From assembly GCF_000381045.1 (NCBI RefSeq), contig NZ_KB905733.1:1-49788 (forward strand): a stretch of DNA of 49,788 nt, written 5' to 3'. Positions 1 to 49,788 of the stretch are shown here, piece by piece. Positions within the stretch are counted from its first letter, which is position 1; each line of letters opens with the position of its first letter. This DNA is from Thermus scotoductus DSM 8553 (lineage in GTDB: Bacteria; Deinococcota; Deinococci; Deinococcales; Thermaceae). A program made the translations under genes and the position numbers. The notes under the pieces were generated by a model, which saw nothing but the letters and a program-made list of their open reading frames with translations, had not been told where the DNA came from and did no database searches.

Positions 1-25
1 AGCAGGTGAGTCTGGAGGAGCTGTG

Positions 26-670
26 ATGCCCAAAAAGCCCCTGATAGACCAGCTTCACCACGAGGACGCCTGGCGGCTTTTCCGCATCCTGGCGGAGTTC
101 GTGGAGGGGTTTGAAACCCTTTCGGAGATAGAGGTGCCCTTGGTTTCCGTCTTCGGCTCCGCCCGCTTTGGGGAGGGCCACCCCGCCTACACCCTGGGCT
201 ACCGCCTGGGAAGGGCATTAGCGGAAGCAGGCTTCGGCGTGGTGACGGGAGGCGGCCCCGGGGTGATGGAGGCGGTGAACCGGGGGGCCTTTGAGGCGGG
301 CGGGGTGAGCGTGGGCCTGAACATCGAGCTTCCCCACGAGCAGAAGCCCAACCCCTACCAGACCCACGCCCTGACCTTGCGCTACTTCTTCGTGCGCAAG
401 GTGCTTTTCGTGCGCTACGCCGTGGGCTTCGTCTTCCTGCCCGGGGGGTTCGGCACCCTGGACGAGCTCTCCGAGGTCCTGGTCCTCATCCAGACGGAGA
501 AGGTCCACCCCTTCCCCGTCTTCGCCTTGGACCGGGGGTACTGGCAAGGGCTTCTGAGCTGGATGGAGTCTCTGAAAGAACAAGGGGCCATCGATCCCAA
601 AGACCTTGCCCTCCTTACCCCACTGGATTCCCCGGAGGAAGTGGTCCAGGCCCTTAAGGGAGTATCCTAG
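26..670 (+). CDS. LOG family protein (lysine decarboxylase-like Rossmann fold)
   Basis: The 214-residue product is a single Rossmann-like LOG domain. It carries the two family signatures: GGGPGVME at about residues 75-82 and PGGFGTLDE starting at residue 139. Plant and several bacterial LOG proteins hydrolyse cytokinin nucleoside monophosphates, and others cleave nucleotide monophosphates, so phosphoribohydrolase activity is likely but the substrate is unknown. The start is taken as ATG at 26, because GGAGGAG at 14-20 sits five bases before it; a GTG at 23 is the alternative. The upstream gene lies outside the window. A second, more divergent LOG gene lies at 45091-45606. Confidence 0.88.
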   Translation: MPKKPLIDQLHHEDAWRLFRILAEFVEGFETLSEIEVPLVSVFGSARFGEGHPAYTLGYRLGRALAEAGFGVVTGGGPGVMEAVNRGAFEAGGVSVGLNIELPHEQKPNPYQTHALTLRYFFVRKVLFVRYAVGFVFLPGGFGTLDELSEVLVLIQTEKVHPFPVFALDRGYWQGLLSWMESLKEQGAIDPKDLALLTPLDSPEEVVQALKGVS

Positions 671-675
671 AAGGG

Positions 676-1287
676 ATGCGCCTGGTCCTGGCCACCAGCA
701 ACCCCGGGAAGGTGCGGGAGCTTAAGAAGGGCCTGGCTCCTCTGGGCTGGACTCTTCTTTCCCTGGCCGACTTTCCCCTGCGCATGCCCAAGGAGGAAGG
801 CGCCACCTTCCTGGAAAACGCCCTCCTCAAGGCCGCCTACGTGGCCAAGGCCACGGGCCTGCCCGCCCTTGCTGACGACTCGGGCCTGGTGGTGCCCGCC
901 CTGGGGGGGGAGCCGGGGGTCTACTCCGCCCGCTATGGGGGGAGGGAAACCGATAAGGAGCGGAACGTCTACCTCCTGGAGAGGATGCGCCACCTAAAAG
1001 GCGAGGAGCGCAGGGCCCGCTTCGTGGCGGTCCTGGTCCTGGCCTACCCCGACGGGCATGTGGAAACCTACGAGGGACAGGTGGAGGGGTACATCCTCGA
1101 GGCCCCCCGGGGGGAAGGGGGCTTTGGGTACGACCCCCTCTTCTACGTGCCGGAGGCCGGGAAAACCTTTGCGGAGATGTCCTTGGAGGAAAAGGCCCGC
1201 TACTCCCACCGGGGCCAGGCTATAAGGGCCCTCCTGAAAGCCTATGAACACGGGCCCCCACCCCGGGAGATCTCCAAGCTGGAATGA
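676..1287 (+). CDS. rdgB: dITP/XTP pyrophosphatase (HAM1/RdgB family)
   Basis: The 203-residue protein starts with the family signature TSNPGKVREL (residues 7-16) and has ADDSGLVV with the metal-binding acidic residues near residue 70. The length is normal for the family. Members hydrolyse dITP, XTP and ITP to the monophosphates and so keep deaminated purines out of DNA and RNA in the cytoplasm. The gene starts 5 nt after the LOG gene. A TATCCT box at 663-668 overlaps the LOG stop codon and ends 7 nt before this ATG, so an internal leaderless promoter is possible in addition to read-through. Confidence 0.95.
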   Translation: MRLVLATSNPGKVRELKKGLAPLGWTLLSLADFPLRMPKEEGATFLENALLKAAYVAKATGLPALADDSGLVVPALGGEPGVYSARYGGRETDKERNVYLLERMRHLKGEERRARFVAVLVLAYPDGHVETYEGQVEGYILEAPRGEGGFGYDPLFYVPEAGKTFAEMSLEEKARYSHRGQAIRALLKAYEHGPPPREISKLE

Positions 1288-1299
1288 GGCTCTTTCTCC

Positions 1300-2331
1300 A
1301 TGAACCTCCTCTCACCCCACATCGCCCTCTATCGCCTTTACGACCTGGCGGACGAGATAGACCTCTCCCGCCTGGCCACCCCCAGGCTTCGCCTCTCCCG
1401 GCCCCGGCTGGGGGCGGTGCGCTTCGAAAACCCCCCGGCGCAGCTGGAGCTTGGGGTGAGGAGCGTGGAGGGAATCTCCGGCCTCCTCACCGCCCGGCTC
1501 TACGAGTTTGGGGTGGCCTCCCTTTCCTTCCGGGTGCACCTGGGGGAGAAGGTGCCCTGGGAAGCCTTTCTGGAAAAGGCCCTGGCCTTGCCCGAGCTTC
1601 CCTTCTGGGAAGGGTTTTTTCTGGCGGAGCTTTTGGCCCTCGAGCCCTACCTGCAAGGCGCCCTCCTCCACCCCGAGAAAAAGCGCCTGAGCGAGGAGTT
1701 CACCGTCTACCACGCCCTGGGGATAGAAGGGGAAAAGGCCCACGCCCCCCCTGTGGACCTCACCCCCCTTTGGATGGGGGCCAGGGAGGAGTTCGCCCCC
1801 GAGGTCCGGCGGGAGATGGAGCGCTACCGCTACAGCTACTCCACCGAGGACCTGGCCCTTTTGGGCTTTGACCGGGTCTTCATCCTGGACTCCGAGGGCA
1901 TCTGGGACGTGGCCGACCTGGTGGAGTTCGTGCACGCCCAGCTTCTGGAGCTTTCCTACTACGACGGGGTCCTCACCCAGGAGTTGGAAGCCGTTCCCCA
2001 GGTGCTGAGGCACCGGGGGCTTTGGGGCTATGGCAAGCTCCAGCGCCTTAGGCGGCGCCTCATGGCCCGCCATGCGGAGATCGCCGACGTGCGCGCCCGC
2101 ATGGAGGGGGCCTTGCGCATCACCGAGGACCTCTTCTACGCCAAGATCTACCGGGCCGCCTTGGAGCTTTACGGGGCCCACGAGCTGGAACGGAGCCTGG
2201 AGGAGAAGCTTAGGGTCCTCGAGGCCACCTACGAGATGGTCACCGAGGAGGTGGTGCACCTGAGAACCCAGGCGGTGGAGGTGGTGGTCCTGGCCCTCAT
2301 CGCCTTTGAGGTGGTGCGGGCCCTCTATTAG
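1300..2331 (+). CDS. Conserved protein resembling the RMD1/YagE (DUF155) family
   Basis: 343 residues of unknown function. The C-terminal third has a long charged helical stretch (about residues 245-320) followed by one hydrophobic segment at the extreme C terminus (VVVLALIAFEVV), the layout of RMD1/DUF155 proteins, where a helical bundle ends in a tail anchor. The central part (SEGIWDVADLVEF, then HAQLLELSYYD) resembles an uncharacterised branch of that family as I remember it. Fungal RMD1 relatives are mitochondrial, but no biochemical role can be assigned here. It starts 12 nt after rdgB with no clear Shine-Dalgarno, which suggests translational coupling. The family call is moderate; a domain search would settle it. 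Confidence 0.75.
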   Translation: MNLLSPHIALYRLYDLADEIDLSRLATPRLRLSRPRLGAVRFENPPAQLELGVRSVEGISGLLTARLYEFGVASLSFRVHLGEKVPWEAFLEKALALPELPFWEGFFLAELLALEPYLQGALLHPEKKRLSEEFTVYHALGIEGEKAHAPPVDLTPLWMGAREEFAPEVRREMERYRYSYSTEDLALLGFDRVFILDSEGIWDVADLVEFVHAQLLELSYYDGVLTQELEAVPQVLRHRGLWGYGKLQRLRRRLMARHAEIADVRARMEGALRITEDLFYAKIYRAALELYGAHELERSLEEKLRVLEATYEMVTEEVVHLRTQAVEVVVLALIAFEVVRALY

Positions 2332-2338
2332 GGGGAAC

Positions 2339-2366
2339 TTGCGTCCCGGGAAAGCAGGAGTATACT
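2339..2366 (+). promoter_or_regulatory. Promoter of the maltose operon
   Basis: TTGCGT at 2339-2344 and TATACT at 2361-2366 are separated by 16 bp, a good sigma-70-type promoter in this GC-rich background. Transcription would start near 2373, giving malE a leader of about 55 nt that contains the inverted repeat at 2395-2406. Confidence 0.7.
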
Positions 2367-2394
2367 CAGCCTGTAGGGCGCGGAAAAAAAGTTA

Positions 2395-2406
2395 AGCGGA
2401 AACGCT
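2395..2406. promoter_or_regulatory. Possible operator in the malE leader
   Basis: The inverted repeat AGCG-GAAA-CGCT lies just downstream of the predicted transcription start and upstream of the malE Shine-Dalgarno (2418-2423). Its place fits a repressor roadblock of the LacI/MalR kind, but it is short and no regulator gene is in the window, so the assignment is inference. Confidence 0.35.
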
Positions 2407-2428
2407 ACCCCGCGCCTGGAGGTGGGAT

Positions 2429-3625
2429 ATGAGGCAAACGCTGGCGGTTTTAGCCCTTGGCCTCTCCTTGGCCCTTGCCCAGGGGAAGATCACGGTGTGG
2501 ACCCACTTTGGCGGCCCGGAGCTGGAGTGGCTCAAGGCCCAGGCCCGGGCCTACGAGAAGACCTCCGGCACCAAGGTGGAGGTGGTGGAGGTCCCCTTCG
2601 GGGACATCAAGCAGAAGTTTATCCTGGGCGCCCCCCAGGGGCAGGCGGCAGACCTCTTGGTCACCGTGCCCCACGACTGGCTGGGGGAGATGGCCCGGGC
2701 CGGGGTGCTGGAGCCCATGGGCAAGTACGTGACGCAAAGCTACCTCGCCGACCTCCAGGAGGTGGCGGTGGAGGCCTTCACTTTTGGGGGCAAGCTCATG
2801 GGCCTTCCCGCCTTCGCCGAGAGTCTGGCCCTCATCTACAACAAGAAGTACGTAAAAGAACCCCCCAAGACCTGGGAGGAGTTCCTGGCCCTGGCCAAGA
2901 AGTTCACCACCGGTTCCACCTTCGGCTTCCTGTATAACATCGGCGATCCCTACTTCAACTTCGGCTTCTTCCGGGCCTTTGGGGCGAACAACGTCTTCGC
3001 CAAGGACGCCCGGGGCAACCTGGACCCCTCCAAGCTCTTGATAGGCGGGGAAGTAGGGGAAAAGGCCCTCCAGTTCATCAAGGACCTGCGCTTCAAGTAC
3101 AACCTGGTGCCCGAAGGGGTGGACTACGGCGTGGCGGACGGCGCCTTCAAGGACGGGGCCTTGGCCATGATCCTCAACGGCCCTTGGGCCTTAGGCGACT
3201 ACAAGAAGGCCAAGATTGACTTCGGGATCGCCCCCTTCCCCACCCCGCCCGGGGCCAAGAACCCCTGGGGGCCTTTCCTGGGAGTGCAGGGGGTGGCGGT
3301 GAACGCCTACTCCAAGAACAAGACCGCCGCGGTCAACTTCGCCAAGACCCTGGTCACCGGCAAGAACCTGGTTTCCTTCAACCAGGCAGGCGGCCGCATC
3401 CCCGTGTCCAAGAGCGCCGTGAAGGCCCTGGAAAAAGACCCCGTGGTGGCGGGCTTCTCCCGGGTCTTTCCCCTGGGTACCCCCATGCCCAACATCCCTG
3501 AGATGGGCAAGGTATGGGGTCCGTGGGCCAACGCCATCAACCTGGCCATCCAGCGGCCCGACTCCAACCTGAAGAAGATCGTGGAGGACATGGTGGCCGA
3601 GATCAAGAAGGGCATCGGGAGGTAA
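2429..3625 (+). CDS. malE: Maltose/maltodextrin-binding protein of an ABC importer
   Basis: 398 residues. A signal peptide (hydrophobic LAVLALGLSLALA, probable cleavage after ALAQ near residue 18) leads into a family-1 extracellular solute-binding protein (ITVWTHFGGPELEW at the mature N terminus). It would bind maltose, maltodextrins or related alpha-glucosides in the periplasm and deliver them to MalF-MalG. ATG at 2429 follows a strong GGAGGT at 2418-2423. The malF and malG genes and a cytoplasmic amylase follow directly, which supports the substrate class; trehalose, sucrose and palatinose are also possible in Thermus. No ATPase (MalK) gene is present here, so a shared one elsewhere is presumed. 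Its TAA stop is the first codon of a dispersed palindrome. Confidence 0.92.
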   Translation: MRQTLAVLALGLSLALAQGKITVWTHFGGPELEWLKAQARAYEKTSGTKVEVVEVPFGDIKQKFILGAPQGQAADLLVTVPHDWLGEMARAGVLEPMGKYVTQSYLADLQEVAVEAFTFGGKLMGLPAFAESLALIYNKKYVKEPPKTWEEFLALAKKFTTGSTFGFLYNIGDPYFNFGFFRAFGANNVFAKDARGNLDPSKLLIGGEVGEKALQFIKDLRFKYNLVPEGVDYGVADGAFKDGALAMILNGPWALGDYKKAKIDFGIAPFPTPPGAKNPWGPFLGVQGVAVNAYSKNKTAAVNFAKTLVTGKNLVSFNQAGGRIPVSKSAVKALEKDPVVAGFSRVFPLGTPMPNIPEMGKVWGPWANAINLAIQRPDSNLKKIVEDMVAEIKKGIGR

Positions 3626-3671
3626 TACCGCCCCACCCTGGCTGCCGCCAGGGCAGGGACCCCGGCAAACC
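3623..3671. repeat. Dispersed stop-codon palindrome, copy 1
   Basis: Starts with TAATACC, whose TAA is the malE stop codon, and ends with CCCCGGCAAACC. The core is a perfect 7-bp hairpin (CCCTGGC at 3636-3642, loop TGCC, GCCAGGG at 3647-3653). Related copies begin at 8241, 28406 and 32543. Confidence 0.75.
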
Positions 3672-3709
3672 TCCCCAAGTCTCCGTTGATAGGACTCAAT
3701 GGCATGTCG

Positions 3710-3743
3710 GCCCCCCATGGGACCTCCTTCCCCCGTGGGGGGC
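3710..3743 (+). terminator. Strong hairpin between malE and malF
   Basis: A 12-bp stem (3710-3721 with 3732-3743, one T-G wobble) closes a 10-nt loop. There is no following T-run, so rather than full termination it may stabilise the malE mRNA 3' end or attenuate read-through, giving the usual excess of binding protein over permease. This role is inferred. Confidence 0.6.
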
Positions 3744-3756
3744 GTATCTTTAAGCC

Positions 3757-5085
3757 ATGAAACACCCTCCTGGCCTTAAGGGTTTTCTCCTGGCCCTGTC
3801 CTTGCTTTTGGGCCTCCTGATCCTGTCCACAGGGGTGGGCATCCTGGGATATCTGGCCCTCGAGGTCTACCTGGCCCCTCCGGGCTGGACCATCCTGGTC
3901 CTGGCCCTTTTGGTGCTGGTACCGGGAGCCATCCTGATCGGGCGCCTCTTTCCCTGGCTCACCGACTGGTACTATTTCCTCCCTGCGCTCTCCTTCCTCC
4001 TGGTCTTCACCCTGTACCCCATCGCCCTCACGGTTTACCTGGCCTTCACCGACTACTCGGGGCGGAAAAACGGTTTCCCCGATCGCTCCACGGAAACCCG
4101 GGTACTGAAGCAGGAAGGCCCTAAGCTCATCCTGGAGGAACCGGCTACGGAAGCTCTCCGCTGCAACCCCTGCGAAGGGGAACCCGTGGAGGTCTACAGC
4201 GAGGGGCACCGGGCCCGGGCCAGGATCCTCGAGGCTGAGGGAAACACCCTGGTCCTAGACCGCACCCCGCCCTTTCAGGCCGCCTTTGTGGCCAAGGTGA
4301 ACGCCTTCCGCTTCGTGGGCCTGAAGAACTTCGCCTTCATCCTCTCCCAGGCGAACCAGGCCCTCCTTCCCGTCTTCCTCTGGAACGTGGTTTTCGCCGC
4401 CAGCACGGTGCTCCTCAACGCCCTTTTGGGCCTTATTTTGGGCCTCATTCTCAACAACAAGGGCCTCAAGCTCCGAAACTTCTACCGCACGGTCCTCATC
4501 ATCTCCTGGGCCCTTCCGGGGGTGATCACCGTTCAGGTCTTCGTGGCCCTCCTCAACTACAACTTCGGGGCCATCAACCGCCTCCTGGGGGTCCTGGGCA
4601 TCTACCCCATCCCCTGGCTCAACGACCCCGACTGGGCCAAGGTGGCCATCCTCCTGGTGAACCTGTGGCTCGGCTTCCCCTACATGATGACCGCCACCTT
4701 GGGGGCTCTTTCCACCATCCCCGACGAGCTCTACGAGGCCGCCAAGGTGGACGGGGCCACTCCCTGGCAGGCTCTATGGGGCATCACCCTTCCCCTTCTG
4801 GAAAAACCCATGGTGCCCATCCTCCTCTCCTCCTTCGCCTTCAACTTCAACAACTTCTATATCATCTACCTCCTTACCGGCGGAGGCCCCGCCCAGGAAG
4901 GCCGCTTGGCCACGGCCCAGGCCACGGACATCCTGATCTCCTGGGCCTACAAAACCGCCTTCAGCGCCGAGGGGCAGTCGGCCTATGGCCTGGGGGCGGC
5001 CATCAGCCTCCTCATCTTCGCCATCACCGTGGCCATCAGCCTGGTGAACTTCCGCATCACCGGAGCCCTGAGGGAGGTGAAGTAG
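3757..5085 (+). CDS. malF: Maltose/maltodextrin ABC transporter permease MalF
   Basis: 442 residues, an integral membrane permease. Three N-terminal membrane segments are followed by an extracytoplasmic domain of roughly 70-80 residues (about residues 100-180) and then the binding-protein-dependent permease core. The ATPase-coupling EAA loop reads LYEAAKVDGATPWQ near residue 325. The external domain is shorter than the E. coli MalF P2 domain and contains a CNPC pair that could form a disulfide. TATCTT at 3745-3750 ends 6 nt before the ATG, so malF may also have its own leaderless promoter downstream of the hairpin. It abuts malG without a gap. Confidence 0.92.
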   Translation: MKHPPGLKGFLLALSLLLGLLILSTGVGILGYLALEVYLAPPGWTILVLALLVLVPGAILIGRLFPWLTDWYYFLPALSFLLVFTLYPIALTVYLAFTDYSGRKNGFPDRSTETRVLKQEGPKLILEEPATEALRCNPCEGEPVEVYSEGHRARARILEAEGNTLVLDRTPPFQAAFVAKVNAFRFVGLKNFAFILSQANQALLPVFLWNVVFAASTVLLNALLGLILGLILNNKGLKLRNFYRTVLIISWALPGVITVQVFVALLNYNFGAINRLLGVLGIYPIPWLNDPDWAKVAILLVNLWLGFPYMMTATLGALSTIPDELYEAAKVDGATPWQALWGITLPLLEKPMVPILLSSFAFNFNNFYIIYLLTGGGPAQEGRLATAQATDILISWAYKTAFSAEGQSAYGLGAAISLLIFAITVAISLVNFRITGALREVK

Positions 5086-6405
5086 GTGCGGCGGCTTCTG
5101 GCCTTCCTCCTCGTGGGCCTCGCCCTTTACGGGGTCTACTGGTTTGCCCTAAACCGGCTCTTTGACGCGGGTTCCTACCGCAAGCAGGTGGCCTTCGGCA
5201 GCGTCTTCGTGCCCTACGGCTGGGCCTATGCCCTGGGCATCCTTCTGGGCCTGGTCCTCCTGCTTCTCCTTTACAGCGTGATTCACACCGCCTTGGCCAA
5301 CCGTATCCAAGGGCGCAAGCGAAGCCCCTGGCCCCTCTTCTGGCAGGGGGTGACCCACCTCTTCCTCTGGATCCTGATCCTCCTCGTCTACTACCCCGTG
5401 GTGCAGGTGGTGGCCGCCAGCTTTGACCCCACCAACAACCTCTTCAGCTTCCGCAGGCCGGATACGGGCTTTTTGCTTTTGGACGCCAAGGTCATCCCCT
5501 ACGTGCCCGAGCCCTCCTTGGAAAACTACGCCAAGTTGGTGGAGGGGGTGGTGCTCTACCCCTACCAGGTGGGCCTTCTCCTCCTCGGGGGGCTCGCCCT
5601 CTTGGGTGTGGCCCTCATCGGCCTCCTGAGGCGGCTTTTAACCCCGGAGGACTGGATGGACTTCTGGCAAGGAAGGCTCCTCCTCCTCCTGGCCCTGGCG
5701 GTCTTCGCCTTGGCCCTCACCCTTTCCCCCAGGCAGTTCACCGGACAAGGCACCGAGGCCAAGTTCCTGCTCTGGGTGCGCAACACCTTCCTCATCTCCG
5801 GGCTCACGGGACTCCTCGCCGTGTTGCTCACCGCCACCGCGGGCTACGCCTTCGCCCGCTTCCGCCACCTGCCCGGCCGCTACCCCGTGCTCCTCTTCTT
5901 CATCTTCGTGCAGATGTTTCCCGGATTTCTGGCCCTGGTGGCCATCTACTACCTGCTCTCGCGGCTAGACCTCCTGAACACCTTTACCGGGCTCGTGCTG
6001 GCCTACTCTGGGGGGATCATCAGCTTCGGCACCTGGGTGTACAAGGGGTACCTGGAAAGCATCAGCCCGAGCCTCGAGGAGGCGGCCATGGTGGATGGGG
6101 CCACCAAGTGGCAGGTCTTCACCAAAATCCTCCTACCCCTTTCCGCCCCCATGTTCGTCTTCGTCTTCCTCCTGCAGTTCGTGGGCACCTACTCGGAGTT
6201 CGTCTTGGCCAACCTGGTCCTCACCGGGGTGGAAAGCTGGAACGTGGGCGTGGGGCTCAGGAGCTTCACCACCGGCCAGTTCCAGACCAAGTGGGGGATC
6301 TTCGCCGCCGCCAGCGTCCTCGGTTCCCTGCCCATCCTCTTCCTCTTCTACGGCTTCCAGCAGTACTTCGTTTCCGGGTACACCGCAGGAGCGGTGAAGG
6401 AGTAG
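5086..6405 (+). CDS. malG: Maltose/maltodextrin ABC transporter permease MalG
   Basis: 439 residues with a GTG start immediately after the malF TAG. The C-terminal half is a standard MalG permease domain with the EAA loop LEEAAMVDGATKWQ near residue 330. The protein is about 140 residues longer than E. coli MalG. The extra sequence is an N-terminal part with added membrane spans and an insertion carrying two hydrophobic segments (about residues 155-225) between the SLENY region and the permease core. It would form the translocation pore with MalF. The stop is 4 nt before the amylase start. Confidence 0.92.
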   Translation: MRRLLAFLLVGLALYGVYWFALNRLFDAGSYRKQVAFGSVFVPYGWAYALGILLGLVLLLLLYSVIHTALANRIQGRKRSPWPLFWQGVTHLFLWILILLVYYPVVQVVAASFDPTNNLFSFRRPDTGFLLLDAKVIPYVPEPSLENYAKLVEGVVLYPYQVGLLLLGGLALLGVALIGLLRRLLTPEDWMDFWQGRLLLLLALAVFALALTLSPRQFTGQGTEAKFLLWVRNTFLISGLTGLLAVLLTATAGYAFARFRHLPGRYPVLLFFIFVQMFPGFLALVAIYYLLSRLDLLNTFTGLVLAYSGGIISFGTWVYKGYLESISPSLEEAAMVDGATKWQVFTKILLPLSAPMFVFVFLLQFVGTYSEFVLANLVLTGVESWNVGVGLRSFTTGQFQTKWGIFAAASVLGSLPILFLFYGFQQYFVSGYTAGAVKE

Positions 6406-6409
6406 CCCT

Positions 6410-8122
6410 ATGGCTCACTACCACGACCTCGAGCACATCCATCCCCCTCTGCCCGAGCTGGGAGAGGAGGTGACCCTCTACCTGGAAACTGAGGCCGAGG
6501 AAGGGCTCCTCCTTTACGAAAAGGACGGGGAGATCCACAAAAAACCCATGGAACCGGCCAAGGGGGGCCTAAGGGTGCGGGTTCCCGTGCACGTAAGCCC
6601 CTTTCGCTACTGCTTCCTCCTGCCCGAAGGCTTCTTGGGCAGCCACGGCCTGGAAAAAACCCTTCCCCGCTACGACCGTTTCTTCCACCTCCTGGCGGGA
6701 TCCCTTCCCCCCTGGTGGGCCCTGGGCACCGTGTATTACCAGATCTTCCCCGACCGCTTCCGCCAGGGGCGAAAGGAGCTTGCCCCCAAGGATGGGGAAT
6801 GGCTTCTCATGGGCAGGCCCATCCGCAAGAAGGCCTGGAACGAACCCCCGGGCCCAGAAGGGGCTTGGGAGTTCTACGGGGGGGATCTCTGGGGGATCCT
6901 GGAAGCCCTCCCTTACCTGGAGGCCTTGGGGGTGGAAACCCTCTACCTAACCCCCATCTTCCAAAGCCCAAGCAGCCACCGCTACGACACGGAAGACTAC
7001 CTGCGGGTGGACCCCCACCTGGGAGGCGAGGAAGCCCTGGAAGCCCTCTTCCAGGCTTTGGAAAAGAGGGGCATGCGCCTGGTGCTGGATGGCGTCTTCA
7101 ACCATGTGGGAGCCACCCACCCCTGGTTTCAAAGGGCCCTAAAGGACCCGGAAAGCCCAGAGCGGAGCATGTTCACCTTTTACCCCGATGGCTCCTACGC
7201 CACCTTCTGGGGGGTAAAGTCCATGCCCAAGCTGGACTATGCCTCCCCCCTCACCCAGGAGCGCTTCGTCCATGGGCCAAGAGCCCCCATCCGCTACTGG
7301 ATGCGCCTGGCCCACGGCTTCCGGCTGGATGTGGCCCACTCCATCGGGGAAGGGGGGACCAACCGCAAGAACGCCCGCTGGCTTCGCGTCTTAGCCCGGG
7401 CCGCTAAGGAGGAAAGACCCGAGGCCGTAGTCTTCGGGGAACTTTCCTACGACGCCATCCCCACCCTAAGGGCCCATACCCTGGACGGGGCCATGCACTA
7501 TGCGGGCTTCGCCCACCCCGTGATGGAGTGGCTTTCGGGAAGGGATGTGCACGGAAGGCCTGTCCACCTGGACGCCCAGGAGACCTGGCGGGTCCTCTGG
7601 GACCACTACCAGGCCCTGCCCGTGCAGCTTCGGCACAGCATGTACACCCTCCTCTCCTCCCACGACATCCCCCGCGCCCTTTGGCGGCTTAAGGGGGATG
7701 GGGAACGGTTCAAGCTAGCCTATGCCCTCCTCTTCGCCTTCCCGGGAAGCCCCGCCATCTACTACGGGGATGAGGTGGGCCTTTCCCAACCCAACCCCTA
7801 CGCAAAGTGGCAAGGGGATCCCTACTGCCGGGCTCCCTTCCCCTGGGAGGAAAAGCGGTGGAACCGGGAAGTGCTGGGGTTTATTGGGAAGCTTGTCCAT
7901 CTCAAACGCACCCACCCCGTCCTCCGCCTGGGGGGGCTTCTACCCTCGAGGGCCGACAAGGAGGTGTTGGCCTTCAAAAGGCGCTACCAGGGCCAGGAGG
8001 TCTGGGCTTTTTTCGCCCCAAAGGGGACCAGGCTCACCCTCCCCCGGGGGCTGGACCTGCTGACGGAAAGAGAGGTGGAAGGGGAAGTGGAGGCCACTTA
8101 CCTCCTCTTCCAGCCCTTATAA
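6410..8122 (+). CDS. Cytoplasmic GH13 alpha-amylase family enzyme (neopullulanase/cyclomaltodextrinase type)
   Basis: 570 residues with no signal peptide. Four GH13 regions are visible: DGVFNHVG (227-234), GFRLDVAH with nucleophile D307, FGEL with acid/base E344, and SSHD with D419 as the third catalytic Asp. The N-terminal portion before the barrel (about residues 1-100) fits the beta-sandwich domain of the neopullulanase, maltogenic amylase and cyclomaltodextrinase subfamily. It probably hydrolyses maltodextrins or cyclodextrins imported by MalEFG to glucose and maltose. AAGGAG lies just before the ATG, and the gene is the last of the mal operon. The exact specificity cannot be read from sequence. 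Confidence 0.92.
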   Translation: MAHYHDLEHIHPPLPELGEEVTLYLETEAEEGLLLYEKDGEIHKKPMEPAKGGLRVRVPVHVSPFRYCFLLPEGFLGSHGLEKTLPRYDRFFHLLAGSLPPWWALGTVYYQIFPDRFRQGRKELAPKDGEWLLMGRPIRKKAWNEPPGPEGAWEFYGGDLWGILEALPYLEALGVETLYLTPIFQSPSSHRYDTEDYLRVDPHLGGEEALEALFQALEKRGMRLVLDGVFNHVGATHPWFQRALKDPESPERSMFTFYPDGSYATFWGVKSMPKLDYASPLTQERFVHGPRAPIRYWMRLAHGFRLDVAHSIGEGGTNRKNARWLRVLARAAKEERPEAVVFGELSYDAIPTLRAHTLDGAMHYAGFAHPVMEWLSGRDVHGRPVHLDAQETWRVLWDHYQALPVQLRHSMYTLLSSHDIPRALWRLKGDGERFKLAYALLFAFPGSPAIYYGDEVGLSQPNPYAKWQGDPYCRAPFPWEEKRWNREVLGFIGKLVHLKRTHPVLRLGGLLPSRADKEVLAFKRRYQGQEVWAFFAPKGTRLTLPRGLDLLTEREVEGEVEATYLLFQPL

Positions 8123-8131
8123 TGGAAACCC

Positions 8132-8434
8132 ATGCGGCTTAAGCGGTTTGGCCCAAAGGCGCGCCGGGTGGGCAAGCCCCGGGTCCAACCCAAAGAGGCT
8201 TCCCCAACTGGAGGAGGCCTCTTGGTGCGGATGGAAACCCTAATACCACCCCACCCTGGCTTGCGCCAGGGTGGGGAAGACCCCATGACTCCTGGCTTCC
8301 GCAGGCGGCTTGCCGCCTTGCTCCAGGAGGCCAAGGCCCGCTGGGGAAACCTTACCCCAGAGGAGCGCAGGCGGCTCCTCTCCCTCCTCGCTGGGCTTCT
8401 TTCCCTCCTACCCTTGGACGGCTGGGCCGGGTAG
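8132..8434 (+). CDS. Small hypothetical ORF containing a repeat copy
   Basis: A 100-codon frame of unknown function. TATAAT at 8118-8123 overlaps the amylase stop and ends 8 nt before ATG 8132, the same layout as the leaderless mutS2 promoter. The N-terminal part is basic. The middle is read through the palindromic repeat at 8241-8284, and the last 49 residues (from an internal ATG at 8285) form a charged helix with LTPEERRRLLSLLAG and a hydrophobic end. Either the whole frame or only the part from 8285 may be translated, or it may be a decayed gene. No relatives are recognised. This is the only coding candidate in the 413-bp gap between the amylase and mutS2. Confidence 0.35.
   Translation: MRLKRFGPKARRVGKPRVQPKEASPTGGGLLVRMETLIPPHPGLRQGGEDPMTPGFRRRLAALLQEAKARWGNLTPEERRRLLSLLAGLLSLLPLDGWAG
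8241..8284. repeat. Dispersed palindrome, copy 2
   Basis: TAATACC is followed by a long near-perfect inverted repeat (CCCCACCCTGGC ... GCCAGGGTGGGG). Unlike the other copies its TAA is not a stop codon in the open frame that spans it; the repeat is read in frame within the 8132-8434 ORF. The closing GGTAAACC box is absent. Confidence 0.75.
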
Positions 8435-8499
8435 GCTTACTTCTGGAAAAGGCCCTGGGCCCAGGTGGCCAGGTGGCCTTCTCCCTTCTTCTGCGCCTG

Positions 8500-8527
8500 T
8501 TGAGACGCTAGGGTTTCCCGGTATACT
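8500..8527 (+). promoter_or_regulatory. Promoter of mutS2, leaderless type
   Basis: TTGAGA at 8500-8505 and TATACT at 8522-8527 have a 16-bp spacer. The -10 box ends 8 nt before the GTG at 8536, so transcription should start at or next to the start codon. Confidence 0.7.
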
Positions 8528-8535
8528 GGACCTTT

Positions 8536-10776
8536 GTGCGGGATGTCCTCGAGGTCCTGGAGTTCCCCAAGGTCCGCGCCCTCCTGGCGGAAAGGGCCAA
8601 GACCCCCTTGGGGCGAAGGCTGGCCTTGGCCCTTGTCCCCCTCTCCCAGGAGGAGGCGGAAAGGCGCCACCAGCTAACCCAGGAGGCCTTAGCCTATCCC
8701 TACACCCTTCCCGAGGCGGGGGCCCTCGAGGAAGCCTACCAAAAAGCCCAAGGCGGGGCCAGGCTTTCGGGCCTCGAGCTCCTTAAAGGAGCCCAGGCCC
8801 TGGAGGAGGCCATAGCCCTCAAGGAGGAGCTTCTTCCCCTACAAAACCTCCTGAGCCAGGTGGCGGCGGGCATCGGGGACCACGGGGCCTTCCTCGCCAA
8901 GATCAGGAAAGCCCTGGACGAGGAAGGAGCCGTGCGGGATGAGGCAAGCCCCAAGCTTTTCGCCATCCGCCGGGAACTCAAGCCCCTGCGCCAACAGATC
9001 CTGGACAAACTCTACGCCCTCATGGACCGCCACCCCGAGGCGATCCAGGACCGGTTCGTCACCCTGCGCCGCGAGCGCTACTGTATCCCCGTGCGCGCGG
9101 GGATGGCCCAAAGGATTCCCGGCCTTCTCCTGGATGAGTCCGAATCCGGGGCCACCCTTTTCATAGAACCCCTTTCCGTGGTGAAGCTCAATAACCGCCT
9201 CCAAACCCTGCGCCTTCAGGAGGAGGAGGAGGTAAACCGCATCCTACGGGAGCTTTCCGAGGCCCTGGCGGCCGATGAGGAACTGTCCGGCACCCTTAAG
9301 GCCCTGGGCCTTCTGGACCTCGTCCAGGCCCAGGCAGCCCTGGCCCGGGATTTCGGGCTTAGCCGGCCCCGCTTCGGGGAAGCCTACGAGCTTTTCCAAG
9401 CCTTCCACCCCCTCATCCCCAATCCCGTCCCCAACTCCCTGGCCCTGGACGGGGAAAAGCGCCTCATCCTCATCTCCGGCCCCAACATGGGGGGAAAGAC
9501 GGCCCTCCTAAAAACCCTGGGCCTTGCGGTGCTCATGGCCCAGTCGGGGCTTTTCGTGGCGGCCAAGAAGGCCACCTTGGCCTGGCCCGACAGGGTCTTC
9601 GCCGACATCGGCGATGAGCAATCCCTTCAGGAAAACCTTTCCACCTTCGCCGGACACTTAAGAAGGCTCAAGGAGATGCTGGAAAGCGCCACGGCCCAAA
9701 GCCTGGTCCTCATCGACGAGCTGGGTAGCGGCACCGACCCCGAGGAGGGAGCCGCCCTTTCCCAGGCCATCCTGGAAGCCCTCCTGGAAAAAGGGGTCAA
9801 GGGCCTGGTCACCACCCACCTCTCCCCCCTGAAGGCCTTCGCCCAGGGGCGAGCGGGCATCCAAAACGCCTCCATGCGCTTTGACCTGGAGGGCCTGCGC
9901 CCCACCTACGAGCTGGTCCTGGGGGTGCCTGGGCGGAGCTACGCCCTAGCCATCGCCAGGAGGCTTTCCCTGCCCGAGGCGGTGCTGAAGCGGGCGGAAA
10001 GCCTTCTGCCCCAGGGGGGAAGGCTGGAAGCCCTCCTGGAGAAGCTGGAGGCGGAAAGGTTACGCCTGGAGGAGGAAAGAAACCAACTCCTCTCCCAGAT
10101 GGCCCAGGTGGAAGCCTTAAGGAAGCGGCTGGAGGAACGGGAAGCCCGTTTTGAGGAGGAGCGCTCGGAAAGGCTCAAGGCCCTGGAGGAGGAGATCCGC
10201 CAGAAGCTCCTAAAGGTGGAGGCCGAGCTCAAATCCCTCAAGGAAAAGGCCAAAACCCAAGGGAAAAAGGACGCCCTGCGGGAGCTTTTGGCCCTGAGGG
10301 AAAGGTATGCCAGGGCCACGCCCAAGGGTGCCTGGGAGGTGCCTAGGGGCCTCGAGGCGGGACAGATGGTGGAGATCCCCTCCCTGAGGCGTCAGGGAAG
10401 GCTTTTGGAGCTAAGGGGAGAGGAAGCCCTGGTCCAGGTGGGCCCGGTGAAGATGACGGTGAAGGCCAAGGAGCTCACCCCCCTTAAGGCCCAGGAAACC
10501 CCAAAGGCCATCGGCCTAAAACCGCGAAGGGAGGTGAAGGAGGTGGACCTCAGGGGGCTTACCGTGGAGGAAGCCCTCCTGGAGGTGGCCTCCGCCCTGG
10601 AGGAGGCCCGCGCCTTGGGCCTCCCCACCCTGCGCCTCCTTCACGGCAAGGGTACCGGAGCCCTAAGGCAGGCCATCCGCGAGGCCCTAAGGCGGGACAA
10701 ACGGGTGGAAACCTTCGCCGACGCCCCTCCCCACGAGGGCGGGCATGGGGTCACGGTGGTGGTGCTGAAGGGCTAG
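8536..10776 (+). CDS. mutS2: Endonuclease MutS2
   Basis: 746 residues. A helical lever/clamp region occupies the N-terminal 300 residues, and an ABC-type ATPase has its Walker A GPNMGGKT at 315-322 and LIDELGSGTDP as Walker B/signature. A long acidic-basic coiled coil follows (about 500-590), and a C-terminal Smr nuclease domain starts at VDLRGLTVEEAL (about 672) and contains LLHGKGTG. MutS2 proteins lack the mismatch-recognition domain. They act against homologous recombination intermediates and, in some bacteria, in rescue of collided ribosomes. The promoter at 8500-8527 indicates a leaderless mRNA with a GTG start. It converges on the thioesterase gene, ending within 4 nt of that stop. Confidence 0.95.
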   Translation: MRDVLEVLEFPKVRALLAERAKTPLGRRLALALVPLSQEEAERRHQLTQEALAYPYTLPEAGALEEAYQKAQGGARLSGLELLKGAQALEEAIALKEELLPLQNLLSQVAAGIGDHGAFLAKIRKALDEEGAVRDEASPKLFAIRRELKPLRQQILDKLYALMDRHPEAIQDRFVTLRRERYCIPVRAGMAQRIPGLLLDESESGATLFIEPLSVVKLNNRLQTLRLQEEEEVNRILRELSEALAADEELSGTLKALGLLDLVQAQAALARDFGLSRPRFGEAYELFQAFHPLIPNPVPNSLALDGEKRLILISGPNMGGKTALLKTLGLAVLMAQSGLFVAAKKATLAWPDRVFADIGDEQSLQENLSTFAGHLRRLKEMLESATAQSLVLIDELGSGTDPEEGAALSQAILEALLEKGVKGLVTTHLSPLKAFAQGRAGIQNASMRFDLEGLRPTYELVLGVPGRSYALAIARRLSLPEAVLKRAESLLPQGGRLEALLEKLEAERLRLEEERNQLLSQMAQVEALRKRLEEREARFEEERSERLKALEEEIRQKLLKVEAELKSLKEKAKTQGKKDALRELLALRERYARATPKGAWEVPRGLEAGQMVEIPSLRRQGRLLELRGEEALVQVGPVKMTVKAKELTPLKAQETPKAIGLKPRREVKEVDLRGLTVEEALLEVASALEEARALGLPTLRLLHGKGTGALRQAIREALRRDKRVETFADAPPHEGGHGVTVVVLKG

Positions 10777-11174
10777 AAGGAACGGCCTTCCAGGGCCTCT
10801 ATGCGCCCTCGGATGACCGGGGGCAAAGGAGCAGGCCTGCCTCCTTCCAGCCAAACCTGGACCGTCTTGCCCCGAGCAGCCTCCTCCCCCCTGGCCAGGA
10901 GGAGGTACTCCATGTCAAAGCTACTCCGCCCGATGCGCACCACCCGCACCCCCACCTCCACGGGATCCTCGAGGAAAACGGGCTTCAGAAAATCAACCTC
11001 CGCCCGGGCCAGGATGAAATGCCCCTTCTCCACCCAGTCCCTTTCCAATCTCTGGAAGTAAGCGGCGCGGGCCACCTCAAAGTAGGTGAGGTAGACCGCG
11101 TTATTCACATGCCCCAGGGCATCCAGGTCGCGGAAGCGCACCTGTATGGGTACGGATACGGGAAAACCCTCCAC
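10773..11174 (-). CDS. Hotdog-fold acyl-CoA thioesterase (4-hydroxybenzoyl-CoA thioesterase/YbgC type)
   Basis: A 133-residue hotdog protein with the characteristic N-terminal motif RFRDLDALGHVNNAVYLTYF, in which the Asp of DALGHVNN is the usual catalytic residue. It would hydrolyse acyl- or aroyl-CoA thioesters in the cytoplasm. The start is set at GTG 11174, because TATACT (minus strand, 11188-11183) ends 8 nt before it, matching the leaderless promoter of mutS2. A longer frame reaching 11234 would cross that promoter and the palindrome. The gene is divergent from pepF, and a perfect 16-bp palindrome lies between the two -10 boxes. It overlaps the mutS2 3' end by 4 nt. Confidence 0.88.
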   Translation of the reverse strand: MEGFPVSVPIQVRFRDLDALGHVNNAVYLTYFEVARAAYFQRLERDWVEKGHFILARAEVDFLKPVFLEDPVEVGVRVVRIGRSSFDMEYLLLARGEEAARGKTVQVWLEGGRPAPLPPVIRGRIEALEGRSF

Positions 11175-11194
11175 GAAGCCAGAGTATACCACGG

Positions 11195-11210
11195 CTGACC
11201 CGCGGGTCAG
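11195..11210. promoter_or_regulatory. Perfect 16-bp palindrome between divergent promoters (operator candidate)
   Basis: CTGACCCGCGGGTCAG is identical to its reverse complement. It lies between the minus-strand TATACT (11183-11188) of the thioesterase and the plus-strand TATAGT (11212-11217) of pepF, so it overlaps the -35 regions of both. The size and symmetry suit a dimeric repressor such as a TetR-type protein. The regulator is not in the window. Confidence 0.6.
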
Positions 11211-11223
11211 GTATAGTGGGGCC

Positions 11224-12912
11224 ATGGAAACCACGTGGGATCTAACCCCCCTTTTCCCCGGCCTGGAAAGCCCCGAGTTCCAGGCAGCCTGGGAAGGCGT
11301 GAGGAAGCGGATTGGTCAGCTCAAGGAGCAGGTGGACCAACAAGCCCCTCTAAAGGAGGTCCTGGCCTCCCTGGACGCCCTTTTGGAGGAATCCACCCCC
11401 CTTTGGGCCTACCTCTACGCCCGCTTCACCGCCGACACCACCGACGAGGCCGCCTTGGCCAAGCTCTCCGAGCTGGAGGTGCTCTTCCTGGACTTCGCCC
11501 GCCTAAGGCCCCGCCTCACCCGCTACCTGGCCCTGCAGGACCCCGAGGAGGCGGGGCCTTACCGCATCCTGGTGGAGGAGGCCCGGGAGGAAGCCCTGCA
11601 CATGATGCCCGAAGGAGAGGAGGTCTTGGCGGCGGAACTATCCCTCTCCGGACGCCAGGCCTGGTCCAAGCTCCACGAGAACCTCACCAGCCAGATCACC
11701 GCGGTAGTGGACGGGGAGGAGTTGCCCATCACCCAGGTGCGGAACCTCTACTTCCGCCCCGAGGAGGAGGTGCGCAAGAAGGCCTACCAGGCGGAGCTCA
11801 AAGCCTGGGAAGGCCACGAGGTGCCCCTGGCCTACGCCCTAAACGGGGTCAAGGGGGAAGCCTCTGTCCTGAACCGCAGGCGGGGCTACCGGGATGACCT
11901 CGAGCCCAGCCTGCACCGAAACCGCATCACCCGGAAGGCCCTCATGGCCCTCCTGGAAGCGGTACGGGAAAGCCTTCCCCTCTTCCACCGCTACTACCTC
12001 CTGAAGGCCAAGGCTCTGGGCAAGGAAAGGCTGGACTGGTGGGACCTCTTTGCCCCCATCGGAAAGGGCCGGCGCTGGAGCCTGGAGGAGGCCCGGGACT
12101 TCATCCGGGAAAAGCTCGCCACCCTGGTCCCGAACGCCGCTAAAGTGGCGGAAACCGCATTCCAAGAGCGCTGGATGGACCTCCTGCCCCGCAAGGGCAA
12201 GATCGGCGGGGCTTACTGCATGGGAAGGGGCGGGGGAAAAAGCCTCATCCTGGCCAACTACGAGGAAAGCTTTGAGTCGGTTTCCACCCTGGCCCACGAG
12301 CTGGGCCACGCCTACCACAACTTCGCCCTGGCCCGGGTGCCCGCCTCCTTGCGGGAGGTGCCCATGACCCTGGCGGAGACCGCCAGCATCATGAACGAAA
12401 CCCTGGTGGTGGAGGCGGCCCTTAAGGAAGTCTCCCCGGAAGAGGGGCTTCTCATCCTGGACGCCTACCTGCAAGGAGCGGCCCAGGTGGTGGTGGACAT
12501 CTATAGCCGCTTCCTCTTTGAGTCCTGGGTCTTTGAGGGAAGGAAGGCCCGGGAGCTTTCCCCCAGGGAGTTCAAGGAGCTCATGCTGAAGGCTCAGAAG
12601 GAGGCCTACGGGGAGGTCCTCGCCACCCACCATGCCTACATGTGGGCGGTGAAGGGGCACTACTACGGCTCCGACTTCTACAACTACCCCTACACCTTCG
12701 GCCTCCTCTTCGGCTTGGCCGTGTACCAGGAGGCCAAGGAGGACCCGGGCTTTGCCGGGCGCTACGAGGAGCTTCTGGCCACCTCGGGCATGTACCGGGC
12801 CAAGGAGCTGGCGGCCCGCTACGGCTTTGACCTGGAAAGCCCCGCCTTCTGGCGAAGGGGGTTTGCGGTTCTGGCCGAGAAGGTGGAGGAGCTGGAGAGG
12901 AGGCTTGCCTAG
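11224..12912 (+). CDS. pepF: Oligoendopeptidase F (M3 family metallopeptidase)
   Basis: 562 residues. The zinc-binding HELGH motif is at 358-362, with a downstream glutamate in the segment ETASIMNE as third ligand. This is a cytoplasmic peptidase of the M3B family that cleaves oligopeptides of moderate length. ATG 11224 is chosen rather than an in-frame ATG at 11146, because TATAGT (11212-11217) ends 6 nt before it and the upstream extension would overlap the divergent thioesterase gene. The 3' end is followed by an 8-bp hairpin and a short T-run before arsC. Confidence 0.94.
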   Translation: METTWDLTPLFPGLESPEFQAAWEGVRKRIGQLKEQVDQQAPLKEVLASLDALLEESTPLWAYLYARFTADTTDEAALAKLSELEVLFLDFARLRPRLTRYLALQDPEEAGPYRILVEEAREEALHMMPEGEEVLAAELSLSGRQAWSKLHENLTSQITAVVDGEELPITQVRNLYFRPEEEVRKKAYQAELKAWEGHEVPLAYALNGVKGEASVLNRRRGYRDDLEPSLHRNRITRKALMALLEAVRESLPLFHRYYLLKAKALGKERLDWWDLFAPIGKGRRWSLEEARDFIREKLATLVPNAAKVAETAFQERWMDLLPRKGKIGGAYCMGRGGGKSLILANYEESFESVSTLAHELGHAYHNFALARVPASLREVPMTLAETASIMNETLVVEAALKEVSPEEGLLILDAYLQGAAQVVVDIYSRFLFESWVFEGRKARELSPREFKELMLKAQKEAYGEVLATHHAYMWAVKGHYYGSDFYNYPYTFGLLFGLAVYQEAKEDPGFAGRYEELLATSGMYRAKELAARYGFDLESPAFWRRGFAVLAEKVEELERRLA

Positions 12913-12939
12913 CCCAGCCGGGCACCTTCCTGACCGTCC

Positions 12940-12965
12940 CCTGACCTGGGGAAGGTCAGGTTTAT
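12940..12965 (+). terminator. Hairpin between pepF and arsC (terminator or operator)
   Basis: CCTGACCT (12940-12947) and AGGTCAGG (12953-12960) form a perfect 8-bp stem with a 5-nt loop followed by TTTAT, which fits a short intrinsic terminator of pepF. It contains the same CTGACC/GGTCAG half-sites as the palindrome upstream of pepF, with a different spacing, so a regulatory site for arsC is an alternative. Confidence 0.5.
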
Positions 12966-12968
12966 AGG

Positions 12969-13421
12969 ATGCGCCTTTTGGTTCTTTGCACCCACAACTC
13001 CGCCCGCAGCCAGATGGCGGAGGGCTGGCTCCGGCACTGGGCCAGGGAAATGGGAGTGGACCTCGAGGTCCACTCCGCCGGCACGGAAAAGACCTTCGTC
13101 AAGGAGGAGGCCAAGAGGGCGATGGCCGAGGTGGGGATTGACCCCACGGGGCACTTCTCCAAAACCCTTTTTGAGCTCCCCGATCCCTGGAACTTCCACC
13201 TGGTTCTCACCGTGTGCGATGCCGCCAAGGAGGCCTGCCCCGCCTACCCGGCCAAGACGGAAAAGCGCCACGTCTCCTTCCCCGACCCCTCGGGGAAACC
13301 CGTGGAGGAATGGCGCCGGGTGCGGGACGCCCTGGGCCAGATGAGCCGCTACCTGGTGGAAAACCTGAAAAGGGGGCGCATCCCCACCGATGAGGAGCTA
13401 AGGGAGGCCTCAGGCCTCTAA
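12969..13421 (+). CDS. arsC: Arsenate reductase, thioredoxin-coupled type (LMW phosphatase fold)
   Basis: 150 residues. The P-loop CTHNSAR starts at C7 and matches the CX5R loop of low-molecular-weight phosphatases; two further cysteines, C83 and C90 in VCDAAKEAC, complete the cysteine relay of thioredoxin-dependent arsenate reductases. The enzyme reduces arsenate to arsenite, and family members can also have weak phosphatase activity. It starts 8 nt after the upstream hairpin, with TTTATAGG immediately before the ATG, so the transcript is probably leaderless. No arsenite pump or ArsR gene is adjacent. It overlaps menG tail to tail by 12 nt. Confidence 0.9.
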   Translation: MRLLVLCTHNSARSQMAEGWLRHWAREMGVDLEVHSAGTEKTFVKEEAKRAMAEVGIDPTGHFSKTLFELPDPWNFHLVLTVCDAAKEACPAYPAKTEKRHVSFPDPSGKPVEEWRRVRDALGQMSRYLVENLKRGRIPTDEELREASGL

Positions 13422-14117
13422 GTCCCCCACGTGGATGGCCGCCACCCCGAAGGTAAGGAGTTCGTAGCGCACCTTGAAGCCCGCCTCCTCCATCATGCCC
13501 TTTAAGGCTTCCGGCGGGGGAAAGGCCTCCACGCTTTCCGGCAGGTAGCGGTAGGCCCCGAAGCTACCCGAGATCACCCCCCCCAGGAAGGGAAGAAGCC
13601 TCTGGAAGTAAACCCGGTAAACCAGGCCAAAGACCCCCCTGGGAGGCGGGGGAAACTCCAGGATGACCAGCCGCCCCCCCGGGGCCAGGACCCGGCGGAG
13701 CTCGAAAAGAGCCTTACGGTAGTCGGCGAAGTTGCGGAAACCGAAGGCGATGGTGATGGCCTCAAAGCTCCCTTGGGGAAAAGGCAGGGACAGGGCATCG
13801 GCTTCCAGAAACTCCACCGCAAGGCCCTGCGCCCGGGCTTTCCTGCGGGCGATCTCCAGCATGGGCAGGGCGAAGTCCGCCCCCACCACCTGAGCCGTGG
13901 GCGCCTTCCTCTTCAACATAAGGGCCAGGTCTCCCGTACCCGTGGCCAGGTCCAGGATGCGCCCGGGATTTTTTTCCAAAGCCAGGGCCACCGCCCGCCT
14001 GCGCCAGCGAAGATCGGCGCCAAAGGAAAGAAGCCGGTTCAAAAGGTCGTAGCGGGGAGCGATCTCCGCAAACATGCGCCGCACCCGCTCGGCCTTTTCC
14101 CGGGGAGAAACCTCCAC
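13410..14117 (-). CDS. menG: Demethylmenaquinone methyltransferase
   Basis: 235 residues of the UbiE/MenG family. The N terminus has RMFAEIAPRYDLLNRLLSFG, SAM motif I is LDLATGTGDLAL, and the typical FGFRNFADYRKAL follows. It carries out the C-methylation that completes menaquinone, the quinone of Thermus respiration and a substrate of the bc complex encoded at 29.4-32.5 kb. The GTG start lies 6 nt after a minus-strand TAGACT box (14129-14124), so the mRNA is probably leaderless. It is divergent from the permease operon that starts at 14178. Confidence 0.93.
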   Translation of the reverse strand: MEVSPREKAERVRRMFAEIAPRYDLLNRLLSFGADLRWRRRAVALALEKNPGRILDLATGTGDLALMLKRKAPTAQVVGADFALPMLEIARRKARAQGLAVEFLEADALSLPFPQGSFEAITIAFGFRNFADYRKALFELRRVLAPGGRLVILEFPPPPRGVFGLVYRVYFQRLLPFLGGVISGSFGAYRYLPESVEAFPPPEALKGMMEEAGFKVRYELLTFGVAAIHVGDLEA

Positions 14118-14177
14118 GAAAGAAGTCTAGCACGGCCCGGGGCCGTAGACCTACGGGACTAGGGTACAATCGTGGGC

Positions 14178-16010
14178 GTGTGGAAGGACCGTAAGCGCCT
14201 GGGAATCCTGGTGGCCCTGGGGGGAGGGGTTCTCCTCCTTCTCTGGTACCTGGCGCCCTGGGCGGTACCCCATCGTCTTTTTGGCGGGGAAGGCGTGCTT
14301 CTAAGCCCCTTCGGCCACCATCTCCCCCAGGGAACCTTGCCCCCGGGCTACGGGGACGGCTGGCTTTGGGGTGTCTTCTATCCCTCCCTGGCCTGGCTGG
14401 CTTTCACCCTGGTCCTGGCCTGGACTCCCAAGCCCGCCCGGAAGCTTTTCCTCATGGGGATCCTGGGCCTGGGCCTCTTCCTCCTCACCTACCTTCTCTT
14501 CCAAGCCAGCGTGGCCCAGGTGAACGCGGGTGCGGAAAGGCCCATCCTCAGGCGGTACAGCCTGGGGCTTGGCAGCTACGCCACCTTGGCCTATAGCCTC
14601 TACCTCCTCCTTCTGGCCCGGCTTTTCTCCCCTGGAGGGGTGGCCTTTCTGGTGCGCCGCCGGGGGGTGGTGGTGCCCCTCTTCTCCCTCCTCCTGGCCT
14701 CCTTGTTGGGCGGCGTCATCGTGGCGGTGATGAAGAGGGCACCGGGGGAAGCCCAGACCCTAAGGGAAGCCTGGATGCTGAAGCTGGACCTCATCACCTA
14801 CACCTACCAGCTCCTCTATAGCCCCTTGGTCAACCCCTCGGGCTTCCTGCAAAGCCTCCTCCTGGCTACTCCCCTGATCTTCACCGGCTTAGCCGTGGCC
14901 TTAGGCTTCCGCGGGGGGCTTTTCAACATCGGGGCCCCGGGGCAGCTCATCCTGGGGGCCATCGCCGCCATGCTGGTGGGGGTGTACCTGCCAGGGCCCA
15001 GGTGGCTGGTACTGCCCCTCGCCATCCTGGCCGCCGGTTTGGCCGGGGGGCTATGGGGTGCCCTGCCCGGCTGGCTTAAAGCCCGCTTCGGAGCCCACGA
15101 GGTGATCAACACCATCATGCTGAACTACATCGCCGCAAGCCTCTTCCTCTTCCTTATCTCCTCCAACGAGTACAAGTTCTTCGGCAACACCCTGTACCTT
15201 CCCTTCAAGTACCCCGGATACGAGGCCCGGAGCTACGAGATCCGACCAGAGGCCCGCATCCCCCACTGGACCGAGCTTTTGGCCCCAGGGGGGGAGCTTT
15301 CCTTCGCCCTGCCCTTGGCCCTCCTCCTGGGCTTCCTGGGCTACTTCCTTACCAGGAAAAGCCTGGGCCACCGGGTGCTCCTGGGCCCCCTGGCCGGGGT
15401 GGTGGGGTACTTGGTGGGGGGCCTTCTTCCGGGGCCTGCGGTGAACTTCGGCCCCGACCTCACCTCGGTGCGGCTCAACGGGGCCTTCCTTTTGGCCCTT
15501 TTGGCCCTTCTCTTCTTCCACTTCTACGTCTTCCGCACCGTGGGAGGGTACGAGCTTAGGGCCATGGGCCTGGCCCCCAAGGCGGCGGAGTACGGGGGGG
15601 TGCTGGCCGGGCGGAAGATGGTCCTCATCATGTTTCTGGCAGGGGCCTTGGCGGGTCTGGCCGCCACCCACTACGTGCTGGGCGGGGGGATTGACGAGTA
15701 CCGCCTGAAGCAATCCCTTCCCTATTCCGTGGGCTTTGACGGCATCGCCGTGGCCCTGATGGGCCAGAACACCCCCTTGGGGGTGGGCCTCGCCGCCTGG
15801 CTTTTCGGCATCCTCCTCACCGGGGGGTTGCAGGTGAACCTGCAGCTCGGCATCAGCCGGGAACTGGTGGCGGTGCTTCAGGCCTTGATCGTGCTCTTCA
15901 TCGCCGCAGGGGGCTTTTTGCCCCGCTACTTCACCGACCCCCTGCGAGCAGCCGAGGTGGAGCTTAGGGAAGAAAGCCGAAAGCGAGAGGAAAGGGAGGA
16001 GACCCCATGA
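14178..16010 (+). CDS. ABC transporter permease, BMP/nucleoside type, first subunit
   Basis: 610 residues, very hydrophobic, belonging to the BPD_transp_2 group. The recognisable core includes FRGGLFNIGAPGQLILG and HEVINTIMLNYIA. Family members of this two-permease type import nucleosides or related compounds with a BMP-like lipoprotein and a double ATPase. The protein is much longer than the usual 350-370 residues: about 200 residues of extra membrane segments precede the core, and there is an internal hydrophobic insertion near residues 370-450. GTG 14178 is preferred over GTG 14172, because TACAAT (14165-14170) then ends 7 nt upstream. The next permease gene overlaps by 4 nt. Confidence 0.88.
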   Translation: MWKDRKRLGILVALGGGVLLLLWYLAPWAVPHRLFGGEGVLLSPFGHHLPQGTLPPGYGDGWLWGVFYPSLAWLAFTLVLAWTPKPARKLFLMGILGLGLFLLTYLLFQASVAQVNAGAERPILRRYSLGLGSYATLAYSLYLLLLARLFSPGGVAFLVRRRGVVVPLFSLLLASLLGGVIVAVMKRAPGEAQTLREAWMLKLDLITYTYQLLYSPLVNPSGFLQSLLLATPLIFTGLAVALGFRGGLFNIGAPGQLILGAIAAMLVGVYLPGPRWLVLPLAILAAGLAGGLWGALPGWLKARFGAHEVINTIMLNYIAASLFLFLISSNEYKFFGNTLYLPFKYPGYEARSYEIRPEARIPHWTELLAPGGELSFALPLALLLGFLGYFLTRKSLGHRVLLGPLAGVVGYLVGGLLPGPAVNFGPDLTSVRLNGAFLLALLALLFFHFYVFRTVGGYELRAMGLAPKAAEYGGVLAGRKMVLIMFLAGALAGLAATHYVLGGGIDEYRLKQSLPYSVGFDGIAVALMGQNTPLGVGLAAWLFGILLTGGLQVNLQLGISRELVAVLQALIVLFIAAGGFLPRYFTDPLRAAEVELREESRKREEREETP

Positions 16011-16930
16011 ACCTGGACGCTGCCTTTTGGATCGCCCTCTTCTTTTCCACCCTGCGCCAGACCACGCCCCTTTTGCTCACCGCCTTGGGGGGCATGTTCT
16101 CCGAGCGAAGCGGCGTGGTGAACATCGCCCTCGAGGGCATCATCCTCTTCGGAGCCCTCACCGCCGCGGTGGTGGTGGAAAGGGTGGAACACACCTTAGG
16201 CCCCGGCCCCCATCCCTGGCTTCCCTGGCTTGGGGTCCTAAGCGCCATGCTGGTGGGAGGGCTGGTGGCCCTGGTGCATGCGGTGGTCTCCATCAAATAC
16301 CGGGCCGACCAGATCATCAGCGCCACCGCCATCAACCTCCTGGCCCTGGGAGCCCCCAGCCTGGTGCTCACCTACTTCTACGGCAACGCCACCAACTCCA
16401 AGGAGGTGGTAAACCGCCTGCCCCTTTGGGGCTCCGAGGGTTTTGCCCTTTCCCCCTTGGTCTACCTGGCCTTCCTCCTGGTCCCCCTAAGCTGGTGGGT
16501 CCTCTTCAAGACCCCCTTCGGCCTGCGCCTCAGGGCCGTGGGCGAGCATCCCGAAGCCGCCGACACCCTGGGGATCAACGTGTACCGCATGCGCTACATC
16601 GGGGTGGTGCTCTCCGGAGTTTTGGCCGGCCTCGCCGGGGCCTATCTGGCCATCGGCTTCCTCAACCAGTTCGTGCGGGGCATGTCGGCGGGAATGGGGT
16701 TCATCTCCCTGGCAGCCATGATCTTCGGGAAGTGGCACCCCTTGGGTATCCTTTTCTCCACCCTGCTCTTCGGCTTCGCCAGCGCCTTGGCCATCCAGCT
16801 TCAGGGCACGGAGATCCTGCCTGCGGTCTTGGTGCAGGCCTTCCCCTACGTGGTCACCGTTCTGGTGCTGGCGGGCTTCATGGGCAAGAGCCGACCCCCG
16901 GCGGCGGTGGGAAGGCCCTACGAGAAGTAG
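16007..16930 (+). CDS. ABC transporter permease, BMP/nucleoside type, second subunit
   Basis: 307 residues with about eight membrane segments. Motifs include SGVVNIALEGIILFGA near the N terminus and LRAVGEHPEAADTLGINVYRMRY in the middle, both typical of YufQ/NupC-like permeases that pair with the preceding larger subunit. The ATG overlaps the upstream stop as ATGA and has GGGAGGAG before it, so the two subunits are translationally coupled. Neither the ATPase nor the BMP lipoprotein gene follows; the next gene is on the other strand. They must lie elsewhere. Confidence 0.92.
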   Translation: MNLDAAFWIALFFSTLRQTTPLLLTALGGMFSERSGVVNIALEGIILFGALTAAVVVERVEHTLGPGPHPWLPWLGVLSAMLVGGLVALVHAVVSIKYRADQIISATAINLLALGAPSLVLTYFYGNATNSKEVVNRLPLWGSEGFALSPLVYLAFLLVPLSWWVLFKTPFGLRLRAVGEHPEAADTLGINVYRMRYIGVVLSGVLAGLAGAYLAIGFLNQFVRGMSAGMGFISLAAMIFGKWHPLGILFSTLLFGFASALAIQLQGTEILPAVLVQAFPYVVTVLVLAGFMGKSRPPAAVGRPYEK

Positions 16931-16932
16931 GC

Positions 16933-17205
16933 TCAAGGGCCCAAGGACTTGGCCAACTGCCCGAAGCGGCGGCTTAGGGTGAGGGTGCTCCCATCCTGGA
17001 AGCGCAGGGTCACATAACCCTTGCCCAAGAGAAAGTCCACCACCTCTTCCCTGGCCAAGCCCTGAGCAAAGTGGGCAAAGCCATCGGAGCGAAGATACAA
17101 AAAGCCCTCTTCCCCAGGGTACCCCAGGAACACCTGGGCCTCGGTGCCCTGGCGGTTTAAGGTGATCCGGCGAACCAAAAGGGCAAAGGCTTGGGCCTGG
17201 GTCAT
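16933..17205 (-). CDS. Small conserved-context hypothetical protein
   Basis: A 90-residue acidic-basic soluble protein that I do not recognise. It has no cysteines or membrane segments; the pattern FLGYPGEEGFLYLRSDGFAHFA and a basic C terminus are its main features. Its ATG lies 1 nt after the ricT stop, so it is the last gene of the phosphoesterase-holB-ricT operon and translation is coupled. The 3' end converges on the permease gene 2 nt away. Confidence 0.7.
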   Translation of the reverse strand: MTQAQAFALLVRRITLNRQGTEAQVFLGYPGEEGFLYLRSDGFAHFAQGLAREEVVDFLLGKGYVTLRFQDGSTLTLSRRFGQLAKSLGP

Positions 17206-17206
17206 C

Positions 17207-17995
17207 CTAGGCCAGCTCTTCCTTGGGCACCTCCACCGTCTTCCCCTCCTCCAGGAGGAGTTCCACCGTCCCCTTCAAGGGGTTCACCTTCTGCACCTTG
17301 CCGCACACCCCCTCCTTGGTGCAGACCCTGGCGTTTTTGCGGGGAAGCTCCGAGAGAAGCTCCTGGTACACGGGGTGCTCGTAGGCCAGGCAACAAAGAA
17401 GCCTTCCACAGGGGCCGGAGATCTTCTCGGGGTTCAGGGGAAGCCCCTGGTCGCGGGCCAGCTTGATGGAAACCTGGGCGAAACCCTGTAGCCAGGTGGA
17501 GCAGCAACTTTCCATCCCGCAGGCCCCCAGGGTCCCCAAGTAGGCGGCTTCCTCCCTGGGTCCTTCGGCCAAAAACTCCACCCGGGCCCCGAAGCGCTCG
17601 GCAAGTTCCCGGGTAAAACGCCTGAGGTTCACCCGCTCCTCCGCGGCGTAGTGCACGGAAAGGTGCCGGCCATCCAGGGTGAAGTCGCACCCCAGGACCT
17701 TGGCCCTCACTCCCTCTTCCTGAAGGCGGGCCCGCAGGTAAAAGGCCGCCTCCTCCGCCCTGGCCCGGAGCCTCGAGGCCAGGTCCAGATCCTCCTTGGT
17801 GGCCAGGCGCACCACCTCCCCGGCCTCCTTCTCCTTGCGGGGCGGGGTGCGCACTTTGCCCACCTCCAGGCCCCGGCTGGTGCGCACCACCACATACGCC
17901 TCCAGGGGTGGGGGATCCCCTTGGAAACGGAAGTAGCGCAGGACAGGGGTGCGGGCTTTGCGCAGATCGGCGTGCAGGCGAACGCCCACGGTCAT
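17207..17995 (-). CDS. ricT: PSP1 domain protein RicT (YaaT)
   Basis: 262 residues. The PSP1 domain shows the cysteine-rich motifs CGMESCCSTW and GPCGRLLCCLAYE, which in Bacillus RicT help hold iron-sulfur clusters in the RicA-RicF-RicT complex that influences RNase Y-dependent mRNA processing. The ATG overlaps the holB stop as ATGA. A holB-ricT pairing is also found in Firmicutes, which supports the assignment. Whether the Ric complex partners exist in this organism cannot be told from the window. Confidence 0.9.
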   Translation of the reverse strand: MTVGVRLHADLRKARTPVLRYFRFQGDPPPLEAYVVVRTSRGLEVGKVRTPPRKEKEAGEVVRLATKEDLDLASRLRARAEEAAFYLRARLQEEGVRAKVLGCDFTLDGRHLSVHYAAEERVNLRRFTRELAERFGARVEFLAEGPREEAAYLGTLGACGMESCCSTWLQGFAQVSIKLARDQGLPLNPEKISGPCGRLLCCLAYEHPVYQELLSELPRKNARVCTKEGVCGKVQKVNPLKGTVELLLEEGKTVEVPKEELA

Positions 17996-18801
17996 GTTTC
18001 CAAGTCTAAGGCCAATCGGGCCAGGACCAGGTCCGGGCTCACATACCGCTCCAGAGCCTCCCAGGCGGCCTCGAGGGCCAGAAGCGCCTGCGGACGGTGG
18101 CGGAAGGCGACATAAAGGGCGAAAATCCCTTCCTCGTCCGCGAAGAGCTCCTTCAGGAGGGCAAACCGCCGCCAGGAGGAGGCGCCACCCACCTCCCTGG
18201 CCTTCTCCATGCGGGCGCGAAAGGCAGTGGGGTCGGCCAGAGCCCTTAAGAGCCGGCCTGGAGCCCCGCCGGCGTAAGCCAGAAGCTCCGGGTCTTGGGT
18301 CAGGGGGTATAGCCTTTCCTCGGGAACAGGGGCAAAGGCCACCTCCAGGGCCCGGCTGGCCAAGGTGGGAAGCAGGGTGGCGCGGCTTGGGGCGATGAGG
18401 ACGATGCGCCCGTAGGAGGGAGGTTCCTCCAGAAGCTTCAAAAGGGCGTTGGCCGCCGCCTCGGTGAGGAGGTGGGCCGAGTCCAGGATGGCCACCTTGA
18501 CCCGCTCCCGGGGGTGGGTGGCGAACCATTCAAAAAGGGGTTCCACCTCCTCGAGGCGGATCTCCACCCGCCCCTTCAAACCCCGCTCCGGGGGACCTAT
18601 CTCCAGAAGGTCGGGATGCTCCCCCAAGGCGGGGGGAGGAAACCCCCGGTTGAGCCCCCAGGCGTACCAGTGGGCCACCCGGCGCCTGCCCACTCCCTCG
18701 GGACCGGAAAAAAGCAGGGTGTGGGCCCTAAGCCGGGGTAGGAGCTCCAAAATGGCCTCGTGGCCGATTATTCCCCCAGGGTCAGACGCTCGTAGAGCCA
18801 C
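17992..18801 (-). CDS. holB: DNA polymerase III delta-prime subunit
   Basis: 269 residues of an AAA+ clamp-loader subunit. It contains LLFSGPEGVGRRRVA (a degenerate Walker A, as expected for delta-prime), VAILDSAHLLTEAAANALLKLLEEPP and IAPSRATLLPTLASR (sensor and SRC-like region). The GTG start at 18801 gives an N terminus MALRASDPGG that parallels the start I recall for the T. thermophilus protein. The longer open frame upstream is only the antisense of the phosphoesterase gene. The start overlaps the upstream gene by 34 nt and the end overlaps ricT by 4 nt. Confidence 0.93.
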   Translation of the reverse strand: MALRASDPGGIIGHEAILELLPRLRAHTLLFSGPEGVGRRRVAHWYAWGLNRGFPPPALGEHPDLLEIGPPERGLKGRVEIRLEEVEPLFEWFATHPRERVKVAILDSAHLLTEAAANALLKLLEEPPSYGRIVLIAPSRATLLPTLASRALEVAFAPVPEERLYPLTQDPELLAYAGGAPGRLLRALADPTAFRARMEKAREVGGASSWRRFALLKELFADEEGIFALYVAFRHRPQALLALEAAWEALERYVSPDLVLARLALDLET

Positions 18802-19490
18802 GCGGGAAACCCCTCCTCCGCCAGGCGCTGGGCCACCTGGTCCAGGTTGTACCCCACCCGGAAAAAGGTGATCCCGTCCCCCTCCCACAGGGCAAAGGCC
18901 GCCCCCGGCACGTGGTCGCGGGGCTGGCCCACCGAACCTGGGTTGACCAGAGCCCGCACCGCAGGGGGAAGGATCAGCTCACCCCCTTCCGCCAGGCGCT
19001 GGTAGCGCACCCAGGGGCGGGGTCCGGAAAGCTCCAAAAAGGCCCCGGCCAGGTGGGTATGCCCGTGGAAGGTGAGGCGGTGGTCCGTACAGGCGAAGGC
19101 CTGGCGGGCCAGTTCCAGCGCATCCAGGTACTCCATGGGATCGCAGGGGCTGCCGTGGACCAAAAGCACCCCCTCCACCTCCTTTTGCCAGGGCCAGGAG
19201 GAGAGGAAATCCAGGTGCCTTTGGGAAAGCCTCCTCCGCTGCCAGGAAAGGATCTCCAGGACCACCCCTTCCTGGGGCAAACGGTCCAGGGCCAGAAGCC
19301 AGGCATCGTGGTTGCCCAAGACGCACTGGGCCCCCACCCCCATGAGCCAGTCCAGCACCCGGTCCCCATCCGGATAGTAGCCCACCGCATCCCCCAGGAA
19401 GAGCACCCCATCAAAAGAAGGGGCCGCCTCGAGGACCGCCTGCAAGGCCGGCCAGTTGCCGTGGATGTCGGAGAGGACCAGGTAGCGCAC
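18768..19490 (-). CDS. Metallophosphoesterase of the YfcE/diadenosine tetraphosphatase-like type
   Basis: 240 residues with all calcineurin-like metal motifs: SDIHGN (about 7-12), GDAVGYYPDG, GNHDAW, LVHGSP and HGHTH. These bind two metal ions in phosphodiesterases and phosphatases; the substrate is not evident. GTG 19490 gives the sensible N terminus MRYLVLSDIHG and lies 7 nt after a minus-strand TATCCT (19503-19498), so this is a leaderless start. It is the first gene of the holB-ricT operon and diverges from the gene at 19514 with their -10 regions overlapping. Confidence 0.9.
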   Translation of the reverse strand: MRYLVLSDIHGNWPALQAVLEAAPSFDGVLFLGDAVGYYPDGDRVLDWLMGVGAQCVLGNHDAWLLALDRLPQEGVVLEILSWQRRRLSQRHLDFLSSWPWQKEVEGVLLVHGSPCDPMEYLDALELARQAFACTDHRLTFHGHTHLAGAFLELSGPRPWVRYQRLAEGGELILPPAVRALVNPGSVGQPRDHVPGAAFALWEGDGITFFRVGYNLDQVAQRLAEEGFPAWLYERLTLGE

Positions 19491-19513
19491 GGGGTTTAGG
19501 ATACCATGAGAAC

Positions 19514-20137
19514 ATGGCTTCCTCCTTGCTGGAACAGCTTTCCGCAGACCTCGAGGTCCTCTCGGAACACCTCCGGGCAGGACTGGACGAATTCGGCACC
19601 CTTTACTGCTACCTGGAAGGCGGCCGAGGAGGAAGGACCTACCTCCTCCACGCCCCCTACGAGGAGGCCTTGGCCGTGCTCCAGGCTCTAAACGGCCTCT
19701 CTTTTCGGGGACGGATCCTTCTGGCCCTGGATCCCTCGCCCCTCTCTCCCACCTTAGAGGGCCTTCCCCTTTCCGGCCCCACCCGGGCACCCCTGGCCCA
19801 CCTCCTGGAAAAAACCCGCCCAGACCGCCTCCTCTTAGCCTTTCCCGGGGAGGGGCTTGGCCAAGGCTTCCCGGGAGCCAAGGAAACCCCAAGGGGCTGG
19901 CAACCCCTGGAAGCTGAGGAGGAACCCCTGGTCCTGCGGGTGGAGGCGCCCACGGGCCTCACCTACCAGGAGGTGCGGGCCTACGGGCCCTGGGAAAGCC
20001 CTCCTCTTCCCCTTGGGCTACCCATAAGCCCAGGGCCCTATTGGGGAAGCGTGGGCTTGGCCTTGGGGATTCCCACCTACGGGGTGGGTTTGGTAAACTT
20101 ACGGGCAAGCCTGGAGGCGCTTCTCAGCCTCTGGTAA
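19514..20137 (+). CDS. Hypothetical protein
   Basis: 207 residues, soluble, unrecognised. The N terminus is an acidic helix (LLEQLSADLEVLSEHL); the rest is rich in Pro, Gly and Leu with a final segment SVGLALGIPTYGVG. No catalytic motif is evident. TACCAT at 19502-19507 ends 6 nt before ATG 19514, which fits a leaderless promoter inside the 23-nt divergent gap. An upstream ATG at 19506 is in another frame. It is followed after 13 nt by the small membrane protein gene. Confidence 0.65.
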   Translation: MASSLLEQLSADLEVLSEHLRAGLDEFGTLYCYLEGGRGGRTYLLHAPYEEALAVLQALNGLSFRGRILLALDPSPLSPTLEGLPLSGPTRAPLAHLLEKTRPDRLLLAFPGEGLGQGFPGAKETPRGWQPLEAEEEPLVLRVEAPTGLTYQEVRAYGPWESPPLPLGLPISPGPYWGSVGLALGIPTYGVGLVNLRASLEALLSLW

Positions 20138-20150
20138 CAGGAGGAAGAAT

Positions 20151-20351
20151 ATGATGTACATCGCGCTGTTTGCCTTGGGAGCCGCCCTGGTTACCCTGCT
20201 CTTCTACCTGATCCTGAACCCCCGCGTGCTCACCACCGAGGGGGAAACCTTTGACCTGCGCTTTATCCTCTTTATGTTGATACTCATCGTCCTGGCCGCC
20301 AGCACCGTGGCCCTGATGCTGATCTTGGGCAAGATGCACCACCTGCTTTAA
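20151..20351 (+). CDS. Small two-helix membrane protein
   Basis: 66 residues with two membrane segments (about 3-22 and 36-58) and a short polar link (TTEGETFDLR) between them. AGGAGG at 20139-20144 gives a clear ribosome binding site for ATG 20151. Function unknown. An intrinsic terminator follows 6 nt after the stop. Confidence 0.75.
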   Translation: MMYIALFALGAALVTLLFYLILNPRVLTTEGETFDLRFILFMLILIVLAASTVALMLILGKMHHLL

Positions 20352-20356
20352 ACTCC

Positions 20357-20386
20357 GCGCCCTCCGGCCAAAGGAGGGCGCCTTTT
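20357..20386 (+). terminator. Intrinsic terminator
   Basis: A perfect 9-bp GC-rich stem (GCGCCCTCC at 20357-20365 with GGAGGGCGC at 20373-20381), 7-nt loop, followed by CTTTT. It ends the 19514-20351 transcription unit. Confidence 0.85.
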
Positions 20387-20406
20387 GCACTTTCGGGTTT
20401 CCCACC

Positions 20407-20826
20407 TCAGGAAACCCGGCTTGTTTCCCTTTCAGCAAGCTCCTTGCGAAGATACTCCAGGTCCTTTTCCAGGGCCTTGCGGGTGGCCTCGAGAACGGGG
20501 GTAAACTCGGGGGGAAACTCCCGGGTCAGGTGGCCCATGCACACCAGAAGCCCTTCCACCATGGCCTTCTCCTGCTCCCGCCGGCGCTTTCCCCCGCGGA
20601 GGGCGCTGTAGGCCAGGTGCTCCAGCCGCCGCACCACGCACACCCTGGGCTCCCCCCCCACCCCAGCACAGGGAAGCCCCTCCGCACCCCCACAGGCCGC
20701 ATAGGCCTTGGAGTACAGGGGAGCCAGCTCGGGATGCCCTAAAAGGGCAGGCCCCAGGGGCCCCGCGTGGGCCGCGGCCAGGCGGAGGTACGCAGCGTGG
20801 CGGGCACGGCGAATCTCCACCTCCAT
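20407..20826 (-). CDS. Hypothetical cysteine-containing helical protein
   Basis: 139 residues, largely helical and basic. Four cysteines lie in the middle and C-terminal half (AACGG, PCAG, VCVV, LVCMGH), and the C-terminal 40 residues form an amphipathic coiled coil (ATRKALEKDLEYLRKELAERE). Metal binding is possible but not demonstrable. Minus-strand TAAGAT (20838-20833) ends 6 nt before ATG 20826, so the mRNA is probably leaderless. I do not recognise the family. Confidence 0.65.
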   Translation of the reverse strand: MEVEIRRARHAAYLRLAAAHAGPLGPALLGHPELAPLYSKAYAACGGAEGLPCAGVGGEPRVCVVRRLEHLAYSALRGGKRRREQEKAMVEGLLVCMGHLTREFPPEFTPVLEATRKALEKDLEYLRKELAERETSRVS

Positions 20827-20871
20827 GGTTCCATCTTAGACAAGGGCCACCGGGACAAATGCCCCAGAGGG

Positions 20872-21831
20872 CTAGGGAAGCCGGAAAGGGCTCCTCAGCC
20901 CGGCCAAGGCGAGGGTCCTGGCTTCCTCCGGGGCCCAGGAGAGGGCCAGGACCCCCCGGTAGGCCCTCAGAGCCCTTTCCCGCTCCCCCGCCAGGTCCAA
21001 TAGCTGGCCAAAGCGGGCCAGCACGTAGCCCGGCAGGTAGCCGGGGTGCTGGAAGTCCATGCGGAACACCTCCTCCATGAGGCTTAAGGCCTCCTGCCAC
21101 TCCCCGGCCGCCAGGTAGATCTGGGCCGCCAGGTACAGGGCCTCGGGATCCCCTATTTGGAAGAGCTCCTCCAAGAGCCCCGCCCAGTCGTCCTCCTCCC
21201 TAAGCTGCCAGGCCCGGTCCAAAAGGGCCCTCTGGCGTTCCTTCTCCGTGGGCTCATGGGCCTTGGGCAAGGCCTCGGGAAAGCTCTTGGCCAGAAGGAG
21301 GTAGTCCAGAAGCTCCGCCACCACTACCTCTTCCCGGCCCCTCAAAGCCTCCGCCACCCTTTCCATGCGGCGGGCCCGGAATCCCGTGGCCGGACCTTCC
21401 CCGAAGGTCTGGGCGTACCCCTCGTAGATTTGGCCCAGATGGTCCAGGAAGGCCTGGGAGCCCAGGACCTCCGGGGTAAGGGGGGTCTTGAGGAGCTGCA
21501 AAAGCTCCTGGTCAAAGGCGTGCATCCGCTCTAGGTGGGGTTTTCCCAGGGGGTGCTGGGCCAGGGCCTGACGGAAGGCCTCGGCCTCCTCCCTTAGATG
21601 GGCCTCCTCATCCAGGGCCACCACGGGAATCCCCCTTTCCTCCGCCCAGGGAAGGAGGTGGAAAAGGAGCGGGTCCTCTTCCCGCCAAAGCCCATCCTTT
21701 AGGCCCTCTGGCGAGTGGGAGGCCAGGTAAAGAACCTTGGGGCGGGCCTCTTCCAAAAGGGCCAAAACCGTGGCGGCGTTGTAGCGTGGATGCAGGATGT
21801 GGAAGGGCCCAAGGGAAGGAAGAAGCAGCAT
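20872..21831 (-). CDS. Hypothetical TPR-like protein
   Basis: 319 residues of unknown function. The N-terminal part resembles an alpha/beta domain (LLLPSLGPFHILHPRYNAA, KVLYLASHSPEGL). The C-terminal 120 residues form helical hairpins of tetratricopeptide type (DPEALYLAAQIYLAAGEWQEA). ATG 21831 is chosen, because TAAGAT (21844-21839, minus) ends 7 nt before it; ATG 21840 would overlap the box. Its 5' end overlaps the divergent MFS gene by 35 bp if the upstream start of that gene is right. Confidence 0.72.
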   Translation of the reverse strand: MLLLPSLGPFHILHPRYNAATVLALLEEARPKVLYLASHSPEGLKDGLWREEDPLLFHLLPWAEERGIPVVALDEEAHLREEAEAFRQALAQHPLGKPHLERMHAFDQELLQLLKTPLTPEVLGSQAFLDHLGQIYEGYAQTFGEGPATGFRARRMERVAEALRGREEVVVAELLDYLLLAKSFPEALPKAHEPTEKERQRALLDRAWQLREEDDWAGLLEELFQIGDPEALYLAAQIYLAAGEWQEALSLMEEVFRMDFQHPGYLPGYVLARFGQLLDLAGERERALRAYRGVLALSWAPEEARTLALAGLRSPFRLP

Positions 21832-23020
21832 CCTCACCATCTTAGACCTCCGGGAACGCAACTACCGCCTGGCGGTGCTCAACGGCTGGCTGGTGTGGCT
21901 GGGGGATACCTTCTTGAACCCCAACATCGTCCTCACCAGCTTCGCCGCCAAGCTGGGGGCCCCCGGGGCCCTGATCGGCCTCCTCCCCGCCCTCCTCCAA
22001 GCAGGGGGGATGGTCCCCCAGGCCTTCCTCGCCCCCTACGTGGCCCGCTTTCCCCGGAAGATCGTGCTCTACCGGAAGGTGGCGGCCCTAAGGCTTTCCG
22101 GGGTGATCCTCATGGCCCTGGCCACCTTCTTCCTGGGTCCCTGGCCCCACCTCCTCCTTGCGGGCTTCCTCGCGGGCCTTCTCCTGAATGCCCTCTTCAC
22201 CGGGGTCAGTAGCCTCCCCTTCTGGGAGGTGGTGGCCAAGACCACGCCCGTGGAGCGCCGGGCCCACCTCTTCTCCGCCCGGAACCTCATCGGAGGGCTT
22301 CTGGCCTTCCTGGCGGGCTTCGGGGTCCGGGGAATCCTTGCCCTTCCCCTTCCCTTTCCCCTTCCCTACGCCCTCCTCTTCGCCCTGGGAGCCTTGGCCT
22401 TTGGCATGGGCTGGTACCTTTTCGGCCTAACCCGGGAGCCGGAAGAACCCCCCAAGGAGGAAAGGATCTCCCTGCGCCTGCCCCTCCAGCACCAAGGCTT
22501 CCGCCGCTACCTCCGGGTGCGGGTTCTCCTGGGCCTTGCGGGGATGGCCGAGCCCTTTTATGCGGTGTATGCGGTGCGCACCCTGGGACAGGGACAGGAG
22601 CTGGGCCTTTACCTCTCCCTTTACGCCCTTTCCTTCACCCTTTCCAACCTGCTTTGGGCCAGGCTGGCGGAGCGGGGCTCCAAGGGGGTGCTCCAGGCCG
22701 GGGCTTTCCTGGCCCTCCTCACTCCCCTTCTGGCCCTTCTCCTACCCCGGCACCTCTTCGGTTTGGTCTTCCTCCTCCAGGGGGCCTACCTGGCCGCCTT
22801 GGGGCTTTCCACCACCACCTACCTCCTGAACCTGGCCCCACCCGAGGAGCGTAGCGCTTTCATCGGCCTGGCCAACACCGTGGCTGGGCTCTTCGCCTTC
22901 GCCACCGTCCTGGGAGGGTGGGTGGCCGACAGCCTGGGGTTTTCTGGCCTCTTCCTCCTGGCGGCCTTTTTCTACGCCTGGGCCTTTTACGCCGGGAGAA
23001 AACTCCCCCACGAGGGGTAA
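21797..23020 (+). CDS. Major facilitator superfamily transporter
   Basis: 407 residues with about twelve membrane segments in two halves, separated by a charged cytoplasmic loop (LTREPEEPPKEERISLRLP) near residue 215. No substrate-specific motif is recognisable. ATG 21797 is the only conventional start before the first membrane segment, but it overlaps the divergent gene at 21831 and has no clear Shine-Dalgarno. A non-standard start near residue 13 or GTG 21875 is possible. The gene stands alone, followed by a 167-bp gap before thrS. Confidence 0.85.
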   Translation: MWKGPREGRSSILTILDLRERNYRLAVLNGWLVWLGDTFLNPNIVLTSFAAKLGAPGALIGLLPALLQAGGMVPQAFLAPYVARFPRKIVLYRKVAALRLSGVILMALATFFLGPWPHLLLAGFLAGLLLNALFTGVSSLPFWEVVAKTTPVERRAHLFSARNLIGGLLAFLAGFGVRGILALPLPFPLPYALLFALGALAFGMGWYLFGLTREPEEPPKEERISLRLPLQHQGFRRYLRVRVLLGLAGMAEPFYAVYAVRTLGQGQELGLYLSLYALSFTLSNLLWARLAERGSKGVLQAGAFLALLTPLLALLLPRHLFGLVFLLQGAYLAALGLSTTTYLLNLAPPEERSAFIGLANTVAGLFAFATVLGGWVADSLGFSGLFLLAAFFYAWAFYAGRKLPHEG

Positions 23021-23077
23021 AGCGGGAAAAAGCCCCGTGGGCCAAAGGCTTCTTTCATCCATTATCTCCACGCCCCT

Positions 23078-23110
23078 GCCCATGTGGGTTCGGTTCCCGC
23101 ACCTAGCGCA
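23078..23110 (+). other. tRNA 3'-half-like relic upstream of thrS
   Basis: The segment GTGGG-TTCGGTT-CCCGC is a complete T-arm shape (5-bp stem with one wobble, 7-nt loop starting TTC), followed by ACCTAGCGCA, which resembles a 3' acceptor strand without CCA. No matching 5' acceptor strand (GCTAGGT) is found within 80 nt upstream, so a whole tRNA is not present. The loop G in place of the usual A also argues for decay. It lies upstream of the thrS -10 box and is not in its mRNA. Confidence 0.35.
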
Positions 23111-23174
23111 AACCCTGGGTTTGCCCCAAGTCCTCGGCTTAGCTGAATCCATCCCCGCCGGCCGCGGGGCTGTG

Positions 23175-23180
23175 TATAGT
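23175..23180 (+). promoter_or_regulatory. -10 box of thrS, leaderless type
   Basis: TATAGT ends 7 nt before the thrS ATG at 23188. A GC hairpin (CCCCGC-cggcc-GCGGGG, 23153-23169) occupies the spacer and -35 region, and no good -35 hexamer is visible. Confidence 0.6.
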
Positions 23181-23187
23181 AGGGTTC

Positions 23188-25167
23188 ATGGTGGTCTACC
23201 TGCCGGATGGGAAGGCCCTCGAGGTGGAGGAGGGTGCCACCGCCTGGGACGTGGCCCGGGCCATTGGCCCCGGGATGGCCAAGGCTGCGGTGGGCGCCTT
23301 GGTGAACGGGGAGATCTACGACCTCCTGAAGCCCCTCCCGCCCGGGGCCCAGGTCCGGATCCTCACGGAGAAGGACCCCGAGTACCAACTCCTCTTCCGC
23401 CACACCCTGGCCCACGTCCTGGCCCAAGCGGTGAAGGAGTTCTTTGCCGAAAAGGGTTACGACCCCGAGAGCGTGAAGCTTGGGGTGGGACCGGTGATCG
23501 AAAAGGGCTTCTACTACGACATCGATGCCCCCGAGCCCATCTCCGATGAGGACCTGCCCGTCATAGAGGAAAAAATGCGGGCCATCATCGCCAAAGACCT
23601 TCCCCTGCGCCGCTTCGTGCTGCCCCGGGAGGTGGCCCTTTCCCGCTACCAGGGCAAGGACCCCTACAAGACCGAGCTCATCCTGGACCTGCCCGAGGAG
23701 GAGGAGATCAGCTTCTACCAGCAAGGGGACGAGGCCTACGGCTTCACCGACCTCTGCCGCGGGCCCCATGTGCCCTCCACGGGCCGCATTCCCCCCCACT
23801 TCAAGCTCACCCACGTGGCCGGGGCCTACTGGCGGGGGGATGAGAAAAGGCCCATGCTTCAGCGGGTCTACGGGGTAGCCTTCCGCACCGCTGAGGAGCT
23901 AAAGGAATACCTCTGGCAGCTGGAGGAGGCCAAGAAGCGGGACCACCGCCGCTTAGGGCGGGAGCTGGAGCTATTCCTGATCGATCCCATGGTGGGGAAG
24001 GGGCTGGTGCTTTGGCTTCCCAAGGGGAACGTGATCCGGGAGGAGCTCATGGCCTTCATGCGGGAGGAGCAGATAAGGCGGGGCTACCAGCTGGTCACCA
24101 CCCCCCATATCGGGAGCCTCGAGCTTTACCGCACCAGCGGCCACTACCCCTACTATGCGGAAAGCCAGTTCCCCCCCATCAGCTTCAAGGAAAGGGGCGA
24201 GGAGGAGGAGTACCTCCTAAAGCCCATGAACTGCCCCCACCACATCCGCATCTACGCCTTTAAGAAGCGCTCCTACCGGGAGCTTCCCTTGAGGCTTGCC
24301 GAGTTCGGCACCGTCTACCGCTACGAGAAGGCGGGGGAGCTTCTGGGCTTGACCCGGGTACGGGGCTTCACCCAGGACGACGCCCACCTCTTCTGTACCC
24401 CCGAGCAGGTGAAGGAGGAGTTTTTGGGGGTCTTGGACCTGGTTCTGAAGGTGCTTTCCACCCTGGGCCTTAAGGACTATAGGGCCCGCATCGGCACCCG
24501 GGACCCCAAAAGCGACAAGTACGTGGGGGACGAGGCCAAATGGTCCCTGGCGGAAAGACAGATTGAGGAGGCAGCCCTGGAAGCTGGTCTCCACTACACG
24601 GTGGAGGAAGGGGATGCCGCCTTCTACGGCCCCAAGCTGGACTTCGTGGTGAAGGACGCCCTGGGAAGGGAGTGGCAGCTCGGCACCATCCAGGTGGACT
24701 ACAACCTCCCTGAGCGCTTCGGCCTCACCTATGTGGGGCCGGATGGGGCCGAACACCGCCCTGTCATGATCCACCGCGCCCCCTTTGGCTCATTGGAGCG
24801 GTTTATCGGCATTCTCATAGAACACTTCGCCGGGGACTTTCCCCTCTGGCTCGCCCCGGTGCAGGTGGTGGTGGTGCCGGTTTCGGAAAAACAGGAGGAC
24901 TACGCCAAGGAGGTGGTCTTTAAGCTCAAGGAAGCGGGCCTCAGGGCCGAGGCCGACCTCCGCCCCGAGCGCATGCAGGCCCGTATCCGCGACGCCGAGG
25001 TGCAGAAGGTGCCCTATGTCCTGGTGGTGGGGGACAGGGAAAAGGCCGAGGGCACGGTGAGCGTCCGCAGACGGCACCGGGGGAACCTGGGAAGCATGCC
25101 CCTGGCGGCTTTCCTCGAGGCCGCCCTTAAGGAATACAAGGAACGCCTTTTGGAGCCAACCCTCTGA
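23188..25167 (+). CDS. thrS: Threonyl-tRNA synthetase
   Basis: 659 residues. An N-terminal TGS domain (about 1-60) is followed by the editing domain with HTLAH (H72, H76), then the class II catalytic core with the zinc ligand C349 in NCPHH, motif 2 (FGTVYRYEKAGE, with RVRGFTQDDAH) and motif 3 (PVMIHRAPFGSLERF), and a C-terminal anticodon-binding domain. It charges tRNA-Thr. The -10 box at 23175 implies a leaderless mRNA, so 5'-leader control as in E. coli or by a T-box is unlikely. The stop overlaps the PaaX-like gene by one base (TGATG). Confidence 0.97.
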   Translation: MVVYLPDGKALEVEEGATAWDVARAIGPGMAKAAVGALVNGEIYDLLKPLPPGAQVRILTEKDPEYQLLFRHTLAHVLAQAVKEFFAEKGYDPESVKLGVGPVIEKGFYYDIDAPEPISDEDLPVIEEKMRAIIAKDLPLRRFVLPREVALSRYQGKDPYKTELILDLPEEEEISFYQQGDEAYGFTDLCRGPHVPSTGRIPPHFKLTHVAGAYWRGDEKRPMLQRVYGVAFRTAEELKEYLWQLEEAKKRDHRRLGRELELFLIDPMVGKGLVLWLPKGNVIREELMAFMREEQIRRGYQLVTTPHIGSLELYRTSGHYPYYAESQFPPISFKERGEEEEYLLKPMNCPHHIRIYAFKKRSYRELPLRLAEFGTVYRYEKAGELLGLTRVRGFTQDDAHLFCTPEQVKEEFLGVLDLVLKVLSTLGLKDYRARIGTRDPKSDKYVGDEAKWSLAERQIEEAALEAGLHYTVEEGDAAFYGPKLDFVVKDALGREWQLGTIQVDYNLPERFGLTYVGPDGAEHRPVMIHRAPFGSLERFIGILIEHFAGDFPLWLAPVQVVVVPVSEKQEDYAKEVVFKLKEAGLRAEADLRPERMQARIRDAEVQKVPYVLVVGDREKAEGTVSVRRRHRGNLGSMPLAAFLEAALKEYKERLLEPTL

Positions 25168-25955
25168 TGCGGGCCAGGTCCACCATCTTCACCCTCTTTG
25201 TGGAATACATCTACCCGGAACGGCGCGCCCGGGTGCGGGACCTCATCACCATGATGGAGGTCCTGGGCTTCTCCGAGGCGGCGGTGAGGGCCGCTCTTTC
25301 CCGGAGCGCCAAAAGGGGCTGGGTAGTGCCGGAGCGGCGGGGGCGCATCGCCTACTACGCCCTTTCCAACCGGGTCTACTGGCAGGTGCGCCAAGTTCGG
25401 CGGCGCCTCTACGAGGCCAGGACCTCCTGGGACGGGCGTTTCCTCCTGGTCCTGCCGGAAGGCCCAAAGGAGCGGGGGGAAAGGGAACGCTTTCGGCGGG
25501 AGATGGCCCTTTTGGGCTACGGCAGCCTGCAAAGCGGGGTCTACCTGGGGGCGGGGGTGGACCTCGCCGCCACCCAAGAGCTCCTCGCCTTTTACGGGCT
25601 TTCCGCCACCCTCTTTCGGGCGGAACACCTCGGGCCGAAGGAGGAAGTGCTCCGCGCCTTTTCCCTTAAGGAGGCCTCGGCCCATTACCAAACCCTCTTC
25701 TCCAGCGTGCCCCCGGTGCTCGAGGACCCCCTTTTGGCCTTCCGGACCTTGACCCGTCTGGTGCACGAGATGCGCAAGCTCCTTTTCCTGGACCCTCTTC
25801 TTCCCCCCGAGCTCCTTCCCCCAGGCTTCCCAGGCCCCTCCGCCCGGGAGCGCTTCCTCACCCTTCGGGAAACCCTTTACCGGCAGGCCGAACCCTTCCT
25901 TAAAAGGCTCTCTCTCAGCCCTCTCACCCCGGGCGGGATAACCTTTAGGGGATGA
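25167..25955 (+). CDS. PaaX-like transcriptional regulator
   Basis: 262 residues. The N terminus has the winged-helix arrangement of PaaX proteins (ARSTIFTLFVEYIYPERR, LGFSEAAVRAALSRSAKRGW, RRGRIAYYALS), followed by the central and C-terminal PaaX domains. Classical PaaX represses phenylacetate catabolism and responds to phenylacetyl-CoA. Here the neighbours are thrS upstream (1-nt overlap) and a binding protein gene downstream (ATGA overlap), so a role in controlling sugar-type uptake is inferred from context. No phenylacetate genes are present in the window. Confidence 0.85.
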   Translation: MRARSTIFTLFVEYIYPERRARVRDLITMMEVLGFSEAAVRAALSRSAKRGWVVPERRGRIAYYALSNRVYWQVRQVRRRLYEARTSWDGRFLLVLPEGPKERGERERFRREMALLGYGSLQSGVYLGAGVDLAATQELLAFYGLSATLFRAEHLGPKEEVLRAFSLKEASAHYQTLFSSVPPVLEDPLLAFRTLTRLVHEMRKLLFLDPLLPPELLPPGFPGPSARERFLTLRETLYRQAEPFLKRLSLSPLTPGGITFRG

Positions 25956-27142
25956 GGCGGTTTCTATCCCTTCCCCTGATCCTGGCCACCCTGGCCCAGG
26001 CCCAGGCGGTCATTCCCTTCTGGCACACGGCAGGCCCCCCAGGGAATACCGTCCTGGAGGAGGCCATAAAAAGCTTCAACAAGTCCCAGCGCACCTACCG
26101 GATTGAGGCCCGCTACGTGGGGGACTACCGGGAGGCAGGGGTAAAGCTCCTGGCCGCCTTGCGCTCGGGGGGTGCCCCAGTCCTTTTCCACGGGGAGCTT
26201 TCCTTCCTCCCCCGCCTGGCCCAGGAAGGGGTGGCCTTGGCTCTGAACCCCTACCTCCAGAACCTGCCCAGGGACCTCTATCCGGAGATGATGCGAACCA
26301 CCCAGGTCCGGGGGCAGACCTATGGCCTTCCCTTGGGGCTATCCGTGCCCGTCCTCTACTACAACAAGGATGCCTTCCGCGCCCGGGGCCTTAAGCCCCC
26401 CAGGACCTGGGCCGAGGTGGAGGAGGCCGCCCAAAGGCTCACCAGCCGCACCAGCAAGGGGCTTGTTATCTCCACGGACATCTGGAGCTTCAACGCCATC
26501 GTCATGAGCCTGGGGGGAAGCTTGGTCAAGGATGGGCTTCCCGCCTTCACCTCCAAGGAAGTGGTGGAGGCTTTGGAGATGCTTTACCGCATGGTGCAGA
26601 AGGGGCACGCCCAGGCCAGAAACCTGGCCGAGGCCCAGTTCGCCGTGGCCGATTTCCTGCGCACCAAGGCCTTCATGGGAATCGGACCCACCACCGCCCT
26701 GCCGGTGGTGCTGGCCCAAACCTCCCTGCCCTTTAGCGTGGGCCTGGCCCCCCTGCCCCGGCGGGAAGGGGGTGCGGTACCCCTTTCCGGGGCAGCTTTG
26801 GCGGTGCTCAAGGGGGCAAGCCCAGAGCAGGCCCGGGGAGCCGTGGCCTTCTGGCTTCACTTCCTGGAACCCAAGCGCCAGGCGGAGTGGGTGCGGACTA
26901 CCTGGTACCTGCCCTTGCGAAAAGAAGCGGAAAGGGAGCTTGCCGATTTCCTGAAAGACCCCGAAAGGCAGGCGGTCTTCGCCCAGGCGGAGGTGGCCCG
27001 CCCCTGGAGCCAGGACCCGGAGCTGGTGGTCTGGTACAGCTACCTGGAGGAAGCCCTGGAACGAAGCCTGAAGCAGGGGGTGAAGCCCCAGATGGCCCTC
27101 GAGGAGGCCCAGAGGAAGGCCATGGGGGTGGAGAGGCGCTAA
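25952..27142 (+). CDS. Extracellular solute-binding protein (UgpB-like), paralogue 1
   Basis: 396 residues. A signal peptide (LSLPLILATLAQAQA) is followed by a family-1 binding protein fold similar to UgpB, starting VIPFWHTAGPPGNTVLEE. It should bind a sugar, glycerol phosphate or similar solute outside the membrane. It is about the same length as the next gene's product and clearly homologous to it (shared FWH, YxGDYRxA, KLxAALRxG and PVLF motifs). It is coupled to the PaaX-like gene by an ATGA overlap. No permease or ATPase genes follow. Confidence 0.87.
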   Translation: MRRFLSLPLILATLAQAQAVIPFWHTAGPPGNTVLEEAIKSFNKSQRTYRIEARYVGDYREAGVKLLAALRSGGAPVLFHGELSFLPRLAQEGVALALNPYLQNLPRDLYPEMMRTTQVRGQTYGLPLGLSVPVLYYNKDAFRARGLKPPRTWAEVEEAAQRLTSRTSKGLVISTDIWSFNAIVMSLGGSLVKDGLPAFTSKEVVEALEMLYRMVQKGHAQARNLAEAQFAVADFLRTKAFMGIGPTTALPVVLAQTSLPFSVGLAPLPRREGGAVPLSGAALAVLKGASPEQARGAVAFWLHFLEPKRQAEWVRTTWYLPLRKEAERELADFLKDPERQAVFAQAEVARPWSQDPELVVWYSYLEEALERSLKQGVKPQMALEEAQRKAMGVERR

Positions 27143-27190
27143 AGAAGCCCCTGACCCAGGCTTGACTTTTGGGATGGTAAAATCCCCCCC

Positions 27191-28408
27191 ATGAAACAGC
27201 CCTTAGCTCTGGCCCTAGGGTTTCTCCTCCTTCCCCTGGCCTTGGCCCAGGCCGGCACCCGCACGGAGGTTTCCTTCTGGCACTCCATGGATGGCCCCGC
27301 GGGGAGGCTTCTTTCCACCTTCGCCCAGGAGTTCAACGCCCGCCAGGGGCTCTACCGGGTGGTACCCCAGTATGCAGGGGACTACCGGGATGCCGAAACC
27401 AAGCTGGTGGCCGCCCTACGCACGGGAAGCCAGCCCGTGCTCTTCCAGGCGGAGATCAGCTTCTTTCCCCGGCTAGTGGGGGAAGGCCGGGCCCTGGCCC
27501 TGGATGGTTATCTAAACCTGGAGCGCACCTTCCTGGAGGATCTCTTTGAACCCGCCTGGAACTACGGGGTGATGGACGGTAAGCGCTACGGCCTTCCCTT
27601 AAACACCTCCACCCCCGTTCTCTTCTATAACCTGGACGTCTTCCAGGCCAAGGGGCTTAAAGCCCCGAGGAACTGGAAGGAGTTTGAGGAGGTGGCCAAG
27701 GCCCTCACCTCCCGCCAGGCCAAGGGCTTCATCTTCGTCACCGACCCCCAGGCCTGGCTCTTTGAGGCCATGGTGACCAGCCGGGGTGGGAACCTGGTGC
27801 GGGAAGGCAAGCCCAACTTCACCTCCAAGGAGGCCCTCGAGGCCCTGGAGATGCTGGTGCGCCTAAACCGCGCCGGGGCCCTTTCCGCAAGGAGCATGGC
27901 CGAGGCCACCTTCGCCCAACTGGACTTCGTGCGCACCAAGGGCATGATGGTCATGGCCTCCATCGCCAACTGGCCCGCTGCGGAAAACTTTTCCTTCGCC
28001 TTCACCTTAGGGGTGGCCCCGGTGCCCCGGGAGCCAGGGGGCAAGGTACCCATGGGCGGGGCCCAGCTGGTGGTGCTCCGAGGGGCCACGGAAGCCCAGG
28101 TACGGGGGGCCTTGGAGTTCTGGAGGTACCTGATGGAGCCCGAAAACGTGGCCCGCTGGGTACAGGCCAGCTACTACGTGCCCGTGCGCAAGTCGGCCAT
28201 TCCCCTCCTGGAGGGCTTCTACCGGGAAAACCCCTTCCGCAAGGTGGCCTTTGAGCAGATCGCCCACGCCCAGGAGCGCCCCCGCATTCCCCAGTTCTCC
28301 GCCTGGGCCAGCGTCCTGGCAGAGGCCTTGGAAAAGACCCTGAAGGGCGGGGTTCCTCCCCAGAAGGCCCTGGAGGAAGCCCAGAAGAAGGCGGAGGCCA
28401 TCCGGTAA
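27191..28408 (+). CDS. Extracellular solute-binding protein (UgpB-like), paralogue 2
   Basis: 405 residues with a signal peptide (LALALGFLLLPLALAQA) and the same fold as the preceding protein, aligned from VSFWHSMDGPAGRLL onward. TAAAAT at 27178-27183 ends 7 nt before the ATG, so this copy can be transcribed separately as a leaderless mRNA. The 48-nt gap after paralogue 1 contains no other feature. Its TAA stop is the first codon of repeat copy 3. The pair looks like a tandem duplication followed by divergence; the ligand is unknown. Confidence 0.88.
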   Translation: MKQPLALALGFLLLPLALAQAGTRTEVSFWHSMDGPAGRLLSTFAQEFNARQGLYRVVPQYAGDYRDAETKLVAALRTGSQPVLFQAEISFFPRLVGEGRALALDGYLNLERTFLEDLFEPAWNYGVMDGKRYGLPLNTSTPVLFYNLDVFQAKGLKAPRNWKEFEEVAKALTSRQAKGFIFVTDPQAWLFEAMVTSRGGNLVREGKPNFTSKEALEALEMLVRLNRAGALSARSMAEATFAQLDFVRTKGMMVMASIANWPAAENFSFAFTLGVAPVPREPGGKVPMGGAQLVVLRGATEAQVRGALEFWRYLMEPENVARWVQASYYVPVRKSAIPLLEGFYRENPFRKVAFEQIAHAQERPRIPQFSAWASVLAEALEKTLKGGVPPQKALEEAQKKAEAIR

Positions 28409-28453
28409 TACCACCCCACCCTTGCTCTGCCAGGGTGGGGGCCCCGATAAACC
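28406..28453. repeat. Dispersed stop-codon palindrome, copy 3
   Basis: Begins with TAATACCACCCCACCC, whose TAA is the stop of the second binding protein, and ends with CCCCGATAAACC. The hairpin core is CCACCCTTGC ... GCCAGGGTGG with a mismatch. It probably also ends transcription. Confidence 0.75.
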
Positions 28454-28543
28454 CCTCCTCCAAGCCACGTCTGGGAGTACCTAAGGAGCACAATAGGGCG
28501 AGAAGGGGTTAGCTCCGCCATAAAACACTCTAAAATGGCAGGG

Positions 28544-29311
28544 ATGCGCCTAGGTTTCAGTCCCTTCAATGCGGAGATGGGCTATGAGGAAGCCTTCCGC
28601 CTGGCGGCGGAACTGGGGCTGGACCTCGAGGTTCCCTACGACTTGCACGAGGTCCTGCCCCTTCCCGACGCCAAGACCTTGCGGGCCACGGGGGAAGCCC
28701 TGGGGGTGGGGTTCACCCTGCACCTTCCCTTCGTGGAGATGAACCCAGCCAGCCTCATCCCCAGCGTCCGTGCCTTGGCCGAGGAGCGCCTCAAGCGGGC
28801 CCTGGAGTTTGGCGAGGCCCTGGGGGCCAAGGTGGGGGTCCTCCACACCGGCCAGGTACCCGTGCGCCACCCCATGGCCATAAGCCTGGCCCGGGAAGCC
28901 TTGGAAAAGACCCTTTCCGCCCTCCTCCCCCTTCCCTTCCCCGTGGCTTTGGAAAACCTGGCCCTTGCCGAGGAGGATCTCCTCCGGGGCCCGGAGGAGC
29001 TAAGGGCCCTCCTGGACCGCTTCCCCCAGTACGGGTTCTGCCTGGATGTGGGCCACGCCCTGGTGGAGCTAGGTCCCCTGGGTCCTTTCCTCTACTGGGA
29101 GGCCCTGGGAGACCGGCTCATCCACCTGCACCTCCACGACAACCACGCCCGCCGGGATGACCACCTGCCCGTGGGCACGGGAGCCGTGCCCTGGGAAAGG
29201 CTGGCCCCCCGGCTGAGGAGCTTCCCTGCCACCGCGGCCCTCGAGGTGGGTGGGAACATCCAAGGAGTACGCCAGAGCCTTTCCCGTCTGCAGGCCCTCC
29301 TTGCCTCCTAA
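28544..29311 (+). CDS. Sugar phosphate isomerase/epimerase-like TIM-barrel protein
   Basis: 255 residues of the xylose isomerase-like/AP endonuclease 2 superfamily. Metal-ligand segments typical of the fold are visible: HLPFVEMNP early, ALENLALAE in the middle, CLDVGHALVE, LHLHDNHARRDDH and AALEVGG near the C terminus. The natural reaction is not evident. ATG 28544 is preferred over ATG 28535, because TAAAAT (28531-28536) overlaps the latter and ends 7 nt before the former. The gap between repeat copy 3 and this gene (28454-28530) contains nothing recognisable. Confidence 0.85.
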   Translation: MRLGFSPFNAEMGYEEAFRLAAELGLDLEVPYDLHEVLPLPDAKTLRATGEALGVGFTLHLPFVEMNPASLIPSVRALAEERLKRALEFGEALGAKVGVLHTGQVPVRHPMAISLAREALEKTLSALLPLPFPVALENLALAEEDLLRGPEELRALLDRFPQYGFCLDVGHALVELGPLGPFLYWEALGDRLIHLHLHDNHARRDDHLPVGTGAVPWERLAPRLRSFPATAALEVGGNIQGVRQSLSRLQALLAS

Positions 29312-29313
29312 GC

Positions 29314-29333
29314 CTCCCCTTTCATAAGGGGGG
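29314..29333 (+). terminator. Hairpin after the isomerase gene
   Basis: An 8-bp stem (29314-29321 with 29326-29333, one wobble) and TCAT loop directly after the stop codon. No T-run follows, so termination is uncertain. Confidence 0.4.
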
Positions 29334-29358
29334 ACATCTGTCCTTGCCAGGGTACGCT

Positions 29359-29364
29359 TATAGT
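29359..29364 (+). promoter_or_regulatory. -10 box of the fbc operon
   Basis: TATAGT predicts transcription from about 29371. The leader would then be only about 38 nt and would consist almost wholly of the two competing hairpins 29373-29388 and 29385-29404. No good -35 hexamer is seen. Confidence 0.5.
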
Positions 29365-29372
29365 AGTGGAGT

Positions 29373-29404
29373 GGGGGTTTGTACCCCCCCTTCACAAAGG
29401 GAGG
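29373..29404 (+). promoter_or_regulatory. Mutually exclusive hairpins covering the fbcC ribosome binding site
   Basis: Hairpin A pairs GGGGGT (29373-29378) with ACCCCC (29383-29388). Hairpin B pairs the C-run plus TT (29385-29392) with AAGGGAGG (29397-29404), which includes the Shine-Dalgarno GGGAGG. The C-run is shared, so A and B exclude each other. This is a fold inferred from sequence, with no ligand or sensor implied. Confidence 0.45.
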
Positions 29405-29408
29405 CAGA

Positions 29409-30137
29409 ATGGTCGTAGACCGGATTGAGGTGTACCTGGATGGGGCCAGCGAGCCCCTGGCGGTTCTGAAGGAGCCCCCTTACCGGCTAAACCTAGACAC
29501 CCGAAAGATCCCCGACGGGGAGCATGTCCTGCGGGTGGTAACCCACTTCCGCGGCGGAGGCCAGGAGGTCCGAGAAATCCCCTTCACCGTTAACAACTAC
29601 CCCGATGTGATGGTCCTGGGCCTGGACGAGAGGGGCGAGGTGGCGGGGACCCTCGAGCTCCGCCTGGCTGTGGGCGAGCCTGAGCTTCCCGTGGAACCGG
29701 TCCGCTTCAACCCCATCTGGTACGTGGTGGCCTCGGTGGTCGTACTGGGCGGCATCTGGGCCTACTTCGCCCTTTCTCCAGCAACGGAGAAAGTGGTAAC
29801 CGAGCTAGCCCCTCCGGCCCAGGAAGCCCAAGCCCCTAAGGAAGGAGGCAGCCAGGCCACAGCCAGCGTGGACCCGGCCCTCATGGAAAAGGGTAAGTCC
29901 ATCTACGAGGCCAACTGCGCCGCCTGCCATGGGGCAGACGGCCAGGGAATGCCCCCGGTTATGCCTGCCCTGGCGGGCAACGCCAACCTAAAGGACGCCC
30001 AGATGATCCTTAGCGTCGTAAAGAACGGGCGCGGGGCGATGCCCCCGGTGGGAGCCGCCTTCTCGGAAGAGGAGCTCAAAGCCGTGGCCACCTACATCCG
30101 CAACAGCTTCGGCAACAACTTCGGCCCGGTGGAATAA
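29409..30137 (+). CDS. fbcC: Cytochrome c subunit of the bc complex (FbcC)
   Basis: 242 residues. The N-terminal 95 residues form a predicted beta-rich domain (VDRIEVYLDG, DGEHVLRVVTHFRG), followed by one membrane segment at about 103-122, an Ala/Pro/Glu-rich linker, and a c-type cytochrome domain with haem-binding CAACH (C170, C173, H174) and a candidate axial Met in MPP near the C terminus. It is the membrane-anchored cytochrome c of the menaquinol:cytochrome c oxidoreductase and faces the periplasm. The gene heads fbcCDFB. Its GGGAGG ribosome binding site can be hidden in a hairpin. Confidence 0.92.
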   Translation: MVVDRIEVYLDGASEPLAVLKEPPYRLNLDTRKIPDGEHVLRVVTHFRGGGQEVREIPFTVNNYPDVMVLGLDERGEVAGTLELRLAVGEPELPVEPVRFNPIWYVVASVVVLGGIWAYFALSPATEKVVTELAPPAQEAQAPKEGGSQATASVDPALMEKGKSIYEANCAACHGADGQGMPPVMPALAGNANLKDAQMILSVVKNGRGAMPPVGAAFSEEELKAVATYIRNSFGNNFGPVE

Positions 30138-30150
30138 GGAGGGCTAAGGC

Positions 30151-30633
30151 ATGTACCGCAACGACCCCATCGTACCCACCTTCGCCCTCATCCTGGCCGC
30201 AGGCCTCTTCTACATGGCCTACCTGGATGGGCTCCACATCGTCCGCCTCCTGGGCCACGTTCCACAAAAGCTTTCCGTGGGCCAGATTGGCCTCATGGCC
30301 TTTGGCGCTGTCTTACTCCTCTACGGACTAATCGGCCTGGTCTCCTACTGGCTGGAAGGGATAGAGCTTCGCCCTGGCCGCCATTTCCCCACTCCCTCCA
30401 CCGCACCGGTAGCGGTGGGTGTGGTCCTGGTTCTTCTCCTCACCGCCCTCTCCGGTTTCTTTGTGCGCCTTCTCGTTTACGCCGCCCAGACCGGGCATAA
30501 CCCCACCTGGCTCCAGGGCTTTGTCTTCGGAACCATCAGCCTAGTGGTAGCCGCCCTTTTGGGCATTTACAAGAAGTTCTTCGGCCGGGACGAGGTGATC
30601 ACCGAGGAGGAGAAGAGCCACTTCCCCTGGTAA
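30151..30633 (+). CDS. fbcD: Membrane subunit FbcD of the bc complex
   Basis: 160 residues with four predicted membrane helices (about 8-29, 45-68, 88-113 and 119-138). It lacks known cofactor motifs. A small integral membrane protein at this place is the FbcD subunit in the Thermus fbcCDFB operon; its role there is structural or unknown. ATG 30151 follows AGGAGG with good spacing, 13 nt after fbcC. Confidence 0.88.
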   Translation: MYRNDPIVPTFALILAAGLFYMAYLDGLHIVRLLGHVPQKLSVGQIGLMAFGAVLLLYGLIGLVSYWLEGIELRPGRHFPTPSTAPVAVGVVLVLLLTALSGFFVRLLVYAAQTGHNPTWLQGFVFGTISLVVAALLGIYKKFFGRDEVITEEEKSHFPW

Positions 30634-30643
30634 GAGGTGAAGC

Positions 30644-31273
30644 ATGGACGAACGCGAGATTCGCTTGCAAAGATCCCGCAGGCGGCTTTTCCTGAAGACC
30701 GCCATCGGTACCGGCATCGGCCTCTCCTTGGTTTCCGCCTTCTACGTGGGGGCGAGCCTGCGCCCCAAGGCCGAGGTCACCCCGGAGAAGGAACCCCTGA
30801 AGCCGGGAGACATTCTGGTTTACGCCCAAGGCGGGGGTGAGCCTCAACCCATCCGCCCTGAGGAGCTCAAGCCCGGCGACCCCTTCGTTCTGGCCTACCC
30901 CATGGACCCCAAGACCAAAGTGGTGAAAAGCGGCGAGGCCAAAAACACCGTCCTGGTGGTGCGCTATAACCCCGAGGAGCTCGCCCCCGAGGTGGCCCAG
31001 AACGGGGTGGAAGGGATCGTGGCCTACTCCGCCGTCTGCACCCACCTGGGTTGCATCGTGAGCCAGTGGGTGGCGGACAAGAAGGCAGCCCTTTGTCCCT
31101 GCCACGGTGGAATCTATGACCTCGCCCGCGGAGCCAGGGTCATCGCTGGCCCCCCGCCCAGGCCTGTACCCCAGCTTCCTCTTATGGTGGAAGGAGGCGT
31201 CCTGGTGGCCGCCGGGGAGTTCCTGGGCGAGGTGGGGGTGAAGGCGGAAGCCGCTTTCTACCGTCATGTCTAG
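30644..31273 (+). CDS. fbcF: Rieske iron-sulfur protein of the bc complex
   Basis: 209 residues. The N terminus has twin basic residues followed by a hydrophobic anchor ([19 protein letters not shown]), consistent with Tat-dependent insertion with a retained helix. The [2Fe-2S] site is complete: CTHLGC gives ligands C132 and H134 and disulfide C137, and CPCH gives ligands C151 and H154 and disulfide C153. It moves electrons from menaquinol to cytochrome c. It starts 10 nt after fbcD with AGAGGTGAAGC before the ATG. Confidence 0.96.
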
Positions 31274-31282
31274 GAGGGAAGC

Positions 31283-32542
<1,260 letters not shown>

Positions 32543-32545
<3 letters not shown>

Positions 32546-32591
32546 TACCACCCCGCTCTGCCTACCGGCGGAGTGGGGGCCCCGGTAAACC
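32543..32591. repeat. Dispersed stop-codon palindrome, copy 4
   Basis: TAATACCACCCCGCTCTGCC ... GGCGGAGTGGGG followed by CCCCGGTAAACC. The stem sequence differs from the other copies but remains complementary (compensated changes), while the TAATACC and GGTAAACC ends are kept. The TAA is the fbcB stop. Confidence 0.75.
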
Positions 32592-32592
32592 A

Positions 32593-32620
32593 CCCCGCCT
32601 TGGCTTTCGCCAAGGCGGGG
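32593..32620. terminator. Bidirectional hairpin terminator between fbcB and rpsA
   Basis: A perfect 12-bp stem (32593-32604 with 32609-32620); the loop reads TTTC on the plus strand and GAAA on the minus strand. It lies between the convergent ends of fbcB and rpsA. No strong T-run follows in either direction. Confidence 0.65.
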
Positions 32621-32640
32621 TCCCATAACTTCTGGAAGCT

Positions 32641-34260
32641 TTAGGAGGGCTTCTCCTCCTCGAGGCCCAGGCTGGCCAAAAGGTCTCCGTAGAGGTCCCC
32701 GAGTTTCACGCTGGCGCTAGCCGTGGGCACCGCGGAGGCATCGTACAGGTTGTACTCGGCCACCGCCCCGTACTCGTACTCCCGGCGCTCCTCGCGGCGC
32801 GGTCCAGGCTTCCTCTTGCCCCGGGCCTCCTTGCCCTTGGCCCGACGAGGCCGCTCTTCTTCCACCTTAGGAGGCGGGGGGGGCAGGAGGCGCTTGCGGG
32901 AGAGGGAAATCCGTTGCTCCACGGGGTCGATGTTGAGGACCACCACCTCCATCTCCTCCCCCTTCTTGAAGAGGGCGGCGGGGTTCTCAATGCGCCCGTG
33001 GTCCAACTCGGAAACGTGGACCAGCCCCTCCATGCCGGGTTCCAGCTCCACGAAGACCCCAAAGTCGGTGATCCCGGTGACCTTGCCCTTGACCACGGTA
33101 CCCGGGGGGTATTTTTCCGTGAGGAGCTGCCAGGGATCGGGCTGGGTCTGCTTGAGCCCTAGGGAAAGGCGGCGCTCACTGGGGTCCAGCCGAAGGACCA
33201 CCGCCTCCACCTCGTCCCCCTCCTTCACCACCTCGGAGGGATGCTTGGGCCTCTTGGTCCAGGAAAGCTCGGAGATGTGGATGAGCCCCTCGAGGCCAGG
33301 CTCCACCTCCACGAAGGTCCCGAACTGGGTGAGGCCCACCACCTTGCCCCGGACCCGGCTTCCCACCGGGTACTTCTCGGCCACGGTGGTCCAGGGATCG
33401 GGGATCAGGGCCTTGATGGAAAGGTTGACCCGCTCCTTCTCGGGGTCCACGGAAACCACCTGGGCCCGCACCTTCTGCCCCTTGTGGATGACCTCCTTGG
33501 GGTGGTTAAACCGCCCCCAGGTGATCTCGGAACGGTGCACCAGGCCGTCCACCGGGCCCAGGTTCACGAAGGCCCCGAAGTCGGTGACGTCCACCACCGT
33601 ACCCTCCACCACCTGGCCGGGCTGCAGGCTTTGGAAAAAGGCCTCCTTGGCCCGCTTCTGTTCCTCTTCCAAAACCGCCCGACGGGAGAGGAGAACCCGC
33701 CCCTTCTTGCGGTTAAACTCGATGATCTTCACCAGGATCTGCTGGCCCACGTAGGCATCCAGGTTGGGGATGCGCTTGAGGTCCAGCTGCGAAGCAGGGA
33801 TGAAGGCGGACACGCCATCCAGGTCGGCAACCACGCCCCCCTTGACCTTCTCCTTTACGGTGACGGTCACCGGCTCGCCCTTCTCATAAAGCTCCCGGAT
33901 GCGGTCCCAGTGCTCCGTGGCCTCCACCCGCTTGCGGGAAAGAAGGACCTGGCCCGTTTCGGGGTCCACCTTGATCACCTGGACCCGCACCAGATCCCCG
34001 GGCTTCAAAAGGGCCTTTAGCTCCTCCTCGGGAAGGGACTTCTCCGTAAGCTCGTTAAAGGGGATGATGCCTTCCGTCTTCGCGCCGATATCTACCGCCA
34101 CACCCTCCGAGCCCACCAGGACCACCTTGCCCGTCAGGATCTGGCCCGGGCGCACGCGCTTTTCCAAGCGGGCCTCGGTTTCCTGAAGGGCCTCCTCCAT
34201 GCTGAAGGTCTGGCCTGGGGTCAAGTTGGCTTCGCTGACCTGGGTCGCCTTTTCTTCCAT
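32641..34260 (-). CDS. rpsA: Ribosomal protein S1 homologue
   Basis: 539 residues with five S1 (OB-fold) repeats; each has the GxxVxGxV and GLVHxSE-type pattern (for example GQVVEGTVVDVTDFGAFVNL and GLIHISELSW). A basic, Arg/Lys/Pro-rich segment and an acidic end follow. E. coli S1 has six repeats. S1 binds mRNA on the 30S subunit and helps initiation on structured leaders. ATG 34260 follows AAGAGGCGGC, and the promoter at 34389-34417 gives a leader of about 120 nt with several hairpins. The gene converges on fbcB. Confidence 0.95.
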   Translation of the reverse strand: MEEKATQVSEANLTPGQTFSMEEALQETEARLEKRVRPGQILTGKVVLVGSEGVAVDIGAKTEGIIPFNELTEKSLPEEELKALLKPGDLVRVQVIKVDPETGQVLLSRKRVEATEHWDRIRELYEKGEPVTVTVKEKVKGGVVADLDGVSAFIPASQLDLKRIPNLDAYVGQQILVKIIEFNRKKGRVLLSRRAVLEEEQKRAKEAFFQSLQPGQVVEGTVVDVTDFGAFVNLGPVDGLVHRSEITWGRFNHPKEVIHKGQKVRAQVVSVDPEKERVNLSIKALIPDPWTTVAEKYPVGSRVRGKVVGLTQFGTFVEVEPGLEGLIHISELSWTKRPKHPSEVVKEGDEVEAVVLRLDPSERRLSLGLKQTQPDPWQLLTEKYPPGTVVKGKVTGITDFGVFVELEPGMEGLVHVSELDHGRIENPAALFKKGEEMEVVVLNIDPVEQRISLSRKRLLPPPPPKVEEERPRRAKGKEARGKRKPGPRREERREYEYGAVAEYNLYDASAVPTASASVKLGDLYGDLLASLGLEEEKPS

Positions 34261-34281
34261 GCCGCCTCTTTCCTCCTTACG

Positions 34282-34299
34282 CGCCTTCTTGGGAAGGCG
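34282..34299 (-). promoter_or_regulatory. Hairpin in the rpsA leader
   Basis: CGCCTTC ... GAAGGCG is a perfect 7-bp stem with a 4-nt loop, about 20 nt upstream of the rpsA start. A GCGC-stem hairpin (34301-34313) and a GGGG-AGA-CCCC hairpin (34333-34343) lie further upstream in the same leader. Possible site of autoregulation, by analogy with the E. coli rpsA leader. Confidence 0.45.
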
Positions 34300-34388
34300 G
34301 GCGCTTTTCGCGCACGCTCACACGAAAAGTAGGGGGAGACCCCTCACTCCCCTCTCGCGTGAACCGGCCCCGAAGGGCATACCCCTCC

Positions 34389-34417
34389 TTTATACCACGG
34401 GGAGGCCCCCTTGCCAA
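34389..34417 (-). promoter_or_regulatory. Promoter of rpsA
   Basis: On the minus strand TTGGCA (34417-34412) and TATAAA (34394-34389) are separated by exactly 17 bp. Transcription should start near 34382, about 120 nt before the rpsA ATG, which makes this a leadered gene in a region dominated by leaderless starts. Confidence 0.7.
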
Positions 34418-34456
34418 GAGGCACCAGGCCCCTTGGGCTTAGGTCATAATGAGCCC

Positions 34457-35572
34457 ATGGAAACCCTAGCCTGGATGCAGGCGAAGCTCCCTGAGTTTTT
34501 AAAGGACCTCGAGGCCTTCGTGCGCCGGGAATCCCCCTCCAAGGACCTGAAGGGTCTAATGGAAGCGGCGGCCTTCCTGGAAGAGGCCTTCGGGCCCCTC
34601 CAGGGGCGGCTTTCCCGCAAGGACACCCCCTTGGGCCCCATCCTTCTCTTGAAGCGGGAAGGGGAAGGAGCCCCGGTCCTGGTGCTTTGCCACTACGACA
34701 CCGTCCATCCCAGGGGAAGCTTCCCCGAGCCCTTCCGAGTGGAAAGGGACCGGGCGGTGGGGCCCGGGGTCTACGACATGAAAGGGGGCATCGTGGCCTT
34801 GCTCTACGCCCTTCGCCATGCGGAGGCCACGGGAAGAAAGCTTCCCCCTTTGGAAATCCTCTTCACCCCGGACGAAGAAATCGGCTCCCAAGAAAGCCGG
34901 CCCCTCATCGAGGCCGCCGCCAGAAAGGCCAGGGCAGTGTTGGTCCTCGAGCCCCCCACGGCGGAAGGGGATCTCAAGGTGGCCCGAAAAGGGGTGGGGC
35001 TTTACCGCCTTAAGGCCCTGGGCAAGGCCGCCCACCAGGGGGTGGAGCCGGAAAAGGGAGTGAACGCCATCCTGGAACTCGCCCACCAGATCGTAAGGGT
35101 CGCGGCCCTCGAGGACCGGGAAAAGGGCACCACCCTGGGCCCCAACGTGGTGGCAGGGGGCACGGTGAGCAACGTGGTGGCGGAGGAAGCCTGGGTGGAG
35201 ATCGACCTCCGGGCCTGGACCCTGGAGGAGGTGAAGCGGGTGGAGGAGGGCCTTAAAAGCCTCACCCCCATCCTCCCCGGGGCCAGGCTGGAGCTTTCCG
35301 GAGGCCTTAACCGCCCTCCCATGGAGCCCACGGCGGAAAGCCTGGCCCTCTTTGAAAAGGCCCGGACCATCGGCGAGGCCCTGGGGCTCTCCTTACGTCC
35401 AGGCCGGGTGGGCGGAGGGTCCGACGGCAACTTCACCGCCGCCCTTGGGGTGCCCACCCTGGATGGCCTCGGTCTCTTTGGAGGCGACGCCCACCAGAAG
35501 ACCGAGTACGTGGTGGTCTCGGAGATCCCCAGACGCACGGCCCTCTTGGCCGAACTCCTCTACGCCCTGTGA
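34457..35572 (+). CDS. M20 family metallopeptidase (carboxypeptidase G2/ArgE type)
   Basis: 371 residues. The two-zinc ligands of the M20 family are recognisable: CHYDTVHP (His), GPGVYDMKGG (bridging Asp), PDEEIGS (Glu pair) and the C-terminal GGDAHQKTE (His). A dimerisation domain interrupts the catalytic domain as usual. It should hydrolyse amide bonds of N-acyl amino acids or dipeptides. ATG 34457 is used, because CATAAT (34445-34450) ends 6 nt before it; the long upstream extension of the frame is antisense to rpsA and its leader. Confidence 0.9.
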   Translation: METLAWMQAKLPEFLKDLEAFVRRESPSKDLKGLMEAAAFLEEAFGPLQGRLSRKDTPLGPILLLKREGEGAPVLVLCHYDTVHPRGSFPEPFRVERDRAVGPGVYDMKGGIVALLYALRHAEATGRKLPPLEILFTPDEEIGSQESRPLIEAAARKARAVLVLEPPTAEGDLKVARKGVGLYRLKALGKAAHQGVEPEKGVNAILELAHQIVRVAALEDREKGTTLGPNVVAGGTVSNVVAEEAWVEIDLRAWTLEEVKRVEEGLKSLTPILPGARLELSGGLNRPPMEPTAESLALFEKARTIGEALGLSLRPGRVGGGSDGNFTAALGVPTLDGLGLFGGDAHQKTEYVVVSEIPRRTALLAELLYAL

Positions 35573-35578
35573 CCCCTT

Positions 35579-35854
35579 ATGTGGTTCCTCCGCCCAGACC
35601 CCCATGTGAAGCCCGAAGGCCCCTTGGCCTTTAGGGTGCGGGTGCGCACGAAAAGCGGCGAGGTGGTGGAGCTAAGGCTTTCCAAATCCACGGAGATAAG
35701 CCCCGTGGAGGGGGGCTACTACGTGCGCAAGGAGATCGTGGCCCCCAAGAGCCTGGATCGGGCGGTGCTGGAGATCTGGTTTGACCGGCGGTTCCGCCCG
35801 GTGCGCAAGGAAGTGGTGGGGGGAGAGCTGGTGCCCATCCGGGAGTGGGGTTAG
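35579..35854 (+). CDS. Small hypothetical protein
   Basis: 91 residues, beta-rich by eye (FRVRVRTKSGEVVELRLS, GGYYVRKEI), no cysteines or membrane segment. I do not recognise it. It starts 6 nt after the M20 peptidase stop and is probably co-transcribed with it. Its stop overlaps the convergent symporter stop by 4 nt. Confidence 0.65.
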   Translation: MWFLRPDPHVKPEGPLAFRVRVRTKSGEVVELRLSKSTEISPVEGGYYVRKEIVAPKSLDRAVLEIWFDRRFRPVRKEVVGGELVPIREWG

Positions 35855-37206
35855 CGGGGAGGCACCCAGGGCTCTCCCCGGAAGAAGCCGTAGACGAGCC
35901 GCCCCACCACCGGCCCCAAGAGCACCAGGCCGATGAGGTTGGGGATGGCCATGAGGCCGTTTAGGGTGTCGGAGATGGCCAGGAAGGCCTCGAGGCCCCC
36001 CAAGGGCCCCACGAAGGCCAAAACGGCAAAGGTGAGGCGGTAGGGCCAGCGGATCCCTTCCCCGAAGATAAAGGCCGCGGCCTCCTCCCCGTAAAACCCC
36101 CAGGAGACCATGGTCCCCAGAGCGAAGACCGCCACGGTGACGGCCAGGATAAGCCCGCCCAGGGGATGGACCTGAAAGAGGGCACCTGCCACCTCGGTGG
36201 CGCTTCCTCCTCCTCGCCAAAGCCCCGAGGCGATGAAGGTAAGGGCGGTGAGGCTGGTCACCAGGAAGCTCACGAACATCTCCGTGACCCCCCAGAAGCC
36301 CTGGCGCACGGGATGGTCCACCTGGGCCTGGGCGTGGGCGATGGGCGCGGAGCCCAAGCCCGCCTCGTTGGCGAAGATGCCCCGGCCAAGCCCGGCGTTG
36401 ATGGCGGCGAAGAGGCTATACCCCGCCGCTCCCCCCAAGGCTGCCTCCGGGCTGAAGGCCGCCTGGAAGACCAGGGCCAGGGCCTCTGGAATCTGGCCCC
36501 CGTAAACCACCAGAAGGGGAACCACCGCCACCAGGAAAAGAAGGAGCTTCAAGGGCACCACCACCTGGGCGAAGCGGGCCACCCGCACGATGCCTCCCCC
36601 CAGCACCACCCCTACCAGCAGGGCCAGGAAAAGCCCCACCAAAGCTGGAGGCGCCCCTAAAGGAGCCAGGGCACCCCCCACCGCCCCAACCTGGGAGAGA
36701 TTGCCGATGCCGAAGGCGGCCACGGCGGCGAAGAAGGCGAAGAAGTAGGCCAGAAAACGGAGCCTGGGTAGGCCCCGGTACAGGTAGTACATGGGCCCGC
36801 CGGAAACCGAGCCATCGGCATAGCGGCGGCGGAAATGAACCGCCAAGGTGGCCTCGGCGAACTTGGTGCCGGTGCCGAAGAAGTAGCCCAGCCACATCCA
36901 GAAGACCGCCCCCGGGCCCCCTACGAGCACCGCCGCCAGCATGCCCAAAAGGTGCCCGGTCCCCACCGTGGCGGATAGGGCCACCATGGTGGCCTGGAAG
37001 GGCGTGATCTGCCCGCCGAAGCCGTAGGTGCGCTCGCGGATGGCTCCCAGGGTTTCGCTGAAGGAAACCCGCATCATCCGCAAGGGGGCGCTGAACCAGC
37101 GGATCTGGAAGATGACCAGATAGGCCCCCACCAGGAGGAAGACCAGCTTCATGGGAAAGCCGTATACGACCCGGTTGAGATACTCGTTTAAGGCCAGGAT
37201 ATCCAT
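35851..37206 (-). CDS. Sodium:alanine/glycine symporter family (AGCS)
   Basis: 451 residues with about ten or eleven membrane segments. Family signatures include ATVGTGHLLGMLAAV, GTGTKFAEATLAVHFR, VSGGPMYYLYRGL and ANEAGLGSAPIAHAQAQ. It would import alanine, glycine or a similar amino acid with sodium in the inner membrane. ATG 37206 lies 2 nt after the upstream DUF4388 gene, so the two are in one transcription unit. Substrate is not determined by sequence alone. Confidence 0.92.
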   Translation of the reverse strand: MDILALNEYLNRVVYGFPMKLVFLLVGAYLVIFQIRWFSAPLRMMRVSFSETLGAIRERTYGFGGQITPFQATMVALSATVGTGHLLGMLAAVLVGGPGAVFWMWLGYFFGTGTKFAEATLAVHFRRRYADGSVSGGPMYYLYRGLPRLRFLAYFFAFFAAVAAFGIGNLSQVGAVGGALAPLGAPPALVGLFLALLVGVVLGGGIVRVARFAQVVVPLKLLLFLVAVVPLLVVYGGQIPEALALVFQAAFSPEAALGGAAGYSLFAAINAGLGRGIFANEAGLGSAPIAHAQAQVDHPVRQGFWGVTEMFVSFLVTSLTALTFIASGLWRGGGSATEVAGALFQVHPLGGLILAVTVAVFALGTMVSWGFYGEEAAAFIFGEGIRWPYRLTFAVLAFVGPLGGLEAFLAISDTLNGLMAIPNLIGLVLLGPVVGRLVYGFFRGEPWVPPR

Positions 37207-37208
37207 GG

Positions 37209-38051
37209 CTATACCTCCGGCACCACCTCCACCTTATCCCCCCGCCTGAGGCGGAGGCGCCTGAGATCCTCCTCCAATAGGCCCAGCCGGCCCGGGATGT
37301 TGGGCCTGGGCCGCACCTCCATCACCACCTCGGGAGGCCTTAGGCGCAGGCGGAACCCGTGGCGGATGGCCCGGGCCCACTCGGCGTAAAGGGCCTCGTC
37401 CACATAGGCCACCCCGGACCCCGGGCCGTAGATGGGAAGGACAAGAAGGGAAGCGGGCGGCACCTCCACCAGGGGGACCGCCTCGAGGGCCCCCATTTGC
37501 AAAAGGGTATGCAGGATGCGGGCCAGGCGCAGGGTCCCGGGGGCCAGGAGCACCTCCACGATGCGTTTTCCCTCCACCTGGGCAAGAACCCGCAAAGCCT
37601 CAGGGCCAAGTTCCACCGCACCTCCCTTTGCGGGCAGGCGCAGGACATACCCCCAGTCGACGGGAAGGGAAAGCCCCCGCCACTGAGCCTCGGCCTCGGC
37701 CAGGCGAGCAGGCACCGCAAGCCCCCCAAGAAGGGTGGTGTGGGGAGGCGACACCTCGGGCTCAAAGCGGTAGGGAGCCCGTTTGATCCCGGTGAGAAGG
37801 TCCAAGGCTTCCTCCCCCTCCAAGACCTTCTCCCCCGAGCGCACCCGGGCGTGGACCACCTGGCCGTTTTGCAGGAAGACCTCCCCCTCCAGGTAAGGGG
37901 TGCGGAGGAGAAGCTGGCCCGTGCGCCCGGTGCTCATCAAAGCCCCCACCAAAGCCGAGAAGGGGAACTCCGCAAGGTTGCCTTCAAGGTGGCCTGAAGG
38001 TTGCCCAGAATGGCCCGGCGGTTGACCCAGCATTCCCCTCCGTTTTACCAT
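37209..38051 (-). CDS. DUF4388 (PATAN) domain protein
   Basis: 280 residues. The DUF4388/PATAN signature is near the N terminus (LAEFPFSALVGALMSTGRTGQLLL, then LQNGQVVHARVRSGEKVLEGEEAL). These domains occur in regulators and two-component scaffolds of Thermus, Deinococcus and myxobacteria. The C-terminal part (LGLLEEDLRRLRLRRGDKVEV) is not recognised. ATG 38051 is chosen for its GGGAGGTGGC; an ATG slightly downstream (MLGQ) with GGAGGGGA is an alternative. It sits 2 nt upstream of the symporter gene. The molecular function is unknown. Confidence 0.8.
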   Translation of the reverse strand: MVKRRGMLGQPPGHSGQPSGHLEGNLAEFPFSALVGALMSTGRTGQLLLRTPYLEGEVFLQNGQVVHARVRSGEKVLEGEEALDLLTGIKRAPYRFEPEVSPPHTTLLGGLAVPARLAEAEAQWRGLSLPVDWGYVLRLPAKGGAVELGPEALRVLAQVEGKRIVEVLLAPGTLRLARILHTLLQMGALEAVPLVEVPPASLLVLPIYGPGSGVAYVDEALYAEWARAIRHGFRLRLRPPEVVMEVRPRPNIPGRLGLLEEDLRRLRLRRGDKVEVVPEV

Positions 38052-38133
38052 GCCACCTCCCAAGCGTCCAGGCGGGGTACCCTGTTGCTTTGCCCGAAGG
38101 GCAAACCCATACCCATTTGCGTAAGCTAGGGGC

Positions 38134-38832
38134 ATGAACCTCCTCTTGCTTCACGGGTTTACCTCGCACCCCGTCCTCACCCTGGGTCCCTTGCCCCAGG
38201 TGTTGCGGGAAGCCGGGTTTCAGGTGAGCCAGCCAGCCCTTCCCGGCCACGGCACCCGGCCGGAGGACCTCCTCAAGGTACGGTGGCAGGACTGGCTGGA
38301 AACGGCCCGGGCTTTTTACCGGGAACTGCCCGAGCCTCGAGGGGTGGTGGGGCTTTCCATGGGCGCCCTGCTTTCCGCCCACCTGGCGGCGGAAACCCCC
38401 ACCCAGGCCCTGGTGGCCCTAGCTCCGGCCATGGCCCTCAAGCACCCCCTTGCCCCCCTGGCCCCCTTTTTGGCCTGGCTCATCCCCCGCTTCCCCGGCC
38501 CCGATTCCATCCAAGACCCCGAGCTCAAGAAGCAAAACCCCAACTACCCCTACTTCCCCACCCGGGCCTTGCTCCAGCTTTTGGCCCTGATGCGCCGCAC
38601 CCCGGAGGTCCTGCCCAAGGTGAAGGCTAACGCCCTGGTGATCGAGGCGGGCCGGGACAAGGTGGTGGCCCCGGAGGGAGTGCGCAGCTACCACGCCCTT
38701 TTGGGAAGCCAAAAGAAGGATTACCTGGTCTTTCCCGAAAGTGGGCATGACCTCTTGTTGGACCGGGACCGGGAGGCGGTAGCCCAGGTGGTCAGGGATT
38801 GGCTTATTGCTAACAGTAATCGTTTGCAGTAA
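38134..38832 (+). CDS. Alpha/beta hydrolase, carboxylesterase (Est30-like)
   Basis: 232 residues. The oxyanion segment LLLHGFTSHP is at the N terminus, the nucleophile elbow is GLSMGAL (Ser), the acid is in IEAGRDKVVAPEG (Asp) and the His is in ESGHDLLLDRDRE. The pattern and length match thermophilic carboxylesterases and monoacylglycerol lipases of the Est30 group, which act on short acyl esters in the cytoplasm. TAAGCT at 38122-38127 ends 6 nt before the ATG, so the mRNA is probably leaderless. The last codons overlap an AT-rich inverted repeat in front of the ZIP gene. Confidence 0.9.
   Translation: MNLLLLHGFTSHPVLTLGPLPQVLREAGFQVSQPALPGHGTRPEDLLKVRWQDWLETARAFYRELPEPRGVVGLSMGALLSAHLAAETPTQALVALAPAMALKHPLAPLAPFLAWLIPRFPGPDSIQDPELKKQNPNYPYFPTRALLQLLALMRRTPEVLPKVKANALVIEAGRDKVVAPEGVRSYHALLGSQKKDYLVFPESGHDLLLDRDREAVAQVVRDWLIANSNRLQ
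38808..38828. promoter_or_regulatory. AT-rich imperfect inverted repeat before the ZIP gene
   Basis: TGCTAAC and GTTTGCA (6 of 7 complementary) flank a 7-nt centre; the surrounding 30 bp is much richer in A/T than the region. It lies just upstream of the metal transporter start, so a metal-responsive operator is conceivable. No regulator is known here. Confidence 0.35.
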
Positions 38833-38833
38833 G

Positions 38834-39589
38834 ATGCTAGCCGTGGAGCCCTTATCCATCTCCCCTTGGACCGTCTTCCTATACGCCCTTTTCACCGCCA
38901 TCGCCACGGGCCTGGGAGCCCTACCCTTCCTCTTCACCCGCCGCATCCTGGCCCATCACCTGGGCCTGGCCAACGCCGCGGCTGCTGGCCTTATGCTCTC
39001 GGCCAGCTTCGGCCTCATCTACGAGGGGGTGCACTACCACCTGGGCCGCACCCTCTTGGGAGTGGTGTTGGGCCTTTTCTTCATTCAGCTTTCCCACCGC
39101 TTCCTGCAAGGCCGGGAGGTAAGCTTTGGCCAACTGAAGGGCTTGGACGCCCGCAAGGCCCTCATGATGGTGGGCATCATGACCCTTCACTCCTTCGCTG
39201 AGGGAGTGGGGGTGGGGGTGGCCTTCGGGGGTGGGGAAGCCCTGGGCGTCTTCATCACCCTGGCCATCGCCGTGCACAACATTCCCGAAGGCCTGGCCAT
39301 CAGCCTGGTTCTGATCCCCAGGGGGGTTAGCGTCCTGGGCGCTGCCCTTTGGAGCGTGTTTTCCAGCCTCCCCCAACCCCTTATGGCCGTGCCCGCCTAC
39401 CTCTTCGTGGAGGCCTTCAAACCCGCCCTGCCCGTGGGCCTGGGCTTCGCCGCCGGAGCCATGACCTGGATGGCGGTGGCGGAAATCCTCCCCGAAGCCT
39501 TAAGGGAGGCCAAGGCGGAGGGAGTGGCCACGGTGCTTACCCTAGCCGTGGCCCTGATGGTGGCCTTCCAGATCCTCCTGGGAGGGTAA
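38834..39589 (+). CDS. ZIP family metal transporter
   Basis: 251 residues with eight membrane segments. The metal-site helices are HSFAEGVGVGVAFGG (TM4) and HNIPEGLAISLVL (TM5), as in ZIP transporters of zinc, iron or manganese. ATG 38834 gives the N terminus MLAVEPLS; an earlier in-frame start at 38807 lies inside the inverted repeat. The gene starts 1 nt after the esterase stop. It overlaps the convergent sfsA by 48 bp. Confidence 0.92.
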   Translation: MLAVEPLSISPWTVFLYALFTAIATGLGALPFLFTRRILAHHLGLANAAAAGLMLSASFGLIYEGVHYHLGRTLLGVVLGLFFIQLSHRFLQGREVSFGQLKGLDARKALMMVGIMTLHSFAEGVGVGVAFGGGEALGVFITLAIAVHNIPEGLAISLVLIPRGVSVLGAALWSVFSSLPQPLMAVPAYLFVEAFKPALPVGLGFAAGAMTWMAVAEILPEALREAKAEGVATVLTLAVALMVAFQILLGG

Positions 39590-40252
39590 CCAGACCCAGG
39601 GAAGCTGTTCCTCCAGGTGGAGGGCCTCGAGGGTCGGCCGCACCCGGTAGGCCAGAAGCTGCACCCCAGCCCGCTTTGCTTCCCGGGCTGCCTGGTAAAG
39701 AACCCGGTCCTCAGGGTCGAGGGCAAAGGCCCGGGCCAGGGGATGCTGGACCATCCACACCGCATAGGCCAAGCCCCCGGCCCGGGCAAACCCCGAAAGA
39801 AGCCTCAGGTGCCGGGCGCCTCGAGGGGTAGGGGCATCGGGGAAAAGGGCCAGGCCTCCCTCCACCCGGTTGCAGTTCTTGGCTTCCAAAAGGGCTTCCT
39901 TCCCCCCAATCCGGGCGGAGAAGTCCAGCCTCTCCCCTTCCAGGCGCACCTCTTTTCGCAAATCCGCAAGGGAGCCGAAAACCCCTTCCCTCAAAAGCAA
40001 TTCCAGGAGCCGGTTGGCCAAGGAAGCATCCACCCCCACCAGCACCCCCTGGCTTTCCACCAGGATCATCCGGCCCACCGTTTTAGGCGTGGGCCTGGGA
40101 TGGTAAAAGCAAGGAGCCCCGGGAAGGAGAAGCTCCCCCATCCGCCCGGAGTTGGGAAGGTGCAAGGGCCCCACGTCCGACTCCACCAGGAAGCGGTTTT
40201 TCCTCTTCAGGAAACGGCAGGGTTTGAGGGGAGGCAAGGGCAAGGCCAGCAT
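39542..40252 (-). CDS. sfsA: SfsA family nuclease-like protein
   Basis: 236 residues of the SfsA family. Recognisable parts are RFLKRKNRFLVE, HLPNSGRMGELL, RLDFSARIGG, LLEAKNCNRVEGG, LFPDAPTPRGARHL and FALDPEDRVLY. The D/E/K residues resemble a PD-(D/E)xK nuclease core; E. coli SfsA was first linked to sugar fermentation. ATG 40252 is preferred because minus-strand TAACGT (40265-40260) ends 7 nt before it. The upstream tRNA terminator hairpin abuts this promoter. The 3' end overlaps the ZIP gene by 48 bp. Confidence 0.93.
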   Translation of the reverse strand: MLALPLPPLKPCRFLKRKNRFLVESDVGPLHLPNSGRMGELLLPGAPCFYHPRPTPKTVGRMILVESQGVLVGVDASLANRLLELLLREGVFGSLADLRKEVRLEGERLDFSARIGGKEALLEAKNCNRVEGGLALFPDAPTPRGARHLRLLSGFARAGGLAYAVWMVQHPLARAFALDPEDRVLYQAAREAKRAGVQLLAYRVRPTLEALHLEEQLPWVWLPSQEDLEGHHQGHG

Positions 40253-40264
40253 GACCAAAACGTT

Positions 40265-40287
40265 AGCCCGGTCTAAGACCGGGCTTT
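40265..40287 (-). terminator. Terminator of the tRNA-Ser operon
   Basis: A perfect 9-bp stem (AGCCCGGTC and GACCGGGCT) with a 3-nt loop, 1 nt beyond the tRNA-Ser(GCT) 3' end on the minus strand, followed by AACGTTTT. The -10 box of sfsA begins in the last base pair of the hairpin. Confidence 0.8.
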
Positions 40288-40288
40288 C

Positions 40289-40381
<93 letters not shown>

Positions 40382-40389
40382 AAGCCGTT

Positions 40390-40480
40390 TGGCGGAGGGT
40401 GAGGGATTCGAACCCCCGGTGGGCCTGAAGCCCACAGCGGTTTTCAAGACCGCCGCCTTCAACCGCTCGGCCAACCCTCC
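40390..40480 (-). tRNA. tRNA-Ser (anticodon TGA)
   Basis: 91 nt with encoded CCA. Acceptor GGAGGGT pairs with ACCCTCC, the anticodon loop is CTTGAAA, the long variable arm GTGGGCTTCAGGCCCAC shows class II, and the T-loop is TTCGAAT. It lies 8 nt upstream of tRNA-Ser(GCT) and is co-transcribed. Confidence 0.96.
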
Positions 40481-40500
40481 AAGGTATGGCCGCAAGGTTT

Positions 40501-40529
40501 ACTATGCGGCAAGCTCCTCAGGTTGTCAA
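40501..40529 (-). promoter_or_regulatory. Promoter of the tRNA-Ser operon
   Basis: Minus-strand TTGACA (40529-40524) and CATAGT (40506-40501) are separated by exactly 17 bp. A consensus -35 hexamer is rare in this window and fits a strong stable-RNA promoter. Transcription would start near 40494, about 14 nt before the first tRNA. It overlaps, back to back, the upstream region of the HEPN gene. Confidence 0.8.
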
Positions 40530-40552
40530 TCGGGATGGGCTATACTGCCTTT

Positions 40553-40984
40553 GTGGAGCGAAGCCGGGACTTTATCCTTCAAGCAAGGAGGGACTTGGAG
40601 CACGCCCGCTTCGCCTTGGAAAAGGGCTTTTACGAGTGGGCTGCCTTCTCCGCTCAACAAGCAGCGGAAAAAGCGGTTAAAGCCGTCTTTCAGCACCTAG
40701 GAGCTGTGGCCTGGGGGCACTCGGTGCTGGGCCTTTTGGAGGAACTAGCCAAGCGGCATCCCGTAAGCGAGTCCCTCCTAGACGCAGCCAGCGAGCTGGA
40801 CAAGGCCTACATCCCCACCCGTTATCCCGATGCCCTCCCCGAAGGGGCTCCCTTTGAGCGTTACCGGCGCCCCGAGGCGGAGCGGCTTTTGCGCCATGCG
40901 GAGGAGATCTATGAGTTCTGTCAGAGTCTTCTTCCCCCCTTGGACCCAGGACGAGGTTCTTCGGCGCCTCAAGGAGGGGCTTGA
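40553..40984 (+). CDS. HEPN domain protein
   Basis: 143 residues of the HEPN family (PF05168-like). Landmarks are SRDFILQARRDLEHARFAL, YEWAAFSAQQAAEKAVKAVF, GHSVLGLLEEL and YIPTRYPDALPEG. No clear Rx4-6H ribonuclease motif of HepT-type toxins is seen, so it may not be an RNase. GTG 40553 is chosen, because TATACT (40541-40546) ends 6 nt upstream. The nucleotidyltransferase gene overlaps its 3' end by 74 bp, which makes a HEPN-MNT module. Such modules are often toxin-antitoxin or nucleotide-modifying pairs; either role is possible here. Confidence 0.88.
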   Translation: MERSRDFILQARRDLEHARFALEKGFYEWAAFSAQQAAEKAVKAVFQHLGAVAWGHSVLGLLEELAKRHPVSESLLDAASELDKAYIPTRYPDALPEGAPFERYRRPEAERLLRHAEEIYEFCQSLLPPLDPGRGSSAPQGGA

Positions 40985-41243
40985 ATCCCTGGGGAAGGAA
41001 GTTCCCCTTCAACAGAGCTACCTATTCGGTTCCTGGGCCACGGGCCGAGCGTTACCGGGAAGCGACCTGGACCTCCTCCTCATCTACCAAGGCCCTGCCC
41101 GCGGGGACCTTCACCGCCTGGCGCGAAAGGCTTTTAAGGGCCTTCCGGTGGAGCTTCACGCCTACACGGAGGAGGAAGCAAAGGCTTTAGAACCCCTTCT
41201 TAGGCAGATGCTGGCTCAGGCCATCCCCCTTCTGGACTCTTAG
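40911..41243 (+). CDS. MNT-type minimal nucleotidyltransferase
   Basis: 110 residues with the pol-beta nucleotidyltransferase signature GSWATGRALPGSDLDLLL, where the two Asp of SDLD bind metal; a third acidic residue is in PVELHAY. MNT proteins transfer AMP or similar groups, and in MntA-HepT modules they AMPylate and neutralise the HEPN partner. ATG 40911 has GGAGGAG upstream, inside the HEPN gene. A longer frame from 40830 has no ribosome binding site. It overlaps the stop of the convergent gene remnant by 4 nt. Confidence 0.88.
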   Translation: MSSVRVFFPPWTQDEVLRRLKEGLESLGKEVPLQQSYLFGSWATGRALPGSDLDLLLIYQGPARGDLHRLARKAFKGLPVELHAYTEEEAKALEPLLRQMLAQAIPLLDS

Positions 41244-41592
41244 CGGAGCCAGGCCAAGACAAACCGCTCCACCCAAGCCTCCATGGCCGGAATCACCGCA
41301 TGGTGGAGGTCGGGAAAGAGGATTAGGTGGTCCTCCCCTAGGGGGCCGAACCCCGTGGGCCTTAGGCAGGCACGGTCCTTGGTTAGGGGCAGGGTCCAGG
41401 GTTCACCCTCCCGGGTCAGGGCCACCTGATACACCCTGCGGCCCATCTTCTCCCGCACATCCCTCAGGCGACAAGCTTGAGTGGGGGGAATAAGGGGGTC
41501 GTTGCCCGCATGGAGGATGAGAAGGGGGGTCGCCAAAAGGGCCGCATAGGGTAAGGGGCTTTGCCGAGCGTAGCAGTCCGGGCAGTCTTCCG
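41240..41592 (-). pseudogene. Truncated alpha/beta hydrolase (C-terminal part only)
   Basis: An open frame of about 115 codons encodes the C-terminal half of a hydrolase of the prolyl-oligopeptidase/dienelactone hydrolase kind: GGLPEDCPDCYARQSPL, LLILHAGNDPLIPPTQA (with the catalytic-type Asp) and LFPDLHHAVIPAMEAW (with the His). The region carrying the nucleophile and the start is missing. At about 41590 the sequence changes, in another frame, to an acyltransferase fragment. Upstream codons of the same frame are shadow sequence, so this is a deletion remnant rather than a working gene. Confidence 0.65.
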
Positions 41593-41757
41593 GAAGCCCG
41601 CCATGAAGAGAAAGGCCGGTACAGCGAAGTGTAAGGTGCGGTTCGTTGCCGCAAGAAGGTACCACTCCAAGCTTCCCGGGGAAAGCTCCCGCAGGAAACG
41701 GCCCGTTACGTGGTGGAGGACCACTTCCAAGATGGCCAGCCCCCGGAAGACCTCTAC
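41593..41757 (-). pseudogene. N-terminal fragment of an acyltransferase-3 family protein
   Basis: About 55 codons in a frame different from the hydrolase remnant read FRGLAILEVVLHH, then LEWYLLAATNRTLHFAVPAF and LFMAG, the first two membrane-helix regions of acyltransferase-3 (OafA-like) proteins with the early catalytic-type His. A TGA stop precedes it and no start codon with a ribosome binding site is present. It ends at the junction with the hydrolase fragment. It records a deletion or rearrangement here. Confidence 0.6.
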
Positions 41758-41779
41758 TCAAGGGAAGCGCTCCACGGGG

Positions 41780-43216
41780 TTATTCTTCCACAGGTCCATG
41801 AGGCTTTTCCGAGAACAAAGGGGCGAGTTCCTCCTTCAGGGCAGCCCTCCTGGGGTAGGCCAGGACCAGGGCCAAGGCCGCCTCCCTAGCCCCCTTGGGG
41901 TCCAGGCGGGAAAGGCGCCCAAGGAGCCTGGCTGCCTCCCGGTAGGCCTTGCGGGGGCCCTTTTCCACCAAGCGCCTGGCCGCTTCCCGGTAAAGCTTTT
42001 TGGCCTCCTCGGGAAGTTTCTCCTCCAGGACCTCCGCCAAGGCGGGATAGGCCTCCGGCGGGGCGTTCCTCAACAGGCGGTCCAAGGCCTTCCAATCCTC
42101 CTCCAAGAGGTAGATGCGGGCCAGGAGGGCGGGGTCCCGCACCTGCCTGAGAAGAGCCTTGCGCTCCCGGTAAAACTCCCGGCCCAGCTTGGACTTTAGG
42201 GCCAGGTAGTCCTCGAGGTTCGGCCTTACCCCAAAGCGGGCCCGGTGGTCCTCCGGGTTCCCCCTATGGGCCACCAACAGGTCCAGAAGGGGAAGGAGCC
42301 TGGGGTCTTTCCCAAACCAGTCCCGGGCTTCCTCCGCATACCTTAAGGCCTCCTCCACCCGGCCTAAGGAAAGGAGCCGGTGCACCAGATGGAGGTAGTC
42401 CTCCACCCCCTCAAGCCCCTCCCGCAAGGCGGAAAGCCCCTCCTCCACCCGCCCCAGGCGGAAGAGAAGCTCGGCCCTAAGCGCCCGCTTAAGCCCCAAG
42501 CCGTTCCCACCCCTTAAAAGGTGAAGGGCCTCCTCCCCCCTTTCCCCCGCCACCTGCAGGAAAGCCTCCCGCAAGGCCTCGGAAGGGTGCCTCAGGTAAA
42601 GGTTCAGGAGGAAGGAAAGCCTAGGGGTGAGGGCCAGGTAGCGCTCCAAAGCCGCCCTGAGGTAGGGCTCCGGATCAAAGGGAGCCTCGAGGAGCGCCTC
42701 CAGATAGGCCTCCACCTCCTCCCTCCCCGCCCGGTCCAAGCGTAGGGACAAGGCCTTGGTTTCCCCCAACCCTCCTCCCAGCCGGAAAGCCCAACGCAGG
42801 GCCTTTACCGCCTCCAAGAAGGCCTTCTCCGGGGCCAGGGCCTCCGCCAGATACAAAGCCACATCGGGAATCACGGCGAGTTTCTTCAAAAGGTCCTTGG
42901 CCTCCTCGGGCGTCAAAGCCTCAATCAGGGGCGCAAGGTCGGGCACCGTTCCCTCCACGTAGGCATAGAGAAGCGCCGCTGCGTGTTTGCAAGGGAAGTC
43001 GGGATAAGGGCAGGTGCACTGGCCCAAAAGCCCGGGACCCACCTCCACCTGGTAGGGGGCTTCCGCCGAACCCTGCACCAGGCCGAAAACCCTCTCCCCT
43101 ACCCGAAAAACCCGGAGCACCCGGCCCTCCTGGAAGTAGGCCAGTCCCCGCCTGAGGACCTCCGGGGGAAAAAGAGGGGCAAAGTCCTCCTCCTTTTTTG
43201 GGGGGAAAGGCAGCAC
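41780..43216 (-). CDS. SWIM zinc-finger protein with helical repeats
   Basis: 478 residues. A SWIM motif near residues 67-80 reads CTCPYPDFPCKH (CxC...CxH), a zinc-binding module for nucleic acid or protein contact. The remaining 400 residues are Leu/Glu/Arg-rich helical hairpins of TPR or similar type (LGRVEEALRYAEEARDWF, EEAKKLYREAARRL). The gene carries no ATPase motifs, so it is not a helicase by itself. GTG 43216 follows a minus-strand TAAACT (43228-43223) by 6 nt. It is intact although both flanks are gene debris. Confidence 0.82.
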   Translation of the reverse strand: MLPFPPKKEEDFAPLFPPEVLRRGLAYFQEGRVLRVFRVGERVFGLVQGSAEAPYQVEVGPGLLGQCTCPYPDFPCKHAAALLYAYVEGTVPDLAPLIEALTPEEAKDLLKKLAVIPDVALYLAEALAPEKAFLEAVKALRWAFRLGGGLGETKALSLRLDRAGREEVEAYLEALLEAPFDPEPYLRAALERYLALTPRLSFLLNLYLRHPSEALREAFLQVAGERGEEALHLLRGGNGLGLKRALRAELLFRLGRVEEGLSALREGLEGVEDYLHLVHRLLSLGRVEEALRYAEEARDWFGKDPRLLPLLDLLVAHRGNPEDHRARFGVRPNLEDYLALKSKLGREFYRERKALLRQVRDPALLARIYLLEEDWKALDRLLRNAPPEAYPALAEVLEEKLPEEAKKLYREAARRLVEKGPRKAYREAARLLGRLSRLDPKGAREAALALVLAYPRRAALKEELAPLFSEKPHGPVEE

Positions 43217-43276
43217 AAGACCAGTTTAAGGCGCAGCAGGAGGAACCCAAGAGGCGTGGTATCATGAAATCGGCCA

Positions 43277-43384
43277 AAGCTTCTGGCCTACGCCACCAGC
43301 GCCGAGGCCTCCGGGGACACAAGCCGCGTGGTGGGGTACGCCGCAGTGGCCTATTTAGGGCAAGATCCACCTGCCTTAAGATGA
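43277..43384 (+). pseudogene. Short unplaceable coding-like fragment
   Basis: A reading frame of about 35 codons (LLAYATSAEASGDTSRVV, then GYAAVAYLGQD) ends at a TGA near 43384. It has coding-like composition but no start, ribosome binding site or recognised family. It lies between the SWIM gene and the Uma2 stub and is probably a gene remnant; chance is possible. Confidence 0.3.
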
Positions 43385-43397
43385 AACCACGACCCCG

Positions 43398-43493
43398 GTG
43401 CGCAAGCGGTTCACCATGGAGGAGTTCCACAGGATGGTCCAGGCGGGCCTCCTGGGAGAGGACGACCGGGTGGAGCTTCGGGCTACAGCCTAA
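43398..43493 (+). pseudogene. N-terminal stub of a Uma2 family endonuclease
   Basis: 31 codons encode VRKRFTMEEFHRMVQAGLL and GEDDRVEL, the conserved N terminus of Uma2 (DUF820) proteins, where ELLEGE normally follows. Here the frame changes after VEL to RATA and a TAA stop. The rest of the roughly 190-residue restriction-like nuclease fold, including its catalytic Asp/Glu/Lys, is absent. Uma2 genes are abundant and mobile in Thermus and cyanobacteria, which fits accessory DNA. Confidence 0.6.
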
Positions 43494-43872
43494 GAAGGGG
43501 CCGGAACCAGGGAATGGAAAGGAGCACCAGCGCCAGGGCCAGGGCGAAGAGGAGCCGGGCCCGGGGCTTTCCCTTTCGGGCCTGGGAAAGCCCAGCGTGG
43601 GCCAGGCCCAAGGCCACAAGCCCCCCCACCCAGTGCTCGGCCACGAAGTAGCGGGCCTCGCTTGGGGTTTGCAGGGTCGCCTCGAGGCTGGCCAAGGCTC
43701 CCTGAAAGAGAGGGCTCACAAAGGCCAGCAGGATCCCCAACACCACCTGCAGGGTGAGGGCATGGGCGAAAAAAGCTCCTTCTTTAGCCCCAGGGCGCCA
43801 GAGGGCTAAGAGGCCAAAGGCTAGAACGAACCAGCGCACCAGGTTGTGGATGAAGAGCAAAGCCTCGTACAT
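43483..43872 (-). CDS. Small four-helix membrane protein (possible cytochrome b-like)
   Basis: 129 residues with four predicted membrane helices (about 4-23, 34-54, 77-93 and 104-120). The first begins LFIHNLVRWFVLAFGLL and the third is preceded by VAEHWVGG; paired histidines in such small proteins recall cytochrome b-type haem proteins, but haem binding is only a guess. ATG 43872 lies 6 nt after a minus-strand TAGCCT (43884-43879). Its 3' end overlaps the Uma2 stub by 11 bp. Confidence 0.75.
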   Translation of the reverse strand: MYEALLFIHNLVRWFVLAFGLLALWRPGAKEGAFFAHALTLQVVLGILLAFVSPLFQGALASLEATLQTPSEARYFVAEHWVGGLVALGLAHAGLSQARKGKPRARLLFALALALVLLSIPWFRPLLRL

Positions 43873-43947
43873 GGTCCAAGGCTATCCCAGGAAGCCCTTG
43901 GCCCACGGAAGGAAATCACAAAGGGTATTAAATGCGGCCAAGGAGGG

Positions 43948-44697
43948 TCAAGTCTCCAGGAGGGCCAAGGCCTCCCGGAGGTCCTGGACTTCCAGGTGGG
44001 CGGGATACCAGGGGTCCTTGGGGCGGTGGCCCCGGTCCACCCACACCGCCCTTATCCCCGCCGAAAGGGCTCCCTTGATGTCCCGCTCGGGGTTATCCCC
44101 CACCATCACCGCCTCCTCCGGGCCCACGCCAAAGGCGCAAAGGGCCATGCGGAAGAGCCTGGGATCGGGCTTGCCCAGGCCCACCTCCCCGGAGACCAGG
44201 GTAAGGTCAAAGGCCTCCCCCAGGCCGGTCCCAAAGAGCTTTTCCCGCTGCAGGTCCGGTACCCCGTTGGTAAGAAGAACCAGCCTGGCCCCCTTGGCCC
44301 TTAGGGCTTCCAAAAACTCAGGCACCTCGGGGAAAAGGGGATAGCGGCGCCGTTCCCAAAAGAAGGCCTCCGCCAACTCCCGCGCCCTTTCCCCTGGACC
44401 CCCAAGCTCCAAAAGAGATTCACGGAAAACCCTTTCCCGAAAGGGCCAGGCCCACTCCGCTAGGGCTTCCAGCCCCGGGGTGGAGTAGCGGGCCCAAAGG
44501 GCCTCCAGGGCCGAGTGGCCGATGCGCTCGGCCCAGGGGTAGAAGGGAGCCTGCCGGAAGAACTCCTCTGCTTTTCTCCGCACCGCCTGGGGTAGCCCCT
44601 CCATCCCTGCTTCCTGCCCCAGGCGGCCCAAGATCTCCTCGCTCACCCGGTGGTCCACAAGAAGGGTATCGTCCAGGTCCAAAAGCCAAAGCTTCAT
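43948..44697 (-). CDS. HAD superfamily hydrolase
   Basis: 249 residues. HAD motif I is DLDDTLL (nucleophile Asp and DxD), motif II is VLLTNG, motif III includes the Lys of EVGLGKPD, and motif IV is MVGDNPERDIKGA. It has a helical cap between motifs I and II. It is likely a phosphatase acting on a small phosphorylated metabolite in the cytoplasm. ATG 44697 has AGGAGATAC upstream; the longer frame has no support. It is the last gene of the UspA-LOG-VOC-HAD unit. Confidence 0.92.
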   Translation of the reverse strand: MKLWLLDLDDTLLVDHRVSEEILGRLGQEAGMEGLPQAVRRKAEEFFRQAPFYPWAERIGHSALEALWARYSTPGLEALAEWAWPFRERVFRESLLELGGPGERARELAEAFFWERRRYPLFPEVPEFLEALRAKGARLVLLTNGVPDLQREKLFGTGLGEAFDLTLVSGEVGLGKPDPRLFRMALCAFGVGPEEAVMVGDNPERDIKGALSAGIRAVWVDRGHRPKDPWYPAHLEVQDLREALALLET

Positions 44698-44710
44698 GTA
44701 TCTCCTCGGG

Positions 44711-45094
44711 TCAGGAATGTTTCTCTGGGGGAAGCTCCCGCACCAAGACCGGGTTCTCCCCCGGGTCAAAGAGGAGGAGGTGCTCCCCTGCCTCCAGGAA
44801 GGCCAGGCCGTACTTGGCCAGGCGAAGGCGTTCGTGGGCCAGGTCCTCCACCAAGAAGACCAACCTCCCTTCCTCCAGGCACAACCGGGCGAAACCCCGG
44901 CCCTCGGGGCTCGGCCTCTGCGGCCCCCGCTCCACCCCTCCCCCTCCCAGCCGGAGAAGGAGGAGGGGGCCTTCCCCTGGGGCCAAAAGGGCCTCCTTTT
45001 CCGGGATCAGCTCCTCCAGGGCCAGCCCCAAAGCCTGATAGAAGCTCACGCCCTGGCCCAGATCCGGCACGTACACCACAAGGGTTTCGCTCAT
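44711..45094 (-). CDS. VOC (glyoxalase/bleomycin resistance) family protein
   Basis: 127 residues with the paired beta-alpha-beta-beta-beta modules of the vicinal oxygen chelate superfamily ([20 protein letters not shown] near the N terminus; a second module from [35 protein letters not shown] at the C terminus). It could be a dioxygenase-, glyoxalase- or drug-binding-type member; metal ligands cannot be assigned securely. ATG overlaps the LOG stop as ATGA, and the HAD gene follows after 13 nt. Confidence 0.85.
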
Positions 45095-45606
45095 AGGCTC
45101 CGCAAAAACGCCCGCAAGTCTTCTTCGTCCGCCACCACCTGCAAAAGGGCCAGGTCCTCCGGGGCGATCTCCCCGTGGGCCTTGAGGAGGGAAAGCCAGT
45201 AAGGATCCACCGCCAAGGGCCGCCCCAGGCCCCGCCTTAGGTAGAGGAGGTTCCAGGCCAGGGTGAGCTCGGCCAAGGTGCCCACCCCACCCGGCAGGGC
45301 CAGGTACCCCGCCCCCAGGTCCAAAAGCCTACCGATGCGCTCGGGCAAGGTGGCAGCCGGAAGCTCTAGGTCCACGTAAGGGTTGGGCCCCTGCCTCTCG
45401 GGGAAAAGGGCCGGGGCGGTGACCCCCACCACCATGCCCCCCTTGGCCTTCACCCCCCGGGCTAAGGCCTCCATCCCTCCCTGGTAGCCCCCACAGGCCA
45501 GGCCGAAGCCCTCCTCGGCCATCACCTCCCCGTAGCGAACCAGCTTGGCGTAAAGGGGGTCCTCCGGGGCGAGGCGAGAGGAGACAAAGGCAGAGACCAA
45601 GCGCAT
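45091..45606 (-). CDS. LOG family protein, second copy
   Basis: 171 residues. The LOG signatures are GGYQGGMEA near residue 40 and [11 protein letters not shown] near residue 105. It resembles the shorter TIGR00725-type group rather than the protein at 26-670, and the first signature departs from the usual GGGxxGxM. A phosphoribohydrolase or nucleotide-binding role is possible. ATG 45606 directly follows the UspA stop, so the genes are coupled. Confidence 0.88.
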
Positions 45607-46041
45607 CTAGCGGCAGCGCACCACCAGGACGGGAATGGAAACCCGGTGCAGGACCCCCTCCGTTACCGAGCCCAGGAGGAGCTTGTCCAAACCCGTGCGC
45701 CCGTGGGTACCCATGACCAGAAGGTCAAAGCCCTTGGCCGCCTCCACGATGGTGGGTATCGGCACCCCCTCCTTCACCTCCCCCGTGGCCTCCACCCCCT
45801 TCTCTTGAGCCAGGCTCAAGGCCTTGGCAATAGCCTCCTCCCCCGCCTTTTTCAGGTCCTCCAAAAGCTCAAGGCCATAAGGAACGCTTTCGGGAACGAT
45901 CCAGATGGCCTGGGCGGGATTCTCCAGCACGTAGAGGAAGTGAACCTTGGCCCCCAAGGCCTTGGCCAGGGAAAGGCCGTGCTCTAGGGCCTGGAAGCTA
46001 CAGGGGCTTCCGTCCGTGGGCATCAGGATGGTCTTGTACAT
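45607..46041 (-). CDS. Universal stress protein, UspA family
   Basis: 144 residues with one Usp domain. The N-terminal ILMPTDGS and the C-terminal ATP-binding GTHGRTGLDKLLLGSVTE (G-2x-G-9x-G-S) are complete, so it belongs to the nucleotide-binding group. It acts in the cytoplasm in stress responses. AAGGAGG precedes the ATG, and a TATCAT box (46067-46062, minus) can drive the four-gene unit. It is divergent from rlmB. Confidence 0.94.
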   Translation of the reverse strand: MYKTILMPTDGSPCSFQALEHGLSLAKALGAKVHFLYVLENPAQAIWIVPESVPYGLELLEDLKKAGEEAIAKALSLAQEKGVEATGEVKEGVPIPTIVEAAKGFDLLVMGTHGRTGLDKLLLGSVTEGVLHRVSIPVLVVRCR

Positions 46042-46087
46042 GGCTCGCCTCCTTCGCCTTCATGATACCCCGTCGTAAACTCAGGCC

Positions 46088-46804
46088 ATGTGGATCTACG
46101 GAAGGAACCCGGTCCTCGAGGCCTTGAAGGAGGGCCGGGTGCGACGCGTCCTGGTGGCCCGGGGGGTGGAGGCCTGGCTTTTAAGGGAGCTGGAGAAACT
46201 CGGGGCGGAGTACACCCTGGTGCCCCGGATCGAGCTGGATACCCTCCTGAGAACCACCCACCACCAGGGCCTGGCCGCGGAGGTGGAGGAACCCCGCTAC
46301 GCTCCCCTGGAGGAAGCCTTCCTTCTGGCGGAAGCCCGCAAGGAGCTTCCCCTTCTGGTCTTCCTGGACGGCATCACCGACCCCAGGAACTACGGGGCCA
46401 TGATCCGAAGCGCCCTGGCCCTGGGAGCCCACGGGGTGGTGTCCGAGGAGCGCCGAAGCGCCCCCCTCTCGCCCCTGGCCCTGAAGGCCAGCGCCGGGGC
46501 CGCCTTAAAGCTTCCCGTGGTGAAGGTGAAAAACCTTCCCCGGGCCCTCGAGGAGGTCAAGCAAAAGGGGCTTTGGGTGTACGGCCTGGACGTGAGGGGA
46601 GCAAAGACCCCTAGAGAGCTGGACTTCCAAAGGCCCCTGGCCCTGGTGCTAGGCTCGGAAGGGGAAGGGATGCGCCGGCTGGTAAGGGAAAGCTGCGACG
46701 AGCTTTTCCGCATCCCCATGCGGGAGGAGGCCGAGTCCCTGAACGCCTCCGTGGCCTTAGGGATAGCCCTTTATGCGGTGGCCTTGGGCCGGGGTGTAGG
46801 ATAG
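46088..46804 (+). CDS. rlmB: 23S rRNA 2'-O-methyltransferase RlmB (SpoU/TrmH family)
   Basis: 238 residues. A short N-terminal RNA-binding domain (MWIYGRNPVLEALKEG, then HHQGLAAEVE) is followed by the SPOUT knot with motif 1 DGITDPRNYGAMIRSA, motif 2 LVLGSEGEGM and motif 3 IPMREEAESLNASVA. The domain order is that of RlmB, which methylates G2251 of 23S rRNA; the smaller tRNA enzyme TrmH lacks this N terminus. TAAACT (46076-46081) ends 6 nt before the ATG, a leaderless layout. Confidence 0.9.
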   Translation: MWIYGRNPVLEALKEGRVRRVLVARGVEAWLLRELEKLGAEYTLVPRIELDTLLRTTHHQGLAAEVEEPRYAPLEEAFLLAEARKELPLLVFLDGITDPRNYGAMIRSALALGAHGVVSEERRSAPLSPLALKASAGAALKLPVVKVKNLPRALEEVKQKGLWVYGLDVRGAKTPRELDFQRPLALVLGSEGEGMRRLVRESCDELFRIPMREEAESLNASVALGIALYAVALGRGVG

Positions 46805-46808
46805 GGTC

Positions 46809-47879
46809 GTGGACTGGATCCGGCTTCTTTCCCGCCTCATCCAGGCGGAAAGCCTCCCGGGACAGGAGGGGGAAGCAGCGGCCCTTCTCCTGGAGGCCCT
46901 CAAGGGCATGGGCCTGACGGCCACCCTGGACGAGGCGGGCAACGTGGAGGCCCTTTTGGGGGAGAAGGAACCCGAGGTGGTCCTGGCGGGACACCTGGAC
47001 GTGGTCCCCGCAGGAGACCCCGCCCACTGGCCCTATCCCCAAGGTACCGTGGCCGAAGAAGCGGTCTTTGGCCGGGGGGCGGTGGACATGAAGGGCCCTT
47101 TGGTGGCCATGCTCCTGGCCCTCGAGGCCCTTGCCCAAAGACCCCTCAAGGGACGGGTGCGCTTCCTCGCTACGGTGCAGGAGGAAGTGGGGGGCCTGGG
47201 GAGCCGTCATGCCGCAGAAAGGCTTTCCCCCCTGGCCTTCATCCTGGGGGAGCCCTCGGGAAGAAGGCTCATGCGGGGCCACCGGGGCCGGGCGGAGGTC
47301 TGGGTTGACTTTGAAGGGGAGGAGGCCCACGCCGCCCTCTCGGGCCCGGAAAACCCCCTCTTCGGCCTCGGGGAGTACCTCCTGGCCCTAAAGGAGCTTC
47401 CCCTTTCCCCCGGCCTCAAGCTCACCCCCACCCGGGTGGACACCTACCCCGGGGCCCGGAACCAGACCCCCGGGGTGGTGCGCCTGTACCTGGATGTGCG
47501 CTACGAGCCCGAGGCCAACCTGGAAGCTCTTTTGGAAAGGCTCAAGGCCCTGGGGGATGCCTCGGTCTACATCCCCGAAGAGGAACGGGCCTCGGGGGAG
47601 GTGCGCCTCGTCATCCCCGCCCTCTGGCCTCCCTACCGCCTGCCGGAGGACCACCCCTTGCTCCTTGCGGCCCTTAAGGCCCTGGGCCAGGAGGGGGCGG
47701 GCCTTTGGCCCTTCACCACCGACGCCCCCTATCTGGGCACCAAGGCTCCCGTCTTGGGCTACGGCCCGGGGGATCCCTCCTTAGCCCACACCCCCAGGGA
47801 GCATATTCCCTTGGCCGAGGTGGAAAGGGCCGCCCAGGACTACGTGCGCCTGGTGGAGGCTTTATGGAACGCCGCTTGA
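46809..47879 (+). CDS. M20 family deacylase, possibly LysK ([LysW]-lysine hydrolase)
   Basis: 356 residues. Zinc ligands are recognised in LAGHLDVVP, GRGAVDMKGP, VQEEVGGLGS, FILGEPSG and HTPREHIPL. The compact size and GEPSG followed by RGHRGRAEV resemble the LysK/ArgE-like enzymes that release lysine or ornithine from the LysW carrier in Thermus, but no other lys genes are adjacent, so this name is only a possibility. GTG 46809 lies 6 nt after TAGGAT (46797-46802), which overlaps the rlmB stop codon. The end overlaps the next gene by 16 nt. Confidence 0.88.
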   Translation: MDWIRLLSRLIQAESLPGQEGEAAALLLEALKGMGLTATLDEAGNVEALLGEKEPEVVLAGHLDVVPAGDPAHWPYPQGTVAEEAVFGRGAVDMKGPLVAMLLALEALAQRPLKGRVRFLATVQEEVGGLGSRHAAERLSPLAFILGEPSGRRLMRGHRGRAEVWVDFEGEEAHAALSGPENPLFGLGEYLLALKELPLSPGLKLTPTRVDTYPGARNQTPGVVRLYLDVRYEPEANLEALLERLKALGDASVYIPEEERASGEVRLVIPALWPPYRLPEDHPLLLAALKALGQEGAGLWPFTTDAPYLGTKAPVLGYGPGDPSLAHTPREHIPLAEVERAAQDYVRLVEALWNAA

Positions 47880-48100
47880 TCGCCGGCACCCCCTACCGGA
47901 AGCTCCTCACCGCCCCCCGGCCCGTGGCCGAGGGAATGAAGGCGAGGCTCGAGGCCAGGGGCATCCCCGTCGTCCTGGAAACCCCTTTTTCCGGTCTGCC
48001 CGAGGCGGCCTTGGGCACCTACATGGGAGACGTGAACCTCTTTGTGCCCGAGGCCCTTCTGGGGGAAGCGGAAGCAGCCCTGGAGGAGGAGATCCCATGA
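47864..48100 (+). CDS. Small DUF2007-like protein
   Basis: 78 residues with the pattern of putative signal-transducing/DUF2007 proteins: two short beta-alpha units with GMKARLEARGIPVVLE in the middle and LFVPEALLGEAEAAL at the end. Function unknown. ATG 47864 has GGTGGAGG upstream inside the M20 gene, and its TGA overlaps the ROK kinase start as ATGA. A longer frame from 47705 is a shadow. Confidence 0.7.
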   Translation: MERRLIAGTPYRKLLTAPRPVAEGMKARLEARGIPVVLETPFSGLPEAALGTYMGDVNLFVPEALLGEAEAALEEEIP

Positions 48101-49005
48101 CCGTGGTGGGCCTGGACCTGGGGGGCACCAAGATCGCCGCCGGGGTCTTTGACGGCACGAGGCTTCTTTCCAAGGTGGTCCTTCCCACCCCCGAGGAAGG
48201 CGGGATGGCGGTGGTGCAGGCCCTGGCCGAGGCTACCAGGAAAGCGGAGGCGGAGGCTGGGGTGGAGGGTGTGGCCATCGGCCTGGGCACCCCGGGGCCC
48301 CTGGACTTTAAGGAGGGGGTGATCCGCTTCACCCCCAACATCCGGGGCCTGGTGAACTTCCCCATCCGCCGCCTTCTGGAGGAGGCCACCAAAAGGCCCG
48401 TCCATCTGGAAAACGACGCCAACGCCGCCGCCTTGGCCGAGCACCACCTGGGAGCGGCAAGGGGAGAAGGTAGCTCCCTCTTCCTCACGGTATCCACGGG
48501 GATCGGGGGTGGGGTGGTTCTGGGGGGGCGGGTCTTGAGGGGGGAAAGAGGCCAGGGAGGGGAGCTCGGCCACATCACCCTGCTTCCCGGGGGGCCGGTG
48601 TGCGGCTGCGGGCTGGAGGGATGCCTCGAGGCCCTGGCGGCGGGCAGGGCCCTGGAGCGGGAAGCCTCCTACGCCTACCACCGCAAGGTGGATACCAAGG
48701 AGCTCTTCCAGCTCTTCCAGGAAGGCGAGCCCAGGGCCCGGCGCATCCTCCTCCAGGCAGCCCGTTATGTGGGCATGGGCCTGGCCAGCCTGGTGAAGGC
48801 CTTCGACCCCGGGGTGGTGGTGGTGGGCGGGGGACTTGCCCTAAACGCCCCTCAGGCCTACTGGGAAGCCTTGGAGGAAGCCTACCGGCACTACCTGGCG
48901 GGCTGGGAGGCTCCCCCCTTGCGCCGGGCCCTCCTGGGCGGGGAGGCCGGGCTTTTGGGTGCCGCCCTCACTGCCTATCTGGAGGTTCGGGATGGAGGTG
49001 GGTAA
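48097..49005 (+). CDS. ROK family sugar kinase (glucokinase-like)
   Basis: 302 residues. The ATP-binding phosphate-1 motif is VVGLDLGGTKIAAG, the catalytic Asp is in LENDANAAALAEHH, STGIGGGVVLGG and GELGHITL follow, and the ROK zinc site is CGCGLEGCLEALA. It most likely phosphorylates glucose (glucokinase) or a related hexose such as N-acetylmannosamine, and could act on glucose released by the GH13 enzyme of this window. It is coupled to the DUF2007-like gene and followed by the DUF2905 gene. Confidence 0.93.
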   Translation: MTVVGLDLGGTKIAAGVFDGTRLLSKVVLPTPEEGGMAVVQALAEATRKAEAEAGVEGVAIGLGTPGPLDFKEGVIRFTPNIRGLVNFPIRRLLEEATKRPVHLENDANAAALAEHHLGAARGEGSSLFLTVSTGIGGGVVLGGRVLRGERGQGGELGHITLLPGGPVCGCGLEGCLEALAAGRALEREASYAYHRKVDTKELFQLFQEGEPRARRILLQAARYVGMGLASLVKAFDPGVVVVGGGLALNAPQAYWEALEEAYRHYLAGWEAPPLRRALLGGEAGLLGAALTAYLEVRDGGG

Positions 49006-49213
49006 GGCTCTACTTTTCCTGGGAGTTTTGCTGGTCCTTCTTGGCCTGGTGCTCCTCTATTTCCCCAAGCTCTTTTCCTGGTTCGGCCACCTGCCGGGGG
49101 ACATCCGCATAGAACGGGAAGGTCTACGGGTGTACATTCCCCTCACCTCGGCCCTGGTTCTTTCCCTTCTTCTCACCCTGCTCTGGAACCTCCTCGGCCT
49201 TCTTCGCCGCTAA
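48992..49213 (+). CDS. DUF2905 small membrane protein
   Basis: 73 residues with two membrane helices (about 4-25 and 50-70). Between them lies the conserved DUF2905 segment (FGHLPGDIRIEREG, VYIPLTSALVLS). Function unknown. ATG 48992 follows GGAGG and overlaps the ROK stop by 14 nt. Its last 90 bp lie over the convergent gene at 49124-49615. Confidence 0.85.
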   Translation: MEVGKALLFLGVLLVLLGLVLLYFPKLFSWFGHLPGDIRIEREGLRVYIPLTSALVLSLLLTLLWNLLGLLRR

Positions 49214-49615
49214 GACCCACACGTCCACCGGAGCCTTGCCCGAACGGAAGGTGCCCTCGTCCGACCGCGGGCGGTAGGCCCGCAGGGTAAACTCGGCCAC
49301 CCCCACGCCGGAAAAGCGCAGGTGAAAAGGACCAGGGGGAAGGAGAAGCCGATGGGCAAAGGATCCCTCCAGCCGCAGGTGCCCTTCCCCCCAGGCCCCC
49401 CGCACGCTTAAAAGAAGCCCCCAGGAATCCTCAGGAGCATAGGCCTCCCCCAGAAGCTCCAACACCGCCTCCTCCTCCAGGGAGGAAAAGTCCAGGTGCG
49501 CCTTCTCCCCCGGTTCCAGAAGGGCCAGGCCAAACCCCTGCCCCAGGGGGAAGGCGCCTTCGCCCCCTTGCGTGAGCAAGGCGAGTTCCCGTCCCAGCCC
49601 TCTTTTGACCCACAC
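49124..49615 (-). CDS. Hypothetical protein
   Basis: 163 codons from GTG 49615 (preceded by GGGGGAAGG). The N-terminal 120 residues look beta-rich (LALLEPGEKAHLDFS, GHLRLEGSFAHRLLLPPGPFHLRF), perhaps a jelly-roll or lipocalin-like fold; the C-terminal 35 residues are lysine/glutamate-rich and are antisense to the DUF2905 gene. No family is recognised and there is no signal peptide. The 90-bp overlap is unusual, so the true end or the reality of the tail is uncertain. Confidence 0.6.
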   Translation of the reverse strand: MWVKRGLGRELALLTQGGEGAFPLGQGFGLALLEPGEKAHLDFSSLEEEAVLELLGEAYAPEDSWGLLLSVRGAWGEGHLRLEGSFAHRLLLPPGPFHLRFSGVGVAEFTLRAYRPRSDEGTFRSGKAPVDVWVLAAKKAEEVPEQGEKKGKNQGRGEGNVHP

Positions 49616-49788
49616 CCTTCCCCCGCTTAGAGAAAAGAGGGGGTGTGGGGGAGCTATAATCCCCCGGTTTCCAAGATAGCCCTACAGGCTGACCAAACCG
49701 GGGATACATGGACTCCCCCACGTCCACCACAGGTGGACACGGATTTGGTACAATGTTCTTGGGGACAAAGTTCCCCGTGGACCTTGAA
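49616..49788. other. Hairpin-rich intergenic region, cut by the window edge
   Basis: No coding frame is supported. On the plus strand there is TATAAT (49655-49660), then an inverted repeat CCCCGGTTT / AAACCGGGG (49662-49670 and 49695-49703) enclosing AGCC-ctaca-GGCT, a perfect GTCCACC-aca-GGTGGAC hairpin (49722-49738), TACAAT (49749-49754), and GGGGA/TCCCC (49761-49776). It looks like a promoter with a structured leader or a small RNA, for whatever lies to the right. Confidence 0.45.

Follow-up and report, generated by a model that had tools for sequence, protein, structure and literature searches.

Among the closest described systems is the DnrS/DnrT control of respiration in nitrate-respiring Thermus thermophilus, in which the CRP-like protein DnrT is reported to activate nar and dnr and to repress fbc and nqo (PMC5748679), and dnrST is reported to be part of a mobile denitrification element (PMC5748679, PMC6282519). 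Denitrifying T. thermophilus strains are reported to be without homologues of FNR and NarX/NarL (PMC6282519). For the Thermus CRP-family regulators SdrP (TTHA1359) and TTHB099, the published consensus is AWTGTRA-N6-TYACAWT and TGTR...YACA. Members of Thermus and related genera serve as model organisms in the study of respiratory complexes.

The window analyzed here is a 49,788-nucleotide stretch from Thermus scotoductus DSM 8553 that carries the fbcCDFB genes of the bc complex (Table 1). A sequence-only reading had described the gap upstream of fbcC as a small mobile inverted-repeat element that supplied a promoter and a switch-like leader with two exclusive hairpins. The best explanation of our results is instead a conserved promoter in which a palindromic box is the putative operator of a respiratory regulon and hairpin A forms the mRNA 5′ end; we put its probability at roughly 0.7.

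Table 1. Features of the fbc promoter-leader and neighboring genes, in window coordinates.
Feature	Position	Strand	Remarks
Xylose-isomerase-like TIM barrel protein, upstream neighbor	28535-29311	+	Pfam AP_endonuc_2; adjoins fbcC in Thermus loci
Left hairpin CCCCTT-TCAT-AAGGGG	29312-29334	+	Left inverted end of the sequence-only reading; overlaps start of box
14-bp form of the box, GGGACATCTGTCCT	29331-29344	+	
Palindromic box GGACATCTGTCC	29332-29343	+	Putative operator of a respiratory regulon shared across the family
-10 element TATAGT	29359-29364	+	15 bp downstream of box; invariant in 22 distinct Thermus leaders
Hairpin A, possible outer extension	29366-29371 / 29390-29395	+	
Approximate transcription start	29371	+	Placed solely from the -10 position (7 nt after the -10)
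Hairpin A, GGGGGU UUGU ACCCCC	29373-29388	+	Arms (as DNA) GGGGGT 29373-29378 and ACCCCC 29383-29388; -11.5 kcal/mol at 37 °C; predicted mRNA 5′ end
Hairpin C (extended hairpin B), UUUGURCCCC.../GGGAGGCAGA	29378-29408	+	Encloses SD and SD-to-AUG spacer
Hairpin B	within 29385-29404		Contains SD GGGAGG; -7.9 kcal/mol
Shine-Dalgarno (SD) GGGAGG of fbcC	29399-29404	+	Invariant in genus
fbcC, bc complex cytochrome c subunit	29409-30137	+	Pfam Cytochrom_C / Cytochrome_CBB3
fbcD	30151-30633	+	ORF; no Pfam match
fbcF, Rieske	30644-31273	+	ORF; Pfam Rieske
fbcB, cytochrome b	31283-32545	+	ORF; Pfam Cytochrome_B

Architecture and inheritance of the fbc promoter-leader

The gap separates the isomerase stop at 29311 from the fbcC ATG at 29409. 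fbcC was found in all 50 family genomes searched, and the box, the -10 element, hairpin A and the SD are conserved across 27 Thermus genomes; in Thermus the stretch reads GGGACATCTGTCC TTGCC...CTTATAGT. The sequence-only reading was right to call this the promoter-leader of fbcCDFB, as the genus-wide retention of the -10, leader and SD bears out, and the TATAGT -10 that it proposed is present. A consensus scan for a -35/-10 pair recognized no -35 at the fbc promoter, and a sigma-70 pair was rejected on this basis. The left hairpin was also considered as an intrinsic terminator of the isomerase gene; this was rejected, as it has no T-run, gave no match in the scan and is not conserved. No usable mapped 5′ ends for Thermus came out of a search of the open-access literature.

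The mobile-element proposal is a MITE-like small element that brought in both promoter and leader. Its starting point was a gap bounded by related inverted ends, and the 22-nt terminal arms (29312-29333 and 29384-29405) are indeed 73% complementary, a degree reached in only 2 of 300 shuffles of the gap. The arms also match as direct repeats (71%), because each is itself a C-run/G-run palindrome. However, conservation does not extend to the left end: most Thermus species lack the left arm or carry an altered one, although the interior, between the palindrome and the ATG, is kept, so the inverted-repeat element is not confirmed as a unit. The 92-bp stretch has one copy in this genome and one in each of 26 related genomes, at the orthologous place between the isomerase gene and fbcC across Thermus, and no target duplication was seen around it. 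Multiple copies within this genome or its relatives, and terminal inverted repeats kept between copies or orthologues, were both sought as marks of a MITE and not found. Copies outside fbc were what the sequence-only reading had itself named as decisive, and the search of Thermus genomes gave none beyond fragments of ≤25 nt at E ≥ 0.08. A MITE-like origin is refuted on that count, and we regard it as extremely improbable. The results show that the gap at 29312-29408 has been inherited vertically and is a promoter-leader present in a single copy.

A genuine insertion is seen at this promoter in one genome (G026, locus L023), where a DDE-transposase element, whose inverted ends CTGAGCTCTCATCACTT match and which has an apparent 9-bp target duplication GTCGTATAG, lies inside the -10 of the fbc promoter. 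It leaves TATAGT beside the leader and moves the box to 1.26 kb from the ATG (1260 bp from box to fbcC ATG). Far from supplying the promoter, this insertion disrupts it. It also represents a natural mutant in which box and promoter are separated.

Conservation of the palindromic box

The palindrome at 29332-29343, absent from the sequence-only reading, is the most widely conserved part of the gap. The box GGACATCTGTCC precedes fbcC in every Thermaceae genome whose region was read, and in only one of them is it displaced, by an insertion sequence. Outside Thermus, GGGACATTTGCCC or a close variant stands before fbcC in 22 of 22 loci read, similarly 13-15 bp from a TANNNT -10, and the family consensus of the box is GGGACATnTGtCC.

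The spacing between box and core promoter is likewise fixed, at N13-15 to TANNNT. The composite GGGACATTTGNCC-N13-15-TANNNT has 48 matches in 50 genomes, against none for the reversed control. The palindrome GGACATNTGTCC occurs one to six times per Thermus genome; at 71 further sites of this palindrome, from 26 genomes, TANNNT lies at N14 in 34, at N13 in 8 and at N15 in 3, with counts at other distances mostly 0-2 and at most 7. These data show the hallmark of the promoter to be a 12-14 bp palindrome followed, after 13-15 bp, by a TANNNT -10, without a recognizable -35. The box string was not found in the open-access literature searched, including PMC5748679 and PMC6282519.

Genes downstream of the box

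The same palindrome lies upstream of functionally related operons. Among the 71 further sites, 23 were classed as preceding the ActA-type multihaem cytochrome of alternative complex III, 13 precede dnrS (a GAF regulator), divergent from narC, seven precede a sulfite-oxidase-type molybdopterin oxidoreductase and three a conserved protein without assigned identity; about 20 are unclassified, some of them inside genes. A cytochrome cd1 gene is also among the genes downstream of the box, and a SCO1-type gene follows it in six Meiothermus-like genomes (Pfam confirmed one). In the present genome, exact boxes precede a cytochrome c and sit between narC and dnrS, and a box with one mismatch precedes a PCu(A)C copper chaperone. 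Such a set of genes is what one would expect a respiratory regulon to contain, and the same box at the same spacing is shown to precede several respiratory and respiratory-assembly operons across the Thermaceae.

Boxes outside fbc mostly lie at N14 from a TANNNT. Sites on the narC side and those at the sulfite-oxidase-like gene and a branched-chain-amino-acid-type binding protein are without an N14 -10 in the direction of the gene, and more than one mode of action among box sites is therefore likely.

Several individual sites deserve mention. The narC-dnrS gap (L064 1549-1600, G000:C9) holds two boxes 40 bp apart between the divergent genes, the second of which (GGGACGTCTGTCC) is 13 bp from a TATACT before dnrS. 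On the minus strand of the window, at 20853-20864, a one-mismatch box GGGCATTTGTCC with a correctly spaced TAAGAT precedes an ORF of 139 aa that has no Pfam match and is a possible further regulon member. A further box (G000:C12:33482; L066 1683) lies inside an apparently broken cytochrome c reading frame.

Structure of the leader

Hairpins A and B are both present where the sequence-only reading had placed them, but the exclusivity claimed for them is not strict, because the minimum-energy fold from 29371 contains both hairpin A and a shorter SD hairpin, CCUUC/GGAGG. The fold of the whole gap is stronger than that of shuffled sequences (z -2.7), while 54 of 200 shuffles fold as well as the leader taken by itself from 29371 (z -0.56). 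Folding energies favor hairpin A. A covariance-model search of the leader against Rfam gave no match up to E = 5, and a known Rfam leader family was rejected accordingly.

Covariation was assessed in an alignment of 22 distinct Thermus leaders (A1), and covariation proved weak for the extended form of hairpin B and absent for hairpin A. For hairpin A, taken with its outer extension, 93.9% of cells are paired, and covariation does not go beyond that of shuffles, 129 of 500 scoring as high. Plain hairpin B, which likewise lacks covariation, is interrupted at a single position in 8 of the 22 leaders and was rejected as a conserved form of SD sequestration. In hairpin C, 95.0% of cells are paired and 2 of 500 shuffles reach its covariation score; its three doubly changed cells all belong to one pair and come from three sequences, two of which are closely related.

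Structured fbc leaders recur in the family, as two further cases indicate. The nearest other genus (L061) has a hairpin at the same place with a new outer arm, CUUGUG/CACAAG, and the sister genera have a different leader in which UGGUA..CUUG can pair around the SD and start codon, with 90.5% of cells paired and a score reached by 0 of 500 shuffles. In alignment A2 (for example L098 and L089, both Meiothermus-like), the invariant UGGUA is able to pair with the AUGCC start, and a partly covarying hairpin lies beside the SD. In alignment A3, of 12 Meiothermus-like leaders, a GC hairpin resembling a terminator, with TTTT behind it, lies a short way downstream of the box-linked -10; next comes an extended -10-like TGGTAGTCT, and the arrangement is a possible second promoter or early attenuator.

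These observations bear on a two-state RNA leader, in which SD sequestration by hairpin B or C would be opposed by a releasing hairpin A and the balance set by temperature, transcription speed or a bound protein. Retention of both pairings in 94-95% of cells in the 22 leaders, the score of the extended SD hairpin and the sister-genus enclosure of SD and start codon (9 doubly changed cells versus 4.8 in shuffles, 3 of 500 having as many) all speak for such a switch. Yet most of the conserved pairing is uninformative, because the C-run and SD are invariant, and the single covarying pair of hairpin C, the missing covariation of hairpin A, the interrupted plain hairpin B, the compatibility of hairpin A with the short SD hairpin and the lack of an Rfam match all weigh against it. 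As to the suggested temperature response, predicted SD accessibility at 70 °C rises to 0.6-0.9 in most main-group species and stays at 0.3-0.5 in several others; the SD would be mostly open in many species, as with any weak hairpin, and nothing is specific to a thermometer. Our preferred reading of hairpin A is that of a structured 5′ end; a two-state switch is possible, and we consider it unlikely.

Alternatively, the long dyad GTGRRGTGGGG-N6-CCCCNCTTCAC (29366-29395) may act as a DNA operator over the start site and not as an RNA hairpin. Its outer left half directly follows the -10 and is possibly untranscribed, yet GTG/CAC is invariant. The changed outer arm in L061, where the hairpin itself is kept, and the absence of the dyad from other box promoters argue against this role, which we hold to be quite improbable.

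Discussion

The reading that we prefer, a conserved promoter with the box as putative operator, would place a dimeric DNA-binding protein on the box, covering the position where a -35 would lie. Such a protein may adjust fbc transcription in step with that of the remaining cytochrome-linked chain. An activator contacting RNA polymerase is favored because the spacing is fixed and the -35 is missing; repression by occlusion would be the alternative, and a repressor is possible. Transcription is predicted to start near 29371, and hairpin A would therefore form the mRNA 5′ end, where it would most simply protect the message and compete with the weak pairing between the C-run and the SD.

The presence of the box before fbcC throughout the family makes a chromosomal regulator its more likely primary partner. 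One candidate is an orphan LiaR/NarL-type response regulator, a single protein that 48 of the 50 Thermaceae genomes retain at 81-100% identity; of the exceptions, one is a genome of 84% completeness in which it was missed, and the other has only a 45% match. Its identification as DosR was rejected, since PDB matches rank LiaR/VraR first. The CRP-family proteins of this genome are candidate binders as well. More broadly, a single undescribed regulator may control the quinol-oxidizing complexes (bc complex and alternative complex III), the copper-assembly factors of cytochrome oxidase and anaerobic reductases throughout the Thermaceae via GGGACATnTGTCC in place of a -35, with mobile nitrate-respiration regulators acting at the same boxes; this model is tentative, and we give it somewhat less than an even chance.

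A fixed-spacing operator common to complex III, alternative complex III, SCO1/PCuAC and denitrification genes provides a short list of promoters. The box could also serve as a bait sequence for the direct identification of the candidate regulator, and it offers a concrete DNA site at which mobile nitrate-respiration regulators may meet the host fbc promoter.

Known systems resemble this locus in part. The fbc leader shares with bacterial 5′ mRNA hairpins and RNA thermometers a hairpin at the predicted +1 and a weak SD pairing that, by prediction, would melt on heating, but it matches no known family. The box, a short inverted repeat near a promoter, is similar to the dimer-bound CRP/FNR operators of Thermus (TTHA1359/SdrP and TTHB099); however, its sequence, GGGACAT-n-TGTCCC, is unlike their consensus, and assignment as an SdrP/TTHB099 operator was rejected because the published TGTRA-N6-TYACA differs. 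Its center would also lie about 9 bp nearer the start than in class II CRP sites. The DosR/DevR box, a NarL/LuxR-type response-regulator box, has the layout GGGAC-N4-GTCCC. The Thermaceae box presumably shares this 14-bp layout, which we take as a lead only, and the orphan Thermaceae regulator differs in being nearer to LiaR/VraR than to DevR. The DnrS/DnrT system of T. thermophilus likewise has the fbc operon as a target, and the dnrS/nar promoters carry the box. In contrast to dnrST, which is reported to reside on a mobile element, the box occurs at fbc throughout Thermus as well as in other genera.
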